From Hyphomonas chukchiensis (lineage in GTDB: Bacteria > Pseudomonadota > Alphaproteobacteria > Caulobacterales > Hyphomonadaceae): 64,000 nucleotides of DNA. The notes below the pieces were generated by a model. That model did not search any database. It was not told the DNA's origin and saw only the letters and a list, made by a program, of their open reading frames with translations. Below, piece after piece: positions 1 through 64,000 of this stretch; position 1 is the first letter of the stretch, and every line of letters begins with the position of its first letter. The translations under genes and the position numbers were made by a program. Location: contig NZ_AWFG01000041.1 of NCBI RefSeq assembly GCF_000682695.1, forward strand, positions 62,001 to 126,000, written 5' to 3'.

Positions 1-806
1 CTTGCAACCGATTTGATCGGGCGGGGCTGGTCGCAGAGGATGACCTCGTTACCGCGCACGATGAAGATCTGGCCGCTCACGGTCTTCGCCTTGTCGGCGC
101 AGAGGGCGATGGCGAGCTGGGCGACCTGGTCTGCACGCATGGAATTCTTGATCCGCTCGACGCGCTGGGCGCCGGCCTCGTCCTTCACCGGGATCGAGGC
201 AATCATGCGCGTCCATGCAAAGGGCGCGATGACGTTGGAGCGAATGTTCTTGCGCTCACCTTCCATGGCAATGATGCGCGAGAGGCCCACGATGCCCATC
301 TTGGCAGCGGCATAGTTCGCCTGGCCAATATTGCCGATGATGCCGGACGTGGACGTGAACAGCACGAACGAGCCGCTTTCCTTTTCCCGGAAGAGTTCAA
401 CGGCGGCGCGGGTGACGTTGAAGCTGCCGCGCAGGTGAACGTCGATCACGCTGTCCCAGTCGGATTCGCTCATCTTGTGGAACATGCCGTCGCGCAGAAT
501 GCCGGCCGGGTTGATGATCGAGTCGAGCGTGCCGTAGGTGTCCTTCGCCTGTTCGATCATGCCCTGCACGGCTTTCATGTCGGTCACGCTGTCGGAGTTC
601 GACACGGCCTCGCCACCGGCCGCGCGGATTTCAGCCGCGACCTTCTCGGCCGGGCCGGCATCGCCTTCGTCACCGCCTGACAGGCTGCCGCCGAGATCGT
701 TGACCACAACCTTGGCGCCTTCGCGGGCTGCCAGCAGGGCTGTCTCGCGCCCGATACCGTTGCCGCCGCCGGTGACCAGCACCACTTTTCCGTCAAGAAC
801 GCCCAT
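1..806 (-). CDS. SDR-family 3-hydroxyacyl-CoA dehydrogenase-like oxidoreductase (3' end cut by window)
   Basis: 268 residues are visible from an ATG at 806; the C-terminus lies beyond base 1. The N-terminal Rossmann motif TGGGNGIG is at residues 12-19, NDLGG follows strand 2, and the catalytic YAAAK gives Tyr165 and Lys169, so this is a classical NAD(P)-dependent short-chain dehydrogenase. The long insert after NDLGG (GDEGDAGPAEK) and the MFHKMSESDWD stretch are typical of the (3R)-hydroxyacyl-CoA dehydrogenase domain of MFE-2-like enzymes, so a role in fatty-acid or sterol side-chain oxidation is inferred, not proven. The usual NNAG motif reads NPAG (residues 99-102), a small deviation at a structural position. 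The start sits just after GGATTAACGAAA with only a weak ribosome site. Confidence 0.85.
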   Translation of the reverse strand, partial: MGVLDGKVVLVTGGGNGIGRETALLAAREGAKVVVNDLGGSLSGGDEGDAGPAEKVAAEIRAAGGEAVSNSDSVTDMKAVQGMIEQAKDTYGTLDSIINPAGILRDGMFHKMSESDWDSVIDVHLRGSFNVTRAAVELFREKESGSFVLFTSTSGIIGNIGQANYAAAKMGIVGLSRIIAMEGERKNIRSNVIAPFAWTRMIASIPVKDEAGAQRVERIKNSMRADQVAQLAIALCADKAKTVSGQIFIVRGNEVILCDQPRPIKSVA

Positions 807-911
807 TTTCGTTAATCCTCCGAATTTTCCATGTGATTGACGGGCACCCTAGATACCGCCAAGCAATGTTCAAGGTTTGAAACGCGAATTGAGGAAGGCT
901 AAGGCTGGGGC

Positions 912-1562
912 ATGACAAAGACATTTAAAGCTGTGATTTGGGATTTCGGGGGCGTTTTTACCTCCTCTCCCTTCGATGCCTTCACCCGCTACGAGGAAGA
1001 AAAAGGCCTGCCGAAGGACTTTATCCGCTCGGTCAATGCCGTGAATCCGCTGGAAAACGCATGGGCATTGCTTGAACGCAGCGAAGTGGACGCGGCCGGT
1101 TTTGACGGGATGTTCCGCGATGAATCTGCCGCCCTCGGGCATGAAGTGCCGGGCCGCGACGTCTTGTCCCTCCTGTCCGGCAGCTTGCGTCCACGCGTCG
1201 TGGAGGCCCTGAAAGTGTGCAAGGCCAAGGGCAAGGTCGGCTGCATCACGAATAATGCGCCGATCGGGAAGGGGGCCTCAATGACCAATGACGCCCAGAA
1301 GGCAGCTGATCTGGAAAAAGTCTTCGCCATGTTCGATCACGTCATCGAAAGCTCGAAGCTTGGCATCCGCAAGCCGGACCCGCGCATCTATGCGCTGATG
1401 TGTGAAGCACTGGACGTGGACCCGGCCGATTGCGTCTATCTCGATGACCTCGGCATCAACCTCAAGCCCGCCCGCCAGATGGGCATGACGACGATCAAGG
1501 TGCTCGGCGAAGACCAGTTGCTCGCCGATCTTGAGGCCGCTACCGGCTATGTGCTGGCGTAA
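912..1562 (+). CDS. HAD-IA family hydrolase (EPHX2/ACAD10 N-domain type)
   Basis: 216 aa cytosolic phosphatase-like protein. Motif I is WDFGG with nucleophile Asp11; the second Asp of the usual DxD is Gly, as in the N-terminal domain of soluble epoxide hydrolase. Motif II is ITNNAP, motif III Lys lies in LGIRKPDPRIY, and motif IV is YLDDLGIN, so the four HAD motifs are present in order. The EPHX2/ACAD10 subfamily is known, but the physiological substrate cannot be read from sequence. The start is ATG at 912 after AAGGCTGGGGC. Its 3' end overlaps the next lipoprotein gene by 14 nt, which suggests translational coupling. Confidence 0.85.
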   Translation: MTKTFKAVIWDFGGVFTSSPFDAFTRYEEEKGLPKDFIRSVNAVNPLENAWALLERSEVDAAGFDGMFRDESAALGHEVPGRDVLSLLSGSLRPRVVEALKVCKAKGKVGCITNNAPIGKGASMTNDAQKAADLEKVFAMFDHVIESSKLGIRKPDPRIYALMCEALDVDPADCVYLDDLGINLKPARQMGMTTIKVLGEDQLLADLEAATGYVLA

Positions 1563-2130
1563 GGCGGTCTTCGCGGCGGCGGCGCTCGCCCTCGCCGGGT
1601 GCAGCCAGGGCAGCGACGCGCCAGAGCCGGCCATACCAGACGAGAGCCTGACGCAGTCTCCGCAACCGGCCGCTCCGGTCGAAATCACGCAGACCGTCAG
1701 CGCCACGCGCGACCTGCTGCTGAAATATGCCGCTCAGGGATCGCTGACCAAGCTGGCGCGTCTCGCCGACCAGAGCGATGGCTTCATTTCCAATTTCAAT
1801 GGCCAGCCGCATCAGGAATTCTGGGACCTGCTGCGCCGCACCGGGCTCGACCCGAACCTGAAATTGCGTGAATTGCTGGGCCAAGCGCCCGGTTTGCGTG
1901 TTGTCGACGGGGAACGCTGGTATGTCTGGCCTGCGCTCGCCGCACGCGATGCCAATGAACTGATCCCGGAAAAGCTGTCCTTCCAGGATCGCAAGCAATT
2001 GCGGGAACTTATCGGCGAAGACGGGATTGCCCTTATACGAGCCGGCAAAGGCTATCCGGGCATGCGCACCGCAATCGCGGAAGATGGACGCTGGGTCTAT
2101 TTCGTACTCGGACTCGACGGAGAGGAATGA
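1549..2130 (+). CDS. putative lipoprotein of unknown function
   Basis: 193 aa from the ATG at 1549, which lies inside the end of the HAD gene; a TTG 18 nt further up is in frame but less likely. The N-terminus [18 protein letters not shown] is a short lipoprotein signal with lipobox LAGC, so the mature protein should be lipid-anchored in the periplasm. The remainder is about 170 residues rich in short helices ([19 protein letters not shown], then [11 protein letters not shown] and [12 protein letters not shown] near the end). I do not recognise a named domain. The stop codon lies 4 nt before the next ATG, so HAD, lipoprotein and pterin dehydratase are probably one transcript. Confidence 0.7.
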
Positions 2131-2134
2131 ATAC

Positions 2135-2428
2135 ATGACAGGCAAGATCGGCGCGAGCGCCGCACTGGAACAACTCACGGGCTGGACGCAAGGCAAAGGC
2201 GACCGCGACGTGATCGAGAAGACCTATAAATTTGCCGACTTCAAGACGGCGTGGGCCTTTATGACCAGCACCGCCATCAAGGCGGACGGCATGGATCACC
2301 ATCCTGAATGGTTCAATGTGTACAACAAGGTCGAAGTGACCCTGACCACGCATGACGTTGATGGCGTTTCGCCAAAGGATGTCGAGCTTGCAGGTTACAT
2401 GGACGCCTTGGCCGCCAAGCTAGGCTAA
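2135..2428 (+). CDS. phhB: 4a-hydroxytetrahydrobiopterin dehydratase (pterin-4-alpha-carbinolamine dehydratase)
   Basis: 97 aa, the normal size for the PCD/DCoH family. The family signature [16 protein letters not shown] is followed by [16 protein letters not shown], and the two adjacent His plus the later His are the known active-site histidines. The enzyme dehydrates the 4a-carbinolamine pterin formed by aromatic amino-acid hydroxylases; no phenylalanine hydroxylase gene is in this window. I chose ATG 2135 because the family starts just before an amphipathic helix (LEQLTGWTQ), and the longer frame from 2027 overlaps the lipoprotein gene. SD-like GAGAGGAA lies just upstream. Confidence 0.93.
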
Positions 2429-2439
2429 GCGCGAAAGTG

Positions 2440-4140
2440 TCAGCTTCCCACGGCGGATTTGCGAGGACTGTATGGTGAAGCGATGTCATCATCCGACAGA
2501 TCTGTCAGGGCCTGCGACGGGTCGAGATGTCGTATGCCCTTCTTTTCATGCACCCGGGTCAGGGCGGCCATGAGTTCGTGCTCGATGATTGGCTTGGCGA
2601 TATAATCGTCCATACCCATCTGGAGATAGCGTTCGCGGTCGCCGTTCATCGCGTCAGCAGTCAGCGCGATCACGGGGATATCGCTCCAGCGCTCGCGGCT
2701 GTCCCGGATCCGTCGCAACACTTCCGGCCCGTCCATGCCCGGCATATGCGCATCTAGCAGGACGATGTCGAAGGTTTCGCTGTTGAGCCGGGCCAGCGCA
2801 TCCTTGCCGCTCGGGACATCTGTCACGATGACGCCCAGCGGTTCCAGAACGACGCGCGCCACGCGCCGGTTGATGGTGTTGTCATCCACGACCAGCGCCC
2901 GCACGCCCTTGAGCAGGTCAACCTCACGATTGGCCATGCCAGAGTCTGACTTGACCACTTTCTTCGGTGCATCGGCCACGCGGGCCTCGAACGAGAAGGT
3001 GAAGATCGATCCTTCGCCTGGTTTGCTGACGCAGGTGACATCCCCGCCCATGAGCTGAGCCAGCTTGCGGGAGATGGCGAGGCCGAGGCCCGAGCCACCA
3101 TATTCACGTGTGGTGGAGGAATCTGCCTGCTGGAAGTTCTGGAACAGCTTGCTGCGTTGCTCCTCACTGATGCCGATCCCCGTATCGGAGACGTGGATGG
3201 TAATGGCGATCCGTCCGTCTCGCGACATATCGCCGGCCATGACAGCAAGTGTGACGCCGCCTTCTTTCGTGAACTTGAGGGCATTGGTCAAAAGATTGTC
3301 GATGCACTGGCGCACCCGGGTCGTGTCGATTGCGAGATGCTCGGGAAGCTTCGGATCGAAGGCGACCTTGAGGAACAGGCCTTTTTTCTCCGCCAGCGGC
3401 CTGTAATTGCGCTCAATCCAGGATATCCTGTTGCGGACATTCTCGACCACCGGGGTGATTTCCAGTCTGCCGGCCTCGATCCGCGAAAGGTCCAGGATGT
3501 CATTGAGCAGCAGCAGGAGCGTGTGCGAGCTCTCGACGATGGTGTCGACCATTTCGGTTTCTTCAGCGCCCAGCGTGCGGTGGCGCAGACCCTCGGCCAT
3601 GCCGATAATGCCATTGAGTGGCGTGCGGATCTCGTGGCTCATCGATGCCAGGAATTCCGATTTCGCCTCGCTGGCCATCAGCGCGTGCCGGCGCGCGGCA
3701 TTCAGCGAAATCTCCCGCTGCACAAGGCCGGTCACGTCATGCGTGACGCCGATCAAATAGCCATCATCGAGACGCGAATGGCTGGTCACGACATGCCGGC
3801 CCGTGGCCGTGACCATGTCGAGGTCCTTGCACTTGCGGATTGCGTCCATGACGATGGTATGGCGCACCTGGAACGTGGCCTCGTTCAGGCGCGGGAACAG
3901 GCTGCGGATCTGGCGGGCAACGGAATCGTGGAACGAGATGCCCTCGTCCATGCTGGCATAGAGAACGGGCCAGTGCTCCCGTGCTGCCGTGTTGGCGTAC
4001 CGGAGCGTACCATCAGGCCGATAGATGATGAACCCGCCCTGCATCTGGTCAAGCGCATGCCACGCCTTCTCAGCAGAGATTGTCCGTTCATCCGACATAC
4101 TGGCTTGTCCATTCCCCAAATACCCAAACCTAGCGGTCAT
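2440..4140 (-). CDS. hybrid sensor histidine kinase/response regulator
   Basis: 566 aa from ATG 4140, or 552 aa from ATG 4098 (MSDERTIS), which is equally plausible because neither has a clear ribosome site. Order of domains: a PAS-like N-terminus (GGFIIYRPDGTLRYAN, about residues 30-150), HisKA with SHEIRTPLNG carrying the phospho-His, HATPase with DTGIGI, the F-box GSGLGLAISRKL and GEGSIFTF, then a receiver domain with VDDNTINRR, phospho-acceptor LLDAHMPGMDG and LTADAM. No membrane segment is visible, so it should be cytosolic. The receiver in cis suggests a phosphorelay through an unlinked HPt protein. The C-terminal 45 residues carry no output domain. Confidence 0.93.
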   Translation of the reverse strand: MTARFGYLGNGQASMSDERTISAEKAWHALDQMQGGFIIYRPDGTLRYANTAAREHWPVLYASMDEGISFHDSVARQIRSLFPRLNEATFQVRHTIVMDAIRKCKDLDMVTATGRHVVTSHSRLDDGYLIGVTHDVTGLVQREISLNAARRHALMASEAKSEFLASMSHEIRTPLNGIIGMAEGLRHRTLGAEETEMVDTIVESSHTLLLLLNDILDLSRIEAGRLEITPVVENVRNRISWIERNYRPLAEKKGLFLKVAFDPKLPEHLAIDTTRVRQCIDNLLTNALKFTKEGGVTLAVMAGDMSRDGRIAITIHVSDTGIGISEEQRSKLFQNFQQADSSTTREYGGSGLGLAISRKLAQLMGGDVTCVSKPGEGSIFTFSFEARVADAPKKVVKSDSGMANREVDLLKGVRALVVDDNTINRRVARVVLEPLGVIVTDVPSGKDALARLNSETFDIVLLDAHMPGMDGPEVLRRIRDSRERWSDIPVIALTADAMNGDRERYLQMGMDDYIAKPIIEHELMAALTRVHEKKGIRHLDPSQALTDLSDDDIASPYSPRKSAVGS

Positions 4141-4187
4141 TTATGTAGGGAACGTAAAATCTCTGCCGGATGACAACCCCAGATGGA

Positions 4188-5738
4188 TCAGCCGCCCTTC
4201 TTCCAGGCGACCTGGTAGAGGTCAAACCGGCGGTCTTTCAGGTTCTGCACGGCGCCGGATTGGCGGGCGGTCAGAAGGTCCGAGAGCGAAAGATCGGCCA
4301 GCGCCACGGTTTCTGTATTGGCTGGCGTGTCGGCTGCAACCCCGTCGCGCGAGAAAGGGAAGTCCGACGGCGTCAGGATGCAGCTCTCCGCATAGTGAAT
4401 GTCCATGTTCTCCACGTTGGGCAGGTTGCCCACCACGCCGGACATGACGACATAGCACTGGTTCTCGACCGCCCGAGCCTGGCAGCAATAGCGCACGCGC
4501 AGGTATCCGCGCCGCTCGTCGGTGCAGAAGGGGACGAACAGAAGCAGGGCGCCCTGATCGACCAGATGGCGGGCCTGTTCAGGGAATTCGCTGTCATAAC
4601 AGATCATCACGCCGATGGGGCCGCAATCGGTCTGGATGACGGTGTTGCCCTTGCCGCCCTGGATGTTCCACCAGCGCCGCTCAGATGGTGTGGGGTGGAG
4701 CTTCTGCTGGGTGTGAACCGAGCCATCGCGCAGGAAGATGTATGACACGTTGAGAATGTCGCCATTCTCCATCTTGCTCGGGTGTGAGCCGCCAATGATG
4801 TTGATATTGTAGGAGACCGCGAGCTTTTCCATGAAGGCGATATAGCGCTGCGTATATTCCGAAATCTTCTCGATCGCTTCCATCGGCCCGAGTGGCTTTT
4901 GCTCAAGCGATAGTAATTGCAGCGTGAACAGTTCCGGGAAGACGACAAAGTCGGAGCGGTAATCGGACGCGATATCGACGAAATACTCGACCTGCGTCTC
5001 GAACTCATCGATCGACTGGATGCGACGCATCTGGAACTGTACGGTCGTGATGCGGACGCTTTCGGGCAGGTCTGTGTTGCCGAGGCTGGGCTTCGCCTTG
5101 ATCTCTTCCTGCGCCAGCGGGTTCTTCCAGAACATGTGCGTGGCATGGTTCATCGAGGCCGTGTCGCCGGGCAGGTAGTTCTTCAGCACACCAATCGGCT
5201 CGAAGCCCTGGCGCAGCTGGAACGTGATGACCTGATCCTTGAGCTTGGAAGCAACCACCGCGGCAACATAATCGGCCGGGTTCGGATATTCCTTGGCGCG
5301 GCGTGCGTAGCCCGGCATACGCCCGCCGAACACGATGCCTTTCAGCTCAAGATACTGGCAAAGTTCCTGGCGTACGCGGTAGAACCGCTGGCCGATCCGA
5401 AGGCGGCGGAAGTCGGGGTCGACACCCACATCCATGCCATAGAGAACGTCGCCCTCGACATCATGGCGGGCAGCAAAGCCGACGCCCGTGATCTCGTCCC
5501 ATGTGTGCGGCGCGAAGGCCACTTCGGACTTGATCATGAATGTCGCTGCATGGCCGACAATCTTGCCCTCATACTCGGCGACGAACTGGCCGTCAGGAAA
5601 GCGGTTGATATGGCCGAGCAGGTTGTCCCGGGTATAGCCCATGCCGGCACCGTAAATCCGCTCCGACAGGTCGATCATCGCGCTCACATCAGCGGGTGTT
5701 GCATTGCGGACAATCAGTTTGGCGGCAGAATTCGTCAT
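4188..5738 (-). CDS. GNAT acetyltransferase-nitrilase fusion protein
   Basis: 516 aa from ATG 5738, which follows GGAG; longer upstream frames overlap the kinase gene. Residues about 8-190 form a GNAT domain (DVGVDPDFRRLRIGQRFY is the acetyl-CoA binding A-motif). Residues about 225-510 form a carbon-nitrogen hydrolase with the triad Glu269 (VVFPEL), Lys346 (QKLHPTPSE) and Cys380 (VMICYDSE), all present. The nitrilase superfamily cleaves or forms amides through the Cys; a GNAT fused upstream is a known arrangement. The natural substrate is unknown; the pairing suggests acylation and deacylation or amide turnover on one amine substrate, which is inference. It sits 58 bp downstream of the EnvZ-like kinase on the same strand. 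Confidence 0.93.
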   Translation of the reverse strand: MTNSAAKLIVRNATPADVSAMIDLSERIYGAGMGYTRDNLLGHINRFPDGQFVAEYEGKIVGHAATFMIKSEVAFAPHTWDEITGVGFAARHDVEGDVLYGMDVGVDPDFRRLRIGQRFYRVRQELCQYLELKGIVFGGRMPGYARRAKEYPNPADYVAAVVASKLKDQVITFQLRQGFEPIGVLKNYLPGDTASMNHATHMFWKNPLAQEEIKAKPSLGNTDLPESVRITTVQFQMRRIQSIDEFETQVEYFVDIASDYRSDFVVFPELFTLQLLSLEQKPLGPMEAIEKISEYTQRYIAFMEKLAVSYNINIIGGSHPSKMENGDILNVSYIFLRDGSVHTQQKLHPTPSERRWWNIQGGKGNTVIQTDCGPIGVMICYDSEFPEQARHLVDQGALLLFVPFCTDERRGYLRVRYCCQARAVENQCYVVMSGVVGNLPNVENMDIHYAESCILTPSDFPFSRDGVAADTPANTETVALADLSLSDLLTARQSGAVQNLKDRRFDLYQVAWKKGG

Positions 5739-5796
5739 GGAGGCTCCGGATTGATGGGAAGGGTAGTTATATGGGCTGCGTCCTAGAAAGTTCCAG

Positions 5797-7089
5797 TTAA
5801 TGAGGCAGCCGCAGGCTGGCTCGCAAACCGCCGAGAACACTGTCGGAGAGGCGCAAGTCGCCTCCATGCGCTCTCGCCGTGTCGCGCGCAAGGGTTAGTC
5901 CCAGCCCGGTGCCGGACGTGTTTTGCGTGCGCGCCTCATCAAGGCGTGAGAATGGGCGGAAGGCTTCCTCGCGGCGCTCGGGCGGAATGCCGGGGCCATT
6001 GTCGTCGACATGGACTTCGGCGGCATGCGGACCATCGAGCACGGTTACCCGCACATCCGTCGCATATTTCACGGCATTGGAGATCAGGTTGTTGATGGCA
6101 CGTTTCAGTGCGAGAGGGCGACCTGTCGCCGAGATTGACGCCGGCCCGACAACGGCGACATGGGCGCCAAATCCGGCAGCCGCCTCGCGCACGAGCTGGG
6201 CGAGATCCAGCGGGATGGGCTCGTCGCCTTCTTCACCCCGGGCGAAGGTCAGGTATTCATCGAGCATCATGGCCATGTCGTCGAGGTCTGACTGGGCGGC
6301 GGCAAGCTCGTCCGACTGCTCCATCATCGCGAGCGACAGTTTCAGGCGCGTCAGCGGCGTACGAAGATCATGGCTGACACCGGCCAGCATGGCCGTGCGC
6401 TGATCGGCAAAGGCGGTCAGGCGGCTCTTCATGTCGAGAAGGGCGCGGGCGGCATCGCGCACTTCGGTGGCACCGGACGGGCGGAAGCCCGGTGAATCCC
6501 GGCCCCGGCCAAAGGCGCGCGCGGCTTCTGACAGGCGCAGGATGGAGCGCACCTGCTGGTTCAGGAAGGCAACGGCCAGCCCCAGCATCAAGAGGGACGA
6601 GGCGATCACCCAGACAATGAAGAAGTGCGAGTTGACGACCAGCGCCCGCTTTCGCTCGATCAGGATCTCGGCTGTGCCGCTACCTGACGCAAAGCGGAAG
6701 TGCAGCATTGTGTCTGGATCGACTCTGACATCAACCGGCACACCGAGACGGATCGACAATTCCTCGGTCAGCGTCTTTCCATAGGCAAAACTGTGCACGA
6801 GGCGTGGGCCGCCTTCCGCCGGATCCACATGGTTGCATGTGAATGTCATGTCGAGATCGCGTTCGAGTTGCTGCTGCGTCATCAGTGTGTCGGGGTGGGC
6901 GTCGCAGAAGGACTGGATCTGCGCCGCGTCGCGGGCGATCGCTTGCGCCAGCTTGCGGTTCACCTCGGCGAGGTGGCTGTCATAGTAATACCAGGTCATC
7001 AGCGCGAGGATCAGCACCACAGGCGCCACCACCATCAGCAGGCTGCGCGCATAGAGGCCGCGCGGTGTGATATCTCTCAAGCGTGGCAT
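5797..7089 (-). CDS. EnvZ-like sensor histidine kinase
   Basis: 430 aa inner-membrane kinase. A first membrane helix is at residues about 15-32 (LLMVVAPVVLILALMTWYY), then a periplasmic loop of about 115 residues, a second helix (FFIVWVIASSLLMLGLAVAFL), a HAMP-like linker, HisKA with GVSHDLRTPLTRL and HATPase with DNGPGIP and TGLGLTLARD. This is the EnvZ/RisS layout. It is the third gene of a MarR-OmpR-kinase operon, starting 10 nt after the response-regulator stop, so the regulator is its obvious partner. The periplasmic loop contains a DAHPDTLMTQQQLERDLD helix, but the signal sensed is not evident. Confidence 0.93.
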   Translation of the reverse strand: MPRLRDITPRGLYARSLLMVVAPVVLILALMTWYYYDSHLAEVNRKLAQAIARDAAQIQSFCDAHPDTLMTQQQLERDLDMTFTCNHVDPAEGGPRLVHSFAYGKTLTEELSIRLGVPVDVRVDPDTMLHFRFASGSGTAEILIERKRALVVNSHFFIVWVIASSLLMLGLAVAFLNQQVRSILRLSEAARAFGRGRDSPGFRPSGATEVRDAARALLDMKSRLTAFADQRTAMLAGVSHDLRTPLTRLKLSLAMMEQSDELAAAQSDLDDMAMMLDEYLTFARGEEGDEPIPLDLAQLVREAAAGFGAHVAVVGPASISATGRPLALKRAINNLISNAVKYATDVRVTVLDGPHAAEVHVDDNGPGIPPERREEAFRPFSRLDEARTQNTSGTGLGLTLARDTARAHGGDLRLSDSVLGGLRASLRLPH

Positions 7090-7099
7090 GGCGGGCGCC

Positions 7100-7780
7100 T
7101 CAATCCGGCATCAGGCGGTAACCGACGCCGCGCACTGTCTGGATATGAACCGGCTCGCGCGGATTGGGCTCGATCTTCCGGCGCAGGCGCGTCACCTGCA
7201 CGTCAACCGAGCGTTCCATGCCCGCAGATGTCAGCGACGCGAGTTCCTCACGGCTGACCGGTTCGCCCGCATGGGCTGCGAGGATTGTCAGCAACTGCAG
7301 CTCGGCATCAGTGAGACGAATGCGCTTGTCGCCTTCGCGCAGCTCGCCTCGGGCCGCGTTGAACACAAGGCCCGACATCTCGACCTCTTCGGGCGGCACG
7401 TCCTTGTGCGACCGGCGCAGGATCGCCGCGCAGCGCAGGGCCAGTTCCTCCGGCTCGAACGGCTTGGGCAGATAATCGTCGGCGCCAAGTTTCAGCCCCT
7501 CGATCCGGTCCGAGGCCTGTCCGCGCGCGGTCAGCAGCATGACCGGTGTTTCCTTCTCGCGTCCGGTGCGGATCGCGGCCAGCAGCGACAGGCCGTCTTC
7601 GCCGGGCATCATGACGTCGAGAATGGCAAGATCGAATTCCATCGTGGCCAGCAGGCGTCTTGCGGCAGCCGCGTCGCCAGCTGCCGTCACCCGGTGGCCT
7701 TCACGCGACAGGAAGCGCTTCAACAGATCGCGAATGCGGTCATCGTCATCGACGACAAGAATGTGGGCCGGTTCCTTCAT
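7100..7780 (-). CDS. OmpR-family response regulator (PetR-like)
   Basis: 226 aa from ATG 7780 (MKEPAHILVVDDDD), which matches the usual family N-terminus; the longer frame runs into the MarR gene. The receiver has the acidic VVDDDD cluster, phospho-acceptor LAILDVMMPGEDG and LLTARG; the C-terminal winged helix ends in VDVQVTRLRRKIEPNP and VRGVGYRLMPD, typical of OmpR/PhoB. It begins 7 nt after the upstream MarR gene and is followed by an EnvZ-type kinase. In Rhodobacter, PetP (MarR) and PetR (OmpR) are encoded side by side and are needed for cytochrome bc1 expression; the gene order here fits that model, but orthology is inferred. Confidence 0.93.
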   Translation of the reverse strand: MKEPAHILVVDDDDRIRDLLKRFLSREGHRVTAAGDAAAARRLLATMEFDLAILDVMMPGEDGLSLLAAIRTGREKETPVMLLTARGQASDRIEGLKLGADDYLPKPFEPEELALRCAAILRRSHKDVPPEEVEMSGLVFNAARGELREGDKRIRLTDAELQLLTILAAHAGEPVSREELASLTSAGMERSVDVQVTRLRRKIEPNPREPVHIQTVRGVGYRLMPD

Positions 7781-7787
7781 TGCCGCG

Positions 7788-8252
7788 TCACTTCGCCAGT
7801 GCTTCGAGGGCGAGACGCATGCCGGCGACCGCGTCCGGTCCGGCCGCGCGGAAGGCGAGGCGCAGGCGTTCGCGCAGAACGATGGCAATCGGCGTCGTCA
7901 GTGTTATCCCCGCATCTGACAGGACGAGCGTCCGGCGGCGGCCGTCGCGCTCCTCGCGCTCGCGATCAATTAGGCCGCGCGTGTCCAGGGCGCCGATCAA
8001 GCGCGCAAAGGTCGGCACCGTCATGCCGACTGACTCGCGCATTTCGCTGACAGTCCGGCCCGGCTCATAGCGGATGGTTATGAGAATTTGCATCTCTGGC
8101 TTGCTCAGCCCTGCTTTCTTGCGGGCTGTTTCTGCTGCAGAAAGGAGTTCGCGCCCCCCCGCCATCAGGAGGCCGACACCGCGATCAAGTTCCTGATCCA
8201 TCAGGAAAAGTCGCGGATCGAACGGTCGGTTCAGGTTGACGTCAGGGGCCAT
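7788..8252 (-). CDS. MarR-family transcriptional regulator (PetP-like)
   Basis: 154 aa from ATG 8252. The winged helix-turn-helix is visible as SKPEMQILITIRYEPGRTV, SEMRESVGMTVPTFARLIG, and DTRGLIDREREERDGRRRT, where the last stretch is the charged wing. The start was chosen because upstream sequence runs into the divergent ilvE gene. First gene of the MarR-OmpR-kinase operon, with ilvE starting 54 bp away on the other strand, so both promoters share a very short region. The putative function is transcriptional control with the adjacent two-component pair, as described for PetP/PetR. Confidence 0.88.
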   Translation of the reverse strand: MAPDVNLNRPFDPRLFLMDQELDRGVGLLMAGGRELLSAAETARKKAGLSKPEMQILITIRYEPGRTVSEMRESVGMTVPTFARLIGALDTRGLIDREREERDGRRRTLVLSDAGITLTTPIAIVLRERLRLAFRAAGPDAVAGMRLALEALAK

Positions 8253-8306
8253 AGTCTGAAATGAACGCGAATAGACAAAAAGTGCAAGCGAGGAGCGCTG
8301 AAATCC

Positions 8307-9191
8307 ATGGCAAGTATCCCCTATGACGACCGTGACGGGTATATCTGGATGGACGGCGAATTCGCCGCCTGGCGTGACAGCAAGGTACATATCCTGACGC
8401 ACGCACTGCACTATGCCTCGGCCGTGTTCGAAGGCGAGCGTGCCTATGGCGGCAAGATCTTCCGCTCGCTGGACCATTCCAAGCGCCTGCATAATTCGGC
8501 CCGCATCATGGGCTTCGAAATCCCGTTTACCGTTGAGCAGCTGGAAGAAGCCAAGCGCGAAGCGCTGGCCAAGTCCGGCCTCGACAGCGCCTATGTCCGG
8601 GCCATTGCTTGGCGCGGATCCGAGATGATGGGCGTTTCGGCCCAGAACAACACGATCCATCTCGCCGTGGCCGTCTGGTCATGGGGCGATTATTTTGCCG
8701 ACAAGATGAAGGGCATCCGCCTGACGCACGCTGAATGGCGCCGTCCGGCCCCGGATACCGCGCCCTGCCACGCCAAGGCCGCTGGCCTCTACATGATCTG
8801 TACGCTCTCCAAGCATGCGGCTGAAAAGGCTGGCTATGCCGACGCGCTGATGCTGGATTATCGCGGTCAGGTCGCCGAGGCGACGGGCGCCAACATCTTC
8901 TTTGTGCGCGACAATGCCCTGCACACACCGACGCCGGACTGCTTCCTCAATGGCCTGACGCGTCAGACCACGATCAAGCTCGCCCAGGCGCGCCAGATCG
9001 AGGTTATCGAACGCGCCATCATGCCGGACGAGCTGGCGACTTTCTCCGAATGCTTCATCACGGGCAGCGCCGCCGAGATCACGCCGGTCGCTGAAATCGG
9101 CGCGCACACCTACAAGCCAGCAGAGATCAGCCACTCGCTCGTGGATGACTATACGCGGCTGGTGAACGGCAAGATGGATCTCGCGCTCTAG
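8307..9191 (+). CDS. ilvE: branched-chain amino-acid aminotransferase
   Basis: 294 aa fold-type IV PLP enzyme. The PLP lysine is Lys157 in CHAKAAGLYM, and the class IV signature follows (EATGANIFFV, then TPTPDCFLNGLTRQT). The N-terminal HALHYASAVFEGERAY with catalytic-loop residues is typical of BCAT rather than of D-amino-acid transaminase. It catalyses the last step of valine, leucine and isoleucine synthesis and the first step of their breakdown, using 2-oxoglutarate/glutamate. Divergent from the MarR operon; SD GAGGAGCG precedes the ATG. Confidence 0.95.
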   Translation: MASIPYDDRDGYIWMDGEFAAWRDSKVHILTHALHYASAVFEGERAYGGKIFRSLDHSKRLHNSARIMGFEIPFTVEQLEEAKREALAKSGLDSAYVRAIAWRGSEMMGVSAQNNTIHLAVAVWSWGDYFADKMKGIRLTHAEWRRPAPDTAPCHAKAAGLYMICTLSKHAAEKAGYADALMLDYRGQVAEATGANIFFVRDNALHTPTPDCFLNGLTRQTTIKLAQARQIEVIERAIMPDELATFSECFITGSAAEITPVAEIGAHTYKPAEISHSLVDDYTRLVNGKMDLAL

Positions 9192-9201
9192 GGCGCGAGG
9201 T

Positions 9202-9453
9202 TCAGCCTTCGGCTGGTTCGTCCTTGATCCAGGCCTCGACGGGGCCCTTCAGCAGCAATGTCAGCGGGTTGCCCTTGCGGTCGACGGCCTTGCCGGCGGA
9301 TACGCGTATCCAGCCTTCGGAGATGCAATACTCCTCGACATTGTTTTTCTCTTCACCCTTGAAACGGATGCCCACGCCGCGCAGCAGCAGGGCCTCGTTA
9401 TAATAGGGGCTTTTCGGATTGACGCTCAGGCGGTCGGGAAGTGTGTCTGTCAT
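9202..9453 (-). CDS. DUF3297 family protein
   Basis: 83 aa from ATG 9453 (MTDTLPDRLSVNPKSP), the usual family start; a GTG at 9477 would add eight residues. The sequence DRLSVNPKSPYYN, VGIRFKGEEKNNVEEYCISE and GWIRVSAGKAVDRKGNP is characteristic of DUF3297, a small cytosolic family of unknown function found in many proteobacteria. It converges with ilvE, with only 10 nt between the stops. No catalytic motif or membrane segment is evident. Confidence 0.85.
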   Translation of the reverse strand: MTDTLPDRLSVNPKSPYYNEALLLRGVGIRFKGEEKNNVEEYCISEGWIRVSAGKAVDRKGNPLTLLLKGPVEAWIKDEPAEG

Positions 9454-9499
9454 GGGAATGTTCTTTGCCCCGTACACGGGCCTGACTCAAGAGCCTGTT

Positions 9500-10516
9500 T
9501 CAGGGCCGCGCAATGGCGCCCGCTTCCACCTGCTGGGCAAACATGTCGGCGATCGCCTCGCTGACCGGATGGTAGGTGAGGCCAAGCGCGCGCCGCGACT
9601 TTGAATTGTCGGCCTTCCACGGCAGCTTCGGCCCGTCAGATGGCGCGTCTTTCGTGGGGAAGGGCCAGTCATCGCCAAACCGCTCGCGAAGGACATTCGC
9701 GATATAGAGAAAGTCGTGCGCCTCGGCGAACGTGATATGGCGCCCTTCAGCCTCGGGTACGAAGCCTGCCATCATGTGCGCCTCTGCCACGTCCTTGACA
9801 TCGACCATGCCGATCTGGCGCGGTGGCGCGCCGTCTTTCATGGCGCCCGTGCCATAAGCCTTGATATAGTTGAAGGATTCAGACGTCTGGTCCGGATTGA
9901 TGCCGGGGCCAAGCACGAGGGCTGGATTGACAACAACGAGCTTCCAGCGGTCCTGCGCTGCGGCCATGTCCCAGGCCGCGCGTTCGGCCAGTGTCTTGGA
10001 ATAATTGTAGGGCGTCACGGTGAGGGAAGAAGATGTGTTCCAGTCATCCTCTGTCAGAACCCCGCCTGACGCCTTGGCGACGTCCTCGATCACGCCATAG
10101 ATCGCCGCGCAGGAGCTGGTGACGACGACGCGCTTCACGCTATCGACTGCATTGGCTGAGTCGAGCACGTTGCGCGTGCCCTTGAGGGCTGGGTCAACGA
10201 GATCGCGCTGGGGATCGTCCACATTCACCGTGAAGGGCGAGGCAGTGTGGAAGACCACGCCGCAGCCCTGCATGGCCTCGGCATAGCTACCGGGTTCCAG
10301 GAGGTCGGCCTTGAAGAAGCGGATCGTACCGGGCCTGGCATCGGCGAGCTTTTCCAGCGGTCCGGTCTTCTCGGAATTGGACGGATCACGCACCGCGGCG
10401 TGCACCGTGAAGCCCTCGTCCAGAAGCCGGCTGACCAGCCAGCCTGCCACATAGCCCGTCGCGCCCGTGACAAGAACCGGCGCGCTGGTGTCATAGTTCG
10501 GTGTGGGTGTGGACAT
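9500..10516 (-). CDS. extended SDR, dihydroflavonol-4-reductase/aldehyde-reductase-like
   Basis: 338 aa NAD(P)-dependent oxidoreductase. It has the extended-SDR glycine motif TGATGYVAGW near residue 17, an Arg in AVRDP which suggests NADPH preference, and the catalytic PYNYSKTLAE (YxxxK). The FHTASPF and VVTSSCAAIYG stretches match the dihydroflavonol reductase / yeast Gre2-like aldehyde reductase group. The substrate is probably an aldehyde or ketone; it cannot be specified. It lies 91 bp downstream of the MarR gene at 10608-11063 on the same strand, so it may share control by that regulator. Confidence 0.88.
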   Translation of the reverse strand: MSTPTPNYDTSAPVLVTGATGYVAGWLVSRLLDEGFTVHAAVRDPSNSEKTGPLEKLADARPGTIRFFKADLLEPGSYAEAMQGCGVVFHTASPFTVNVDDPQRDLVDPALKGTRNVLDSANAVDSVKRVVVTSSCAAIYGVIEDVAKASGGVLTEDDWNTSSSLTVTPYNYSKTLAERAAWDMAAAQDRWKLVVVNPALVLGPGINPDQTSESFNYIKAYGTGAMKDGAPPRQIGMVDVKDVAEAHMMAGFVPEAEGRHITFAEAHDFLYIANVLRERFGDDWPFPTKDAPSDGPKLPWKADNSKSRRALGLTYHPVSEAIADMFAQQVEAGAIARP

Positions 10517-10607
10517 GATGGGAGGCTCCTTTGAAATATTTCAGGGCAGGGCCTCACGACCCCGCGTCACTCCCACATAAGGGGCCGATCCGGATAAACC
10601 AGCCGTG

Positions 10608-11063
10608 CTAGCGCTGGCTGGCCTCAATAGCGGTGCCGAGATCCTTCAGGATGGCGCGCAGTTCTGCCATGCGCTTGCGCCCGATCATTTCCGCGCAGGC
10701 GTTTTCGGCTGCATCCCTGAGTTCTATCAGGGCATCCCACACGGCATGGCCGCGCGCCGTGAGGACAACGAGCTTGGCACGTTTGTCATCCGGATCGGAG
10801 ACGATGCGGACATAGCCGAGGTCCTTCAGGCTGCCGGCAAGATAAGCCATGCTTTGCTTTGTCATCTGCGCACTATCGGCGAGGTCGGTCACCCGCGACC
10901 CTTGCGGGCGGATATAACGAAATACGCTGGAATGCGCTGGCCGCACATCGGGAAAGCCGCGGGCTTCGAGTTTCGCATATACGTCCGCCTGCAGGCTTTC
11001 ATAGGGTTTGCGCAGGAGGGCACCCAGTGTGTCGCGTGCCTCCGAGATTGTTTTGTTGTCCAT
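10608..11063 (-). CDS. MarR-family transcriptional regulator
   Basis: 151 aa from ATG 11063, preceded by GAGAGGG at good spacing. The winged helix is visible as SSVFRYIRPQGSRVTDLADSA, MTKQSMAYLAGSLKDLGYV and the wing RIVSDPDDKRAKLVVLT. It diverges from the NTF2-like gene at 11142, and the 78-bp space between them holds two copies of GACAG-N5-CTGTC, the likely operators. By analogy with the family it would repress itself and the divergent gene until a small phenolic or electrophilic ligand binds; the ligand is unknown. Confidence 0.92.
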   Translation of the reverse strand: MDNKTISEARDTLGALLRKPYESLQADVYAKLEARGFPDVRPAHSSVFRYIRPQGSRVTDLADSAQMTKQSMAYLAGSLKDLGYVRIVSDPDDKRAKLVVLTARGHAVWDALIELRDAAENACAEMIGRKRMAELRAILKDLGTAIEASQR

Positions 11064-11081
11064 GAGTCCCTCTCGCATATT

Positions 11082-11096
11082 GACAGGCAATCTGTC
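11082..11096. promoter_or_regulatory. MarR operator copy 1 (GACAG-N5-CTGTC)
   Basis: GACAGGCAATCTGTC is an inverted repeat with 5-bp arms. It overlaps a TTGACA hexamer (11080-11085) that could be the -35 element for the rightward gene. Same arms and spacer length as the copy at 11109, with the two centres 27 bp apart. Confidence 0.7.
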
Positions 11097-11105
11097 TAGT
11101 TCTAG

Positions 11106-11126
11106 TTAGACAGATAATCTGTCTAA
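11106..11126. promoter_or_regulatory. MarR operator copy 2 (21-bp palindrome)
   Basis: The 21-bp sequence has arms TTAGACAGAT and AATCTGTCTAA and is symmetrical except at its centre. It contains the core GACAG-N5-CTGTC at 11109-11123. It lies between the MarR gene and the NTF2-like gene, 9 bp before the GGAG ribosome site of the latter, a placement suited to repression. Confidence 0.8.
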
Positions 11127-11141
11127 CAAAAGGAGCTTCCC

Positions 11142-11546
11142 ATGAGCTGCGGCTCGATTGAACAAAACCTCGCCACGGTCGATGCACATATTCGCGATGA
11201 GGCGGCTGATCCCGCCGAGGTGATGCATCTCTATGGCGATGGCATCGTACTCGATATGCCGACCCGCAACCTGCGCCTGTCCACGCTGGAAGCGATCGAA
11301 GCCAATTATCGCAACATGTTCGGCGCCATCGAGCTTATTTCGATGGAACCGGTCGAACGCTTTGCCACGCAGGACCGTGTGGTGGATGACATGCTGGTGC
11401 GCTTCACAATCGTGAAGGAAGGTTTCACCAATGCGCCCTATCCGGTCGGTTCAACAGTCGAGCTCCGGCTCCTTCATGTGTTTCACATGAAGGATGCAAA
11501 GATTGTGCACGAGAAGGTATTTGAGGGCTGGAAGAAAATCGCCTGA
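11142..11546 (+). CDS. NTF2-like (SnoaL-type) protein
   Basis: 134 aa, the right size for one alpha+beta barrel of the NTF2 superfamily. It begins with a helix (SIEQNLATVDAHIRDEAADP), then LYGDGIVLDMP, a central helix pair (STLEAIEANYRNMFG) and ends with strands ELRLLHVFHMKDAKIVHEKVFEGW. Such proteins act as small-molecule isomerases, hydrolases or binding proteins; the ligand here is unknown. SD AGGAGC is 7 nt upstream. It is divergent from the MarR gene and next to two operators, so it is probably the main target of that regulator. Confidence 0.8.
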   Translation: MSCGSIEQNLATVDAHIRDEAADPAEVMHLYGDGIVLDMPTRNLRLSTLEAIEANYRNMFGAIELISMEPVERFATQDRVVDDMLVRFTIVKEGFTNAPYPVGSTVELRLLHVFHMKDAKIVHEKVFEGWKKIA

Positions 11547-11551
11547 GGCGC

Positions 11552-12700
11552 TTAAGCCGCCACGCTTTGTCCCCAGACGCGCAGCAGGTTGCCGCCGAAG
11601 AACTTGGCCGCTTCCGTCTCGCCCATGCCCCGCTTCAGCAAGAGGCCTGTCAGGTCCGGCAGGCGGCGGTAATCATCGAAGACCGGTTTGTAATTGCCGT
11701 CCATGTCGGTGCCCATGCAGACATGGTCGATGCCGACCGCGTCGATCAGCGTGAAGATCCTGTCGGCATACCCGGCCAGGTCGCTGATGCCGATGCCGCT
11801 GGGCCAAGCGCCGATCACGCCGCCGCCAGCCGCGACTTCGCGGGCAAGATTGGCGGAGATGAAACGGGGATGGTTGAGCTCCGGCGTCTTGATGTGCGTG
11901 TGCGAGAACATTACCGGCCTGTCTGACAGCTCCAGCGCTTGGCGGGCCGCCTTTTCCGGCATGTGCGCGAGGTCGATCAATAGGCCCAGCCGGTTCATTT
12001 CGCGCACGATCGCCTCGCCTGCGCCGGATAGTGCGCTGTCATCCTCCGATTCCGTCATCGGTTCGCTGATCTCGTTGGCGCGGTAGTGCACCAATGTAAT
12101 CGATTGCACACCGTCTGCTTGGGCTTCGGCCAGGCGGTCACTCGAGCCTTCCAGGAAGTCGGCGCCTTCGACTGTCCAGATCGCGCCAGGCTTTCCGGTC
12201 GCGCGAACCGCGTCCATCTCGCCGGGGGCGGAAAAAGGCGTGACCACGCCGTTGCTGGCGAGTTTCTTCAGGTTCGCGATCTGGGTCTTGTAGCTCGCCC
12301 AGGCCTCACCCGGCTCGAAGGGGCGGCTCTCGGCAATGCCGGTTTTTGTCGGGCTGAGAACATTGATGTCCGCAACCGCCGCAAAACTTGAAGCTGCGAG
12401 GCCGCCTTCCACCATGTCGGTCACAGTGCGCCGTTCGAATATACCCTTGGCGCCATAGGCCTTCATCATCGGGGAGAGACCGCTCGCATCGCGAAGGAAT
12501 GTGCGGCCGGGGTGGGCGTGCGCATCGATGGCGGGGTTTGCTTTCAGGAAGGCGGTACCGCGTGCAAGTTCTTCGTCTGTCAGGTCAAAGCCCAATGGCG
12601 CTGCGTCTGGCCGCTTGCGCCATGCATATGCGCCATAGGCCCCTGCTGCGATTACGGCTGTGCCGCCTGCAAGCAGCACGCGTCTCGTCATTTTTCCCAT
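11552..12700 (-). CDS. membrane dipeptidase (peptidase family M19)
   Basis: 382 aa from ATG 12700, chosen because GGGAGG lies 5 nt upstream. The N-terminus MGKMTRRVLLAGGTAVIAAG has a twin-arginine-like TRRVLLAGG followed by a hydrophobic stretch, so Tat export or membrane anchoring is likely. The zinc-binding features of renal dipeptidase-like enzymes are present: AIDAHAHPG, EGADFLEGS, ITLVHYRANE, GLLIDLAHMPEKA and FSHTHIKTPELNHPR, with GTDMDGNYK near the end. It would hydrolyse dipeptides or related amide bonds in the periplasm. It converges with the NTF2-like gene (5 nt between stops). Confidence 0.9.
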   Translation of the reverse strand: MGKMTRRVLLAGGTAVIAAGAYGAYAWRKRPDAAPLGFDLTDEELARGTAFLKANPAIDAHAHPGRTFLRDASGLSPMMKAYGAKGIFERRTVTDMVEGGLAASSFAAVADINVLSPTKTGIAESRPFEPGEAWASYKTQIANLKKLASNGVVTPFSAPGEMDAVRATGKPGAIWTVEGADFLEGSSDRLAEAQADGVQSITLVHYRANEISEPMTESEDDSALSGAGEAIVREMNRLGLLIDLAHMPEKAARQALELSDRPVMFSHTHIKTPELNHPRFISANLAREVAAGGGVIGAWPSGIGISDLAGYADRIFTLIDAVGIDHVCMGTDMDGNYKPVFDDYRRLPDLTGLLLKRGMGETEAAKFFGGNLLRVWGQSVAA

Positions 12701-12821
12701 CATTACCTCCCGGTCTGCGCGCACTAGCGTGGAGGCCGGTCATGGGGTCAAGTCAGGATGCCTTGGCGATGTGACGCAGTTGGATAGGTGCCAGTGCAAA
12801 GCGCGACGCCGCATGGCCGAT

Positions 12822-13442
12822 TCAGCTTGCGGCAGCAATCGCCGCATCATCCAGCGCCGAAGCGCGCTTGAAGGCCTCACGCGAATAGACGCGTTCGGAA
12901 TAGGCCGTCAGTTCCGGGCTTGGCGGGATCGAACCGAACTGCAGGCCCCAGCCGATCTGAGAGCCGACATAGACATCCGCCGCAGTGAACCGATCGCCGC
13001 ACACAAACGGACGGTCTGCGATGGCGGAAATCAGCACATTACGCGTCCGCTCGAAATTTCCGTAGCCCACCATGCCGGTCTTCTCGGCGGGAACTTCCAC
13101 GCCCAGCGACCGGTTGACCACCGCAGCCTCGACCGGGCCGGCAGCAAAGAAAAGCCAGCGATAATAGTCGGCGCGCTCGTCTGCCGTCGGCGCCAGGCCC
13201 GCGTCGGGAAAGGTCTCCGCAAGATACGCGCATATCGCCGCGCATTCGGTGACCACCTTGTCGCCATGCGTGATGGCAGGAACCTTGCCCATGGGATTGA
13301 TTGCGAGGAAGTCAGCCGACTGCGACCCCTCGCCAAATTTCAGGATTTTCGTCTCATAGTCTACGCCGGTCTCTTCGAGCATCCAGCGCGCGATACGCCC
13401 GCGCGACATGGGATTTGTGTAGAGGGTCAGTTTGTCAGCCAT
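12822..13442 (-). CDS. glutathione S-transferase family protein
   Basis: 206 aa from ATG 13442, with GGAG nine nt upstream. The thioredoxin-like N-domain has LYTNPMSRGRIARWML (Ser/Arg in the usual catalytic-loop place), the cis-Pro motif MGKVPAI and the glutathione gamma-Glu binding pair TECAAI (T-E in place of E-S). The C-domain has the GDRFTAADVYVGSQIGW N-capping box. This is the bacterial GST layout; the electrophile substrate is not predictable. Monocistronic by spacing. Confidence 0.92.
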   Translation of the reverse strand: MADKLTLYTNPMSRGRIARWMLEETGVDYETKILKFGEGSQSADFLAINPMGKVPAITHGDKVVTECAAICAYLAETFPDAGLAPTADERADYYRWLFFAAGPVEAAVVNRSLGVEVPAEKTGMVGYGNFERTRNVLISAIADRPFVCGDRFTAADVYVGSQIGWGLQFGSIPPSPELTAYSERVYSREAFKRASALDDAAIAAAS

Positions 13443-13641
13443 GGGGGTCACTCCGTTCACGTTTTGATCTTTCTTCGACTATGCGACGGAGTCAACGGAA
13501 ATCAGGTTCCAACAAAAATATCCCGCCCCGGCACCATTTGCGATCTATGGTTTCGAGGCGGGATGAGGATGGTTTTATAGTGAGTCTTGGGCGGGTTTCG
13601 CGACGGCCTTTCCGCCACGCCATTCCCCCCGGAAAGAAGCG

Positions 13642-14280
13642 CTATTTATCCGGCTGTGGCGTGTAACGCAGGTAGGGCTTCACGGCTTTGTAGCCTTTCG
13701 GGAAGAGGCGCTTGATCTCTTCCGGATCGGTCAGCGACGGGACGATGATCACGTCCTCGCCCTGCTGCCAGTTTACCGGCGTCGCCACCTTGTGGCCGTC
13801 GGTCAGCTGCAAGCTGTCGAGCAGACGGAGCACTTCGTCGAAGTTGCGGCCGGCGCTCGGCGGATAGACGATCGAGGCGCGGATTTTCTTTTTGGGATCA
13901 ATCACATAGACTGCGCGGACGGTGACTTTCGCATCGGCGTTCGGGTGGATCATGTTGTACAGAGTCGCGACCTTGCGCTCGGTGTCGGCGATGATCGGGA
14001 ACTGGACACTGGTATTCTGGGTCTCTTCGATATCCTTGATCCAGCGCTTGTGGTCTTCCACGCTGTCCACCGAAACCACCAGCGCCTTGGCGCCGCGCTT
14101 GGCAAACTCATCCTTCAGCTTGGCTGTATAGCCAAGTTCGGTGGTGCACACGGGCGTGAAATCTGCTGGGTGGGAGAAGAAGACAACCCAGTCGTCTCCG
14201 GCCCATTCATGAAACCGGATCCGGCCTTCCGTAGTATCCGCTTCAAAGTCGGGCGCGACGTCGCCAATCAGAAGGCTCAT
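13642..14280 (-). CDS. 1-Cys peroxiredoxin (Prx6 subfamily)
   Basis: 212 aa. The peroxidatic site HPADFTPVCTTE gives Thr42 and Cys45, and the ELGY tail is typical of Prx6. No resolving Cys pair is visible, so the 1-Cys mechanism with an external thiol is expected. The C-terminal extension (PSAGRNFDEVLRLLDSLQL, then TPVNWQQGEDVIIVP and KPYLRYTPQPD) is the Prx6 dimerisation arm. It reduces peroxides in the cytosol. The following 128 bp upstream contain AT-rich sequence but no recognised OxyR site. Confidence 0.95.
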   Translation of the reverse strand: MSLLIGDVAPDFEADTTEGRIRFHEWAGDDWVVFFSHPADFTPVCTTELGYTAKLKDEFAKRGAKALVVSVDSVEDHKRWIKDIEETQNTSVQFPIIADTERKVATLYNMIHPNADAKVTVRAVYVIDPKKKIRASIVYPPSAGRNFDEVLRLLDSLQLTDGHKVATPVNWQQGEDVIIVPSLTDPEEIKRLFPKGYKAVKPYLRYTPQPDK

Positions 14281-14408
14281 TATTCAAACTCCTATCACTT
14301 GATTTCTGGACCAGAAATGGTGCCTAAGGGCTACAGAACCAATGCGCGACGCCTGAAGGTGTCGATCAGTTTTTCTAATGGTCCCGGCAGAGCGAGCACA
14401 CAGCGCCC

Positions 14409-14936
14409 ATGAAACGCCTTATCCTGATGCGTCATGCCAAGACCGAGCCCTGGACGGAAGGCATTGACGATTTCGGCCGCGCGCTGACCGAGCAGGGACA
14501 TGCCGATGCGCGCCGCATGGCCGAGGAGATCGTTGCGCGCGGCTGGAGTCCGGAGCGGATACTGGTCTCGACAGCCCGACGCGCACGGGAAACCTGTTCG
14601 GAAGTTGCCAAAGTGGTCGAAGGCGAACGCGTCCGCCCGATGGAGGCCCTTTATCTGTCAGGCCAGCGAGGCATCCTCGACGCCGTGCGTCAAAATGATG
14701 GCGCATCAACACTGATGGTCATCGGGCACAATCCCGGCCTGCACGATTTTGCCCTGAACCTGCTGCGCGATGGCGGCAGCAGCGATCACGAGAGTTCCGA
14801 ACGGTTGGCCGAGAAATTCCCGACGGCCTGCGCCGCGCTGTTCGAGTCCGACGAAGACGGTCCCTTCCTGCCTGTGCACTTCCGCCTCACAGACGTGATG
14901 CGCGCGCGCGACTTTCGAGAGACGGGCCTCGCCTGA
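14409..14936 (+). CDS. SixA-like histidine phosphatase
   Basis: 175 aa from ATG 14409. The N-terminal LILMRHAKTEPW carries the RHA/H catalytic triplet (Arg8, His9), followed by GRALTEQGHADARRMAEEI and the second conserved histidine in LMVIGHNPGLHDFA. This is the small SixA branch of the phosphoglycerate-mutase-like fold, which removes phosphate from histidine in phosphotransfer proteins; here the target is unknown. Single gene. Confidence 0.88.
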   Translation: MKRLILMRHAKTEPWTEGIDDFGRALTEQGHADARRMAEEIVARGWSPERILVSTARRARETCSEVAKVVEGERVRPMEALYLSGQRGILDAVRQNDGASTLMVIGHNPGLHDFALNLLRDGGSSDHESSERLAEKFPTACAALFESDEDGPFLPVHFRLTDVMRARDFRETGLA

Positions 14937-14953
14937 TCCTTGAATAAACAAGA

Positions 14954-14987
14954 GCGCCACCCTGCCTTGGAGGGGACAGGATGGCGC
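14954..14987. terminator. possible hairpin downstream of the SixA-like gene
   Basis: GCGCCACCCTG at 14954-14964 pairs with CAGGATGGCGC at 14977-14987 except for one mismatch, over a 12-nt loop. There is no T-run on either side, so transcription termination by this hairpin is only a possibility. Confidence 0.35.
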
Positions 14988-15060
14988 AAGGAGCTGCAGA
15001 CGAGCGTTTTCAGGGGGAAAGAGGCAGCGCTCGACGGTGAGGACAGCTCCTTTGCGTTGT

Positions 15061-15372
15061 TCAGCCTGCCTTTCTGGCGGCATGAACTTGCGTCAGTTGC
15101 GGGCTGGCGATCGAATTGATGGCCTTGTCCATGGTGCGGACCGTGCAAATCGTGACAGCGAATTTCTGGCCGAGCTGCAGGTCGGAATGTTCGGCTTCGC
15201 AGCGATCTTCGATTTGCGCATGGATCACTTTGTACTGGGCTTTGGCGCCTTCCGGCGTGGCCACGGCATTGCGGTCATACGAGATGGCCATGTCGAATGT
15301 GTCACTGGCGGCGAATGCCGGGGCGGTGATGAGCGAGGCGGCGAGGGCAGCGGCGATCAGGGTGCGTTTCAT
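15061..15372 (-). CDS. UrcA family exported protein
   Basis: 103 aa from ATG 15372. It has a Sec signal peptide (MKRTLIAAALAASLITAPAFAA) and a mature part with FDMAISYDRNAVATPEGA, IEDRCEAE, TICTVRTMDKAI and SIASPQLTQVHAARK, where paired Cys and the final SPQL..H motif are characteristic of UrcA proteins of sphingomonads and Hyphomonadaceae. Function of the family is not established; it is a small periplasmic protein. Upstream sequence AAAGAAGGACATAACTGAA gives a weak SD. It follows a small hypothetical gene (15455-15637) on the same strand. Confidence 0.8.
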   Translation of the reverse strand: MKRTLIAAALAASLITAPAFAASDTFDMAISYDRNAVATPEGAKAQYKVIHAQIEDRCEAEHSDLQLGQKFAVTICTVRTMDKAINSIASPQLTQVHAARKAG

Positions 15373-15454
15373 TTCAGTTATGTCCTTCTTTAAGATGGGG
15401 GGAAGTCGCTGCTGCGAGCCGCATGAAGCCGGCGCAGCAGCGGAAGAGAGGGGG

Positions 15455-15637
15455 TTAATGAGCTTCGCGGCGGTTGAGCCGGCGGCGACGACGGACAAGC
15501 AGTCCAGGCCGACCCCCACGTGTGACATCATTGGCCGGTGTGGCCATGACCGTTGCCGCACCTGTGAGGATGGCGCGGGCCATCTCAGCTGCAGGGGCAG
15601 TGGTTTCGACGTCGTTGAGACGAGGGCGGGGGGTCAT
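15455..15637 (-). CDS. small basic hypothetical protein
   Basis: 60 aa from ATG 15637, preceded by AAGAAGGACTAAAGAAA, nearly the same leader as the UrcA gene downstream. The sequence ends in a strongly basic tail (LLVRRRRRLNRREAH) after an Ala-rich helix (AAEMARAILTGAATVMA). I do not recognise it. The longer frame from 15760 has codon use unlike its neighbours and crosses the promoter. It may be a real small gene cotranscribed with the UrcA gene; the tail might bind nucleic acid, but that is conjecture. Confidence 0.45.
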   Translation of the reverse strand: MTPRPRLNDVETTAPAAEMARAILTGAATVMATPANDVTRGGRPGLLVRRRRRLNRREAH

Positions 15638-15716
15638 TTTCTTTAGTCCTTCTTGCTTGATCTGTGTGTCTCTTGCGGACCATTCCGCCGTCGACACGAT
15701 CAAGATAGGACTAGAA

Positions 15717-15754
15717 TTATCGAAAAGCAATAAGAATTTATCGAAAAATAATAA
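15717..15754. promoter_or_regulatory. tandem copies of motif TTATCGAA-N4-AATAA upstream of the UrcA region
   Basis: TTATCGAAAAGCAATAA at 15717-15733 and TTATCGAAAAATAATAA at 15738-15754 are exact to the pattern TTATCGAA-N4-AATAA and lie 21 bp apart, two helical turns. A weaker inverted copy (TTGTTTTTCGATAT) is at 15784-15797. The same pattern occurs upstream of the RND operon at 48954, in the same orientation relative to the gene. This is a probable regulator binding array in an AT-rich intergenic stretch. Confidence 0.55.
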
Positions 15755-15864
15755 ATCCAAATATTTTAGGGTCTTATGCCTCGTTGTTTTTCGATATGGA
15801 GAGCCATAACCGCCCTACAAGTCCCCTTGCAAGCGATTCCTTCGAAAAAAATGGATTAAAGGGA

Positions 15865-17448
15865 TCAGGCGTGGGGCGATGCCTGGGGCTGGACTGCCTC
15901 CGGCAGCTGCAAGTCAAACGCGAGCTGCTTCGGTGGGCTCGCCTGAGGACGTTCACGCCGTGAGGACGAAGGGGACCGGTCGGCCACCCACTCTGCCCGG
16001 ACAGGCGTCGTCCTTTCCTTTTGGACTGGGCCCCCCTGACCGGCATAGATCCGGTCCCGCGCTTCCCTGGCTGCTGCCATATGGTCGACGATCCGCATCG
16101 GATAGGTCTGCCCGAGCACGATACCGGCCCTCGCCAGTTCCGCTTTCGGCGCATCCCAGGGCGCATGGATATGTGCGGCGGAAAGGCCCGAGAGTTCCGG
16201 CACCCAGCGGCGGATGAAATCCCCATCACGGTCATGGTCAAGGGACTGCTTGACCGGATTGAAGATGCGCGGAATGCCTGTTCCCCGCACACCCGCCTGC
16301 TTTTGCGCCTGCGGATAATGGATCCCGGCTTCGAAATCGGTGAACAGGGCCGCCAGCCGTGCGGCCGGTTGCTGCCAGTCCATCCACAGGTGCTGCGCGG
16401 CGAAAGCCATGACCATGGCGCGCATCCGGTGGTTCAGCCAACCGGTATCATTCAGGGACCGCATGCAGGCGTCCAGGAAGGGAAAGCCGGTACGGCCGCT
16501 GATCCAGGCTTCGAGCCGCGGGTCACCGTCGCTCACCCGGTCGCGCAGTCCATCTGGTGCGACATGCAGGTTGCGGCTGTTGATGGTGGTCTGGTCGCTG
16601 AGCTTCTGCAGGAAATGGCAATGCCACTGGAGACGCGAGAGGAAAGTGTCGAGCGAAGCGGCAAAGGTGGAATCACCATCCCGTTCAAGCTCTGCCCGCG
16701 CCCGCATCGCGCCTTGATAGGCTTCACGGATCGACACGGTGCCGAATGTGAAATGCGGCGACAGGCGAGAACACGCGCCTTCCGCCGATTGGGGGCTGTC
16801 CATGGCAGTGCGATAGCGCCGTCCGCGCGAGGCGATGAAAGAGCGCAGCAATTCCACGCCTTCGGCGCGTCCGCCGGGCTGGCGGCCGGGACAGGCATCC
16901 GGTTTCAGGCGGAAATCATCACCTGCAGGCCATTCTCCCGCCGGCACGCCGGCAGGCCTTATCTCATCAGGCGCTTTTGCGCGCGGCGCCAGCATCCACG
17001 CTTCCCATTGGCGCGCCCACCCATCGGCGCTCCCCGGATGACGGCACATGATGCCGTGCTGAGGCTGTTCGCGCAGGGCAATGCCTGCCTTCAGCGCCCA
17101 GCGCTGGACGGCACGATCACGGTCATAACTCCATTGCAGGCCGATTTCCTCATGGGCGTGGATCGCGGCCAGGCCATGATGCTTGTGCAGTTCGGCAAAG
17201 ACCTGAACTGCCTCACCGACACGAATGCATAGCGCCGATCCACGCACCTTGAGGGCTTCATCAAGGCTGCGCAGGCTCTCCATCATGAAGTCGAACTGAC
17301 GACCGGAATGTTCCGGAAGAGACCAGAACGCCGGCTCGAATATATAGAGCGGCATGACAGGGGCGCCGCTGGCGACCGCTGCGAGGAGAGGCGCGTGATC
17401 GTGGACCCGAAGGTCCCGCTTGAACCAGACAACATGCACATTGCTCAT
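15865..17448 (-). CDS. cryptochrome/DNA photolyase family protein
   Basis: 527 aa from ATG 17448 (MSNVHVVWFKRDLRVHD), the family's usual N-terminus. The alpha/beta antenna domain (residues about 1-130) is followed by the FAD-binding helical domain: CSRLSPHFTFGTVSIRE, FLSRLQWHCHFLQ, TGFPFLDACMRSL, GWLNHRMRAMVMAF and TDFEAGIHYPQ, then RIFNPVKQSLDHD and FIRRWVPEL. These are the flavin and substrate contacts of photolyases that repair UV pyrimidine dimers using blue light. The C-terminal 60 residues are variable and charged. A GTTC-N7-GTTC box sits across the promoter, pointing to SOS control. I cannot tell CPD from (6-4) specificity. Confidence 0.9.
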   Translation of the reverse strand: MSNVHVVWFKRDLRVHDHAPLLAAVASGAPVMPLYIFEPAFWSLPEHSGRQFDFMMESLRSLDEALKVRGSALCIRVGEAVQVFAELHKHHGLAAIHAHEEIGLQWSYDRDRAVQRWALKAGIALREQPQHGIMCRHPGSADGWARQWEAWMLAPRAKAPDEIRPAGVPAGEWPAGDDFRLKPDACPGRQPGGRAEGVELLRSFIASRGRRYRTAMDSPQSAEGACSRLSPHFTFGTVSIREAYQGAMRARAELERDGDSTFAASLDTFLSRLQWHCHFLQKLSDQTTINSRNLHVAPDGLRDRVSDGDPRLEAWISGRTGFPFLDACMRSLNDTGWLNHRMRAMVMAFAAQHLWMDWQQPAARLAALFTDFEAGIHYPQAQKQAGVRGTGIPRIFNPVKQSLDHDRDGDFIRRWVPELSGLSAAHIHAPWDAPKAELARAGIVLGQTYPMRIVDHMAAAREARDRIYAGQGGPVQKERTTPVRAEWVADRSPSSSRRERPQASPPKQLAFDLQLPEAVQPQASPHA

Positions 17449-17481
17449 GGAACAAATATAGAACATCTGAGCGAGCGCTCA
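17448..17481 (-). promoter_or_regulatory. promoter of the photolyase gene, probably leaderless
   Basis: On the minus strand TTGAGC is followed by 16 nt and TATATT, then TGTTCC and the ATG. A start seven bases after the -10 falls on the A of the ATG, and no ribosome site precedes it. This suggests a leaderless message. Confidence 0.55.
17450..17464 (-). promoter_or_regulatory. LexA-type SOS box of the photolyase gene
   Basis: On the minus strand the sequence is GTTCTATATTTGTTC, matching the alphaproteobacterial SOS box GTTC-N7-GTTC. It ends 1 nt before the photolyase ATG and covers the putative -10 hexamer TATATT, so LexA binding would block polymerase. Confidence 0.8.
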
Positions 17482-17899
17482 AGTGTTTTCTTCATGAGGC
17501 GGATGTTTGCCATCTTGGAAAACAGATCGTTACGATAACGAAACGAATGCAACTTCAAGTTCCCGGCTTGTATTTGCCGCCGTGAGAACCTGCCTGATGC
17601 TGGCGTCCTATATTATTGGCATCGCGACGGGGCTCGCCGCGCCGCGACGGGACGGAGCAGAGCAGGGGGATTGTTGCTGTGCTGGCGTCGCCAATCTGCG
17701 GGCCGCTCCAGTCGATTGTCACGGGGCGGACCCGCTATGGCTTGTGGCAGCAGCCCCATTTCTGGGCCAAGACACCTGACGACGCCCGGGCTGCCTGAGG
17801 GCCATCCCAACTTTTACGCCGCGTCAGGCTTGGCGGGCGGGTCCCGGGGATTTAGGCTTCATCCAGACATAACATACCGACAATCGAGGAGCCTTCCCA
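17482..17899. other. intergenic region without a recognisable gene
   Basis: About 420 bp separate the photolyase promoter from the acyl-CoA dehydrogenase operon. Short frames on both strands occur, for example one with LMLASYIIGIATGLAAP near 17595 and another frame with GIVAVLASPICGPLQS near 17670, which could be pieces of a decayed membrane protein gene, but I cannot join them or name a family. The last 30 bp hold the ribosome site (CGAGGAGCC) of the next gene. Confidence 0.4.
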
Positions 17900-19114
17900 A
17901 TGGCCTATGACGTCACCGAAGACCTGGACGCGTTTCGCGCCGAGACGCGCGAGTGGCTGGAGGCGAATTGCCCGCCGTCCATGCGCACCCCCATGAAGGA
18001 CAACGAGATTGTCTGGGGTGGCAAGAGCGAAAAGTTCCCTAATCCGGAATCCAGGATCTGGCTGGAACGCATGGGCGAAAAGGGCTGGACGGCCCCGGAA
18101 TGGCCCGCTGCCTATGGCGGCGGCGGCCTGACCAAGGAACAGAACCGTGTCCTTCAGGAAGAGCTGCGCCGCATCAAGGCCCGCCCGGCCCTGTTCTCGT
18201 TCGGCCTCTGGATGTTCGGTCCGGCCCTCTTGGAGTTCGGCAATGAAGAGCAGAAGAAGCGCTTCCTACCGGACATCGTCAAAGGCAAGACACGCTGGTG
18301 CCAAGGCTATTCCGAGCCGGGCGCAGGCTCTGACCTTGCCGGCCTGCAGACGCGCTGCGAGGACAAGGGCGATCATTACCTGATCAATGGCCAGAAAGTA
18401 TGGACCTCCTATGCCGACAAGGCCGACTGGATCTTCTGCCTCGTGCGCACCGACACAAGCGTGAAACATGAAGGCATCAGCTTCATCCTGTTCGACATGA
18501 CGAGCCCCGGCGTCGAGGCGCGTCCGATCCTGCTGATTTCCGGCGAAAGCCCGTTCTGCGAGACCTTCTTCACCGATGTGAAGGTGCCCAAGGACCAGCT
18601 GGTTGGCCGCGTGAATGGCGGCTGGGAAATTGCCAAGCGCCTGCTCCAGTTCGAACGTTCGTCGATCTCGGCAGGCGGCTTCGGCGGCACGGGTGGCTCG
18701 GGCATTCTCGGCCCGGAAGAATATGCCAAGATCCATGTCGGCACCGACAGCGAAGGCCGGATCGCCGATGGCGACCTGCGCGGCCGCATTGCGGACCACA
18801 AGATGTATGCCAAGGCCTTCAACCTGACCGTCCAGCGCCAGACCGAACAGGCCAAGGCTGGCCAGCAGGTCGGTCATACCGCGTCCATCCTGAAATATGG
18901 CGCGGCCAAAATGAACCAGGATCGCCACGAACTCCTGATCGAGGCCCTCGGCTCCGAGGCGCTCGGCTGGGAAGGGGAGGGCTTTGACAAGAGTGCCATG
19001 CGCGCGACCCGCGGCTGGCTGCGCTCGAAAGGCAACTCGATCGAAGGCGGCACCAGCGAGATCAACCTCAATGTCATCGCCAAGCGCGTGCTGGGTCTGA
19101 AAGACCATCAATAG
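17900..19114 (+). CDS. acyl-CoA dehydrogenase
   Basis: 404 aa flavoenzyme of the ACAD family. The N-terminal helical domain has FRAETREWLEANCPPS, the middle domain RWCQGYSEPGAGSDLAGLQT (FAD/substrate signature) and KVWTSYADKADW, and the C-terminal domain ends with RSKGNSIEGGTSEINLNVIAKRVLGL, which binds FAD. It introduces the alpha-beta double bond in an acyl-CoA. First gene of an operon with a DsbA-fold isomerase (2 nt gap) and a second ACAD. Two different ACADs adjacent suggest a heteromeric enzyme such as those for sterol side chains or cyclic acyl-CoA substrates; this is inference. Confidence 0.95.
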   Translation: MAYDVTEDLDAFRAETREWLEANCPPSMRTPMKDNEIVWGGKSEKFPNPESRIWLERMGEKGWTAPEWPAAYGGGGLTKEQNRVLQEELRRIKARPALFSFGLWMFGPALLEFGNEEQKKRFLPDIVKGKTRWCQGYSEPGAGSDLAGLQTRCEDKGDHYLINGQKVWTSYADKADWIFCLVRTDTSVKHEGISFILFDMTSPGVEARPILLISGESPFCETFFTDVKVPKDQLVGRVNGGWEIAKRLLQFERSSISAGGFGGTGGSGILGPEEYAKIHVGTDSEGRIADGDLRGRIADHKMYAKAFNLTVQRQTEQAKAGQQVGHTASILKYGAAKMNQDRHELLIEALGSEALGWEGEGFDKSAMRATRGWLRSKGNSIEGGTSEINLNVIAKRVLGLKDHQ

Positions 19115-19116
19115 GC

Positions 19117-19743
19117 ATGGGCAGGATTGAATTCTGGTTCGAGTTTGCATCGACTTACTCGTATCCGGCGGCCATGCGGATCGAGGCCCTCGCCGATGAG
19201 GCGGGGCACGATATCGTGTGGAAGCCGTTCCTGCTCGGACCTGTCTTCAATTCCCAGCAGGGGCTGACCGACAGCCCCTTCAATGCCTTCCCGGTCAAGG
19301 GCCGCTACATGTGGCGCGATCTTGCGCGCGTGTGTGCCCGTGCGGGCCTACCGCTGGAGACACCGGCCCGGTTTCCGCAGAACGGCCTGCTGGCGGCACG
19401 CTGCACGCTGGCACTGCCTGAGGCGGCCAGGGCGGCTTTTGTAAAGGCCGTCTACGCGGCCAACTTTGCCGACGGCGCCCTGATCTCCGAGCCTGCCATT
19501 GTCAGCCGGTGCATCGTGGCGGCGGGCGAAAACCCCGACGCCATCATGGCGCGGGCCGGCGACGAAACGATCAAGGCCGAACTGAAGGCCAATACAGAGG
19601 AAGCCATGCGCCGCGGCGTATTTGGCTCGCCCACTTTCTTTGCCGATGACGGCGAAATGTTCTGGGGCAATGACCGGTTGGAAGATGCTTTCGACTGGTT
19701 GGCCGCCCCCCTGCAAATAATGTCCATTGGAGGGACGAGATGA
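19117..19743 (+). CDS. 2-hydroxychromene-2-carboxylate isomerase / GST-kappa-like DsbA-fold protein
   Basis: 208 aa thioredoxin-fold enzyme. The N-terminal FWFEFASTYSYPAAMRIE with Ser in the place of the DsbA active cysteine is the signature of HCCA isomerase, followed by WKPFLLGPVF, RYMWRDLARVC and the cis-Pro region GVFGSPTFF. The family isomerises 2-hydroxychromene-2-carboxylate in naphthalene breakdown using glutathione, or acts as GST-kappa. Here it lies between two acyl-CoA dehydrogenases (2 nt after one, 4 nt overlap with the next), so a role in the same acyl-CoA pathway is likely though the reaction is unknown. Confidence 0.9.
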   Translation: MGRIEFWFEFASTYSYPAAMRIEALADEAGHDIVWKPFLLGPVFNSQQGLTDSPFNAFPVKGRYMWRDLARVCARAGLPLETPARFPQNGLLAARCTLALPEAARAAFVKAVYAANFADGALISEPAIVSRCIVAAGENPDAIMARAGDETIKAELKANTEEAMRRGVFGSPTFFADDGEMFWGNDRLEDAFDWLAAPLQIMSIGGTR

Positions 19744-20876
19744 GCTTCGTACTGACTGAAGACCAGGAAATGCTGCGCGACACGGCGATGGCATTCGCAC
19801 GTGATGAACTGCCGCTGACGCATCTGCGCGCCCTGCGCGACAAGGGCGCCAACGGCCATGATCCGGAAACACGCAAGAAGCTGGCCGAACTCGGCTTCTT
19901 CGGCGTGATCATTCCGGAAGAACCGGGCGGCGAGCATTTCGGCCTTGTCGGCCTTGGCCAGATCCTTGAGGCCCAGGGCCGCACGCTGGCCGCGACGCCC
20001 TTGCTGCAAACGGCGCTGATCGCAGCTTCAGCCATCCAGCTGGGGGGCAGCAAGGCCCAGCAGGCCGAATGGCTGCCGAAGATCGCCATGGGCGAGACGA
20101 CCTTCGCCCTCGCGCTCGACGAGTCTGCGCATTTCGCGCCGCTGAACGTAGCAACCGAAGCCGAGCGCAACGGCCAGGGCTACACGCTGAACGGCATGAA
20201 GCGTTTCGTGCCGGGCGGCCACGATGCCGACATGTTCATTGTCGTTGCGCGCACCTTTGGCGAAGCTGGCGACCGCCACGGCATCACGCTCTTCCTCGTG
20301 CCGCGTGATGCAAAAGGCGTTACCGTCCAGGAGCTGAAGACGGTGGATTCCCATGGCGCCGCGCACGTGACGTTTGAGGATGTCATCGTGGGCGAGGGCG
20401 GCGTGCTCGGCCCTGTGGACGAAGGCTCTGACGTGCTTGAGCCGGTGCTCGACCGTGCAGCCATCGGCCAGGCGGCTGAAATGCTCGGCTCATCGGCTGC
20501 CGCTTTCGAGATGACGCTCGAATACCTGCAGAGCCGCAAGCAGTTCGGCCAGCTGATCGGCTCGTTCCAGTCGCTGCAGCACCGCGCCGCCAAAATGTTC
20601 ACCGAGATGGAAATGACGCGCTCCTGCGTCGCGGCGGCCCTCGCGGCAGTCGATGCCGGCAGCGGTGATGTTGCGGAACTGGCCAGCCTTGCCAAGGCGA
20701 AGGCGAGCGAGCTTGTGCATCTCGTTTCCAATGAATGCGTGCAGATGCATGGCGGCATCGGCATGACCGATGTGGCAGACCCGGGCCTCTACATGAAGCG
20801 CGCGCGTGTGCAGGAAGCCATGTATGGCGGCGCCAGCTGGCACCGCGATCGCTATGCGCGCCTCAACGGCTTCTGA
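19740..20876 (+). CDS. acyl-CoA dehydrogenase
   Basis: 378 aa. It begins MSFVLTEDQEMLRDTAMAFA, typical of the ACAD N-domain, continues with FVPGGHDADMFIVVART and ends with VQMHGGIGMTDVADPGLYMKRARV, a FAD and dimer-interface region. It is distinct in sequence from the ACAD at 17900 and its middle domain departs from the standard signature, as in the non-flavin-rich partner of alpha2-beta2 acyl-CoA dehydrogenases (FadE pairs known from steroid degraders). Last gene of the operon; a terminator follows 23 nt later. Confidence 0.92.
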   Translation: MSFVLTEDQEMLRDTAMAFARDELPLTHLRALRDKGANGHDPETRKKLAELGFFGVIIPEEPGGEHFGLVGLGQILEAQGRTLAATPLLQTALIAASAIQLGGSKAQQAEWLPKIAMGETTFALALDESAHFAPLNVATEAERNGQGYTLNGMKRFVPGGHDADMFIVVARTFGEAGDRHGITLFLVPRDAKGVTVQELKTVDSHGAAHVTFEDVIVGEGGVLGPVDEGSDVLEPVLDRAAIGQAAEMLGSSAAAFEMTLEYLQSRKQFGQLIGSFQSLQHRAAKMFTEMEMTRSCVAAALAAVDAGSGDVAELASLAKAKASELVHLVSNECVQMHGGIGMTDVADPGLYMKRARVQEAMYGGASWHRDRYARLNGF

Positions 20877-20899
20877 TCGACTTCAAAACCAGACAAGAA

Positions 20900-20939
20900 A
20901 AAGCCGGGCCAGCCATGCTGCGCCCGGCTTTATTTTTTT
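20900..20939 (+). terminator. rho-independent terminator of the acyl-CoA dehydrogenase operon
   Basis: AAAGCCGGGC pairs with GCCCGGCTTT over a 12-nt loop and is followed by ATTTTTTT. A strong intrinsic terminator on the plus strand. Confidence 0.9.
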
Positions 20940-20957
20940 CCGCAAGCGGAATGAAGA

Positions 20958-21395
20958 TCAGCCTTTGAGGACCGAGCCTTTTTTCAGTGCCTTGGCGATG
21001 AGGTAGTACATCACGGGGCGGTGCTTGGCGCGGACGGACTTGCCGTATTTGGCAACTGCCTCAACCAGTGCGGCATCGGCCTTGGCTTCGTCGGTGACGC
21101 CGAGCTTCTTGGTGATGAAGCCTTTCTTGACGCGTGCGAGTTCGTCCTTGTCGGAAGCGGCAATCGTTGCCGTGTCGGACTTGTAGATGGTTGGACCGGA
21201 TGCTTTCACAGCGGCTTCGAGCAGCGCCATGTCAGGACGCGCTTCGCCGACTTTCTCTTTCAGGTCGGTGATGTATTTTTCCATCAGCACTTCTTTGGCT
21301 GTTGGTGCTTTTGCCGGTACACTGACTTTTGGCGCAGGTGCAGCCTTCTTCGCAGCGGCAGGTTTCTTGGTCGTTGGCTTGGTTGCTTTTGCCAT
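20958..21395 (-). CDS. DUF2853 family protein with Lys/Ala/Pro-rich N-terminal tail
   Basis: 145 aa from ATG 21395, preceded by GAGGAG. Residues about 33-145 match DUF2853, a small cytosolic family (KYITDLKEKVGEARPDMALL, GPTIYKSDTATIAASDKDEL, KKGFITKKLGV, AKYGKSVRAKHRPVMYYLIAKAL). The first 32 residues (KATKPTTKKPAAAKKAAPAP and so on) are very basic and low in complexity, like bacterial histone H1-type tails, and are longer than in the plain family. Function of DUF2853 is unknown; the tail suggests nucleic-acid or polyanion binding. Confidence 0.82.
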   Translation of the reverse strand: MAKATKPTTKKPAAAKKAAPAPKVSVPAKAPTAKEVLMEKYITDLKEKVGEARPDMALLEAAVKASGPTIYKSDTATIAASDKDELARVKKGFITKKLGVTDEAKADAALVEAVAKYGKSVRAKHRPVMYYLIAKALKKGSVLKG

Positions 21396-21698
21396 GGGAT
21401 TTTCTCCTCGATGGGCCCTCGTGTGGGCGGTTATTGATCTTACGCAGCTCAGATCTCGAATCACTTCGACACGCGCTTGCACATTGACCTTCTTTTGAAC
21501 AGCGTGCCAACCCCTTAAAGGGGTGGAATATGATTCGCAAACTTTCAATAATGAACGTAAACGGATGAAAAATTAATGATGTCGGCAAGTGCGACTTTGC
21601 AGTGCGTGTTGGAACATTCCGCGCTGTGCGGGATTTGTTGACGATGCCGCTTGCTTGGCCCAAGGCTCGGAAAGTCAAATAACTGCAGGGAGTTTGCC
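21396..21698. other. intergenic region between divergent genes
   Basis: About 300 bp, more AT-rich than the flanks, holding promoters for the DUF2853 gene and the flavoprotein gene. A 15-bp palindrome (ACCCCTTAAAGGGGT) at 21510-21524 is a possible regulator site. I see no gene here. Confidence 0.6.
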
Positions 21699-23291
21699 AT
21701 GCTGCGCTTCGTTCCGCTTCTCACCGTCACAGGCCTGTTCGTGCTCAGTCTCTTCGGTCTGGAGGCTGCGCCATGGCTTGTCGTCATCAGTGTGATCCTT
21801 GGCGCACTTGTGCTTCTCGGCCTTTATGATTTTTTTCAGTCACGCCACACTTTGTGGCGCAACTTCCCGATCATTGCGCACATAAGATGGATTGCTGAGG
21901 AGCTGCATCCCTTCCTGCGTTCGTACATCGTTGAGAGTGAGACCGAAGGACGTCCCTTCAACAATGAACAGCGTGCGCTCATCTATCGCCGGGCAAAGAA
22001 TGTCTCCTCCGTCGAGCCCTTCGGCAGCCATCTCGACATCGACAAGCCACCTTATGAATGGCTCGCGCATTCGATTGCCGCGAAGCATACGGCAGACGAC
22101 TCTCCGCGCATTCATGTCGGCGCGCCGGGCACGAAGCAGCCTTACTCCGCCAGCGTCCTGAACGTCTCGGCCATGAGCTTTGGCTCGCTCGGCGCGCATG
22201 CCATCGAGGCGCTGTCCACGGGTGCAAAGAAAGGCAACTTCTATCACGACACAGGCGAGGGCGGCGTCTCGCGCTACCATCGCGCAGGCGGCGCGGACCT
22301 GGTCTGGGAACTCGGCTCCGGTTATTTCGGCTGCCGCGCACGCGATGGCCGGTTTGATGCGGCGCGCTTCAAGGATGTCGCGCAGGACCCGCAGATCAAG
22401 ATGATCGAGATTAAGCTCAGCCAGGGCGCCAAGCCCGGTCATGGCGGCGTATTGCCAGGCGCGAAGGTGACCGAAGAGATTGCCGAGGCGCGCGGCGTGC
22501 CTGTGGGCGAGACATGCGTGTCGCCGCCCGGGCATACGGCTTTTTCGACGCCAATTGAGATGATGGAATTTGCCGCCAGCCTGCGCGAGATGTCTGGCGG
22601 CAAGCCGGTGGGCATCAAGTTCTGCGTCGGCAACCGGTGGGAACTGCTCGCCATCTGCAAGGCCATGCTGGAAACAGAGATCCGGCTCGACTTCATGGTC
22701 GTCGATGGCGGGGAGGGGGGCACGGGCGCCGCGCCTGCTGAATTCCTGGATCATGTCGGTGCGCCACTGAGGCAGGGGCTCGTCCTGGCCCGCAATGCGC
22801 TGGTCGGCACGGGCCTGAAGGATCATGTCCGCCTTGCCTGTTCCGGCAAGCAGACGAGTGCCTTCGCGATTGCCTCTTCGATGGCGCTTGGCGCGGACTG
22901 GATCAACACGGCGCGTGGCTTCATGTTTTCGCTTGGCTGCATCCAGTCGCTCAACTGCCACAACAATACGTGCCCGACCGGCATTGCGACCACGGACAAG
23001 GGGCGCCAGCGTGGCCTCGTGATCGCGGACAAGGCGGAGCGCGTCTACAATTTCCATCGCAACACGATGAAGGCGCTGATGGAAGTCGTCGGCGCGGCGG
23101 GGCTGGAACATCCGGCGGAACTGACACCGCGCCACATCATGCACCGCGTGACGGAAGACATCGTGAAGCCTGCGCACCGTGCCTATGACCTGCTGGATGC
23201 GAATGTCCTGCTCAATGCTCCGGAGGGCACCAAGCTCGCTAATGAATGGGCCATGGCGCAGGCCGCCTCTTTCAGGCCCCTGGATATCTAG
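21699..23291 (+). CDS. membrane-anchored FMN-binding glutamate synthase-like protein
   Basis: 530 aa from ATG 21699, preceded by GGGAG. Two membrane helices lie at residues about 3-45 (LTVTGLFVLSLFGL and WLVVISVILGALVLLGLYDF), then a glutamate-synthase alpha-subunit FMN/2-iminoglutarate domain: SAMSFGSLGAHAIEALSTGA, EGGVSRYHRAGGADLVWELG, KLSQGAKPGHGGVLPG, FMVVDGGEGGTGAAPAEF and a Cys cluster SLGCIQSLNCHNNTCPTGI that binds the 3Fe-4S centre. The amidotransferase domain of GltB is absent, so it is a stand-alone GltB-like domain of unknown electron partner and substrate. Confidence 0.93.
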   Translation: MLRFVPLLTVTGLFVLSLFGLEAAPWLVVISVILGALVLLGLYDFFQSRHTLWRNFPIIAHIRWIAEELHPFLRSYIVESETEGRPFNNEQRALIYRRAKNVSSVEPFGSHLDIDKPPYEWLAHSIAAKHTADDSPRIHVGAPGTKQPYSASVLNVSAMSFGSLGAHAIEALSTGAKKGNFYHDTGEGGVSRYHRAGGADLVWELGSGYFGCRARDGRFDAARFKDVAQDPQIKMIEIKLSQGAKPGHGGVLPGAKVTEEIAEARGVPVGETCVSPPGHTAFSTPIEMMEFAASLREMSGGKPVGIKFCVGNRWELLAICKAMLETEIRLDFMVVDGGEGGTGAAPAEFLDHVGAPLRQGLVLARNALVGTGLKDHVRLACSGKQTSAFAIASSMALGADWINTARGFMFSLGCIQSLNCHNNTCPTGIATTDKGRQRGLVIADKAERVYNFHRNTMKALMEVVGAAGLEHPAELTPRHIMHRVTEDIVKPAHRAYDLLDANVLLNAPEGTKLANEWAMAQAASFRPLDI

Positions 23292-23380
23292 CGCGTCGTC
23301 GCTCATTCGGGCCTGCATGCTTGGCAAAGCCGGCAAACCTTGTTTTGATCCTTACCGGACCATGAAGAGGAGGACGCACC

Positions 23381-23608
23381 ATGGATTCCGGAAACTCGGC
23401 CACAATGGCCATTGTAGGGGTCATCTACCTGGCGGTGATTATATTTTTCATCGTCTGCTACTGGAAAATCTGGAGCAAGGCGGGCTTTAACGGCGCCTGG
23501 TCGCTCTTGATGCTCGTGCCGCTGGTGAACCTGATCGCCTTTGCCTATCTCGCCTTCGCGCAATGGCCGGTGCACAAGCGCATCAATCCGACAGATACAT
23601 TCAATTAG
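23381..23608 (+). CDS. small two-helix membrane protein
   Basis: 75 aa from ATG 23381, with AAGAGGAGGA just upstream. Two hydrophobic stretches are clear (MAIVGVIYLAVIIFFIVCYWKIW and SLLMLVPLVNLIAFAYLAFAQW) separated by KAGFNGAW. The pattern W..I..KAG..GW.sLi.liP..nli is common in small bacterial membrane proteins of unknown function. It lies 89 bp after the flavoprotein and ends 22 bp before a bidirectional terminator. Confidence 0.75.
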   Translation: MDSGNSATMAIVGVIYLAVIIFFIVCYWKIWSKAGFNGAWSLLMLVPLVNLIAFAYLAFAQWPVHKRINPTDTFN

Positions 23609-23630
23609 GGATGTGATGCTCCCACAAAGA

Positions 23631-23660
23631 AAAAAGCCGGCCCCGAAAGGCCGGCTTTTT
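23631..23660. terminator. bidirectional rho-independent terminator
   Basis: AAAAAGCCGGCC and GGCCGGCTTTTT form a perfect 12-bp stem with a 6-nt loop and T-runs on both strands. It serves the small membrane protein gene on the plus strand and bacterioferritin on the minus strand. Confidence 0.93.
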
Positions 23661-23661
23661 A

Positions 23662-24141
23662 TCAGGAGCCGTTGGCTTCAGATTGCAGCATCGTGTAGCG
23701 CTCGATACCGATGCGTTCGATCAGATCGAACTGCGTTTCCAGATAATCGACATGCTCTTCCTCATTATGGAGGATCTTGCCGAACAGGTCGCGGCTGCCA
23801 TAGTCACGCACGTTCTCGGCATGCTCCATCGCATCCTTGAGCGTGGGGATGGCCATCATCTCCACCTTCATGTCGCACTCGAGGATCTCCTGCACGCTTT
23901 CGCCAATGTGCAGCTTGCCGAGGTCCTGAAGGTTGGGCAGGCCGCCGAGGAAGAGGATTCGCTCGATCAGCCAGTCGGCGTGATTCATTTCCTCGATTGA
24001 TTCCTCATACTCATGCTTGGCGAGCTTGGAGACGCCCCAGTCCTTGAGCATGCGGGAATGCAGGAAATACTGGTTGATCGCCGTCAGCTCGTTCTTGAGA
24101 CAGAGATTCAGGAACTCGATAACTTTGGTGTCGCCTTTCAT
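23662..24141 (-). CDS. bfr: bacterioferritin
   Basis: 159 aa four-helix ferritin. All ferroxidase ligands are at the standard positions: Glu18, Glu51, His54, Glu94, Glu127 and His130, and Met52 is the axial haem ligand, so a haem-containing 24-mer iron store is expected. It oxidises Fe2+ and stores iron in the cytosol. The gene for its ferredoxin partner lies upstream on the same strand, and two palindromes of the TGA-N9-TCA type lie in its upstream region, consistent with iron control. Confidence 0.97.
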   Translation of the reverse strand: MKGDTKVIEFLNLCLKNELTAINQYFLHSRMLKDWGVSKLAKHEYEESIEEMNHADWLIERILFLGGLPNLQDLGKLHIGESVQEILECDMKVEMMAIPTLKDAMEHAENVRDYGSRDLFGKILHNEEEHVDYLETQFDLIERIGIERYTMLQSEANGS

Positions 24142-24240
24142 GGGGCACTCCTGCGCAAGGTAAATGGGTCGACTCGCGGGATACGGGAAGGCGCCACCAA
24201 AAGCAAGAAATTCCCGAATAAAAACAAGTTCATCTGCAAG

Positions 24241-24278
24241 TGAGACACAGTCTCACAGCGTGCTGAAACGCAGTCTCA
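24241..24278 (-). promoter_or_regulatory. tandem TGA-N9-TCA palindromes upstream of bfr
   Basis: TGAGACACAGTCTCA (24241-24255) is a perfect palindrome with 6-bp arms, and TGAAACGCAGTCTCA (24264-24278) is the same site with two changes, 23 bp away. Both match the TGA-N9-TCA iron operator described for RirA/IscR-type regulators in alphaproteobacteria. They lie about 100-140 bp upstream of bfr and just after the end of bfd. Confidence 0.7.
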
Positions 24279-24289
24279 AAGAGCAGGAA

Positions 24290-24490
24290 TTATTCGGCGG
24301 CGACCAGCATAGGGGCCGGGCCCTGACGGTCCATTTCCTGCGAAATGATCTCGCCGATCGAGCAGCTGCACTTGCCGCAATTGAACTTGCAGCCGTGATG
24401 GGCCTGCACGGCCCGGGGGCTGCGCGCACCGGCGTCGACCGCAGCGCGGACACTTGCACAATTGATACGGTTGCAAATGCAGATGATCAT
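24290..24490 (-). CDS. bfd: bacterioferritin-associated ferredoxin
   Basis: 66 aa from ATG 24490. With this start the cluster ligands are Cys4, Cys6, Cys38 and Cys41, exactly as in E. coli Bfd; upstream ATGs at 24499 and 24505 would shift them. The region CKFNCGKCSCSIGEII is typical. The [2Fe-2S] protein binds bacterioferritin and donates electrons to release stored iron when iron is scarce. The start is supported by a promoter whose predicted transcription start falls on this ATG and is covered by two Fur-like sites. The C-terminal half after Cys43 is normal in length. Confidence 0.92.
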   Translation of the reverse strand: MIICICNRINCASVRAAVDAGARSPRAVQAHHGCKFNCGKCSCSIGEIISQEMDRQGPAPMLVAAE

Positions 24491-24526
24491 GAGAACCATT
24501 TGCATCTACTTGCGAATGATTGTCAA
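24490..24526 (-). promoter_or_regulatory. bfd promoter with two Fur-like sites, probably leaderless
   Basis: On the minus strand TTGACA (24526-24521), a 17-nt spacer and GCAAAT (24503-24498) form a promoter whose start would be at the ATG at 24490. TGCGAATGATTGTCA in plus orientation (24511-24525) fits 11 of 14 positions of the 7-1-7 Fur box tGAtAAT-N-ATTaTCa, and TGCAAATGGTTCTCA on the minus strand (24504-24490) fits 10 of 14; centres are 21 bp apart. They cover the -35 and the -10. Confidence 0.7.
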
Positions 24527-24608
24527 GCGCGTGTTTGCGCATTGATCGCAGGTGCGGCGAGTTGACCCTTCCGGGTGGGGTGATTACAGCCTGTCAGCTT
24601 GAATTCAC

Positions 24609-26216
24609 ATGGAAACCGCCCTCATGACCGACCTCTCCACGCTCGCCCAATCTGCCAAGGCCTGGCCGTTTGAACTGGCGCGCGCGCTAAAGAAACGGGT
24701 GGATGAGCAGGTCAAGGCCGGCCAGCGCAAGGCCGATGATCCGGTCGTGTTCGAAACCGGCTATGGCCCCTCGGGCCTGCCGCATATCGGCACGTTCGGG
24801 GAAGTGGTGCGCACGACCATGGTGCGCCATGCCTTCGAAGTGCTGACGGGCGGACAGATCCCGACGCGCCTGATCTGTATTTCCGACGACATGGACGGTA
24901 TGCGCAAGGTGCCGCCGACCGTGCCGAACCCGGAAAAACTGGAGCCCTGGCTGCAGCAGCCGCTGACCGCCGTGCCGGACCCGTTCGGGACACACGAGTC
25001 CTATGGCGCGCACATGAATGCCCGTCTTTGCGCCTTCCTGGACCAGTTCGGGTTCCAGTACGAGTTCATCTCGGCGACTGAATGCTACAAGTCCGGCCGG
25101 TTCGATCCGATGCTGCGGCGGGCGGCTGAGAAGTATGACGAGATCATGGGCGTGATGCTGCCAACGCTCGGCGCCGAACGTCAGGCCACTTATTCGCCCT
25201 TCCTGCCGATCTCTCCCAGCACGGGCCGCGTCCTCTATGTGCCGATGAAGCATGTGGACGCCGCGAAGGGCGAGATCACGTTCGAGGATGAAGACGGCAC
25301 GGACGTGACGCTGCCCGTGACGGGCGGTCATGTGAAGATGCAGTGGAAGCCCGATTTCGGCATGCGCTGGGCTGCGCTCGGCGTCGACTTCGAAATGTTC
25401 GGCAAGGACCATCAGGCCAATGCGCCGATCTATTCCCGCATCGCCAAGATCCTCGGCCATCGCCCGCCGGAACAATATGTCTACGAGCTGTTCCTGGACG
25501 AGAAGGGCGAGAAGATTTCCAAGTCCAAGGGCAATGGCATCTCGGTCGAAGAGTGGCGCGCTTATGCGCCGGACGAGAGCCTGTCGCTGTTCCAGTTCCA
25601 GAAGCCGCGCGTCGCCAAGAAACTCTATTTCGATGTGATCCCGAAGACGGTCGATGAATACCTGACCTTCCTCGAGAAATACCCGGACGAGGCGCCGGAC
25701 CGCCAGCTGGAAAACCCGGTCTGGCACATCCATTCCGGCAATCCGCCCAAGGCCGACGTTCCGGTCAGCTTCGCGCTGCTGCTGAACCTCGTCGCCGTGG
25801 CCAACCCGGAAGACAAGAGCCAGCTCTGGGGCTTCATCTCGCGCTATGCGCCCGAAGCCTCAGCCGAGACCCATCCGCTGCTCGACAGCCTCGCCGGCTA
25901 TGCGATGCGCTATTACCGCGACTTTGTGCTGCCGGCGAAAGTGTTCCGTGCGCCCACCGATCAGGAACGCGCTGCGATGGTGGACCTATCGGCCCGCCTG
26001 AAGGCCTTCGATGAAGAGCCGAACTCAGAGAACCTGCAGACCATGACCTTTGCCGTCGGCAAAGACCATGCATTCGAGAACCTGCGCGAATGGTTCAAGG
26101 CGCTCTATGAAGTGCTGCTCGGACAGGAGCAGGGGCCCCGCTTCGGCAGCTTCGCTGCGCTCTATGGCGTGGAAGAGACGGCCCGCCTGATCGATGAGGC
26201 TTTGGCGCGGGATTAG
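24609..26216 (+). CDS. lysS: lysyl-tRNA synthetase, class I
   Basis: 535 aa; an ATG at 24624 is an equally good start because no clear ribosome site is seen. The HIGH motif appears as [12 protein letters not shown] near residue 55 and KMSKS as KISKSKGNG near residue 305, with the class I LysRS insertions between them. This charges tRNA-Lys; alphaproteobacteria commonly use the archaeal-type class I enzyme. It is the last gene before a long inverted repeat on the same side. Confidence 0.95.
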
Positions 26217-26246
26217 GTGCCCTCACCTCCCATTGCTGCGCAATGG

Positions 26247-26322
26247 GGCCCTCCTCTCCCAGAGGGAGAGGGGTTAACGGCTCTGAACCACTTAACCTTC
26301 TCTCTCTGGGAGAGGAGGGGCC
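26247..26322. repeat. long imperfect inverted repeat downstream of lysS
   Basis: GGCCCTCCTCTCCCAGAG at 26247-26264 pairs with CTCTGGGAGAGGAGGGGCC at 26304-26322 with one bulged base, and the inner arms AGAGGGAGAGGGGTTAA and TTAACCTTCTCTCTCT extend the pairing, leaving a loop around 14-16 nt. Sequences of this kind recur between genes in many alphaproteobacterial genomes. It separates lysS from the converging indolepyruvate oxidoreductase gene and could terminate both. Confidence 0.7.
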
Positions 26323-26328
26323 TTCTTA

Positions 26329-29300
26329 TTACTCCGCTGCAATCAGCGTGGTCTTCGCTTTCGGCATGTCGCCTGTCGGCCAGCCTTTCCAGAGGGCGGC
26401 TTCGGTCTCGCTGGCGACGGCCATTGCGGCTTCCTTCACATGGCCATAGCCGCGGATTTCGTCCGGCACTTCGGCGATGGCGACAGCGACGGCGTGGTTC
26501 TTCGCCGTGAGGCCTGAGGCGAGCGTATCGAGCGTTTCGAGATAGGTGTCGCGCAGGGCGCGTTCCATCTTGCGTTCCTCGGTACGGCCGAACACGTCGA
26601 ACGGCGTTTCGCGCAGGCCCTTCAGCTTCGTCAGCACTTTGAAGCCAAGCATCATCCAGCCGCCGAAATGTTTCTTCTTCAGGTGGCCGTGGCTGTCCTT
26701 CTTGGACATGATTGGCGGGGCGAGCCAGAAGCGCAGCTTGCCGCCCTTGAACTGGCTGGCGAGCTGGGCCGCGAAGGAACCATCCGTATAGAGGCGGGCG
26801 ACTTCGTACTCGTCCTTGTAGGCCATCAACTTGTAGGCATAGGTCGCGGCGGCGCGGGTGAGCTTGTCACCCAGGCCTGCGGCCTCTTCGGCGGCGCGCA
26901 CGCGGCTGACGGCGTCGCGATAGGTCTGCGCATAGGCGGCGTTCTGATAGGCCGTGAGGCGTGTTGCGCGGTCGTCGATCAGCTCGTCCAGCGTCTTCGG
27001 CTCAAGGTGGCCGCGCGGGTCGTGCTGCTGGGCGAGGCGCTCAGGCGCAGCCGCAGCGATGCGGCCGATATTGAACGCGGCCATATTGTCGTCGACCTTG
27101 GTGCCGTTGAGGCGGATCGCGCGATAGAGGCCGCGCAGCGAGACGGGTACGGCGCCCTTCTGCCAGCTGTAACCGACCATGATCATGTTCGTGTAGATCG
27201 CGTCGTGCAGGTAGCCGACGGCGAGCGCTTCTGCATCGAAGGCGCCGAAGTCGCGGGCCTGACGCTTCACGCGGCCTGCGAGCAGGTCGCTTTCGAACCG
27301 CTTCGACCGGTTGCGGATGAATTCGCTGGTCGGTGTCACGTCGGAGTTTGCATAGGCGGCCGTGCGGGCCGGATCCATCAGCAGGAGGGCATCGCCGCCC
27401 GCTGCCACGACAAGGTCGCAGGCGATGATGAGGTCCGCGCTGGCCGGTGGCACGCGGCCGGTGGAGATATCTTCGGGCTCACGCGCAAAGCGGATGTGCG
27501 AGAGGACCGGGCCGCCCTTCTGGGCAAGGCCTGTCATGTCGAGCGAGGAGGCCGCATTGCCGTCCACATGGGCGGCCATGGCGAGCACGGCCGCGACGGT
27601 GGTGACACCCGTGCCGCCAACGCCCGTGAACAGCACGTTCCAGGGCGCAGCAAGGCTCGGCGTCTCCGGCAAAGGCAGGTTCGAGGCATCGAACTCGCGG
27701 CGCACTTCGCCGGTCCAGGCCGGTTCGCCATCCTTGACGGTGACGAAGCTCGGGCAGAAGCCCGTGAGGCAGGAGAGGTCGGTGTTACAGGTCGACTGGT
27801 TGATGCGGCGCTTGCGGCCAAGCTCGGTCTCGACCGGCTCCACCGACAGGCAGTTCGACTTGATCGAGCAGTCGCCGCAGCCTTCGCAGACTTCGGTATT
27901 GATGATCACGCGCACGCGGTCGGGCGCAATGATGCCGCGCTTGGAGCGGCGGCGTTTCTCGGTGGCGCACATCTGGTCATAGATCATGACCGAGACGCCG
28001 GGAGTGCCGCGCAGCATGACCTGCACGTCTTCAAGGTCTTCGCGGTCGTAGATCTTCACGCTGCGCGGCAGGTTCTTCACGCCGGCATAGCGGGTCGGGT
28101 CTTCGGTGACGATGACGATGGTCTTCACGCCTTCGGCTTCGACCTGCTGGGCGATCTGGGCGGGCGTCTGGCCGGACTCGACATGCTGGCCGCCGGTCAT
28201 GGCAACCGCGTCATTGTAGAGGATCTTGTAGGTCATCTTCGCGCCGGAGGTGACGGCGGCGCGGATGGCGAGGCTGCCGGAATGGCTGTAGGTGCCGTCG
28301 CCGAGATTGACGAAGACATGGTCTTCATCGGTCGCCCAGTGCTGGCCGACCCAGGCAATGCCTTCGCCGCCCATCTGGCTGGTCATGTCGGTCTTCCGGT
28401 CGGGCATGAAGTTCGCCATGTAATGGCAGCCGATGCCGGCAAGGGCGCGGGAGCCTTCAGGCACGGTGGTGGACGTGTTGTGCGGGCAGCCGGAGCAGAA
28501 GTGCGGGCTGCGGATCGTTTCCGAGGCATTGCCGCGGGCCGCTTCGCCTGCACGTCCGACACGGTCGAAATAGGCATCGGCGCGGGCCATGTCCCAGCCT
28601 GCGGGGATGATTTTCATCAGGGCGTGCGCCATTTCCGGGATGGAGATGGAGGCGACGTCCGAGAGGAGGGGCTCGCCGTTTGCGGCGCGCTTGCCTTCGA
28701 TCAGCGGACGCTGCGCATGCGGCAGGTCGTAGAGCGCGGCCTTCAGCTGTTCCTCGATCAGGGGGCGCTTGTGTTCGATGACGACAACGCGCTCAAGGCC
28801 CGCGCAGAACTCACGCACGCCTTCCGGCTCAAGCGGCCAGGGCATGGCCACCTTGTAGACCGTGAGGCCGAGACGGCCTGCTTCTTCGGGCGAAAGGCCG
28901 ATGGCGGCGAGTGCCTCGAAAACGTCGCGGGCGGCCTGTCCGGTGACGATGACACCGATGCGGGGCTTGGGAGAGGGGAGGACAACATGGTCGAGCCGGT
29001 TGGCGCGGACATAGGCCTGCGCGGCGGGCAGCTTGAAGTGGCGCAGGCGCGCTTCCTTGTCGAGCGGCGTGTCGCCCCGGCGCATGTGGACGCCAGCGTC
29101 GGGCATGTGGAAGCCGGGCTCGGCAAAGGCAAAGCGGTCGAGGCTGACATTGACGACAGAGCCGGAATCCATCGTGTCGGCGAGCGCGACGAGGCCGGTC
29201 CAGGCGCCGCTATAGCGGCTCATGTTCCAGCCATGGATGCCATAGTCCAGCACGTCCTGGATCGAGGCGGGATTCAGCACCGGGATTTCGGCGTCCGCCA

Positions 29301-29796
29301 TGGCGAATTCGGATTGCGAGGGCAGGGTCGAGGATTTGCAATTATGGTCGTCGCCAATGATGGCGAGCACACCGCCAAGGGCCGACGTGCCAGCGGCATT
29401 GGCGTGTTTGAACACGTCGCCCGTGCGGTCGACGCCGGGGGCCTTGCCATACCAGATGCCGAAGAGGCCGTCATAGCGCGCACCGGGGAAGAGGCCGAGC
29501 TGCTGGCTGCCCCAGACCGCCGTGGCCCCGAGATCCTCGTTGAGGCCTTCCCAGAAGCGGATGTCGTGGCTGTCGAGCAGGGGCTGGACCGCGCGCAATT
29601 GCTGGTCATAACCGCCGAGCGGCGAGCCGCGATACCCCGAAATGAAGCCAGCCGTGTTGTGGCCACTGCCAATATCGAGGCGTTTGCGGTCAAGCGGTAG
29701 GCGCACGAGCGCCTGAATACCGGTCATAAAGGCATTACCCTCGACAAGTTCGTATTTGTCGTCCAGCGTAACTTCACGGTGTTTCATGGATTTCAT
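26329..29796 (-). CDS. indolepyruvate ferredoxin oxidoreductase, alpha-gamma fusion
   Basis: About 1155 aa from ATG 29796; an ATG at 29787 is the closest alternative (MKHREVTLDDKYEL). Domains in order: a pyrimidine-binding transketolase-like part with GYRGSPLGGYD, DRTGDVFKHANAAGTS and GDDHNCKSS; a C-terminal TPP-binding part (SPHFCSGCPHNTST, GDGTYSHSG); a short ferredoxin-like Cys cluster CEGCGDCSIKSNC; and a gamma-type domain (LFTGVGGTGVTTVAAVLAMA). It oxidises indolepyruvate and other aryl-pyruvates from aromatic amino acids to acyl-CoA, reducing ferredoxin. Separate alpha and beta subunits exist elsewhere; here they are fused. A divergent Lrp-family gene suggests amino-acid control. Confidence 0.95.
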   Translation of the reverse strand: MKSMKHREVTLDDKYELVEGNAFMTGIQALVRLPLDRKRLDIGSGHNTAGFISGYRGSPLGGYDQQLRAVQPLLDSHDIRFWEGLNEDLGATAVWGSQQLGLFPGARYDGLFGIWYGKAPGVDRTGDVFKHANAAGTSALGGVLAIIGDDHNCKSSTLPSQSEFAMADAEIPVLNPASIQDVLDYGIHGWNMSRYSGAWTGLVALADTMDSGSVVNVSLDRFAFAEPGFHMPDAGVHMRRGDTPLDKEARLRHFKLPAAQAYVRANRLDHVVLPSPKPRIGVIVTGQAARDVFEALAAIGLSPEEAGRLGLTVYKVAMPWPLEPEGVREFCAGLERVVVIEHKRPLIEEQLKAALYDLPHAQRPLIEGKRAANGEPLLSDVASISIPEMAHALMKIIPAGWDMARADAYFDRVGRAGEAARGNASETIRSPHFCSGCPHNTSTTVPEGSRALAGIGCHYMANFMPDRKTDMTSQMGGEGIAWVGQHWATDEDHVFVNLGDGTYSHSGSLAIRAAVTSGAKMTYKILYNDAVAMTGGQHVESGQTPAQIAQQVEAEGVKTIVIVTEDPTRYAGVKNLPRSVKIYDREDLEDVQVMLRGTPGVSVMIYDQMCATEKRRRSKRGIIAPDRVRVIINTEVCEGCGDCSIKSNCLSVEPVETELGRKRRINQSTCNTDLSCLTGFCPSFVTVKDGEPAWTGEVRREFDASNLPLPETPSLAAPWNVLFTGVGGTGVTTVAAVLAMAAHVDGNAASSLDMTGLAQKGGPVLSHIRFAREPEDISTGRVPPASADLIIACDLVVAAGGDALLLMDPARTAAYANSDVTPTSEFIRNRSKRFESDLLAGRVKRQARDFGAFDAEALAVGYLHDAIYTNMIMVGYSWQKGAVPVSLRGLYRAIRLNGTKVDDNMAAFNIGRIAAAAPERLAQQHDPRGHLEPKTLDELIDDRATRLTAYQNAAYAQTYRDAVSRVRAAEEAAGLGDKLTRAAATYAYKLMAYKDEYEVARLYTDGSFAAQLASQFKGGKLRFWLAPPIMSKKDSHGHLKKKHFGGWMMLGFKVLTKLKGLRETPFDVFGRTEERKMERALRDTYLETLDTLASGLTAKNHAVAVAIAEVPDEIRGYGHVKEAAMAVASETEAALWKGWPTGDMPKAKTTLIAAE

Positions 29797-29825
29797 CCCG
29801 AAATATCTGTTAGGTATATTATTGG

Positions 29826-29844
29826 GCAATTTTAGCGAAATTGC
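29826..29844. promoter_or_regulatory. inverted repeat between the oxidoreductase and the Lrp gene
   Basis: GCAATTT-TAGCG-AAATTGC has perfect 7-bp arms and a 5-bp spacer. It is centred in the divergent promoter region, the expected position for an Lrp/AsnC operator. A second palindrome, GGCATA-T-TATGCC (29877-29889), overlaps the possible -10 TATTAT of the Lrp gene. Confidence 0.6.
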
Positions 29845-29913
29845 TTGCCTATCTTGCGTCATTCCTGTTAGTTAGGGGCATATTATGCCTCAAACACTGG
29901 AGTACGCAGCAAA

Positions 29914-30408
29914 TTGGCCCAAGACCTAGACACGATCGACGCGCGCATCCTTGATATCATCCAACGCGACGCGAGCCTGTCAGTTGCAGAAATAGCTGAT
30001 CGCGTTGGCCTTTCTTCTTCGCCCTGCTGGCGCCGCATCAAGCGCATGGAAGAGGCTGGTTTCATCACCGGACGCGTCACGCTGCTGGATAATTTCGCGC
30101 TGGGTCTCAATTTCGAAGTGATGGCGAGCGTCAAACTGGCGCTGCCGAGCCGGGAAAATCTCGAAGCTTTCGAATCCATCGTGCAGGACTGGTCCGAAGT
30201 GATCGAGTGCATGACGGTGACAGGCGCCGTCGATTACATGATTCATGTCGTGACCACCGACATGCACGCCTATGACAATTTCCTCCGTGACAAACTGCTG
30301 GGATCGGCGCTCGTGTCGGACGTGCAGTCGCGCATTGTTGTGCGCGTGTCGAAGCGCACGACGGCCCTGCCGCTGGGCCTGGTCAGCGACAAGCTGAAAT
30401 CCTCCTGA
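29914..30408 (+). CDS. Lrp/AsnC family transcriptional regulator
   Basis: 164 aa from TTG 29914 (MAQDLDTIDARILD), which gives the standard family N-terminus DxxDxxIL; GGAG lies 11 nt upstream, slightly far. The helix-turn-helix is LSVAEIADRVGLSSSPCWRRIKRME and the C-terminal RAM domain holds SVKLALPSRENLEAFE, CMTVTGAVDYMIHVVTTDM and FLRDKLLGSA, which binds an amino acid and assembles the protein. It diverges from the indolepyruvate oxidoreductase, so it likely activates or represses that gene in response to aromatic amino acids. An overlapping 14-codon frame starts at ATG 29885. Confidence 0.93.
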   Translation: MAQDLDTIDARILDIIQRDASLSVAEIADRVGLSSSPCWRRIKRMEEAGFITGRVTLLDNFALGLNFEVMASVKLALPSRENLEAFESIVQDWSEVIECMTVTGAVDYMIHVVTTDMHAYDNFLRDKLLGSALVSDVQSRIVVRVSKRTTALPLGLVSDKLKSS

Positions 30409-30412
30409 GGCC

Positions 30413-31480
30413 TCAGGCCTCCAGCACTCTAACAGATGTCACATGTCCGTCGGATTGGTTGAGGAAGCGCGCCGCGCCGCCGGGCCATGTCTGCAACCGT
30501 GTGCGCATCATGCCGGAGGCGGGTTCTCCGCCGAATAAGGGTTCGGGTTCGAAGCAGAGCCAGGCGAGGGGCGCTGCGGGCGTGGCGGCGGCGCCGGCGG
30601 TTTCGATGAGGGCGCGGATACGCTCGCGGGTTTCCTGCGGCGGATAGATCAGGAAGACCGAGTGATAGATGACCGTCAGCCCGTCCGGGCGGCGTTGGCT
30701 GAGCTGTGTTTCCAGCCAGTCGGCGGCGTCGGCCTTGTCGACCCTGAGGCCGGTCTGGCGGGCAAGGGCAATGGCGCCATCGAGCCGGGCGAGGCGGGCC
30801 GGCTGGTCGGCCCAGACATAGGCTTTGAGCTGCAGGGCCTGCGCATCATCGGCAATGTCGAGCGGGTTCAGGTCGCAGGCCGCGCGGCTGCGGATGGTGG
30901 GAGAGGCGGCAAGGTAAGCGGGCGCGGGGCCGGTCCATTCTGTCGAGATGATTACGTCTGAGGGGCCGGGGCGCTGCCAGTTGGCTGTCCGATAGGCGTA
31001 ATGGTCCCAGTTCTGGTTGAGGCCCGCACTGGCGCCAAGCTCGAGCAGGTCCATCGGCATGTCGTGGCGGGCGGCGAGATCGAGGAAACCTGGCAGGAGG
31101 GCGATGCAGCGGCGCGTCTCGTTGGTCTGCGGGGCAGAGGGCAGGAAGGCCCGAACCGTGTCGCCCTGGGTCGCCAGATAGTCTTCGACGACAGGCCAGA
31201 CGCTAGCCATGGTCCAGCCGGGGTTTTCCGAAGGATAGATAGCGGTGAGGGCCGGGGCCGAGCCATTGAGGGCGGCATGGTGGAGGGCGCCCACAAGGCG
31301 GAGCCCCAGGGCATCCCTGCGGGGGTTCCCGGACCATTCCGAGACCAGTTCATGGGTCATCCCGGCGGCTTTGAAGTCCCTTGCAAGGGCAATCAGGAGC
31401 TGGGCCGTGAAGGGAGAGCCGAGATCGCGGCACCAGCCGGCCTGTTCGTGAAAATGGGCGACGATCCGGTCCGGCATCAT
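30413..31480 (-). CDS. DUF2332 family protein
   Basis: 355 aa. Family features are visible: an N-terminal helix HFHEQAGWCRDLGSPFTAQLL, ALGLRLVGALHHAALNG, then NPGWTMASVWPVVEDYL, ETRRCIALLPGFLDLAAR and LLELGASAGLNQNWDHYAY, which resembles a Rossmann methyltransferase glycine motif, and LTVIYHSVFLIYPPQETRERIRALIE. DUF2332 is uncharacterised; the LELGASAG motif makes an S-adenosylmethionine-type fold possible. Its start overlaps the stop of the gene at 31477 by 4 nt, so the two are cotranscribed and coupled. Confidence 0.8.
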   Translation of the reverse strand: MMPDRIVAHFHEQAGWCRDLGSPFTAQLLIALARDFKAAGMTHELVSEWSGNPRRDALGLRLVGALHHAALNGSAPALTAIYPSENPGWTMASVWPVVEDYLATQGDTVRAFLPSAPQTNETRRCIALLPGFLDLAARHDMPMDLLELGASAGLNQNWDHYAYRTANWQRPGPSDVIISTEWTGPAPAYLAASPTIRSRAACDLNPLDIADDAQALQLKAYVWADQPARLARLDGAIALARQTGLRVDKADAADWLETQLSQRRPDGLTVIYHSVFLIYPPQETRERIRALIETAGAAATPAAPLAWLCFEPEPLFGGEPASGMMRTRLQTWPGGAARFLNQSDGHVTSVRVLEA

Positions 31481-32085
31481 GCGACCGCCGAGGCGTGGAG
31501 GGCGGGGCGGAAGCCATTGGCGAGGGCGGCGCAGGTGGTGGCGGGTGTCAGGCGCTGGGCGCTCGCGGGGAGGGGAGCCGGCGCGCCATAGCCGCTGAAC
31601 GACCAGAAGCGGGCGGTGTTGCCCTGTTTGAGGAAAGCCGTGTCGCCGACGGCAAAGAAGGCGCCATCGGGGAGGCTGGCGGGCGAGACGGTTTCGCGGG
31701 GCGTCTCGCCCTTGAGGACGGACCGGACCTCGGCAGCGATGCGGGAGTCCATGTCACCGACGCGGACAGGGGCGGTGAGGCCCGTGGCATCGCGGAAGGC
31801 TTTGGCGGCGTCGCGGCGGCATTCGAAGCAGGGGCGGTGGCCCGCGGCGAGGGCAGTCGCCTCGTCGAGGAAGAAAAGCTCGGTATAGAGGCCGGGCTGC
31901 ATGAGAGGGCGTTTGCGGCCCTTGAACTCAAGCTGGCAGATGATCCACTGGCGGCTCGCCCAGTGGCGCGGTTTCAGCGTCTGGTCCGGGCGGTGGAAAC
32001 AGCCGCCGCGATTGCCCATGAAGGCGCCCCTGTCAGGCACGGCGTGGAGCTGGCCGAACGGGTCGACGCGGTTCTGCAGCGGCAT
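31477..32085 (-). CDS. conserved hypothetical protein with a Cys-pair motif
   Basis: 202 aa from ATG 32085 (MPLQNRVDPFGQLHAVP). Conserved-looking segments are GAFMGNRGGCFHRP, WICQLEFKGRKRPLMQPG, YTELFFLDEATALAAGHRPCFECRRDAAKAF and PDGAFFAVGDTAFLKQ. The HRPCFECRR pair with a nearby His recalls a metal or nucleic-acid binding site of Ada or MepB-like proteins, but no catalytic assignment is possible. Similar proteins occur in rhizobia and allies as I recall. Cotranscribed with the DUF2332 gene. Confidence 0.75.
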   Translation of the reverse strand: MPLQNRVDPFGQLHAVPDRGAFMGNRGGCFHRPDQTLKPRHWASRQWIICQLEFKGRKRPLMQPGLYTELFFLDEATALAAGHRPCFECRRDAAKAFRDATGLTAPVRVGDMDSRIAAEVRSVLKGETPRETVSPASLPDGAFFAVGDTAFLKQGNTARFWSFSGYGAPAPLPASAQRLTPATTCAALANGFRPALHASAVA

Positions 32086-32104
32086 TTGTTTCCCCCTGAT
32101 ACAC

Positions 32105-32140
32105 AAAAGCCCGGGCTGTGCGATGGCACGGCCCGGGCTT
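32105..32140 (-). terminator. rho-independent terminator of the thiolase gene
   Basis: AAGCCCGGGC (32107-32116) pairs with GCCCGGGCTT (32131-32140) in a 10-bp stem; on the minus strand it is followed by TTGTGT. It lies 26 nt beyond the thiolase stop. Confidence 0.8.
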
Positions 32141-32166
32141 CCAACTGGCTTTGAGGCCGGTGTGGA

Positions 32167-33348
32167 CTAGTAGCGCTCGACAGCCATGGCGATGCCTTCG
32201 CCGCCGCCGATGCAGAGCGACGCCATGCCCTTCTTGGCGCCGCGATCTTCCATCGCTGCGAGCAGCGTGATGATGACGCGGGCACCGGAGGCGCCGATCG
32301 GGTGGCCCATGGCGCAGGCGCCGCCGTTCACGTTCAGCTTGTCATGGCTGATGCCGAGTTCCTTCATGGCGATCATCGGGACGACCGCGAAGGCTTCGTT
32401 GACTTCCCAGAGCTCGACATCGTCGATGGTCCAGCCAGCCTTGGCGAGGGCCTTCTTCATGGCAGGGACGGGCGCGGTGGTGAAATATTCCGGCTCGTGG
32501 GCGTGGCTGGAGGACGCGACGATCTTGGCGATCGGCTTCAGGCCGCGCTTCTTGGCTTCGGATTCGCGCATCAGCACCATGGCGGCCGCACCGTCAGAGA
32601 TGGCCGAGGCGTTGGCCGCCGTGACCGTGCCGTCTTTCGAGAAGGCGGGCTTGAGGGTCGGGATCTTGTCCGGCATCGCGGTGCGGGGCAGTTCGTCCTG
32701 GTCGACGATCGTGTCGCCCTTGCGGCCTTTCACGGTGACCGGGGCGATCTCGCGCTTGAACTTGCCGTTCTTGGTGGCGTTCTGGGCGCGCGTCAGCGTT
32801 TCGAGGGCGTAGGCGTCCTGCTGCTCGCGGGTGAACTGGTATTCGTTGGCGATCTTGTCAGCGAAGAGGCCCATGGGGCCGTGGCTGTAGGCATCGGAGA
32901 GGCCATCGAGGGCCATGTGGTCCTCGGCGTTCATCGTGCCGTACTTGTGGCCCTTGCGGACGTTCAGCAGGTGGGGCGCATTGGTCATGGATTCCATGCC
33001 GCCGACGATGACGATGTCGGCATCGCCCGCCATGATGGCGTTGCGGCCCATGACGGTGGCCTGCATGCCGGAGCCGCACATCTTGTTGATCGTGGTGGCT
33101 TCGAGGCCCTTGTCTTCACCGGCCTTGAAGCCGGCCTGACGGGCAGGGGCCTGGCCCTGGCCAGCGGGAAGGCAGTTGCCCATGATGATTTCGTTCGCTT
33201 CGCCCGGCTTCAGCCCGGCTTCGGCAACAGCGGCCTTGACCGCGATGGCGCCGAGCTCGTTGGCGGAGAGGCTGGCGAGGTCGCCTAGCAGGCCGCCCAT
33301 GGGGGTGCGGGCCATGCCGACGATGACGACGGGATCTTGTTCAGACAT
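32167..33348 (-). CDS. acetyl-CoA C-acetyltransferase (thiolase)
   Basis: 393 aa. The nucleophilic Cys is in INKMCGSGMQA near residue 90, the second conserved block is GGMESMTNAPHLL, the histidine is in GGACAMGHPIGASGAR, and the acid-base Cys is in LCIGGGEGIAMAVE at the C-terminus. These define the biosynthetic/degradative thiolase family. It condenses two acetyl-CoA to acetoacetyl-CoA for PHB or runs in reverse for fatty-acid breakdown. No phaB or phaC neighbour is present, so which direction dominates is not clear. SD GGAAGGAA precedes the ATG. Confidence 0.95.
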   Translation of the reverse strand: MSEQDPVVIVGMARTPMGGLLGDLASLSANELGAIAVKAAVAEAGLKPGEANEIIMGNCLPAGQGQAPARQAGFKAGEDKGLEATTINKMCGSGMQATVMGRNAIMAGDADIVIVGGMESMTNAPHLLNVRKGHKYGTMNAEDHMALDGLSDAYSHGPMGLFADKIANEYQFTREQQDAYALETLTRAQNATKNGKFKREIAPVTVKGRKGDTIVDQDELPRTAMPDKIPTLKPAFSKDGTVTAANASAISDGAAAMVLMRESEAKKRGLKPIAKIVASSSHAHEPEYFTTAPVPAMKKALAKAGWTIDDVELWEVNEAFAVVPMIAMKELGISHDKLNVNGGACAMGHPIGASGARVIITLLAAMEDRGAKKGMASLCIGGGEGIAMAVERY

Positions 33349-33520
33349 TCAGGGTTCCTTCCAGTACGCATTTTCTTGCAGTTGCGAACGTATAGGCGCC
33401 CTGACGCGGCGGTCGTCAAGACCGGGCGGGGGTCTGGCGGGGGGAAGGCCCAGCACAGGCGGCCGCAGCCTTCGGGGGAAGGCGCGGCCGAATAACGTGT
33501 ATATACAACAAATTGAGACC
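33349..33520. other. thiolase upstream region
   Basis: This 172-bp stretch contains a 10-bp palindrome TGTATATACA at 33498-33507 in AT-rich sequence that may hold the promoter for the thiolase gene. No gene is seen here. Confidence 0.45.
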
Positions 33521-33868
33521 TCAGGACGTGTCCGGACGGGCCGTTCCGGCGCGGGCAAATAAATTTTCGATGCACGGAAAAAGCCCGAAGGGTGCACGGA
33601 CATAAGTGCATCCGGGCGCGGGCGGCGCGAGGGCCAGCCGGTCCAGCGCCGTGACGGCGGGGACGGGGCATTGCCAGGCGACGGGTTCACGCGGCGCATC
33701 GGCGATGTAGACGACGCGGAGGCGGCCCGTGGCGTAGCAGACATGCATCATCAGCTCGCGGCCATGGCGCATCTGCGCGCGCTTGATGAGCATCAGCTGC
33801 ACCCACACGAACGGCCGCATCCAGATGGGAAAGCAGGCAAGAAGGGCAGAGATTTCAGCGCGGGTCAT
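33521..33868 (-). CDS. hypothetical protein, likely leaderless message
   Basis: 115 aa from ATG 33868 (MTRAEISALLACFPIW). The N-terminal half has a hydrophobic, aromatic stretch (WMRPFVWVQLMLIKRAQM), then MHVCYATGRLRVVYIADAPRE and VPAVTALDRLALAPPA. I do not recognise the family. The ATG is preceded by CTATAATCGCCGCC: the TATAAT ends 7 nt before the start and there is no ribosome site, which suggests a leaderless transcript. A longer frame to 34081 overlaps the desaturase gene and is rejected. Confidence 0.55.
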   Translation of the reverse strand: MTRAEISALLACFPIWMRPFVWVQLMLIKRAQMRHGRELMMHVCYATGRLRVVYIADAPREPVAWQCPVPAVTALDRLALAPPAPGCTYVRAPFGLFPCIENLFARAGTARPDTS

Positions 33869-33881
33869 GGCGGCGATTATA
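33868..33881 (-). promoter_or_regulatory. -10 element TATAAT adjacent to a start codon
   Basis: A perfect TATAAT on the minus strand (33881-33876) is followed by CGCCGCC and ATG, so the transcript should begin at or next to the start codon. Confidence 0.5.
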
Positions 33882-33954
33882 GGCGCGCGGGCCGGGGGCG
33901 GGGAAAAGACGGGCGGGATGTGGTGTGCAGATTGGGGGAAGGGGGCGGAGAGGG

Positions 33955-34521
33955 CTAGACAGGCAGGCCGCGCCGCTTCCACCAATGGCGTTCTATGCCA
34001 AGCATTGAGAGGAGGCGTTCGAGGCGCGGCCACAACTGGATATATTCCACGACCGGGTTCACATGATCGGTGAGCAGGCAATAATGGGTGTCATTTTGCC
34101 CGCTATGGTGGTGCACATGATGGCGCTGCGACTGGACGAGACCGAGGCGCATCAGCGCCGTGATGAGCGGGCCATTCTGGCGGGGTGACTGGTGGGACCA
34201 GCGGTGCATCATGTTGGTGAGTGCACCGAACAGAAGGGCGCTGAGGGTGACCGGGCCCAGCCAGCCAATGAGCCAGAGCGTAAGCGTTGTCAGGGCCACG
34301 ACGGTCCAGATGCCGCCATGACGCGCATGCCAGGACAGGCGCGCCAGTTCATGCGGATCATGATGATGATTGTGGCTGTAGACAATGTGGCGCGGCCCGA
34401 GCACGGGCCATTTGGGGTTGCCGTAATTATCGGCCAGCCAATGGACGAAGCCCGTGCCAAAATCGGCGAGCCAGAGCCCGATAAGGACCTGCAGACAGAG
34501 AAATAGAATATCCGTCGCCAT
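33955..34521 (-). CDS. CarF/TMEM189 (Kua)-like desaturase family membrane protein
   Basis: 188 aa from ATG 34521, with GGGGGAGG upstream. It has the N-terminal LADFGTGFVHWLADN, the histidine clusters SHNHHHDPHELARLSWHARH, MMHRWSHQ and SQRHHVHHHSGQNDTHYCLLTDHVNPVVE, and two or three hydrophobic segments. This His pattern is that of CarF in Myxococcus and TMEM189 in animals, the plasmanylethanolamine desaturase that makes the vinyl-ether bond of plasmalogens. A role in plasmalogen synthesis or in singlet-oxygen signalling is therefore plausible; no ether-lipid gene is visible nearby. Confidence 0.85.
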   Translation of the reverse strand: MATDILFLCLQVLIGLWLADFGTGFVHWLADNYGNPKWPVLGPRHIVYSHNHHHDPHELARLSWHARHGGIWTVVALTTLTLWLIGWLGPVTLSALLFGALTNMMHRWSHQSPRQNGPLITALMRLGLVQSQRHHVHHHSGQNDTHYCLLTDHVNPVVEYIQLWPRLERLLSMLGIERHWWKRRGLPV

Positions 34522-34617
34522 CAGCCTCCCCCTCAGAGAGTCATGACACCTGAGGATGAAAATACGTTGGATGCAAGTTGAAGAAGTGTCGCAAGCCGGT
34601 GCGAAGGGCTGCCGCCT

Positions 34618-34965
34618 TCAACTGTCGACGACATTCACGAGATTCCCGGCGGGATCGCGAAAGTAGAAACGGCGAAGGCCCCAGGTTTCCTTGACGGGGC
34701 CGTAGACCACTTCGGCGCCGGCCGCGCGGACGGCGGCCTCTGTGGCGTCGAGATCGTCCACGCCGATGGAGATGACCGGGAGGTCCGTGCCGGAGCCGCC
34801 TTGAGACGCGGTATGCAGCTCGATCTTTTGCGTCATGTCTGTGGTCAGGAACGCGATCCACCCCATGTCGAAGGGGAGGTCAAGGTCGAAAACCTGTTTG
34901 TAGAATTGTGCCAGCGCCATGGGGTCCGGCGCCTTGAGATTGGCAATGATCCTTGTGACAGCCAT
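34618..34965 (-). CDS. VOC-superfamily (glyoxalase-like) protein
   Basis: 115 aa. One vicinal-oxygen-chelate module is visible: the first beta-alpha-beta-beta-beta half starts with IIANLKAPDPMALAQFYKQVFDLDLPFDMGW and the second has SIGVDDLDATEAAVRAAGAEVV and ends YFRDPAGNLVNVVDS, typical of the family. Metal ligands cannot be fixed without a structure. Such proteins include glyoxalases, dioxygenases and antibiotic-binding proteins; the ligand here is unknown. Confidence 0.88.
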   Translation of the reverse strand: MAVTRIIANLKAPDPMALAQFYKQVFDLDLPFDMGWIAFLTTDMTQKIELHTASQGGSGTDLPVISIGVDDLDATEAAVRAAGAEVVYGPVKETWGLRRFYFRDPAGNLVNVVDS

Positions 34966-35069
34966 CGGCGGCGCCTCGCGATATGAGAAGCGTCAAGGCT
35001 AGGCGGAAGGAGTCTTGGCCGCAACAGGCCCATGGCCTCCCCCGCGTTGCAGGGGAGGATGAGGGTGGC

Positions 35070-35420
35070 CTATTCGCTGGCTTGTGTTTCTGTTTCAGCT
35101 TCGGCGGCTTCGGTTTCGTCAGGGGCGACGAAGGCGCATTCCTTCTCGGCGGCGACTTCCTTCACGTCCTTGATGTAGGAGCGGGCGAAGGGAATGTTGG
35201 CGGGGTTCATCATCGAGCGCTTGGCGCCGGCGACTTCCTTTTCCAGCTCTTCACAGGACTGGCGCGAGAAGCGGGCCTTGTTGCCGCCACTGGCGAGCGC
35301 GCCGCTGGCGGCCGATCCGGCAAGCGCCGACCCGGCCGCGCCAACGGCGGTGGTGCAGCCTGAAACAGCGGTGAGCAGGCCGAGTGCGGCGACGGTGGGG
35401 ACAAGGAATTTGATGGTCAT
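35070..35420 (-). CDS. putative lipoprotein
   Basis: 116 aa from ATG 35420. A lipoprotein signal (FLVPTVAALGLLTAVSGC, lipobox VSGC) is followed by Gly/Ala-rich sequence (AVGAAGSALAGSAASGAL) that may insert like a glycine-zipper, a helical part with RQSCEELEKEVAGAKRSMMNP and a Glu/Ala-rich acidic C-terminus (EAAEAETETQASE). Not recognised as a named family; an envelope role is likely. Confidence 0.75.
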   Translation of the reverse strand: MTIKFLVPTVAALGLLTAVSGCTTAVGAAGSALAGSAASGALASGGNKARFSRQSCEELEKEVAGAKRSMMNPANIPFARSYIKDVKEVAAEKECAFVAPDETEAAEAETETQASE

Positions 35421-35803
35421 TTTGGGGGCCCTTTGGCAGTTGAAATATCTGCCCTGTATGGGTGGCCCCCGGACATGCGTCTTGCCCCTCAGGGGTGACG
35501 CGGCGCATTTTTTCCGGCGTAACACAATCGGCAATCACGTGGATTTTTTTACAGGAGCGCGCCCTGCGCAGTATGTTTTTGCAGGCCTCGTCGCCCTCGA
35601 CACTGTCGACGCGGACGTTCGGCGCAGGGGCTGCTGCCGCGCAGGTTCGCGACAAGTACCGCACGGCCCATTGCGAGATGGCCGGCAGCAATGCCAGCGC
35701 GGCGGTGTGCCGGAATTGAGCTGGGGGGCGGCCACCTGTTGCCATCGCGGGCGGGCGGGTTACCTTTGGTCGCTGATCGCAGCAGATAAAAGGGAAACCC
35801 GTC
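35421..35803. other. intergenic region without a supported gene
   Basis: About 380 bp. A plus-strand frame at 35573-35719 would encode a Ser/Ala-rich peptide ending TAHCEMAGSNASAAVCRN, but it has no good start and no known family. The stretch contains the ribosome site for the next gene and probably its promoter. Confidence 0.4.
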
Positions 35804-36889
35804 ATGCGGATACTAGGCGCGCTTACGCTGATTGCAGCCATGTTCAGCGCGGGGCAGGCGGGGGCTGAGGACTGGCAGGCGCGGGCTAAGAAGCATTCGG
35901 CCGAGCTGGCGGATTTCAGCTTCGGCACGGGCGAGACGCTGCCTGCGATCACCATGACTTATTATACGCTTGGCACGCCGCAGCGGGATGCGGACGGGCA
36001 TATCGTGAATGCGGTAATGCTGTTGCACGGGACGGGGGGCAGCGGGCTGTCGCTACTGCGGCCCTCGTTCGGGGATGAATTGTTCGGGCCGGGCCAGCCG
36101 CTGGACCTTGCGCGCTATTACATCGTCTCGCCCGACAATCTGGGCCATGGCGACAGCTCCAAGCCGAGCGACGGGCTGCGCGCGGCGTTCCCGCGCTATG
36201 ATTATGACGACATGGTCGAGGCCGAGTACCGGATGCTGACCGAGGGCATGGATGTGCAGGGTCTGGAGATGATCGTCGGCACGTCGATGGGCTGCATGCA
36301 GGGCTTTGTATGGGGCGAGGAACATCCGGGCTTTGCGCGCCGGCTGGTGCCGCTGGCCTGCAACGTGATCGAGATTGCCGGGCGCAACCGCATGTTCCGC
36401 CAGATGATCATTGACGGCTTCGAGCAGGACTCGGCCTATGCGGGCGGGGACTATGCCGAGGCGGCCGACCTGAAGCGGGGCGTGGCCATCTGGGCCAATG
36501 CGCTGATCCTGGCCGGATCGAACCCCTACCGGATGCAGGCCGAGGCGCCGACGCGGGAGGCGGCGGTGGACCAGCTGCACAATACGCTGGAGCGGTATAG
36601 CGCCCATCCGGCAGACCCGAACGACACGATCTACCAGTTCGACGCGTCGCGGAATTACAATCCGGCGCCGCGCCTGTCAGAGATCACGGTGCCGGTGCTG
36701 TGGATCAATTCGGCCGATGATTTCATCAACCCGCCGGGCCTCGGCGACCCGGAAGCCAAGGCGGCCGAAATGCCGAATGCGCGCTTCGTGCTGGTGCCCG
36801 CGAGCGAGGAGACACGCGGCCATGGCACGCACACCTGGCCGGTCTTCTGGAAGGATGAGCTGGCGCAATTCCTGGCGGACAATCCTTAG
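35804..36889 (+). CDS. exported alpha/beta hydrolase, homoserine O-acetyltransferase-like
   Basis: 361 aa from ATG 35804 with a Sec signal (ILGALTLIAAMFSAGQAGAED). The alpha/beta fold of the MetX type is clear: LLHGTGGS (oxyanion), SPDNLGHGDSSKPSDGLR, VGTSMGCMQGFVW with the nucleophile elbow Ser, VLWINSADDFINPP with the Asp and HGTHTW with the His, so the catalytic triad is complete. Cytosolic MetX uses acetyl-CoA; an exported form is more likely an esterase or amidase. Single gene. Confidence 0.88.
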   Translation: MRILGALTLIAAMFSAGQAGAEDWQARAKKHSAELADFSFGTGETLPAITMTYYTLGTPQRDADGHIVNAVMLLHGTGGSGLSLLRPSFGDELFGPGQPLDLARYYIVSPDNLGHGDSSKPSDGLRAAFPRYDYDDMVEAEYRMLTEGMDVQGLEMIVGTSMGCMQGFVWGEEHPGFARRLVPLACNVIEIAGRNRMFRQMIIDGFEQDSAYAGGDYAEAADLKRGVAIWANALILAGSNPYRMQAEAPTREAAVDQLHNTLERYSAHPADPNDTIYQFDASRNYNPAPRLSEITVPVLWINSADDFINPPGLGDPEAKAAEMPNARFVLVPASEETRGHGTHTWPVFWKDELAQFLADNP

Positions 36890-36977
36890 CGGATCTCTGC
36901 ACGGCTGGCTTGGGCCCACGAAACGCCTCTTTACATTAAAAAATTAAAGTATTACTTTCATTTTTCAATGTGAGGCG

Positions 36978-38210
36978 ATGATGAAGAATTCTCATGTTTT
37001 TGCCGCGCTCATGGGCGTGTCCTGTTTGGGCTGCAGCAGCGCGCTTGCCCAAGACTCCGGAATGGGAGCGGTCCTGTCAAAGCCGCCAGGCATAGAGAGA
37101 GACAGGCAGGTCATCGAAGTGCCGATGGACGTCAGAATGGGAAAACTATTCATCGACGCGACCGTTGAGAGCGAAACGAGAGCGTTCATTTTCGACACAG
37201 GCTCTCCAACAATTCTGACAACGGATTTGGCAAAGGCCCTGAACCTCGAGATCATGGGCCAGAATACCGGGAGAGATGCCAACGGGCGCGAAGTCACGAT
37301 GGATGTCGCTGTCGTCGAGACGCTCGCCATCGGGGGACTCACATTTCACAACGTGCCCGTTTTGATTTTTGACCCGCATCAATTGGAGCTTGGCGCATGT
37401 ATCCTTGATGGCGGAGTTATCGGCTCAGAGATCCTGCCGGGCAGCGTCTGGACCATGGACACGGAACAAGGGCGCCTCACCGTTTCGGCCCCCGGCGCCG
37501 CAACAGATTCAAGGGAAGCTTCGCTGACGGCCCGCTTGCATGATTTCGGTTATCCTCACACGCCTGTTGTCGACTATTCGGTCGGGGACGTCCGCGACAA
37601 AGCCATCTTCGACACGGGCAGTGCTGATGAAGTTGTCCTTTTTGAAGGCGTGGCAGACAGCAAGAAAGTGCGCCGGAGCATCGCTGCCGGAACAGTCGTG
37701 AAAGGCCGTGGGTCAGATGGCGTTTCTGCCGGAGGACCGGGCGACATTCGGGACCTCCACCGGTTCACGCTGCCCGAGTTCCATCTTGGCAAGGACAGTA
37801 TCGGGCCGGTGCGGGCCACAACCCGCGAGACGGCGCCGACGCTGATTGGCGCTGCCATCCTCGACCGTTACGCAGTGACACTCGACTATGCAGCAGGCCA
37901 ATTCATCCTGACGGATCGCGCCAGCCCCATGCCCCGGGCTCCTGAACCGGGCTATAGTGTTTCGGTTGTCAACGGCGCCGTCACCGTAACGCGGCTATAT
38001 GAGGGAACCCTGGCCGAGCAAGCCGGGCTGAGGCTTGGCGATCAGGTCACCTCCATCAATGGCCACGCGTTCAGGGATCTCGATACCGGGCCGGTTTGCG
38101 AAGAGGCCCTTTGGCTTGCCGATACATTTGATCGCACGGCCAGGGCGGAACTTGTCGTGGAGCGCGCGGGCGGGCCGGAAACCATCAGAATACCTAAAAT
38201 GGTCCATTGA
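36978..38210 (+). CDS. exported double aspartic protease-like protein with PDZ domain
   Basis: 410 aa. A signal-like N-terminus (VFAALMGVSCLGCSSALAQ) precedes two retropepsin-like halves: FIFDTGSPTIL with Asp73 and AIFDTGSADEVV with Asp212, each with downstream GG and ILDRYAVTLDY-type strands. A PDZ domain follows from about residue 325 (TVTRLYEGTLAEQAGLRLGDQVTSING). Both halves keep the DTG active-site triplet, so a self-contained pepsin-like site is possible. It probably acts in the periplasm on an unknown peptide. Lower GC than the neighbours by eye. It is followed at 17 nt by a three-gene operon. Confidence 0.85.
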   Translation: MMKNSHVFAALMGVSCLGCSSALAQDSGMGAVLSKPPGIERDRQVIEVPMDVRMGKLFIDATVESETRAFIFDTGSPTILTTDLAKALNLEIMGQNTGRDANGREVTMDVAVVETLAIGGLTFHNVPVLIFDPHQLELGACILDGGVIGSEILPGSVWTMDTEQGRLTVSAPGAATDSREASLTARLHDFGYPHTPVVDYSVGDVRDKAIFDTGSADEVVLFEGVADSKKVRRSIAAGTVVKGRGSDGVSAGGPGDIRDLHRFTLPEFHLGKDSIGPVRATTRETAPTLIGAAILDRYAVTLDYAAGQFILTDRASPMPRAPEPGYSVSVVNGAVTVTRLYEGTLAEQAGLRLGDQVTSINGHAFRDLDTGPVCEEALWLADTFDRTARAELVVERAGGPETIRIPKMVH

Positions 38211-38227
38211 ATGAGGATGCATGACCT

Positions 38228-38782
38228 ATGACCTCTTATTCTATCGACGATGCGCGCCCTGCTCCATCGAGACTGGCCGGAATCCTCGCGGTCGTTACGT
38301 TGATCGCCGCAATCGTGCAGCCTGTATTCACCACACTTGTCTGGCTGTTCTGGGACGCATTTGCCGGTCCTGCCTCCGACAATTTTCAAGGGTCGTTTGA
38401 CCTGACAACGCTCGGCATGGGCGGGCGCCTCGCGGGCTTTTGCGTGTCGCTTGCCGGAACGCTTGCCGGTGCATATGGACTATTGGGCCTTCGCCAGACA
38501 TTCCTGGAAGCGCGTGATCGACGTGCATTTTCCGCAAAGTCACTTCAAGGCTTCCGGCGTTTCGCCTGGGTGAGCCTCTTTCTCGCATTCTATGGCATAA
38601 TTCAGCATGCTGCACTCTTTGCGATATTCTCCATTTCGGACCCGTCCCAGCCGGCAGGCATCTCCGTGCGACTGGGAACGCCGGAACTCAAGGCCATTTT
38701 TTCGGCCCTTCTTCTAGTCTTCGTTGCAGGTGTCTTTGCCGAAGCGAAGCGGATCAAGGATGAAAATGACAGCTTTCTTTAG
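38228..38782 (+). CDS. DUF2975 family membrane protein
   Basis: 184 aa with four predicted membrane helices (LAGILAVVTLIAAIVQPVFT, LAGFCVSLAGTLAGAYGLLGL, FAWVSLFLAFYGIIQHAALFA, AIFSALLLVFVAGVF). The GLRQTFLEARDRRAFSAKSLQGFRRF loop is typical of DUF2975. In many bacteria such a protein precedes a small HTH protein of the YozG type, and that is the case here. The pair presumably senses something at the membrane and alters transcription; the signal is unknown. Confidence 0.85.
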   Translation: MTSYSIDDARPAPSRLAGILAVVTLIAAIVQPVFTTLVWLFWDAFAGPASDNFQGSFDLTTLGMGGRLAGFCVSLAGTLAGAYGLLGLRQTFLEARDRRAFSAKSLQGFRRFAWVSLFLAFYGIIQHAALFAIFSISDPSQPAGISVRLGTPELKAIFSALLLVFVAGVFAEAKRIKDENDSFL

Positions 38783-39022
38783 ATGGCCTCCGGAATGAAA
38801 ATTGTCGTCAATCTGGATGTCATGCTCGCAAAGCGAAAAATGCGCTTGAAAGAGCTTGCCGCAGCTATCGGTTTGACTGAGCAGGCCTTGTCGATGATCA
38901 AGACGGGCAAGGTCAAAGGGGTTCGTTTCGAAACTCTGGTCAAAATATGTGATGTCCTTGATTGCCAGCCTGGCGACCTGATGGAATTTGTCCGGGAAGA
39001 CCGCGGGGGAGGTGCCACATGA
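38783..39022 (+). CDS. small HTH transcriptional regulator (Cro/CI, YozG-like)
   Basis: 79 aa from ATG 38783, directly after the DUF2975 stop; an ATG at 38795 (MKIVVNLDVMLAK) is the typical family start and has a similar chance. The Cro/CI helix-turn-helix is MRLKELAAAIGLTEQALSMIKTGKVKGVRFETLVKICDVLDCQPGDLMEF, the YozG signature. Its 3' end overlaps the start of the globin-like gene by 4 nt, so three proteins are made from one message. Confidence 0.9.
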   Translation: MASGMKIVVNLDVMLAKRKMRLKELAAAIGLTEQALSMIKTGKVKGVRFETLVKICDVLDCQPGDLMEFVREDRGGGAT

Positions 39023-39420
39023 TCAACGCTGCCATCATCACGTCGACGCTGGAGACCGTGTCGGAGCGGTGCGGGGATCCGAAGGGGCGGATCTTTGCGC
39101 GGCTCTATGCGCTGGACGCGAAGTTCGAGCCGCTGTTCGTGATGGATACCGACGGCGGCGTGCGCGGCAGCATGCTGGAGACGAGCCTCAATTGCATGAT
39201 CGGCGTGGCCGAGGGGAAGAGCGAGACGCCGCGCCTGCTGATCGAGGCGGCGCGGATGATCCATGACGGGTACGGACTGACGCCTGCGGAGGTGGACCTG
39301 ATGTTCGTGGCCATGCGCGATGTATTCCGCGAAATCATGGCGGATGACTGGACAGCGGACGTGGATGCGGAATGGACCGCGCTGCTGGACGAGCTGGCAA
39401 CGATTGGCGCAGCGGCCTGA
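39019..39420 (+). CDS. globin-like protein of unknown function
   Basis: 133 aa from ATG 39019, coupled to the HTH gene by an ATGA overlap. The C-terminal half resembles globin helices F to H: ARMIHDGYGLTPAEVDLMFVAMR with His82 in the place of the proximal ligand, then DVFREIMADDWTADVDAEWTALLDELA, and an N-terminal RIFARLYALDAKFEPLF. The match is distant and the haem-pocket Phe is not fixed; without a structure model this remains a plausible but unproven globin. It would be a sensor or oxygen-binding protein linked to the DUF2975-HTH pair. Confidence 0.65.
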   Translation: MINAAIITSTLETVSERCGDPKGRIFARLYALDAKFEPLFVMDTDGGVRGSMLETSLNCMIGVAEGKSETPRLLIEAARMIHDGYGLTPAEVDLMFVAMRDVFREIMADDWTADVDAEWTALLDELATIGAAA

Positions 39421-39424
39421 GGCG

Positions 39425-40012
39425 CTAGCCCTTGAGGGCGGCTTCGATGTCGGCGACGAGTTCGGCGTCGGCGGGCTTGGTGGCCGAGGGATAGGCCTTG
39501 ATCGGCGTGCCGGAGGCATCGGTCAGCACCTTGTGGAAGTTCCACTTGGGCTGGGCCGCGTCCCCGAGCGTTTCGACAGCGTGGACATAGAAGGGATGTT
39601 CCTCGGCGCCGGTGACCTTGTATTTCTTCGTCAGCGGGAAGGTGACGCCGTAATTGATCTGGCAGAAGGTTTTGACCTCGGCTTCGGTGCCGGGCTCCTG
39701 TCCGCCGAAATCGTTCGATGGGACGCCGACGATGACGAGGCCCTTGTCCTTGTAGGCCTCATAAAGTTCTTCGAGGCCGGCATATTGGGACGTGTAGCCG
39801 CATTTGGAGGCCGTGTTGACGACGAGGACGGCCTTGGCGCCGAGGCTGGCGAGGTCGAGCGGCTTGCCGTCGATGGAGGTGAATTCGGTGGCAGTCATGG
39901 CGGGCTCCATCTGGTGGGCGGAATGATCCTGGGCGGCCATGGGCTCGGCCGAGGCGGCAGAGACGAGCAGGGCGGCAAGGGCGAGGGGCAGGGCGGTACG
40001 CAAGGCGGACAT
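39425..40012 (-). CDS. exported glutathione peroxidase
   Basis: 195 aa from ATG 40012, AAGGAG upstream. A signal peptide (LPLALAALLVSAASA) and a His-rich stretch precede the Gpx fold: catalytic NTASKCGYTSQY (Cys form, not selenocysteine), GVPSNDFGGQEPGT with the Gln and PKWNFHKVL with the Trp. Reduces hydroperoxides at the expense of thioredoxin or glutathione. Export is unusual for the cytosolic family, so a periplasmic peroxide defence is inferred. Confidence 0.93.
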   Translation of the reverse strand: MSALRTALPLALAALLVSAASAEPMAAQDHSAHQMEPAMTATEFTSIDGKPLDLASLGAKAVLVVNTASKCGYTSQYAGLEELYEAYKDKGLVIVGVPSNDFGGQEPGTEAEVKTFCQINYGVTFPLTKKYKVTGAEEHPFYVHAVETLGDAAQPKWNFHKVLTDASGTPIKAYPSATKPADAELVADIEAALKG

Positions 40013-40123
40013 GGGCGGCTCCTTCAGGCTGTCCCCATACAAGTAGACGGACTGCAGGCGGCGTCACCCCTGCGGGCGAACATTTTTTCGTGTTCGGGCG
40101 GAAACGGCGCCGATCGGATCAGG

Positions 40124-40495
40124 TCAGAGCAGTTCGAGGCCGACTTCGGAATTGTGCTGCCAGACGACACGGGCCGGGCCGGAGACGCCGACGGCGCCAG
40201 CCTTGACGATGACGCGGGGCGGCAGGACCTCGTTCGTGGGGAAGCGCAGGCGCACGCCGGTCTTGCTGTAGTCGAGCACGATGCAGCGGAGCGAATAGCC
40301 GGATTCAAAGACGACCGAGGCTTCCCGGTAGGCGGTGCCGCGCAGGGCGCGCGGGGTGGCGTGCTTTGAGGACACGGCCTGAGCGATCCGGTCGCTGGTG
40401 GGAGCGGCCTGTGGGGCAACGGCCTGCGCAATACGGCTGCTGGGAACAGCGTTTGCGGATTTTTTCTGGCCGAACTTCCGGGGCCCCATTGCCAT
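40124..40495 (-). CDS. PilZ domain protein
   Basis: 123 aa. The C-terminal PilZ domain shows RALRGTAYREASVVFESG, the second signature DYSKTGVRLRF (DxSxxG) and PARVVWQHNSEVGLELL. PilZ domains bind cyclic di-GMP through an RxxxR motif; here the arginines are spaced R-x2-R-x4-R, which is not canonical, so binding should be tested. The 45-residue N-terminal linker repeats RIAQAV (residues about 21-26 and 36-41). It starts ATGGCAATG with no ribosome site and a run of TGAG repeats upstream. Confidence 0.85.
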   Translation of the reverse strand: MAMGPRKFGQKKSANAVPSSRIAQAVAPQAAPTSDRIAQAVSSKHATPRALRGTAYREASVVFESGYSLRCIVLDYSKTGVRLRFPTNEVLPPRVIVKAGAVGVSGPARVVWQHNSEVGLELL

Positions 40496-40594
40496 TATGT
40501 GTACTCACTCACTCATTTATTCATTCCGGCCCAAATTGAACCGTTTGAATGATTTATGAGCAAGTATTACGCCAAGCTCCTAACAGAGCGCAAA

Positions 40595-40619
40595 AAAGCG
40601 GCGCCAAAGGCGCCGCTTT
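40595..40619 (-). terminator. rho-independent terminator of the M13 peptidase gene
   Basis: AAAGCGGCGCC and GGCGCCGCTTT form an 11-bp stem with a 3-nt loop, followed on the minus strand by TTTTTT. Confidence 0.9.
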
Positions 40620-40646
40620 CTGTTGTATCAACAGCAGGTAGAATGG

Positions 40647-42836
40647 TTACCAGATGTGGATGCGCTGTTCCGGGGGCAGGTAGAGCGCGTCGCCCGGCTG
40701 CACATCAAACGCATCGTACCATGCATCGAAATTGCGGACGATGCCGTTGACCCGGTACTCTGGCGGGGAGTGCGGATCGGTCAGCATCTGGCGGCGCATG
40801 GCCTCTTCGCGGTTCTTCGAGCGCCAGACCTGGGCATAGGCCATGAAGAAGCGCTGGTCGCCGGTGAGGCCGTCAATCACCTTGTCTTCCTTGCCGTTCA
40901 GGCTGAGATGGTAGGCCTTGTAGGCCATCGAGAGGCCGCCAAGGTCGCCAATGTTCTCGCCGAGCGTCAGGGCGCCGTTGACGCAGGTTGCGCCGTCATC
41001 ATAGGGGCAAAACGCATTGTACTGGGCGACAAGGGCCTGGGTCTTGGCCTTGAAATTGGCCTCGTCCTCGGCCGTCCACCAGTTGCGCAGGAGGCCGGTA
41101 CCGTCCGACTTGGCGCCCTGGTCGTCAAAACCATGGCCCATTTCGTGGCCGATCACGGCGCCGATGGCGCCATAGTTCACGGCCGGATCAGCGGAAAGGT
41201 TGAAGAAAGGCGGCTGCAGGATGGCGGCCGGGAAGACGATTTCGTTGCGGTTCGGTGAGTAATAGGCGTTCACCGTCTGGGGCAGCATGCCCCATTCCGT
41301 CTTGTCGATCGGCTTGCCGAGATCGGAGATCATGTCCTGGTACTGCCATTCGGCGACGGCCATGTGGTTGGCGAAGGCGTCTTCGCTGACAACAAGGCTG
41401 TCATAGGTCTCGAACTTTTCCGGATAGCCGATTTTGGGCGTGAACTGTGTCAGCTTGGTTTCGGCTTCGGCCTTGGTCTCGGGACCCATCCAGTCGATGC
41501 CTTCGAGATTCTGGGAGAGGGCCGTGCGCAGGTTCGCGACGAGCTTGTCCATCGCGGCCTTGTTCTCGGCGGGGAAGTAGCGCTCGGCATAGATCTTGCC
41601 GACGGCTTCACCGACCGAGTTCTCGACCGTATCGACAGCGCGCTTCCAGCGCTCGCGCTGTTCCTCGAGACCGTTCAGTGTCTTGCCGTAGAAATCGAAC
41701 ACGGTGGTGTCGATATCGGCTGGCAGGACATCCGATGTGTCGATCAGGAGGTGGGCGGCAAGATAGGCCTTCCACTGATCAAGCGGCGCATCTTCCATGA
41801 CCTTGAACAGGCCGGCGATGCCGCCGCCGGACACTTTGGCGAGCTGGTCGCCCTCAAGGCCGTTGTCCTTGATCTCTTCGGCGGTCGGCGTGACCTGACG
41901 GACGACGAACTCTTTCTGGTCGCCAAGACCGAGCCCGTCAATCATCGTGGCGGCGGGGAACTTGCCGGCCAGTTTGATGAGGTCTTCTTTCGACATCTTG
42001 TTATAGGTGAGGTTGCGGTTGCGGCCCGCAGCGCGGTCCCAATGCGCCTTTGCCAGCTCGGTCTCGAGCGCGATCACCTTGTCGGCGGCCGCATCGGCAT
42101 CTTCATAGCCTGCGCGCGCCAGCAGGGTAGAGAGCATGGCCTTGTACGCGGCGAGCAGTTCCTTGTTGCGGTCATTGTCGACGAGGTAATAGTCGCGATC
42201 ACCCATGCCGAGACCGGCCTGCGTGACGTAGAAGATGTACTGGTCGGTCTGCTTGGAATCGACATCGACCCAGCCGGCGACAGGTGTGGTGAAGCCATTG
42301 GCGGCAAAGGCCTTGGCCAGGTCTTCACGGCTTGAGATGGCCTTGATGCGCTCAAGGTAGGGCTCCGCCGGGACGAGGCCTTTGGCCTCGATGGCGTCAG
42401 TGTTCATGTAGGCGTTATAGATGGTCGCGACCTTGCCTTCGAGCGTCGACGGGTCCGGCTTCGCGGCGGCGAGTTCCTCGATGATCTTGCGCACGCGCTG
42501 CTCGGATTTTTCGCCGAGCAGGGTGAAGGAGCCATAGCGGGTCTTGTCGGCAGGGATGACGAAACTGTCGAGCCACTTGCCGTTGACATATGCGAAGAAG
42601 TCATTGCCCGGCTTCACGTCGGATTTCACGTTGTCGAGATTGACGCCCCATTTGCCCCAGGTGTCTGGCACGGTCAGCTCAAGGCCTTCGGCGGTTTCAT
42701 ACTTGCCATCGGCATTGGCGACGGGAGCGGCAGCAGGCGCTTCGGCGGCCACGGGCTCGGCAGGTGCCTTGTCCTTGGCCTGGCCACAGGCGGTAAGGAG
42801 CGCGATAGCGGCTGCGCCCAGCATCAGATGTTTCAT
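40647..42836 (-). CDS. M13 family metallopeptidase lipoprotein
   Basis: 729 aa from ATG 42836, with GGAGAAG upstream. The signal MKHLMLGAAAIALLTACGQ has a lipobox LTAC, and the mature part begins with a short Ala/Pro-rich linker. The zinc site is VIGHEMGHGFDDQG (HExxH), the third ligand Glu is in LGENIGDLGG, and the substrate-binding NAYYSP precedes, all as in neprilysin/PepO. It cleaves peptides in the periplasm, probably attached to the outer membrane. Single gene. Confidence 0.95.
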   Translation of the reverse strand: MKHLMLGAAAIALLTACGQAKDKAPAEPVAAEAPAAAPVANADGKYETAEGLELTVPDTWGKWGVNLDNVKSDVKPGNDFFAYVNGKWLDSFVIPADKTRYGSFTLLGEKSEQRVRKIIEELAAAKPDPSTLEGKVATIYNAYMNTDAIEAKGLVPAEPYLERIKAISSREDLAKAFAANGFTTPVAGWVDVDSKQTDQYIFYVTQAGLGMGDRDYYLVDNDRNKELLAAYKAMLSTLLARAGYEDADAAADKVIALETELAKAHWDRAAGRNRNLTYNKMSKEDLIKLAGKFPAATMIDGLGLGDQKEFVVRQVTPTAEEIKDNGLEGDQLAKVSGGGIAGLFKVMEDAPLDQWKAYLAAHLLIDTSDVLPADIDTTVFDFYGKTLNGLEEQRERWKRAVDTVENSVGEAVGKIYAERYFPAENKAAMDKLVANLRTALSQNLEGIDWMGPETKAEAETKLTQFTPKIGYPEKFETYDSLVVSEDAFANHMAVAEWQYQDMISDLGKPIDKTEWGMLPQTVNAYYSPNRNEIVFPAAILQPPFFNLSADPAVNYGAIGAVIGHEMGHGFDDQGAKSDGTGLLRNWWTAEDEANFKAKTQALVAQYNAFCPYDDGATCVNGALTLGENIGDLGGLSMAYKAYHLSLNGKEDKVIDGLTGDQRFFMAYAQVWRSKNREEAMRRQMLTDPHSPPEYRVNGIVRNFDAWYDAFDVQPGDALYLPPEQRIHIW

Positions 42837-42921
42837 GAAGTCTTCTCCAGATTGATCGGATGCGTCCACAGCCCGCGTCACAAAAGAGCGGGGAGGGGCG
42901 CAGCCGGGTTAAATCACGCCA

Positions 42922-45900
42922 TTACTCGGCGGGGGCAAGGGGCCCAACTGTATCATCACGGCTGGTGCCAATGAGTTCGTCCTCGTCAATGGTCACTTCG
43001 CCGGAATAGGTATCGCCGATCTGCCGGAAGGGTTTGCCGCCCCATGTCCAGCGGAAGATGCGGCCGATTTCGACGCCTACGGCATAAAGGGCCGGCACCA
43101 TCAGCAGCGAGACGAAGAGGGCAAAGGCCACCGCGCAGGCGAGCGACACGATCATCGGCTTCAGGAACTGCGCCTGCGTCGAGCGCACGGCGAGCAGCGG
43201 CAGAATGCCGACAAAGGTGGTGACGGAGGTGAGCAGGATCGGGCGGAAGCGGGAGACGCCTGCGTCGACAAGCGACTGGATCGCGCCAGCGCCTTCGTCA
43301 CGCCGCCTGTTCACGTAATCGATCAGCACAAGGTTGTCGTTGATGACGACGCCTGCGGCCGCGGCGATGCCGAAGAAGGCGAACATGGCCATCGGCGTAT
43401 TGAACAGGGCAAGGCCGAAGATCGCACCGCAATAGGCAAAGGGCAGGGCCATCATCAGCAGGACGGGCTGCGAATATGACCGGAAGGCGACCGCCAGCAG
43501 GATATACATGGCGCCGATGGCCATGACGACGAGCCGGCCGATCTCATTGAAGAATTTCTGCTCTTCCTCGAAGCCGCCCGCCTCGCCGCGCTGGACGTCC
43601 GGGAAGCGTTTCTGGAACTCGGGCCAGAAATTCTTTTCCATGTCGGCCATGATGCGGCTGCGTTCGCCTTCGCCCTTGACCTCGGCATAGACGGCGACCG
43701 AGCGGGTACGGTTGCGCCGGACGATGCGGTTGATGCCGGGGGCGTATTCAAAGTCGGCGACCTGGGTGACCGGGATCTCGCGGCCGTCGGCTGTGCGGAC
43801 CTTGAGATTGTTGAGGCTGTCGAGATTGGAGCGCGCGCTTTCCGGAAGGCGGACCATGACGCGCACGTCCTCGCCGTCACGCGGGAGGCGCTGGACCTCT
43901 TCGCCGAAATAGGCCTGGCGCAATTGCTGGGAGACGCTGGCAAGCGTGACACCGAGCGTTTCGGCGCCGGGCTTCAGCGTGATGCGGATCTCCTCGGCGG
44001 AGGAGGAGAGGTTGTCGCCGATGTCATAGGCGCTGGAATAGGTGGCGAGGTGGCCCTTCACGTCGGCTGCGGCTGCGCGCAGGCGGGCAAGGTCCGGATG
44101 GTTGAGGGCGAAGCGCACGCCGCTGTCATCATCGTTGAAGGTGAACTCGAAGCCGACTTCCTGGGCGTCCTGGATCGGACCGACATCGTCGCGCAGCCGT
44201 TCCGAGATTTCCCGTGAACGGAGCGTGACCGGGCGGTCTTCGGGTGCGGCGAGGCCGACCCATGCCCGCACGAAAGCGCCGGAGGCGACGACGGAGGCCT
44301 GCGTGATCAGACCGCCTTCGATGTCGGGATATTCCTTGCCGGTTTCTTCGGTGAGGGTGTCAATGCCGACCTGGAGCTGGTCGCGGACCTGAAGCAGGCG
44401 CTCATAGGGCGTGCCTTCCGGCATCTCGATATTGACCTGGATGAGGTCGGCTTCGATTTCCGGCATGAACTGGAAGGGCACGATGCCGGTCATCTGCATC
44501 TGGAAGGCGAGGGCGAAGAGACAGAAGAAGAAGGCGACGGTGGCATAGCGGAAGCGCAGGGCCAGTTCGAGCACGGGCTTGTAGAGATGGTTGGCGAACC
44601 AGAGCAGGCTGTCGGCGATGCGGCGCTGGAGCTTGAGGAAGCCGCCGGCGGGGCCGTCGAACTGCTGCTTCTTCATGTGCGCGAGGTGGCTCGGCAGGAT
44701 CAGCATGCACTCGATCACGGAGAAGACGAGGGCCGCGACCACGACGAAGGTGATCTGCTGGGTGAACATGCGCGTCGGACCCGAGATGAAGGCCCAGGGC
44801 AGGAAGGCGATCACGGTGGTCAGCACGCCAAAGATGACGGGCTTGAGCACGAGCTGTGTGCCGACAATGGCGGCATCGAGGCCTTCACGCCTCCCGCTCT
44901 CGACTTCCCTGTGTATGTTCTCGCCGACCACGATTGCATCGTCCACGATGACGCCGATCACGAGCAGCACGGCAAAGGTGGAGAGGATGTTCCACGAGAC
45001 GCCAAAATAGGGCAGCAGCATAATGCCACCGGCAAAGGCGGTGAAGATGCCCACGGTCACCCAGAGCGCCACGACAGGGCGCAGGAAGAGGATCAGCACG
45101 AGCATCACCAGCACGGCGCCGGAGAGGGCCGACTGGGTGATCAGGTCCATGCGGGCCTTGAACTCGACCGAGTTGTCCCAGAGCGTGTCGATGCGCACGG
45201 CTTCGGGCAGGATGCCGTTCTTGTGCTCGTTGGCTTCCTCGGCGAACTTCTTGAAGCCGTCGGTATATTTGACGATGTCCATCTTGTCGGGCGAGGAGAT
45301 CATCACGAAGGCGGTCGGTTCATTGTCGAACGTGGCCTTCAGCTTGTCGCTGACGAAGCCGTCGATGACCTGGGCGATGTCGGAGACATAGACCGTGCCC
45401 TCTTCGGTCGTCTGGCGGACGATGATCTTGTCGAACTGGTCAGCCGTGTCGGCCAGCTGGCGCGCGGTGATGTTGACGTCGCCGATGGAGGACTCGATGC
45501 GCCCGCCGGACGAGTTCAGCGAGGACTGGCGGATGGCGTTGGCGACATCGGAGAAGCTGAGTCCGAAGCGGCGCAGGGCCTCTTCGGAGACTTCAATGCT
45601 GACCTGTTCATCCAGCGTGCCCTGAAGCTGGGCCAGCTCGCCGCCGGGCAGCTTGGCGAACTCGTCGCGGACCTTGTCGGCCACCCGTTTCAGCGTGCGG
45701 CTGTCGACATTGCCGTGTATGGCAAAGCCCATGTACTGGTCGCGCTGTTCCCAGCGCTGGATCTGCGGCTGGAAGGCGGCCTGCGGCAGGTTGTTGATCT
45801 GGTTGACCCGGCGTTCCACGTCCTTGAGGAAGACGTCCATGTCGACATCGTCGCGGCCCTTGATGTTGACCACGCCGGAGCCTTCGCTGGCAATCGAGGT

Positions 45901-46143
45901 GATACGGTCAAGCCCGTTGAGGTCGGCAACAGCCTCCTCGATACGGGTGACGATCTGGTCTTCGATGTCCTGCGGGGAAGCGCCGTTCCACGCGACGATG
46001 ACCGACGCGCCGGTGACGTTCACGACCGGGAACATTTCCTGTTCCATCCGCGAGTAGCCGAATATGCCCCCGGCAAAGGCGACGATCATCAGGAGGTTGG
46101 CGGCGACCGCATTGCGGGCGAACCAGGAGACAATACCGTTCAT
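42922..46143 (-). CDS. RND efflux transporter permease
   Basis: 1073 aa inner-membrane proton-driven pump. The first helix starts at residue about 10, TM4 carries VIGVIVDDAIVVGENI with the paired Asp for proton relay, and two large periplasmic loops with MQLE/GEL-like porter motifs occur. It is of the HAE-1/AcrB-like group but more like the sodium/proton RND of environmental alphas. Second product of an operon of outer-membrane factor, adaptor and pump; the pump start overlaps the adaptor stop by 4 nt. Substrates are not predictable. Confidence 0.95.
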   Translation of the reverse strand: MNGIVSWFARNAVAANLLMIVAFAGGIFGYSRMEQEMFPVVNVTGASVIVAWNGASPQDIEDQIVTRIEEAVADLNGLDRITSIASEGSGVVNIKGRDDVDMDVFLKDVERRVNQINNLPQAAFQPQIQRWEQRDQYMGFAIHGNVDSRTLKRVADKVRDEFAKLPGGELAQLQGTLDEQVSIEVSEEALRRFGLSFSDVANAIRQSSLNSSGGRIESSIGDVNITARQLADTADQFDKIIVRQTTEEGTVYVSDIAQVIDGFVSDKLKATFDNEPTAFVMISSPDKMDIVKYTDGFKKFAEEANEHKNGILPEAVRIDTLWDNSVEFKARMDLITQSALSGAVLVMLVLILFLRPVVALWVTVGIFTAFAGGIMLLPYFGVSWNILSTFAVLLVIGVIVDDAIVVGENIHREVESGRREGLDAAIVGTQLVLKPVIFGVLTTVIAFLPWAFISGPTRMFTQQITFVVVAALVFSVIECMLILPSHLAHMKKQQFDGPAGGFLKLQRRIADSLLWFANHLYKPVLELALRFRYATVAFFFCLFALAFQMQMTGIVPFQFMPEIEADLIQVNIEMPEGTPYERLLQVRDQLQVGIDTLTEETGKEYPDIEGGLITQASVVASGAFVRAWVGLAAPEDRPVTLRSREISERLRDDVGPIQDAQEVGFEFTFNDDDSGVRFALNHPDLARLRAAAADVKGHLATYSSAYDIGDNLSSSAEEIRITLKPGAETLGVTLASVSQQLRQAYFGEEVQRLPRDGEDVRVMVRLPESARSNLDSLNNLKVRTADGREIPVTQVADFEYAPGINRIVRRNRTRSVAVYAEVKGEGERSRIMADMEKNFWPEFQKRFPDVQRGEAGGFEEEQKFFNEIGRLVVMAIGAMYILLAVAFRSYSQPVLLMMALPFAYCGAIFGLALFNTPMAMFAFFGIAAAAGVVINDNLVLIDYVNRRRDEGAGAIQSLVDAGVSRFRPILLTSVTTFVGILPLLAVRSTQAQFLKPMIVSLACAVAFALFVSLLMVPALYAVGVEIGRIFRWTWGGKPFRQIGDTYSGEVTIDEDELIGTSRDDTVGPLAPAE

Positions 46144-47405
46144 TGCGGAGTTCCCTCTGCTCCCTGGGTGGCCGTCGTGGCAGCCGCCGTTGCGGCCCCG
46201 CCATCTTCTTCAGGTTCGAAAACCTTGACCGAGCCGTCTTCAAGACGCTGCATCACGGTGATGCTCATGCCGTCGAAGGCTGCCTGGACCGGGCTGACAA
46301 TGGCCAGTTCGCCTTCCTCGACACCGGAGCGCACATAGGCGCCTTCCGGATCGGAAAAGACCAGGTCGACCGTGCGGATCGAGAGCTTGCCGTGCTTGGC
46401 ATCGCCGATGAACAGCTGGTCCTCGCCGCGCAGGGCGCCGCGCGGGGCGATCAGCACGTCGGGAATGGTGGCGCCTTCGATGGTGGCATTGACGAAGAGG
46501 CCGGGCGCCATGGGCGCGTCGCCATCGGCCCCTGCGCCATAGGGATCCTTCAGTTCGGCAATCACGTTGATCTGGCGCGTCATCGAGTTGACGGCGGCAG
46601 CGGTGCGCACGACTTCGCCGATCCATGTGCGGGGCTGGCCGGCGACATTGGCGGTGAAGGTCACTTTCGGGCCGGGCTGCTCTTTCGTCGCGGCAAAGGC
46701 GAGCGGCAGGCCGAGGCGGCCCATCTCGCCGTCGTCGAGCGGCAGGGAGACTTCGACCACGTCATTGGCGAAAATGCGGCCGAGCGTCGATCCGGCGGCG
46801 GCCACCTGGCCGATATCGACATTGCGTTCGCGCACGCGGCCGTCGAAGGGCGCGTAGACGGCGGTGCGGTCGAGCGCGAGTTCGGCATCTTTCAGCTGGG
46901 CTTTGGCGCCATCGAGCGCGGCGCGGGCCTGGGCCAGCTGGGGTTCGCGGCGGGCCAGTGGCGAGGCGTTCTCGAGACCGAGATCCTTGATGTCCTGCTG
47001 GGCGAGTTCCGCTTCGGCGATCTCGCGGGCGAGGGCCTGTTCGGCGCTGGCAACGCCGGAGCGCGCGCTGACGACGCCGAGTTCATAATCGGCCGCTTCG
47101 ACGCGGACGAGGAGCTGGCCCTTCTTGATGAAGCCGCCATCGATAAAGTCCGGCGAGACATAGGCGACACGACCGGTGATCTGCGGCGAGACGACGATCT
47201 CGCGGCGCGGACGCACTTCGCCCTGGGCCTCGACGGTCAGGTGCAGGTCACCGCGGCGCACAGGCTCGGCGAACACATTGAGACCGGCGCGGGCCTCGTC
47301 AGCCTTTTCGGGCTCCGGCTTGATGGCGTGCAGCAGGATGCTGCCGCCGACGCCGACGACAACAATGATGCCCAGGGGGGCGAGAATGGAAACAAGGCGG
47401 CCCAT
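46140..47405 (-). CDS. RND efflux periplasmic adaptor (membrane fusion protein)
   Basis: 421 aa. An N-terminal hydrophobic anchor (LVSILAPLGIIVVVGVGGSILLHAI) precedes the biotinyl-lipoyl half motif (GEVRPRREIVVSPQITGRVAYVSPDF), a coiled-coil hairpin rich in Ala/Leu and the second lipoyl half (YAPFDGRVRERNVDIGQVA). This bridges the pump and the outer-membrane channel. It lies 6 nt downstream of the channel gene. The Ala/Glu-rich C-terminus is variable. Confidence 0.93.
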   Translation of the reverse strand: MGRLVSILAPLGIIVVVGVGGSILLHAIKPEPEKADEARAGLNVFAEPVRRGDLHLTVEAQGEVRPRREIVVSPQITGRVAYVSPDFIDGGFIKKGQLLVRVEAADYELGVVSARSGVASAEQALAREIAEAELAQQDIKDLGLENASPLARREPQLAQARAALDGAKAQLKDAELALDRTAVYAPFDGRVRERNVDIGQVAAAGSTLGRIFANDVVEVSLPLDDGEMGRLGLPLAFAATKEQPGPKVTFTANVAGQPRTWIGEVVRTAAAVNSMTRQINVIAELKDPYGAGADGDAPMAPGLFVNATIEGATIPDVLIAPRGALRGEDQLFIGDAKHGKLSIRTVDLVFSDPEGAYVRSGVEEGELAIVSPVQAAFDGMSITVMQRLEDGSVKVFEPEEDGGAATAAATTATQGAEGTPQ

Positions 47406-47411
47406 GAAAGA

Positions 47412-48884
47412 TTAGCTCCTGCCGCTTCTTGCGGCGTCCGTGTCAGAATTGCTTTTAGCAGATTGCGTAGAGGCGGTCCCGGTCGGGAGGCCGCCGCCAA
47501 GGGCGAGATGATAGGAAATGCGGTTGGTCGCACGGCTGGCGCGGGCCGTCACGAGCTGGCTTTCAGCTGTCAGGCGGCGTGTCTGCGCGTCGATCAGGTT
47601 GAAGATGGTGATCGTGCCGCTGGTGTACTGGCGTTCGGCCAGGTCCTCGGCGAGGCGGGCCTCTTCGAGGGCGCGGGCCTGCGCGTCTTCCTGGCTGGCC
47701 AGGAATGTGTCGGCCGCGAGGGCGTTTTCGACTTCGCGCCAGGCGTCGAGCGCAGTGGACGCATAATTGGCGACGGCGGCTTCGGCCTGGGCCACGGCCG
47801 CGTCGCGCTGGGCATCAAGCTGGCCACCCGTGAAGAGGGGCTGGACCAGACTGGCGATCAGGTTGGCGGCGATGCGCTCCGGATCGAAGGCATCAGCGAA
47901 GTCGGTCGTATTGGTGCCGGCTGATGCGGTGAGGCGCAGCGAGGGCAGCATGGCGAGGCGGGCCTGTTCGGCGCGCAGGCCAGCGGCGGTGACGCGGGCT
48001 TCGGCGCCGGCAATGTCCGGACGGCGCGACAGGAGGAGGGCCGGGTTGCCCTCAGGCATGATGGCTTCGAGCGTCGGGATTTCAGCGGGCGCCTGAAGTT
48101 CCGCATTGGGATAACGACCGACAAGGGTTTCGAGGCGGCGGGCCGCTTCGCCGGTGAACTGGCGCTGGGCAGCCATCGAGGCTTCGGCCTGGGCAAGCGT
48201 GCTGCGCGCGGTGCGCACGTCGAGCGCGTCGGCGAGGCCGCGCTGGAAGCGGCGTTCGGTCAGCGTGCGGACGCGGTCGCGCGCTTCGACGGTCTGGGCA
48301 GCGACGCGTTCCTGCGCGAGGGCGGCGTTCAGGTTGATCCAGGCAATCGAGGTTTGCGCAGCGAGGGAAAGCTCGGCCGCGTCATAGTCGGCCTGGGAGG
48401 CGGCAAGGTCTGCCTCGGCGGCGCCGATGCCGGAACCGAGCCGGTTCCAGAGGTCGAGTTCCCAGCTGGCATCGAGACCGACGCCATAAACGCCGTCCGT
48501 GCTGCGGTCCGTCGTGCCACCGAACGTGGTCGAGGTGGAATTGACGCCGGCGGAGACAGAGCCGCTGATGCTCGGACGGCGCTGGGAGCGCGCGATCCGG
48601 GTGGCGGCTTCGGACGCGCGCACGAGGGCGGCGCGGGATTCCAGGGTCGGGCTGTTGGTGAGGGCTTCGTTGACGAGGCCGACCATCAACGGGTCGTTGA
48701 ACTGGCTGAGCCAGTCACCCTGGGGGGCGACACCTGCGACACCGCGTGCAGCCCATTCGGCCGGCGCATCGACGGTTTCGGCAAAAAATTCCACGGGTTG
48801 GCCCGCAAGGCGACCAACTGACGTCGGAGAAGAGGCGCATGCTGCAACAATTGCCGTGCTGATAAGAAGAATAGACCGTTTCAT
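47412..48884 (-). CDS. RND efflux outer-membrane factor (NodT-like lipoprotein)
   Basis: 490 aa. A lipoprotein signal (ILLISTAIVAACASSP, lipobox AAC) is followed by two repeated halves typical of TolC-type OMFs, with long amphipathic helices such as RVRTLTERRFQRGLADALDVRTA and ARLAEDLAERQYTSGTITIFN. The 17-bp motif lies about 70 bp upstream of the start. First gene of the pump operon; SD GGAG at about 10 nt from the ATG. The last 25 residues are Ser/Asp-rich and unstructured. Confidence 0.94.
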   Translation of the reverse strand: MKRSILLISTAIVAACASSPTSVGRLAGQPVEFFAETVDAPAEWAARGVAGVAPQGDWLSQFNDPLMVGLVNEALTNSPTLESRAALVRASEAATRIARSQRRPSISGSVSAGVNSTSTTFGGTTDRSTDGVYGVGLDASWELDLWNRLGSGIGAAEADLAASQADYDAAELSLAAQTSIAWINLNAALAQERVAAQTVEARDRVRTLTERRFQRGLADALDVRTARSTLAQAEASMAAQRQFTGEAARRLETLVGRYPNAELQAPAEIPTLEAIMPEGNPALLLSRRPDIAGAEARVTAAGLRAEQARLAMLPSLRLTASAGTNTTDFADAFDPERIAANLIASLVQPLFTGGQLDAQRDAAVAQAEAAVANYASTALDAWREVENALAADTFLASQEDAQARALEEARLAEDLAERQYTSGTITIFNLIDAQTRRLTAESQLVTARASRATNRISYHLALGGGLPTGTASTQSAKSNSDTDAARSGRS

Positions 48885-48940
48885 GCCGTTCGAGGAGCTC
48901 CCAACTCGTTGCCCTACCCGATAGTGCGGGCCTAGTCGAC

Positions 48941-48970
48941 TGTCAACGATAAATTATCGAATTTCAATAA
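48941..48970 (-). promoter_or_regulatory. RND operon promoter with a 17-bp palindromic operator
   Basis: TTATCGAATTTCAATAA (48954-48970) is palindromic with 8-bp arms TTATYGAA around one base, with one mismatch. On the minus strand it lies just upstream of TTGACA (48946-48941), and 17 nt later TATCGG may be the -10. The same core occurs twice near 15717, which suggests a shared regulator. Confidence 0.6.
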
Positions 48971-49120
48971 TTGTTGCGCAGGTGTCATAAAGGAGTGTCG
49001 CTGCTATCATCCGCTGCCGGGGGCTTGGCATATTTGCAGGGCCGCTGTAGCGGCAAGTGAAGGCGGTGCGATGAGGACGGACAGGGTGTCCGGGCCATTC
49101 GTATCCGCCCGGGAGACAGG

Positions 49121-50491
49121 ATGAGCAAGTCCGATCCATCTCTTGGCCAACAGGGGCCACGCGCCGGCCTGAGCCGCCGGGCGCGGGACTTTTTCATCCT
49201 CGGCTTCTGCTTTTGCAGCGTCCTGTTCCTGCTGGCGGCGACGGGGGAGCTGGACTTCATCGTCGCGTTTGCAGCCATGGCCGTGCTGGCATCGGTGGCC
49301 TTTGCCTATTTTGTCGGATCGGCGGCCTTCCTGCCGGTGCGCAGCACGGCGCGCACGCAGGCACCGGCGACTGTCACGCGCCGGCTGGATTCAGTGCAGC
49401 TGCTGCGCGCGCTGCCGCTGCCGGCCTTCGAAGTGGATGGCGACAAGCGGATCGTGGCGTTCAATGAACACGCTGACCTGATCCTGCGGCTCGACGGACG
49501 GGTCAATCCGCGCGCCAGCACGGTCATCCGCTCGCCGGCGCTGCTCTCGGCCATTGACCGGATCGGACGCGGCGAGGGGGACGAGTCCCTCTCGGTGGAA
49601 GTCGACAGCGGGCCGGACGAGACCTGGCGCGCCCATGTTTCGCGGCCCACTGGCGCCGAGCAGACACTGGTCGTGCTGGAAGACCTGACGCCGGTGCACC
49701 GGGCGGCGCGGGCGCGTTCGGATTTCCTCGCCAATGCGAGCCATGAATTGCGCACGCCGCTGACGGCCCTCTCGGGTTTTATCGAAACCATGCGCGGACC
49801 GGCCAAGGACGATACGGGCTCGTGGCCGCGCTTCCTTGACATCATGGCCGGGGAGTCCGAGCGGATGAGCCGGCTGATCGCCGATCTTCTGTCGCTGTCG
49901 CGGATCGAGTTTTCCGAACATATTTCGCCGAGCGAGCATGAGGATTTCACCAAGATCGTGCTGGATGCGACCGAGGCGCTGCAGCCGATTGCGAGCGAGC
50001 GGTCCGTCACGCTGGAACTGGTGGGCGCAGAGGGCGCGCTGCCGGTGATCGCGCACCGCGACGAGATCATGCAGGTGGTGGAAAACCTGCTGACGAATGC
50101 GCTGAAATATACGCCAGCGGGCGGCAAGGTGACCGTGTTTTACGGCAATACTCCCAGCATGGTCGAAGCGCGCGCCAAGGCCGGACATGGCTGGCGCGAA
50201 GGCGAGCGGATGACGCTGCTGCCGGCGGCGGGCCGTCCGGGCAAGCCGGATCCTTCAGTCTGGCTGCGTATCGAGGACCAGGGGCCGGGCATCGAGCGCG
50301 AACACCTGCCGCGCCTAGGCGAGCGCTTCTATCGCGCCGACCAGAGCCGGGGCGGCAAGATTACCGGCACGGGGCTGGGCCTCGCCATCGTCAAGCATAT
50401 CATGGCGCACCATCGCGGCGGCCTCGCCGTGGAGACCCGCCTCGGCAAGGGCAGCGCCTTCGGCATCTGGCTGCCCGCCGCGCGGATCTAG
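49121..50491 (+). CDS. PhoR-like sensor histidine kinase
   Basis: 456 aa from ATG 49121, with GGGAGACAGG upstream. Two closely spaced membrane helices (residues about 25-70) are followed by a PAS-like domain (LPAFEVDGDKRIVAFNEHADLILR), HisKA with NASHELRTPLTALSGFIETM and HATPase with DQGPGIE, YRADQSRGG and GTGLGLAIVKH. This arrangement, without a large periplasmic loop, matches PhoR of the phosphate regulon. The usual phoB, pst and phoU genes are absent here, so the phosphate assignment is by homology only. Confidence 0.88.
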   Translation: MSKSDPSLGQQGPRAGLSRRARDFFILGFCFCSVLFLLAATGELDFIVAFAAMAVLASVAFAYFVGSAAFLPVRSTARTQAPATVTRRLDSVQLLRALPLPAFEVDGDKRIVAFNEHADLILRLDGRVNPRASTVIRSPALLSAIDRIGRGEGDESLSVEVDSGPDETWRAHVSRPTGAEQTLVVLEDLTPVHRAARARSDFLANASHELRTPLTALSGFIETMRGPAKDDTGSWPRFLDIMAGESERMSRLIADLLSLSRIEFSEHISPSEHEDFTKIVLDATEALQPIASERSVTLELVGAEGALPVIAHRDEIMQVVENLLTNALKYTPAGGKVTVFYGNTPSMVEARAKAGHGWREGERMTLLPAAGRPGKPDPSVWLRIEDQGPGIEREHLPRLGERFYRADQSRGGKITGTGLGLAIVKHIMAHHRGGLAVETRLGKGSAFGIWLPAARI

Positions 50492-50522
50492 CCGGGTCAG
50501 ACCGTACCAAGACGTCTGCGTG

Positions 50523-50550
50523 TTTACTATTCTATCATTGGGTGTATTAT
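50523..50550 (+). promoter_or_regulatory. promoter of the lipoprotein/small-protein unit
   Basis: TTTACT (50523-50528), a 16-nt spacer and TATTAT (50545-50550) lie in an AT-rich stretch 40-70 bp before the GTG at 50594, the best sigma-70-like promoter in this part of the window. Confidence 0.55.
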
Positions 50551-50593
50551 AAAATTATCTAATTAAAAGGATGGCGTTGGGGGGTGTTTTGTC

Positions 50594-52036
50594 GTGTGGA
50601 TATCGAAACTTGTGATGCTCGGTTGCGCGGTTTATCTGACAGCCTGCGCGAACCTAAATACAATTGAACGCACAACCCGCCTTCCGGACGGAGCCAAGGC
50701 AGTTCACCTTGATATCCAGCAACGTGTACTGATTATGAATGAACTCGGGCGGTATTGCGCTGAGCCGAGCCCTGATGGCCTTGCCGCCTATGCCGCTGCA
50801 CTGGGCGTAAGCGCGAGCAATCCGGCATCCTCTGCCTTGTCGGCGGCAGGATCAGGTGGAAGCGCTGCGGCGAGTATAGGACTCCGTACACAGTCGATTA
50901 CGTTGATGCGGGATGCCATGTTCCGGGTCTGTGAGGCTTATGCAAACCAGGCCATTGGGGAAGCACACTATGCCACTATGCTCGACCGCAGCCAGAACCT
51001 GACCGCCGTGATCCTCGCCGTCGAACAATTGACGGGCCCGATGTCAGCGAGCCAAGCAGCACTGACAACGACGACAGATGCGACGGCATCAGCGTCGCTT
51101 GTTGCTATCGGTCGCCAGCTTGAGCTGGCGATGAAGCAAGTCGAGTTGGCCAACACGCGGCTTGAGGAAGCGACGGCGCGGCAGACAAAGGTGAATCAGG
51201 AGCTTGAAATCGCAAATGCAGAGCGGGAGGCCAGGCAAGATGCGCGGGACAACGCTGACAAGGCTGCCACTACAGCGCAAATCGCAAAGCTGGACCGCGA
51301 CCTTAAGGCGGCAACCGATCGCAGCGATGCCCTGCAACGCGAGAGCGAATCCCTAGAAAAGACTGTCGAATTGCGTAAGGAGTTTCTGGCCTCCGCGCAG
51401 CAGTCTAAGGAGATAATCGAACAGAAGCAGGAAACGGCCTTTGCGTCTGCAGCGGCAGGAACATCAAGCGGTAGCAAATTCAATGCGCCTGCCGATGCAT
51501 CCAAGCTGTCGGAAAGTGCGAGCATTGCGATAGCTGGGGCCGTCAAGGAGATGGTCGTTGCGGTGCTCGACAAAGACTATCTGATGGAGAGCTGCATTTC
51601 TGTCCTCACCATGGGGGGAGAAAGTGCGCCAGCGGGGGCCAATATTGCTGCTGTTGCAGCGGCGGCGAAGCGCCAAGAAGACAATGATAACTTCCGTAGC
51701 CAGTGCATCAAATTGATTAAGGTCCAGACAGAGCTCAAAATCGCAGAGGACAAACTTGCGGCTACAAAAGCCGCGGTGCAGACTTCCGAAATTCTCAGCA
51801 GACCCGCCCTCGACCCGGTCCTGGATTGCGTCAGTGACGATGGGGTGGGTGTTGATGACAAGAGGCTGCAAGCCATTGTGGATTTGACCAGCGCGGGCAA
51901 GATCAGCGCGAATGTCAAAGCAAGCCTGAAGGGGAGGACAGCCGCGAGCCTGCGCGGATTTCTATCTCAACGTCCGGATGTCCTCAATGCGATGGTCGAT
52001 GTGATCTTGAAAGATAATTCGGTGTGCAGCAATTAG
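50594..52036 (+). CDS. lipoprotein with long coiled coil, function unknown
   Basis: 480 aa from GTG 50594; an ATG at 50615 would lose part of the signal. The N-terminus is a lipoprotein signal with YLTAC, Cys18. After it lies VHLDIQQRVLIMNELGRYCAEPSPDGLAAYAAALGVS-type sequence, a Ser/Ala/Gly-rich segment, then about 120 residues of charged heptad coiled coil (LELAMKQVELANTRLEEATARQ to ESLEKTVELRKEFL), and a C-terminal domain with Cys in DYLMESCISVL, SQCIKLIKV and LDCVSDDGVG. Lower GC than flanking genes. Followed 10 nt later by an 80-aa gene. Not a family I know. Confidence 0.75.
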   Translation: MWISKLVMLGCAVYLTACANLNTIERTTRLPDGAKAVHLDIQQRVLIMNELGRYCAEPSPDGLAAYAAALGVSASNPASSALSAAGSGGSAAASIGLRTQSITLMRDAMFRVCEAYANQAIGEAHYATMLDRSQNLTAVILAVEQLTGPMSASQAALTTTTDATASASLVAIGRQLELAMKQVELANTRLEEATARQTKVNQELEIANAEREARQDARDNADKAATTAQIAKLDRDLKAATDRSDALQRESESLEKTVELRKEFLASAQQSKEIIEQKQETAFASAAAGTSSGSKFNAPADASKLSESASIAIAGAVKEMVVAVLDKDYLMESCISVLTMGGESAPAGANIAAVAAAAKRQEDNDNFRSQCIKLIKVQTELKIAEDKLAATKAAVQTSEILSRPALDPVLDCVSDDGVGVDDKRLQAIVDLTSAGKISANVKASLKGRTAASLRGFLSQRPDVLNAMVDVILKDNSVCSN

Positions 52037-52045
52037 GGTGATCCA

Positions 52046-52288
52046 ATGACCGACGTTACAATCGAGATGTGCAAGAGCCGGGCCGATGCAGAAGAGCGCA
52101 AGGAACAGATCAAGGCAATGGCGCCGGGTATCGGGTTTTCCAGCAGAATCATCGAGGATGTAGTCACGCTGGCAGTTTTCCAGACGCCGACTGCGGCACC
52201 TGGCGGTGTAATCACAAAACTTGCCGACACGACGGCGGCAGCGTTGAATGTGGCGGCTGCCGCAATCCTCATCATCTGGACCGAGTAG
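52046..52288 (+). CDS. 80-aa protein paired with the coiled-coil lipoprotein
   Basis: 80 aa from ATG 52046. The N-terminal half is charged and helical (TIEMCKSRADAEERKEQIKAMAPGIG), the middle reads FSSRIIEDVVTLAVFQTPTAAPG and the end is a short hydrophobic stretch (TAAALNVAAAAILIIWTE). It could be a small surface or membrane-associated protein. Because it begins 10 nt after the lipoprotein stop, the two probably act together. No ribosome site stronger than AGGGTGA is seen. Not recognised. Confidence 0.7.
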   Translation: MTDVTIEMCKSRADAEERKEQIKAMAPGIGFSSRIIEDVVTLAVFQTPTAAPGGVITKLADTTAAALNVAAAAILIIWTE

Positions 52289-52533
52289 ATTCAGAAGTCC
52301 GGCGGCAAAGCCTGGCCGGGGGCACTGGCGGTCCGGAGCGACCGCTAGTTGAGGCATCTGATGTTGCAAAGCAGATCTCGAGAGATGCCGTAGGGGCCGG
52401 TGTCATGTCGGCTGAATGTCCGGATCAGAGGCAGTGCCCCAGTCATCCGCCATGCGAGCAAGCCGTGTGTTTGCTTGGAGGGGCGTGTTAGGGTTTAGTC
52501 TCTGAACGTGGACAGGAAACTGCAGGCAGCTTA
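52289..52533. other. intergenic region before zntB
   Basis: About 245 bp. GC returns to the chromosomal level by about 52310. Short frames without ribosome sites are present on both strands; I see no gene and no terminator with a T-run. Confidence 0.5.
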
Positions 52534-53550
52534 ATGGCAAAACGGACCGAAAAGGGCACGACGCAGACTGAGGCGGGTCCCTTGATGGTGTTCGGGTGCG
52601 TGCTGGACGGTGCGGGGGGATGCCGGACCATTGGCTGGGATGCGGTGCAGGACTGGCAGCCGGCCAATGAGCAGGAAGTGTTGTGGCTGCATCTCGACCG
52701 GACAGCCGAGGGCGCGGCCGAGTGGATGCACAGGGCGCTGCCGGCCTCTGAAGCGACGATCGAGGTGCTGCTGTCGAACGAGACGCGCCCGCGTGTGTTC
52801 CGTGAAGGGGAGGGGCTTGTCTGCGTGCTGCGCGGGGTGAACTTCAACCCGGGCGACGAGCCGGAAGACATGATTGCCATGCAGGTCTGGGCCGAGCGGT
52901 CGCGCGTCGTGACGCTGCGGCGGCGCCGGCTGCAGACACCGCGCGATGTGCTGGCGCACCTTGAGGAGCGCGGCGACGGGCCGAAGACGGCGGGCGACCT
53001 TGTGATGGCGCTGTCAAAGGAGCTGATCGGCAAGATCAACCTGGCCATCACCGACATGAACGAGCGGATCGACGAGCTGGAAGCCGATGCAGCAGACACA
53101 AAGACCGACGAGATGCTGGACGAGATTGGCGGCATCCGGCGGACCTGCCTCGCGTTCAAGCGCTATATCTCGCCCCAGTTCGACGCGCTGCTGGCACTGA
53201 AGCAGGACCCGCCGGACTGGATGTCGCCGGAGAATCGATTGACGGTGCGCGAGATGCTGGACCGGCTGAGCCGCTACCTTGAAGACCTTGACGTTTCCAA
53301 GGAGAGCGCGCTGGTGCTGCAGGACGATCTCAACAACCGGGCCGCTGCCGAGATGAACCGGACCATGTTCGTGTTCTCGATCATCGCGGCGATCTTCCTG
53401 CCGCTCGGTTTCGTAACGGGGCTGCTCGGCATCAATGTCGGCGGCATGCCGGGCGTGAATTCGAGCGGGGCGTTCTGGATCACGGTCGTGATCCTTGCGA
53501 TCATTGTCGGTATCGAGTTCATGCTATTCAAGCTGATGAAATGGTTATGA
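52534..53550 (+). CDS. zntB: ZntB-type zinc transporter (CorA family)
   Basis: 338 aa. A cytosolic N-domain with LLSNETRPRVFREGEGLVCVLRGVN and long helices (TDMNERIDELEADAADTKTDEML, PENRLTVREMLDRLSRYLEDL), then two C-terminal membrane helices with the GxN-type signature LLGINVGGMPG, the ZntB form of the CorA motif (Mg-specific CorA has GMN). It moves Zn2+ across the inner membrane with protons. It is followed 9 nt later by the MscS gene. Confidence 0.92.
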   Translation: MAKRTEKGTTQTEAGPLMVFGCVLDGAGGCRTIGWDAVQDWQPANEQEVLWLHLDRTAEGAAEWMHRALPASEATIEVLLSNETRPRVFREGEGLVCVLRGVNFNPGDEPEDMIAMQVWAERSRVVTLRRRRLQTPRDVLAHLEERGDGPKTAGDLVMALSKELIGKINLAITDMNERIDELEADAADTKTDEMLDEIGGIRRTCLAFKRYISPQFDALLALKQDPPDWMSPENRLTVREMLDRLSRYLEDLDVSKESALVLQDDLNNRAAAEMNRTMFVFSIIAAIFLPLGFVTGLLGINVGGMPGVNSSGAFWITVVILAIIVGIEFMLFKLMKWL

Positions 53551-53559
53551 GGCGGCCCC

Positions 53560-55020
53560 ATGAATCCTGACGATATCGAAATCGATACCGAGGCCGTTGC
53601 CGAGCAGGTGGGCACGCTGTGGGGCCAGCTGCAGGTCTGGTTCGATGACTTCCTCGATCAGGCGCTCTCGGAAGCGACCCTGTGGCAGGCAGGTGTCGTG
53701 GTTCTGGCCGTTGTGCTGGCCTGGCTGATCGCGCGCATTCCCTACAAGCGACTGGTGGAATTCGTCGAGGAGCGCGGCAAGCCGGATGCCATCGGGCGGC
53801 TGTTCCGGTCGATTGCCAGCGTGATGTGGCCGCTGTTCACCGTGATCCTCGTATGGGCTGCGATTGCGGGCTTCGTCGTGGCGGACCTGAACCGGGACGG
53901 TTTGCGCATCGTGGCGAGCCTGCTCATGGCCTGGATCATCATCCGGCTGCTCACGGCCAACATGAAAAAGAGCTTCCTGTCGCGCACGATTGCGATTGTC
54001 GCATGGACGGTGGCGGCGCTTTATATCCTGCGCTGGCTGGGACCGACGGTTTCGGCGCTGAACGATTTCCAGATCCCGATCGGCAAGGGGTCGATCTCGG
54101 CCTGGCGGATCCTGACCAGTTTGGCGATTGCCATCGTCGCGCTCTGGGTGGGACGCGTGGCCGGTGCCACGGCGCAGACGCGGCTGCGGTCGACCAGCAA
54201 GCTGAACCCGTCCATGGCGGGCCTGCTGGGGCAGGTGGCCAACATCCTGCTGATGGTGATCGCGATTGCGATTGCGCTGCAGACCGTGGGTGTGAACCTG
54301 AGCGCGCTGACCATCTTCTCCGGTGCCCTCGGCGTCGGCATCGGTTTCGGCCTTCAGTCGATCTTCTCGAACTTCATATCGGGCGTGATCATCCTGATCG
54401 AGAAATCGGTCAAAGTGGGTGACTTCATCGAGCTGCAGTCGGGCGTCACCGGCCTCGTCAACGAAATCAATATCCGCTCCACGGTCGTCACCACCAATGA
54501 CAATGTCGATATCCTTGTGCCCAACGAGGAGTTCATCAAGGCGCAGGTGATCAACTGGACCCTGCGCGAGGCGCGCCGGCGCACGCATATCAAGTTTGGC
54601 GTGGCCTATGGCAGCGACAAGAACCTGGTGCGCAAGGCGGGCATGGAAGCGGCCGCCGAAGTGCAGTGGACGCTGGAGAACATGGGCCCGCGCATGCCGC
54701 AGGTCTGGCTGACCGGGTTTGGCGACAGCAGCCTGGATTTCGAGCTGGTCGTGTGGCTGACTGAGGAAGCGGTGAAGAAGCCGGCCAAGGTGACGGCCGA
54801 CTATAACTGGGCGATCCATTCGGCGCTCGAACGGCACGGCATCGAGATTCCGTTCCCGCAGCAGGACCTGCACTTCCGGGGCAGCGACGTGTTGCGCGTG
54901 CAGATCACGCCGGAAGGCACGGCCGAGGCGGAAGCGGCGGCTGCTGCCAAGGCAGCGGAGGACGAAGCGGCCGAAGCGGAGGCCGCAAAAGCGGACACTA
55001 AGAAAGCCCCCGAAGAATAA
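53560..55020 (+). CDS. mechanosensitive ion channel (MscS family)
   Basis: 486 aa with several N-terminal membrane helices (WQAGVVVLAVVLAWLI, IASVMWPLFTVILVWAAI, VASLLMAWIIIRLL) before the MscS core: TVGVNLSALTIFSGALGVGIGFGLQS (pore helix), SVKVGDFIELQSGVTGLVNEIN and NDNVDILVPNEEFIKAQVINW. The C-terminus is a long Ala/Glu/Lys-rich tail (AEAEAAAAAKAAEDEAAEAEAAKAD). It relieves osmotic downshock. The extra helices match larger alphaproteobacterial MscS members. A terminator overlaps its stop codon. Confidence 0.93.
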   Translation: MNPDDIEIDTEAVAEQVGTLWGQLQVWFDDFLDQALSEATLWQAGVVVLAVVLAWLIARIPYKRLVEFVEERGKPDAIGRLFRSIASVMWPLFTVILVWAAIAGFVVADLNRDGLRIVASLLMAWIIIRLLTANMKKSFLSRTIAIVAWTVAALYILRWLGPTVSALNDFQIPIGKGSISAWRILTSLAIAIVALWVGRVAGATAQTRLRSTSKLNPSMAGLLGQVANILLMVIAIAIALQTVGVNLSALTIFSGALGVGIGFGLQSIFSNFISGVIILIEKSVKVGDFIELQSGVTGLVNEINIRSTVVTTNDNVDILVPNEEFIKAQVINWTLREARRRTHIKFGVAYGSDKNLVRKAGMEAAAEVQWTLENMGPRMPQVWLTGFGDSSLDFELVVWLTEEAVKKPAKVTADYNWAIHSALERHGIEIPFPQQDLHFRGSDVLRVQITPEGTAEAEAAAAAKAAEDEAAEAEAAKADTKKAPEE

Positions 55021-55039
55021 CTCCGGGGGCTTTCCTGTT
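55003..55039 (+). terminator. rho-independent terminator of the zntB-mscS unit
   Basis: AAAGCCCCCGAAG pairs with CTCCGGGGGCTTT across the stop codon; the 3' side continues CCTGTTT, a modest T-run. The stem includes the last codons of the gene. Confidence 0.7.
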
Positions 55040-55061
55040 TGTCGCGTTTTGCCGACCCGTG

Positions 55062-55595
55062 TCAGCCAGCTATGCGACGCACATAATCATACTGGCTTTT
55101 CTTGGTGTCGCGCTTGCGGGCGGGCTGGAAGGCCACTTTCGCATGCTCGGTGCAATACGGGCCGCAGTCTGATTTGCGTCCACAGAAGGCGAATTTGGGA
55201 TCGGCCGGGTCGCCGATTGGCCATTTGCACATGGAATCCCGCAGCGTGAGGATGGTGGCAGCGCCGCCATCGGCCAGACGCATCGGGGGCAAGGGAGCGC
55301 TCATCGCCGTGCGCTCGACAGCCGGCTTGGCCTCTTCGGCGGCGGGCGCGGTGACGGCCGGCGTTGGCGTCGTGACCGTTCCGTCCGGCATGAGCCTTGG
55401 CTTCGGCCGGGCCAGGCGCGGGGGACGTTTCACCGGGCGTGAAGGTGTCGCGCGGCCGGACAGGCCCAGGCGATGCACCTTGCCGATCACGGCATTGCGC
55501 GTGACGCCGCCCAGCTGTTTCGCAATCTGGGAGGCCGAATGGCCCTCTGCCCAGAGTTTCTTGAGCACATTTACGCGTTCATCGGTCCAAGACAT
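55062..55595 (-). CDS. gcrA: GcrA cell-cycle regulator
   Basis: 177 aa. The N-terminal DNA-binding segment is WTDERVNVLKKLWAEGHSASQIAKQLGGVTRNAVIGKVHRLGLSGRA, characteristic of GcrA, and the C-terminal sigma-factor-binding part has MCKWPIGDPADPKFAFCGRKSDCGPYCTEH with conserved Cys. GcrA acts with sigma-70 at promoters methylated at GANTC by CcrM in Caulobacter and Hyphomonas. The linker between the two parts is Pro/Ala-rich. A DnaA-box-like CTTTCCACA lies upstream at 55740-55748. The gene is strong evidence for the taxonomic placement. Confidence 0.96.
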   Translation of the reverse strand: MSWTDERVNVLKKLWAEGHSASQIAKQLGGVTRNAVIGKVHRLGLSGRATPSRPVKRPPRLARPKPRLMPDGTVTTPTPAVTAPAAEEAKPAVERTAMSAPLPPMRLADGGAATILTLRDSMCKWPIGDPADPKFAFCGRKSDCGPYCTEHAKVAFQPARKRDTKKSQYDYVRRIAG

Positions 55596-55870
55596 GGATT
55601 GAGGTCTCCCAGCTCCAGGATGCGGGCCCGATACGCGGTCCCGTCAGCCCCTATATGTTGTGATAGCAGTTACGCGCCATCTCTCTCAGCACCTAGATAT
55701 CGTATCAGGACCGAAATGAAACACAACATGCAGACTTAGCTTTCCACAGGCTTTCCATATCTTGTGTCATGTGAGTCGCACTTTTGGCAGGCGTGCCCGA
55801 ATTGTGATCAGGGCAAAAAAAGCGGGCCTGCCCCCTCGTTCCGGGGCGCGTTGCATACTAGATAGCGGAC
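55596..55870. promoter_or_regulatory. gcrA / ABC-permease divergent regulatory region
   Basis: 275 bp, AT-rich near 55660-55760. It contains GGAG-like ribosome sites for gcrA, an imperfect DnaA box CTTTCCACA (7 of 9) at 55740, and no clear CtrA TTAA-N7-TTAA site. GC rises again before the ABC permease start. Confidence 0.4.
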
Positions 55871-56746
55871 ATGACAGATATTTCACCAGACGCCACCTCC
55901 GTAAGCCCTGTTTCCACAAGTTCTTCGCGTTCAGAATCCAGTCTCAGGGTGATCCGCCAATATGGCGCGTTCAACGGCCTGGGTCTGTGGACGCTTTACA
56001 AGCGCGAAGTGGGCCGGTTCCTCAAGGTGTGGATGCAGACCGTGTTCGCGCCCGTGGTGACCACGCTCCTGTTCATGACTGTGTTCAAGCTGGCCTTTGG
56101 CGACCGAGGGCGCCTGACCGGCGACTTTGACGGGCTGAACTATAACGACTTCCTGGCGCCGGGCCTTGTTGTCATGGCGATCCTGCAGAACGCCTTCCAG
56201 AATACGAGCTCCAGCCTGGTGCAGGCCAAGTTCAATTCCACGCATGTCGATTTCCTGATGCCGCCCCTGTCGCCGCTTGAGCTGACGGCGGGCTTCCTTG
56301 GCGGGGCCATCACACGCGGCATCATCGTGGCGATGATCTCGGCCATCGGCATCGAGGTCAGCGGCCTCGCGGACATGTCGGTCGTGCATGTCTGGCCGAT
56401 CATCTGGTTCAGCATGACCTCGGCCATCGTGCTCGGCGCGCTGGGCGCCATGGGCGGCATCTGGGCCGACAAGTTCGACCACCTCTCGGCCGTGACCAAC
56501 TTCATCATCGTGCCGCTGACCTTCCTGTCGGGCACGTTCTACGACATCAAGGTGATGCACGAGCCCTTCCTGACACTGGCGCATCTGGATCCGTTCTTCT
56601 ACATGATTGACGGGTTCCGGTATGGGTTCCTGGGCGTGGCAAACAGCTCGATCGTGACCGGCATGTGGGTGACGGGCGGGCTGTCGGTGGTGCTGACGGC
56701 GGGCGTCTGGTGGATGTTCAGGACCGGTTACAAGCTGAAAGCCTGA
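55871..56746 (+). CDS. ABC-2 type transporter permease
   Basis: 291 aa with six hydrophobic segments (for example TVFAPVVTTLLFMTVFKLAF, FLAPGLVVMAILQNAFQN, IIWFSMTSAIVLGALGAMGGIW, FIIVPLTFLSGTFYDI). The layout is that of ABC-2 permeases such as those for O-antigen or drug export. The ATPase partner is not next to it, which is unusual. A lipoprotein gene follows 80 bp later on the same strand. Confidence 0.88.
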   Translation: MTDISPDATSVSPVSTSSSRSESSLRVIRQYGAFNGLGLWTLYKREVGRFLKVWMQTVFAPVVTTLLFMTVFKLAFGDRGRLTGDFDGLNYNDFLAPGLVVMAILQNAFQNTSSSLVQAKFNSTHVDFLMPPLSPLELTAGFLGGAITRGIIVAMISAIGIEVSGLADMSVVHVWPIIWFSMTSAIVLGALGAMGGIWADKFDHLSAVTNFIIVPLTFLSGTFYDIKVMHEPFLTLAHLDPFFYMIDGFRYGFLGVANSSIVTGMWVTGGLSVVLTAGVWWMFRTGYKLKA

Positions 56747-56826
56747 TATTCCCCGATCACGGGAGTCGCGTTGACCCAATGGTTAACGGCCCCCTTAATG
56801 CCCTCCGAAGACACCGGAGGAACGCC

Positions 56827-57423
56827 ATGCGTATCGCAAAACTCGCCGCCGGCACTGTGCTGGCCCTCGCTCTGGCCGGTTGCCAGAACCTGATCCCGCA
56901 GGAGATGAGCGTTGCCGACTATTGCGCCAATCCCGACAAGGCGAAGGAAAATGTCTGCCGCCTGAAAGTCGAGATCGACGGCCAGTCGACGGCGCTTTCC
57001 GAGACCGACATGCGGCTCTCCGAGGCGCGCAGCGTGGCCGACAGCGCAACTGATGCGGCTGCCCGCGCGCAGGCCACGGCTGACGAGGCCAAGGCTGCTG
57101 CCGAAGCGGCCCTGGCCAAGACGGACGAGATGGTCTGCGAGACACGCACAGTCCAGAAAAGTGACACAGGCACCTGCCGGCCGGGCTATACGCTGACCAG
57201 CTGCACCCAGACGCGCTACACGACGCGGGCAGGGGGCCTTTCCTTCCTGCGCGAGATCAATGACGAGAAGTGCCGCTTCAATGACCGCGTGCTGGAGATG
57301 CAGGTCCGCTGCTGCAACACAGCCTCGGCCGCGCCGGCACCTGAAGATGCAACCGTCGACGAGAACATGCCGGAGCCGGAGGCAACGCCCGAGGCACCTG
57401 CTGAATCGCCGCTGGGCTACTAA
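56827..57423 (+). CDS. lipoprotein with Ala-rich coiled coil
   Basis: 198 aa from ATG 56827, with CCGGAGGAACGCC upstream. Signal with lipobox LAGC; then MSVADYCANPDKAKENVCRLK, an Ala-rich coiled coil (ARSVADSATDAAARAQATADEAKAAAEAAL), a Cys-containing part (MVCETRTVQKSDTGTCRPGYTL) and an acidic, Pro-rich C-terminus. Not assigned to a named family; it is likely an envelope lipoprotein like the small Lpp/ Pal-type spacers. Confidence 0.75.
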   Translation: MRIAKLAAGTVLALALAGCQNLIPQEMSVADYCANPDKAKENVCRLKVEIDGQSTALSETDMRLSEARSVADSATDAAARAQATADEAKAAAEAALAKTDEMVCETRTVQKSDTGTCRPGYTLTSCTQTRYTTRAGGLSFLREINDEKCRFNDRVLEMQVRCCNTASAAPAPEDATVDENMPEPEATPEAPAESPLGY

Positions 57424-57656
57424 TGTAGCTCATCGGCGAGCCCGGGGCACACCGGGGGGAAGGAAGTCGTCTGCAGGGATTTGCAGGCGGCTTTTTCGTA
57501 TGCGGTTTGCGAAAGCGGGCAGGGGGCGGTTCGCCACATTTTGGCCCGGAGTCTTAGAAATCGGACAGGTTGGGAACGTGTGGGGCGGGGCGGGCTTGTT
57601 CTTTCACCAGCGCCGGGCACGGCCCGAAACGCCGGGATGTCAAAAGGAGAGACACC

Positions 57657-57998
57657 ATGAAGAAGACATTCGCATTCGCCGCCCTTGCCACACTGATGGG
57701 CGCCCCTGCCTTCGCGGCCGCCGAACCGGCCCTGGCCGAAGTCGACGCAAACGCCGACGGCTTTGTCACCATCGAAGAGCTACAGGCCAATGACCTCGAC
57801 GTCACGGCGGAATCCTTCGCTGACTGGGACGTCAATGGCGACGCCAAACTGTCGGAAGCCGAATTCACGGCTTGGCAGAAGGCCAGCTCCGAAGACTGGG
57901 GCAAGCCGACCATGACCCCGGCGCCGGATGAGGCAACCGCTATTGACGATGCAGATGATGCAGCCGACGCGGCCGATGATCAAATGGAAGAACGCTAA
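57657..57998 (+). CDS. exported EF-hand protein
   Basis: 113 aa from ATG 57657, preceded by AAAAGGAGAGACACC. A Sec signal (KTFAFAALATLMGAPAFAA) precedes two EF-hand loops, DANADGFVTIEE and DVNGDAKLSEAE, so Ca2+ binding in the periplasm is expected. The C-terminus is Asp/Ala-rich (AIDDADDAADAADD). Role unknown; small EF-hand proteins are common in Hyphomonadaceae. Confidence 0.85.
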   Translation: MKKTFAFAALATLMGAPAFAAAEPALAEVDANADGFVTIEELQANDLDVTAESFADWDVNGDAKLSEAEFTAWQKASSEDWGKPTMTPAPDEATAIDDADDAADAADDQMEER

Positions 57999-58038
57999 TA
58001 CGCCTGGAGCGTAATCCCCCTTCCGCTTCAGGATAAGG

Positions 58039-58069
58039 AAAGGCCCCGGCTGATTGTCGGGGCCTTTTT
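58039..58069 (+). terminator. rho-independent terminator after the EF-hand gene
   Basis: AAAGGCCCC pairs with GGGGCCTTT over an 11-nt loop, and TTTTT follows on the plus strand. On the minus strand AAA precedes the stem only weakly. Confidence 0.85.
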
Positions 58070-58127
58070 ATACGCTTCCATTGGGGGCGATTTCGACTCG
58101 ATGGTCGCACGATCCGTCGTCGCGGTT

Positions 58128-58895
58128 TCAGGCTGCGAGTGTGAACCGGTTACGGCCGTGGTTCTTGGCCTCGTAGAGGGCCTTGTCGGCACGGCTGAGT
58201 AGGGTCGATAGCGTGTCGCCGGGCGCAGCGAGCGCGAGGCCGAGACTGACCGTGACGCTGATGCGCTCACCGCGATAATAGAAGCTGGTCGCCTCGGCAC
58301 TTTTGCAGACGGCATCGGCCAGCTGCGCCAGGTGCTCCGCATCCGTTACATTTGTCAGGATGGTGAATTCCTCGCCACCGAGGCGCGAGACCAGCGCTTC
58401 GGCCGGCACGGCGTGCAGCAGGGTCTGCGCAATATGGACCAGCGTTTCGTCGCCGGCCTCGTGGCCATGCTCATCATTGACGCGCTTGAACCAGTCAATG
58501 TCGACCAAGAGCAGCGCGGCCTGTGCAGCGCCTTGACGGGACGTTGCGAGGCGGTGTTCGCCCTCGGTGAGGAAGGCGCGGCGATTGGCCAGGCCTGTCA
58601 GCGGGTCGCTATTGGCGGCCATCTGGGTCTGCAGGTGGAGGCGCAGATATCGCACGTTCTGACGCACACTGTACGTCAGCAGCGAGGCGGCCACGGTGCC
58701 CGTCAGGACAACCGACAGAACCAACGCATGCAGGCGGCCATGCAGATCGAGATCAGCCGTGCTGAGCCAGGCGGCGAGCGCCGACGTGATCAGCGCGCCG
58801 AGCATCCCGAGCACGACAAAGCGGATCTGCTGGGCCCAGAAAATCTGCCTTATGCTGTCTATCACGCTGTTATCCTCGGGTGGGGCAGGGGTCAT
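58128..58895 (-). CDS. membrane GGDEF diguanylate cyclase
   Basis: 255 aa. Two N-terminal helices (FVVLGMLGALITSALAAWL and LVLSVVLTGTVAASLLTY) are followed by a GGDEF domain with DPLTGLANRRAF, LLVDIDWFKRVNDEHGHEAGDE and the active-site SRLGGEEFTIL, so it should make cyclic di-GMP. The I-site RxxD is not evident in the expected place. A second, closely similar gene lies 72 bp downstream on the same strand. Confidence 0.93.
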   Translation of the reverse strand: MTPAPPEDNSVIDSIRQIFWAQQIRFVVLGMLGALITSALAAWLSTADLDLHGRLHALVLSVVLTGTVAASLLTYSVRQNVRYLRLHLQTQMAANSDPLTGLANRRAFLTEGEHRLATSRQGAAQAALLLVDIDWFKRVNDEHGHEAGDETLVHIAQTLLHAVPAEALVSRLGGEEFTILTNVTDAEHLAQLADAVCKSAEATSFYYRGERISVTVSLGLALAAPGDTLSTLLSRADKALYEAKNHGRNRFTLAA

Positions 58896-58967
58896 GATAG
58901 ACTTTATACGTTAATATAATTTATGAGACCTCAGCCCGATCGGTGAAATTTGCGGCAAACATGGGGC

Positions 58968-59699
58968 TCAGGCGGCGACCGAGAACTGGTTGCGGCCATG
59001 GTCCTTGGCGCCATAAAGCGCCTTGTCGGCGCGGCTGAGCAGGGCCGACAGCGTGTCGCCCGGGCGGGCGATGGCGAGGCCCAGGCTGATCGTCACGCGG
59101 ATGACCTCGCCATGATAGATGATGTGCGTGGCCTCGGTGGCGCGGCGCAGCTTTTCGGCGAGGCGGGTCAGCTCTGCGGGACCGGAAATCTCGCACATCA
59201 CGGTGAATTCCTCGCCGCCGAGGCGGGCGATCAGGGCGCCATCGGGGGCGGCATGGATGAGGGTTTGGGCGACGTGGCAGAGGACGTCGTCTCCGGCCTC
59301 GTGTCCGTGCATGTCATTGACGCGTTTGAACCAGTCGATGTCGACGAGGAGGAGGGCCGTCTGGGAGCGGCCGGCGCTCGCGAGGCGGGCGGCGCCCCGG
59401 CGGTTGAAGCAGCGCCGGTTGGCGAGGCCGGTCAGGTCGTCGCTATTGGCCAGGCGCTCGTACTGGAGGTGAAGCGCAAGGTGGCGCGAATTCTGGCGGA
59501 TGGCATAGGCCGAGCCAAGCGGCGCGAGGATGCCCGAAATGCCGGCGGCCAGGATGACGCCCCGGATGCGGATGGCCATGTCGAGGTCGTAGGTGGAGAT
59601 CCAGATCATCGCCATGGCAGCGGCCACAACCCCGACGCAGACGATCATGCTCGTCTGGATTTGCTGTTTCCAGAACTGGTGTCTGAAATCGTTCGTCAT
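58968..59699 (-). CDS. membrane GGDEF diguanylate cyclase, tandem paralogue
   Basis: 243 aa. Its layout matches the gene at 58128-58895: two helices (SMIVCVGVVAAAMAMIWI, IRGVILAAGISGILAPLGSAYAI), DDLTGLANRRCF, DIDWFKRVNDMHGHEAGDD and ARLGGEEFTVM, and both proteins end in the same LYGAKDHGRNQFSVAA-type tail. This indicates a local duplication. It should make cyclic di-GMP; the short periplasmic stretch between the helices may hold the input. Confidence 0.93.
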   Translation of the reverse strand: MTNDFRHQFWKQQIQTSMIVCVGVVAAAMAMIWISTYDLDMAIRIRGVILAAGISGILAPLGSAYAIRQNSRHLALHLQYERLANSDDLTGLANRRCFNRRGAARLASAGRSQTALLLVDIDWFKRVNDMHGHEAGDDVLCHVAQTLIHAAPDGALIARLGGEEFTVMCEISGPAELTRLAEKLRRATEATHIIYHGEVIRVTISLGLAIARPGDTLSALLSRADKALYGAKDHGRNQFSVAA

Positions 59700-59903
59700 A
59701 CCGGGCTCCCGCCGATGTGTGAGTATCGGCGCGCTCTACCGTCCAAGCCCCAATATTTATTGGCGGAAAACGATCAAATTTCATGCATAAGCCGGTGCAC
59801 GCGCAGCGGGGAGGGGCGGGACGCGGCAAGGTGCAGATGGCGGGCTGGGCTTTTGCGCGCGGATGGGTTTATGTGCCCGCTTCAATTCACAGGAGGCTGG
59901 GCC

Positions 59904-61265
59904 CTGGATATCCTGACTGTACTGCCGCCGGTTCTGGCGATCGTGGTCGCCATGCTGACGCGCAATGTGTATGCGGCGCTGGGCCTCGCCCTGCTGGCAT
60001 CGGAAACGCTGATCGCGCACTTCAACCCCGGCATGGGGGCACTCGGCGCCATCGACCGGGCCGTCGGCGTGTTCGACTCGACGGGCAATACGCGCGTGCT
60101 GCTGTTCTGCCTGCTCATCGGCGCGCTGATCGCGTGGATGCGAGATAGTGGCGGCGTGGAGGCACTGGTGAGCAGCCTGATGAAGCGCGGCCTCGTCTCG
60201 ACGCCCCGGCGCGCGGCGCTGGCCCCGGCGCTGTCAGGCACGGCGATCTTCGTCGAAACCAATGTCAGCCTGCTCAGCAGCGGCGTGCTCGGCCAGCGCC
60301 TGTTCGACGCGCACGGGCTCAGCCGCGAACGCCTCGCCTATATCATCGACTCCACGTCGGCGCCGGTCAGCGCGCTGATCCTGTTGAACGGCTGGGGCGC
60401 CTATGCGCTCGGCCTAGTGGAGCCCTATGGATTCGAAAGCCCGATTGGCGTCGTCGCGGGCACCATTCCGTGGAATTTCTATGCGCTGGTGACGCTGGCG
60501 GGTGTCTATTTCACCGTGTTCTCGGGCCGCGTGTTCGGGCCGATGAAGACGGCGGGGCAGGGCCGCGACGTGCTGGTGGAAGACGAAGAGGCCATCGCGC
60601 CGACGCGGGCGATCTACATGTGGCTGCCGCTGCTGGTGATGATCGCCGGGGCGCTGGGCTTCATGGCGTGGACGGGCGGCGGCAACATCCTGGCGGGCAA
60701 TGGCAGCCAGTCGATCCTCTGGGCCATCTGCCTCGCCATGCTGGTGGCGGCACTGCTGCTGATCAGCGGCAAGGCCTTCCCGAAAGGCGGGCTGCGGGAA
60801 CGCGGCTTTGCGGGCATTTCGGAAATGGTGCCGGTTGTGGCCATCCTCTTCCTGTCGATTGCGCTGGGCGACAGCCTGCGCGTGCTGGGCACGGGGGCGT
60901 TCCTCTCCAGCGTGGCGGCGCAATTCGTTTCGCCCATCGTGATCCCGGCGGTCCTGTTCGTGGTGGCGGGCGTGACGGCCTTCATGACGGGCACCAGCTG
61001 GGGCACCTATGGCATCATGATCCCGATTGCGATGCCGCTCGCCCTGGCGCTCGGCATTCCGCCATCGCTGGTGCTGGCGGCGGTGCTCGGCGGCGGCGTG
61101 TTCGGTGACCATTGCTCGCCCATTTCCGACACCACGATCATCGCCTCGCTGGCCGCCGGCTGTGACCATATCGACCACGTCCGCACGCAGATGCCCTACG
61201 CACTGGTCGGCGGCGGGATTGCGGTGGTGATGTACCTCGTGGCGGGACTTGTGGTGAGTTTGTAG
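59904..61265 (+). CDS. NhaC-family Na+/H+ antiporter
   Basis: 453 aa if it starts at CTG 59904, or 464 aa from ATG 59871. AGGAGG at 59891-59896 is spaced 7 nt before the CTG and would lie inside the coding part if ATG 59871 were used, so the CTG is favoured. Ten or more membrane helices occur, with family motifs ALSGTAIFVETNVSLLSSGVLG, FMTGTSWGTYGIMIPIAM and GGGVFGDHCSPISDTTIIASLA, which contain charged and Asp residues used for ion exchange. The protein would export sodium in exchange for protons in the inner membrane. Confidence 0.9.
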   Translation: MDILTVLPPVLAIVVAMLTRNVYAALGLALLASETLIAHFNPGMGALGAIDRAVGVFDSTGNTRVLLFCLLIGALIAWMRDSGGVEALVSSLMKRGLVSTPRRAALAPALSGTAIFVETNVSLLSSGVLGQRLFDAHGLSRERLAYIIDSTSAPVSALILLNGWGAYALGLVEPYGFESPIGVVAGTIPWNFYALVTLAGVYFTVFSGRVFGPMKTAGQGRDVLVEDEEAIAPTRAIYMWLPLLVMIAGALGFMAWTGGGNILAGNGSQSILWAICLAMLVAALLLISGKAFPKGGLRERGFAGISEMVPVVAILFLSIALGDSLRVLGTGAFLSSVAAQFVSPIVIPAVLFVVAGVTAFMTGTSWGTYGIMIPIAMPLALALGIPPSLVLAAVLGGGVFGDHCSPISDTTIIASLAAGCDHIDHVRTQMPYALVGGGIAVVMYLVAGLVVSL

Positions 61266-61303
61266 GGGAGGGGGGCGGTGCATTGCGCCCCGCTCGACCC
61301 ACC

Positions 61304-62563
61304 CTACCCTTGCTGGCTTTCAATAGCGGCTAGGAGAGAATCCAGCGAAGGTGCGAACAGTTTCCTGATTTGCTCCTCTATTCCGGCGAGATCTTGGGCG
61401 GAGAATACATTCGAAGATACCAATTTGGAGATGTATTCTGCCAAAGCCATTTCAATAAACCAAAAGCTCAGTGGTCCGGATTCTAGTTCATCGTCCATCA
61501 TGTCACTACCGCCGAAATGCGTCCGGAGACTCCAATAGTGAGATGCGAGCGGACCGAATATTTTCTTGATGGCTGCTTTTTCTTGTCGCGACCGGCGTAA
61601 ATCTCGATCCGCAGAGGCGCGCCTAAGCTCCAATTTATCTTCAAGGGATGCAGGCGGTCGCTGAAGTATCAGATCGGTCGCGCCGCTATGGCGTTGCCCT
61701 GCCATCCTGCAATATAGATGTATACGTACTAAAGCAGCTAAATGATCTAAATGTTGTTGCGGAGTCGAGGTATTCTCCGGCGATGAAGCAAAGATGCTCA
61801 CATTTGTATTTGCTCCAGCTTGCGGGCACTCAATTGTCAGATAGTCAATTCTCAGTCCTGTGTATTCTGGGCGCGGGATGAACACAATGCGGGCTTCATT
61901 TTGGTACTCATAGAAAGGCTTTTTGTTCAGTACGTCAACGCGAAACCCTGTTAGATATTTCTCGGCATAAGCTTGGTTTGAGTAAGTCACAAATCCCGTC
62001 GTCACATCGAATACATCCCGTACGGACTTCCCCTCGACTTGAGGATGTCCATGAACAGTTCCGTAAGCATATAAACTTTGTGCCACGTGAACCAGGGAGG
62101 GGAATCTCACAACGGAGTTATACTCCGGGCTAAGAAAAGTAGTGCTTTTGGAGTCAGGGGATAAATGGGTTTGCGAGCGACTGGCGCAGAACAAGAAACA
62201 TGGAATGTGAGTGCGGTCTATGAAATCTGTTATCAGAACGTCTTTGACGCCTTCGCTAATGACCATACCTATTTTCGCTGCATCTGCACGCTTTCTCTCT
62301 TCTTCGGCAGGTATATCACCATTGCCGACTTCCATCCTTTCTAAAACGGTTTCTCCGCTTGCCTCATCCCGGTCCCCAATATTTCTGTCGCCAGTAGCAA
62401 CTTCCAATAGGCGGTAAAGCCGAGCGTTTCCGATTCTGAATGAACCGCCGGCGAGTTTGTCCGTAAACTGTGAGGATAGATACTTGTATACTGGAACATC
62501 CAAGGCTGCGTTTGTGCGTTGATTGTCCACGTACCAAATCTCCAAATTATGTCGGCTTGCCAC
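61304..62563 (-). CDS. accessory protein of unknown function, low GC (DUF2971-like features)
   Basis: 419 aa from GTG 62563. Features resembling DUF2971-type proteins: VYKYLSSQFTDKLAGGSFRIGNARLYR, DRTHIPCFLFCASRSQTHLSP and YQNEARIVFIPRPEYTGL, but the match is distant. The rest is helical, with LRRASADRDLRRSRQEKAAIKKIF and HYWSLRTHFGGSD near the C-terminus. GC is markedly lower (near 48 % by eye) than in the flanks and codon use differs, so it has probably been acquired. It overlaps the end of the thioesterase gene by 17 nt. Confidence 0.75.
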   Translation of the reverse strand: MASRHNLEIWYVDNQRTNAALDVPVYKYLSSQFTDKLAGGSFRIGNARLYRLLEVATGDRNIGDRDEASGETVLERMEVGNGDIPAEEERKRADAAKIGMVISEGVKDVLITDFIDRTHIPCFLFCASRSQTHLSPDSKSTTFLSPEYNSVVRFPSLVHVAQSLYAYGTVHGHPQVEGKSVRDVFDVTTGFVTYSNQAYAEKYLTGFRVDVLNKKPFYEYQNEARIVFIPRPEYTGLRIDYLTIECPQAGANTNVSIFASSPENTSTPQQHLDHLAALVRIHLYCRMAGQRHSGATDLILQRPPASLEDKLELRRASADRDLRRSRQEKAAIKKIFGPLASHYWSLRTHFGGSDMMDDELESGPLSFWFIEMALAEYISKLVSSNVFSAQDLAGIEEQIRKLFAPSLDSLLAAIESQQG

Positions 62564-63116
62564 TATAGCTTATTCTAATCTTCGTGCCTTCGTTGGCTTC
62601 AATACAATGGTGTCTTCGCTTGTAGTAGAGTGGGTTGTTATTGCGGCTATTCTGTGATCGGCGCCGCGCGCTATTATGAGCCCCCTTCCGCAAAACCATC
62701 TGCGTACACCGGAACAGCGCCATACGCTTTCCCGTGTCGGCGTGGGTGACTTCGCAGTGCCAGACCTGGGTGGCGCCGCCGATGTGGACCGGGGTGGCGC
62801 GGGCGTGGACGCGGCCTTCGAGCGCGGTGGCGAAGAAGTTTGATTTCAGCTCGATCGTGGTGAAGCCGCTGGCCGTGTCTGACACGTTGGCGAGCGTGCC
62901 ATAGCCGCAGAGCGAGTCCGCGAGCGTCACCACGCTGCCGGCATGGAGGAAGCCATTGGGGGCGTGGTGCGTGGGCACAATGTCGAAATGGCCTTCGACG
63001 CGGCCGCGCTCCATCACCGTGACGACAAGGCCGAGATGGCCGGGGAGATTGCCCTCGCCACGCTGGGTGAAGGCGGCGGCGCTGACCTGGTCGTCAGGCA
63101 GGAGATAGGACGTCAT
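62547..63116 (-). CDS. PaaI-family thioesterase with an aberrant C-terminus
   Basis: 189 aa from ATG 63116, with GGAG upstream. The hot-dog fold is visible in HHAPNGFLHAGSVVTLADSLCGYGT, GFTTIELKSNFFATALEG and TQVWHCEVTHADTGKRMALFRCTQMVL, ending where the family normally stops near residue 145. The further about 45 residues (GAHNSARRRSQNSRNNNPL and so on) are basic, low-GC and unlike the family, and come from sequence joined at the insertion. The enzyme hydrolyses acyl-CoA thioesters; whether the altered tail disturbs it is unknown. Confidence 0.85.
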   Translation of the reverse strand: MTSYLLPDDQVSAAAFTQRGEGNLPGHLGLVVTVMERGRVEGHFDIVPTHHAPNGFLHAGSVVTLADSLCGYGTLANVSDTASGFTTIELKSNFFATALEGRVHARATPVHIGGATQVWHCEVTHADTGKRMALFRCTQMVLRKGAHNSARRRSQNSRNNNPLYYKRRHHCIEANEGTKIRISYSGKPT

Positions 63117-63197
63117 GCGGGGCTCCATGGAAGGGCGTGTGATGCCCCCTATGAAAGCCGCCGCAGGGCCGCGCGCAAGGCGTGACGTCGGGCGAGC

Positions 63198-64000
63198 CTA
63201 TGCGGGGCGCAGCAGCAGGCGGTAGAGCATGGGATAATGGTCCGAGCCGCAGGCTTTCAGGCGGCGGATCTGCTTGATATCGAAATCGTCGGTGGCGAAG
63301 ACATGGTCGAGGGGCCAGGCGAGGACCGGGTTGCCCGCGCCGAAGGAATTGTAGAGGCCGCGCCCGCGCTTGGGGTCGCAGAGGCTGGCGTGGTCCTTGA
63401 ACTGGCGCACCATCCATGACCAGCCGACTTCGTTGAAGTCTCCCATCACGAGGGCGGGGCGTTCCTGCTGGCGCAGCTCGTCGGCGACGATCATCAGCTC
63501 GTCATCGAGATATTCCGTGTCGTCGCGCGGGCGGGGCGGGCGCGGATGGATGCAGTAGAGGCGCACTTCGCGGCCGCCCGCCTCAATGTCGATGGTGAGG
63601 GAGGGGACGTGGCTCTGGCAGAGATAGCGCTCCTGCACGCGCGCGATGGGGAAGCGCGAATAGACGAGGAGGCCGTTATGTTCCTCCTTGGGCAGAAGGC
63701 TTGTGTGGGGATAGGTTTCTTCGAGCGAGCGCAGGGCGCTGCGCCAGCGGGCATTGGTTTCCGAGAGGAACACGACGTCGGCATCGGCCTCGCGGATGCG
63801 GGCGCGGACGGCGTCCTCGTCGGTATTCTCCTGCAGGACATTGAGGAGGAGGACGGAGAGGCCCGTGCCCTCGGCGCCGGGGAGGGCGGTGTCCATTTCC
63901 AGCGGGCGGCCGCTTGTATAGGGCCAGAGGTCTGCCGCGCAGGTGACGAAGGCGGCGGCATAGGCGAGCATCAGCAGGGCGGCGGGCAGGCTGTCCACGC
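63198..64000 (-). CDS. endonuclease/exonuclease/phosphatase-fold protein (5' end beyond window)
   Basis: About 266 residues visible; the true N-terminus, probably with membrane helices, lies past base 64000 (visible start region LLMLAYAAAFVTCAADLWPY is hydrophobic). EEP fold motifs follow: VLLLNVLQENTDEDAV, VVFLSETNARW with the metal Glu, CIHPRPPRP, VMGDFNEVGWSW with the catalytic Asp-Asn and CGSDHYPMLYRL with the final His. These are DNase I / phosphatase-like metal-dependent enzymes; substrate is unknown. Confidence 0.88.
   Translation of the reverse strand, partial: VDSLPAALLMLAYAAAFVTCAADLWPYTSGRPLEMDTALPGAEGTGLSVLLLNVLQENTDEDAVRARIREADADVVFLSETNARWRSALRSLEETYPHTSLLPKEEHNGLLVYSRFPIARVQERYLCQSHVPSLTIDIEAGGREVRLYCIHPRPPRPRDDTEYLDDELMIVADELRQQERPALVMGDFNEVGWSWMVRQFKDHASLCDPKRGRGLYNSFGAGNPVLAWPLDHVFATDDFDIKQIRRLKACGSDHYPMLYRLLLRPA

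Follow-up and report, generated by a model that had tools for sequence, protein, structure and literature searches.

A conserved LexA-type operator overlapping the probable leaderless promoter of a divergent photolyase-family gene in Hyphomonas

The window analyzed here (i.e., a 64-kb stretch of Hyphomonas chukchiensis DNA) carries on its minus strand a gene of the photolyase/cryptochrome family (positions 15865 to 17448; 527 amino acids) that belongs to a divergent clade and whose product matches the Pfam domains FAD_binding_7 (PF03441; 205 bits) and DNA_photolyase (PF00875; 109 bits). Read along the minus strand, the sequence before the gene consists of a -35 hexamer TTGAGC (17482 to 17477), 16 bp of spacer, a -10 hexamer TATATT (17460 to 17455; consensus, TATNTT), the bases TGTTCC, and the ATG start codon (17448 to 17446), which is also the predicted transcription start of a leaderless mRNA and is ATG in 42 of 43 orthologues. 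A predicted LexA (SOS) operator of the form GTTC-N7-GTTC (GTTCTATATTTGTTC; 17464 to 17450, minus strand) occupies positions -16 to -2 relative to the A of the ATG, ending one base before it; the -10 hexamer lies within the N7 spacer of the operator, at exactly -12 to -7. Another in-frame ATG (17466 to 17464, minus strand), located 18 nt 5' of the first and absent from the initial annotation, coincides with the wTG of the LexA box and is judged below not to be the start. The initial annotation had placed the repeat one base before the start codon and across TATATT, and both features are seen in the minus-strand sequence. It was also right about TTGAGC as the -35 hexamer and about the 16-bp spacing, while its end coordinate for that hexamer was one base short (i.e., 17482 is the end).

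As a bare motif, GTTC-N7-GTTC was found once in the 64-kb window versus 1.46 matches expected, which is not above chance. In the whole genome, the exact pattern showed mild enrichment (119 matches versus 87 for the reversed control), and the pattern with a T before the second half-site was found 25 times versus 10 times in the reversed control. The single-sequence evidence of the initial annotation was weak, and the count in the window, which is what a chance match would predict, gives the site no weight; the site is significant because of its conservation. Since it occupies a fixed place in 43 genomes, a chance match is refuted and retains a practically negligible probability.

Homologues were gathered from Hyphomonas and its relatives, and upstream regions were compared in 41 Hyphomonas genomes and two other genera; a 42nd Hyphomonas genome (G052), which gave a partial match only, stood outside this upstream comparison. 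The box was carried by all 41 Hyphomonas genomes examined, by G078, and by one copy of the gene in G029 (the latter two representing two other genera of the same family). Its start is at -16 in 42 of these 43 family genomes; the remaining one (G066/L038) has one extra base and a start at -17. The alignment of orthologous upstream regions that had been proposed at the outset thus showed the GTTC repeat to be kept in 43 genomes rather than lost among relatives. Footprint statistics were derived from 27 upstream regions that were <80% identical to one another. Among these diverged regions, the 16-position stretch from -17 to -2 had 12 invariant positions, three that were identical in 26 of 27, and a single free one at -9 (i.e., the N of TATNTT). 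The -10 hexamer itself was conserved at T-12 (26/27), A-11 (27/27), T-10 (26/27), T-8 (27/27), and T-7 (26/27), so that every position of the block TGTTCTATNTTTGTTC was invariant or present in 26 of 27 regions, save the N that is the fourth base of this hexamer. Outside the block, the only positions that stood out were the TTG of the -35 hexamer and the base immediately preceding the ATG, which was C or T. The -35 TTG was found at a spacing of 16 to 17 bp in 37 of the 43 genomes; the other six had TGGACA (five genomes) or TAGACT (one genome). The flanking genes were largely unchanged among relatives where this could be checked, and since these genes are largely shared while the intergenic DNA has diverged, the box is a true phylogenetic footprint. 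A 19-mer (GTTCTATNTTTGTTCYATG) was found once per genome, always at the photolyase-family gene, in 33 of the 37 Hyphomonas genomes searched; it was absent from the 24 other genomes of the order that were searched, and its reversed control never matched. The four Hyphomonas genomes without the exact 19-mer carry small variants of it (i.e., an ATA start, TAC for TAT, or a 1-base insertion).

Conservation of this kind might reflect a promoter to which LexA does not bind, with the GTTC repeats being incidental, and the constraint on the spacer would be expected of a -10 hexamer. However, there is no variation in either GTTC half-site, even though sigma-70 requires neither of them, the first being located within the promoter spacer and the second downstream of the -10 hexamer. 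The site is also a strong match to the other LexA boxes of the genome, as detailed below. We therefore consider a promoter free of LexA very improbable.

The LexA motif known from Caulobacter is GTTC-N7-GTTC (PMC12700426), and no study of LexA in Hyphomonas was returned by the literature search. The H. chukchiensis genome contains a single LexA gene, with its own upstream box (GTTCTACATGCGTTC), and a recA gene whose upstream box (GTTTCCGCTTTGTTC) has one mismatch. Other LexA boxes precede rmuC, recN, comM, uvrA, uvrD, and the genes for a Y-family polymerase, a PA0069-family radical-SAM protein, and an N6-methylase; the regulon was sampled by pattern, and this is not an exhaustive list. From nine boxes of the same genome (i.e., those of lexA and these eight genes, excluding the photolyase-family site), we built a LexA matrix, by which the photolyase-family site scored 27.3 bits, versus 14.2 bits for the next-best site in the 64 kb. 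The nine boxes themselves, each left out in turn, scored 15.7 to 28.7 bits in this matrix, which consists of nine sites only, one of them at a gene (N6-methylase) that is not an established SOS gene. The matrix scan that the initial annotation had recommended, here run with the genome's own LexA boxes, thus gave a strong match of the site to the other boxes. With an operator of the clade type at the promoter and with lexA and recA each carrying a box of their own, the gene has the features of an SOS regulon member. Conservation, the matrix of native LexA boxes, and the box on lexA itself together provide strong support for control of the promoter by LexA; on this sequence evidence, SOS control of the photolyase-family gene in Hyphomonas is very likely, and the gene is very probably switched on by DNA damage. 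That LexA would shut the promoter tightly, as originally proposed, is suggested by the position of the operator.

Several of the other LexA-type boxes deserve mention in their own right. The probable start codon of uvrD lies within the LexA box of this gene (GTTCTCTATGAGTTC; G000:C26:17943-17962, locus L112), just downstream of TATATG, and this 20-mer pattern recurs in six Hyphomonas genomes; uvrD is possibly a second leaderless SOS gene. The box before the PA0069-family radical-SAM gene is located at G000:C13:25811-25825 (locus L092), and this gene is perhaps a relative of splB, for which LexA control has been reported in alpha- and betaproteobacteria. A strong box precedes the N6-adenine DNA methylase gene (G000:C44:7227-7241, locus L104), whose product has weak similarity to BREX/MADS methylases, which suggests that a defense or restriction gene is under SOS control. 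A pair of GTTC-N7-GTTC boxes, 25 bp apart, is located at G000:C28:1625-1664 (locus L098), where no clear open reading frame of ≥60 amino acids starts within 250 bp downstream on that strand.

The distance from the -10 hexamer to the start codon is constant in 42 of the 43 genomes and one base longer in G066/L038. No Shine-Dalgarno sequence is possible inside the fixed block GTTCTATNTTTGTTC[CT], in agreement with the earlier remark that no ribosome site is visible. A fixed block without room for a Shine-Dalgarno sequence, together with the -10/start geometry, points to leaderless initiation. On this basis, a leaderless start of the photolyase-family gene is likely; of the leaderless mRNA claimed initially, the geometry is kept in 43 genomes, and we infer the 5' end of the transcript itself from it. 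Leaderless mRNAs are frequent in the related Caulobacter, where 375 have been described, with a translation efficiency similar to that of leadered ones (PMC4117421). Translation might instead begin at the upstream ATG (17466) under the same SOS control, in which case the box would be coding and the leader would come from another promoter. An ATG or TTG is indeed present in frame at -18 in nearly all orthologues, and the downstream ATG is replaced by ATA in H. oceanitis SCH89 (L001:2001-2003/L014). However, LexA boxes of this genome (e.g., those of uvrA, recN, and comM) generally have a wTG in front of GTTC, and in G066/L038, the insertion of 1 nt shifts the upstream codon out of the reading frame but leaves the downstream ATG in place. 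Moreover, the conservation of the block extends to third codon positions, and farther upstream only the -35 hexamer is conserved. Because of the insertion and the common occurrence of wTG at other LexA boxes, we rejected the upstream ATG as the start codon and regard this arrangement as improbable. In H. oceanitis, which has another ATG at codon 4, the ATA implies that translation must begin elsewhere or at a nonstandard codon, and this species is the sole case left unexplained by a leaderless start at the ATG that follows the box.

A tree was built from 71 proteins, in which one branch, with a support of 100/100, separated the 42 box-bearing rows from all others. The tree required one gain of the box, and none of 500 shuffles gave a number as low; no loss of the box was seen within the clade. 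The exact GTTC-N7-GTTC, in either orientation, was absent from the 300 bp upstream of all 34 box-less homologues outside the clade (i.e., those belonging to other alphaproteobacteria and to a further genus of the family), and a wider LexA control of the protein family was rejected for this reason. A box on the canonical photolyase was likewise rejected, being found at none of 20 canonical paralogues. Read most simply from these sequences, LexA control would have been gained once, at the base of the box-bearing clade. G029, a member of another genus, has a second, very divergent copy of the gene (L062, L169, G029:C19) with the Hyphomonas box and promoter. This copy fell within the Hyphomonas clade, where it forms a long branch, and the other G029 copy is without a box, a distribution that suggests a transfer between genera.

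The two Pfam domains and a photolyase fold place the 527-amino-acid product in the photolyase superfamily, with scores under every NCBIfam photolyase cutoff. The best PDB match of its AlphaFold model (pLDDT, 87) was 4u63, a class III photolyase of Agrobacterium (TM-score, 0.78 to 0.85; 27% identity). In the alignment to 4u63, His377 replaces the Asn near the FAD N5 in 34 of 34 sequences, and position 381 is mostly Ala or Val and position 383 mostly Met (Lys in the window protein), where Trp residues of the triad region are expected. We take this Asn to be the equivalent of E. coli N378 and the lost Trp residues to be those at E. coli positions 382 and 384. The combination of Asn and both Trp residues that marks a canonical cyclobutane pyrimidine dimer (CPD) photolyase (class I/III) is thus absent. 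No variation was seen at Y212, S230, R343, and D371 and hardly any at W355 and W358; since these residues are kept, FAD binding by the protein is likely, and classic photoreduction and photorepair are not assured. A second FAD_binding_7 protein of the genome, with a much higher score, is the canonical photolyase and has no box. The SOS-induced light repair that was initially proposed is well supported with respect to SOS control but goes too far with respect to light repair, given that the Asn and two Trp residues are gone and the canonical paralogue lacks the box. Classes of the photolyase family, including "DASH-like" ones, have been described previously (PMC9178010). One tentative and rather doubtful view is that the His-377 clade is not a conventional photolyase and has a different damage-related function (on another lesion, in a light-independent step, or as a blue-light sensor tuning the SOS response), which Hyphomonas would have brought under LexA, the canonical photolyase being left uncontrolled.

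The observation is confirmed as real, with much stronger support than one sequence had suggested. We propose that a sigma-70 type promoter (TTGAGC-16-TATATT) drives the gene with the A of the ATG as its start point, yielding a leaderless mRNA, and that a LexA dimer on GTTC-N7-GTTC would cover the -10 hexamer up to the start point and exclude RNA polymerase. DNA damage would then lead to RecA-stimulated self-cleavage of LexA and free the promoter, which would make this divergent FAD-domain protein of the photolyase/cryptochrome family a member of the Hyphomonas SOS regulon. We assign this explanation as a whole a probability of about 0.88. It would represent a clear case in which LexA captured an FAD-type photolyase-family gene on one occasion and has retained control of it in every Hyphomonas genome examined; a single 19-bp block unites operator, -10 element, and start codon. 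This case would also link a light-linked flavoprotein to the DNA damage response, provide researchers with a clean leaderless SOS promoter, and mark a poorly characterized photolyase-like clade of alphaproteobacteria as a damage response protein.

The protein shares its fold with PhrA of Agrobacterium (4u63); PhrA keeps the Asn and Trp residues, whereas the Hyphomonas clade has His, Ala/Val, and Met/Lys there. As in the LexA regulon of Caulobacter and other alphaproteobacteria, the operator is a direct repeat, and the same type of box is found here on lexA, uvrA, recN, comM, rmuC, and uvrD. The Hyphomonas gene differs from the Caulobacter regulon in that its operator spans the -10 hexamer and ends at the probable leaderless start, and the word "photolyase" is absent from the main text of the 2025 paper on the Caulobacter SOS regulon (PMC12700426). 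Precedents are the predicted LexA control of splB and the SOS-box-like sequences of E. coli phr. Comparative genomics predicted splB to be under LexA in alpha- and betaproteobacteria (PMC3323433). This case resembles ours in that comparative genomics put a gene annotated for photoreactivation under SOS control, but splB encodes a radical-SAM homologue of spore photoproduct lyase, unrelated to the FAD photolyase family. SOS-box-like sequences are found upstream of the E. coli phr gene, for which weak induction by damage has been reported, along with a lack of specific LexA binding to these sequences. Both phr and the Hyphomonas gene are photolyase-family genes with an SOS-box-like sequence upstream, but in Hyphomonas this sequence is a complete and conserved operator placed on the promoter.
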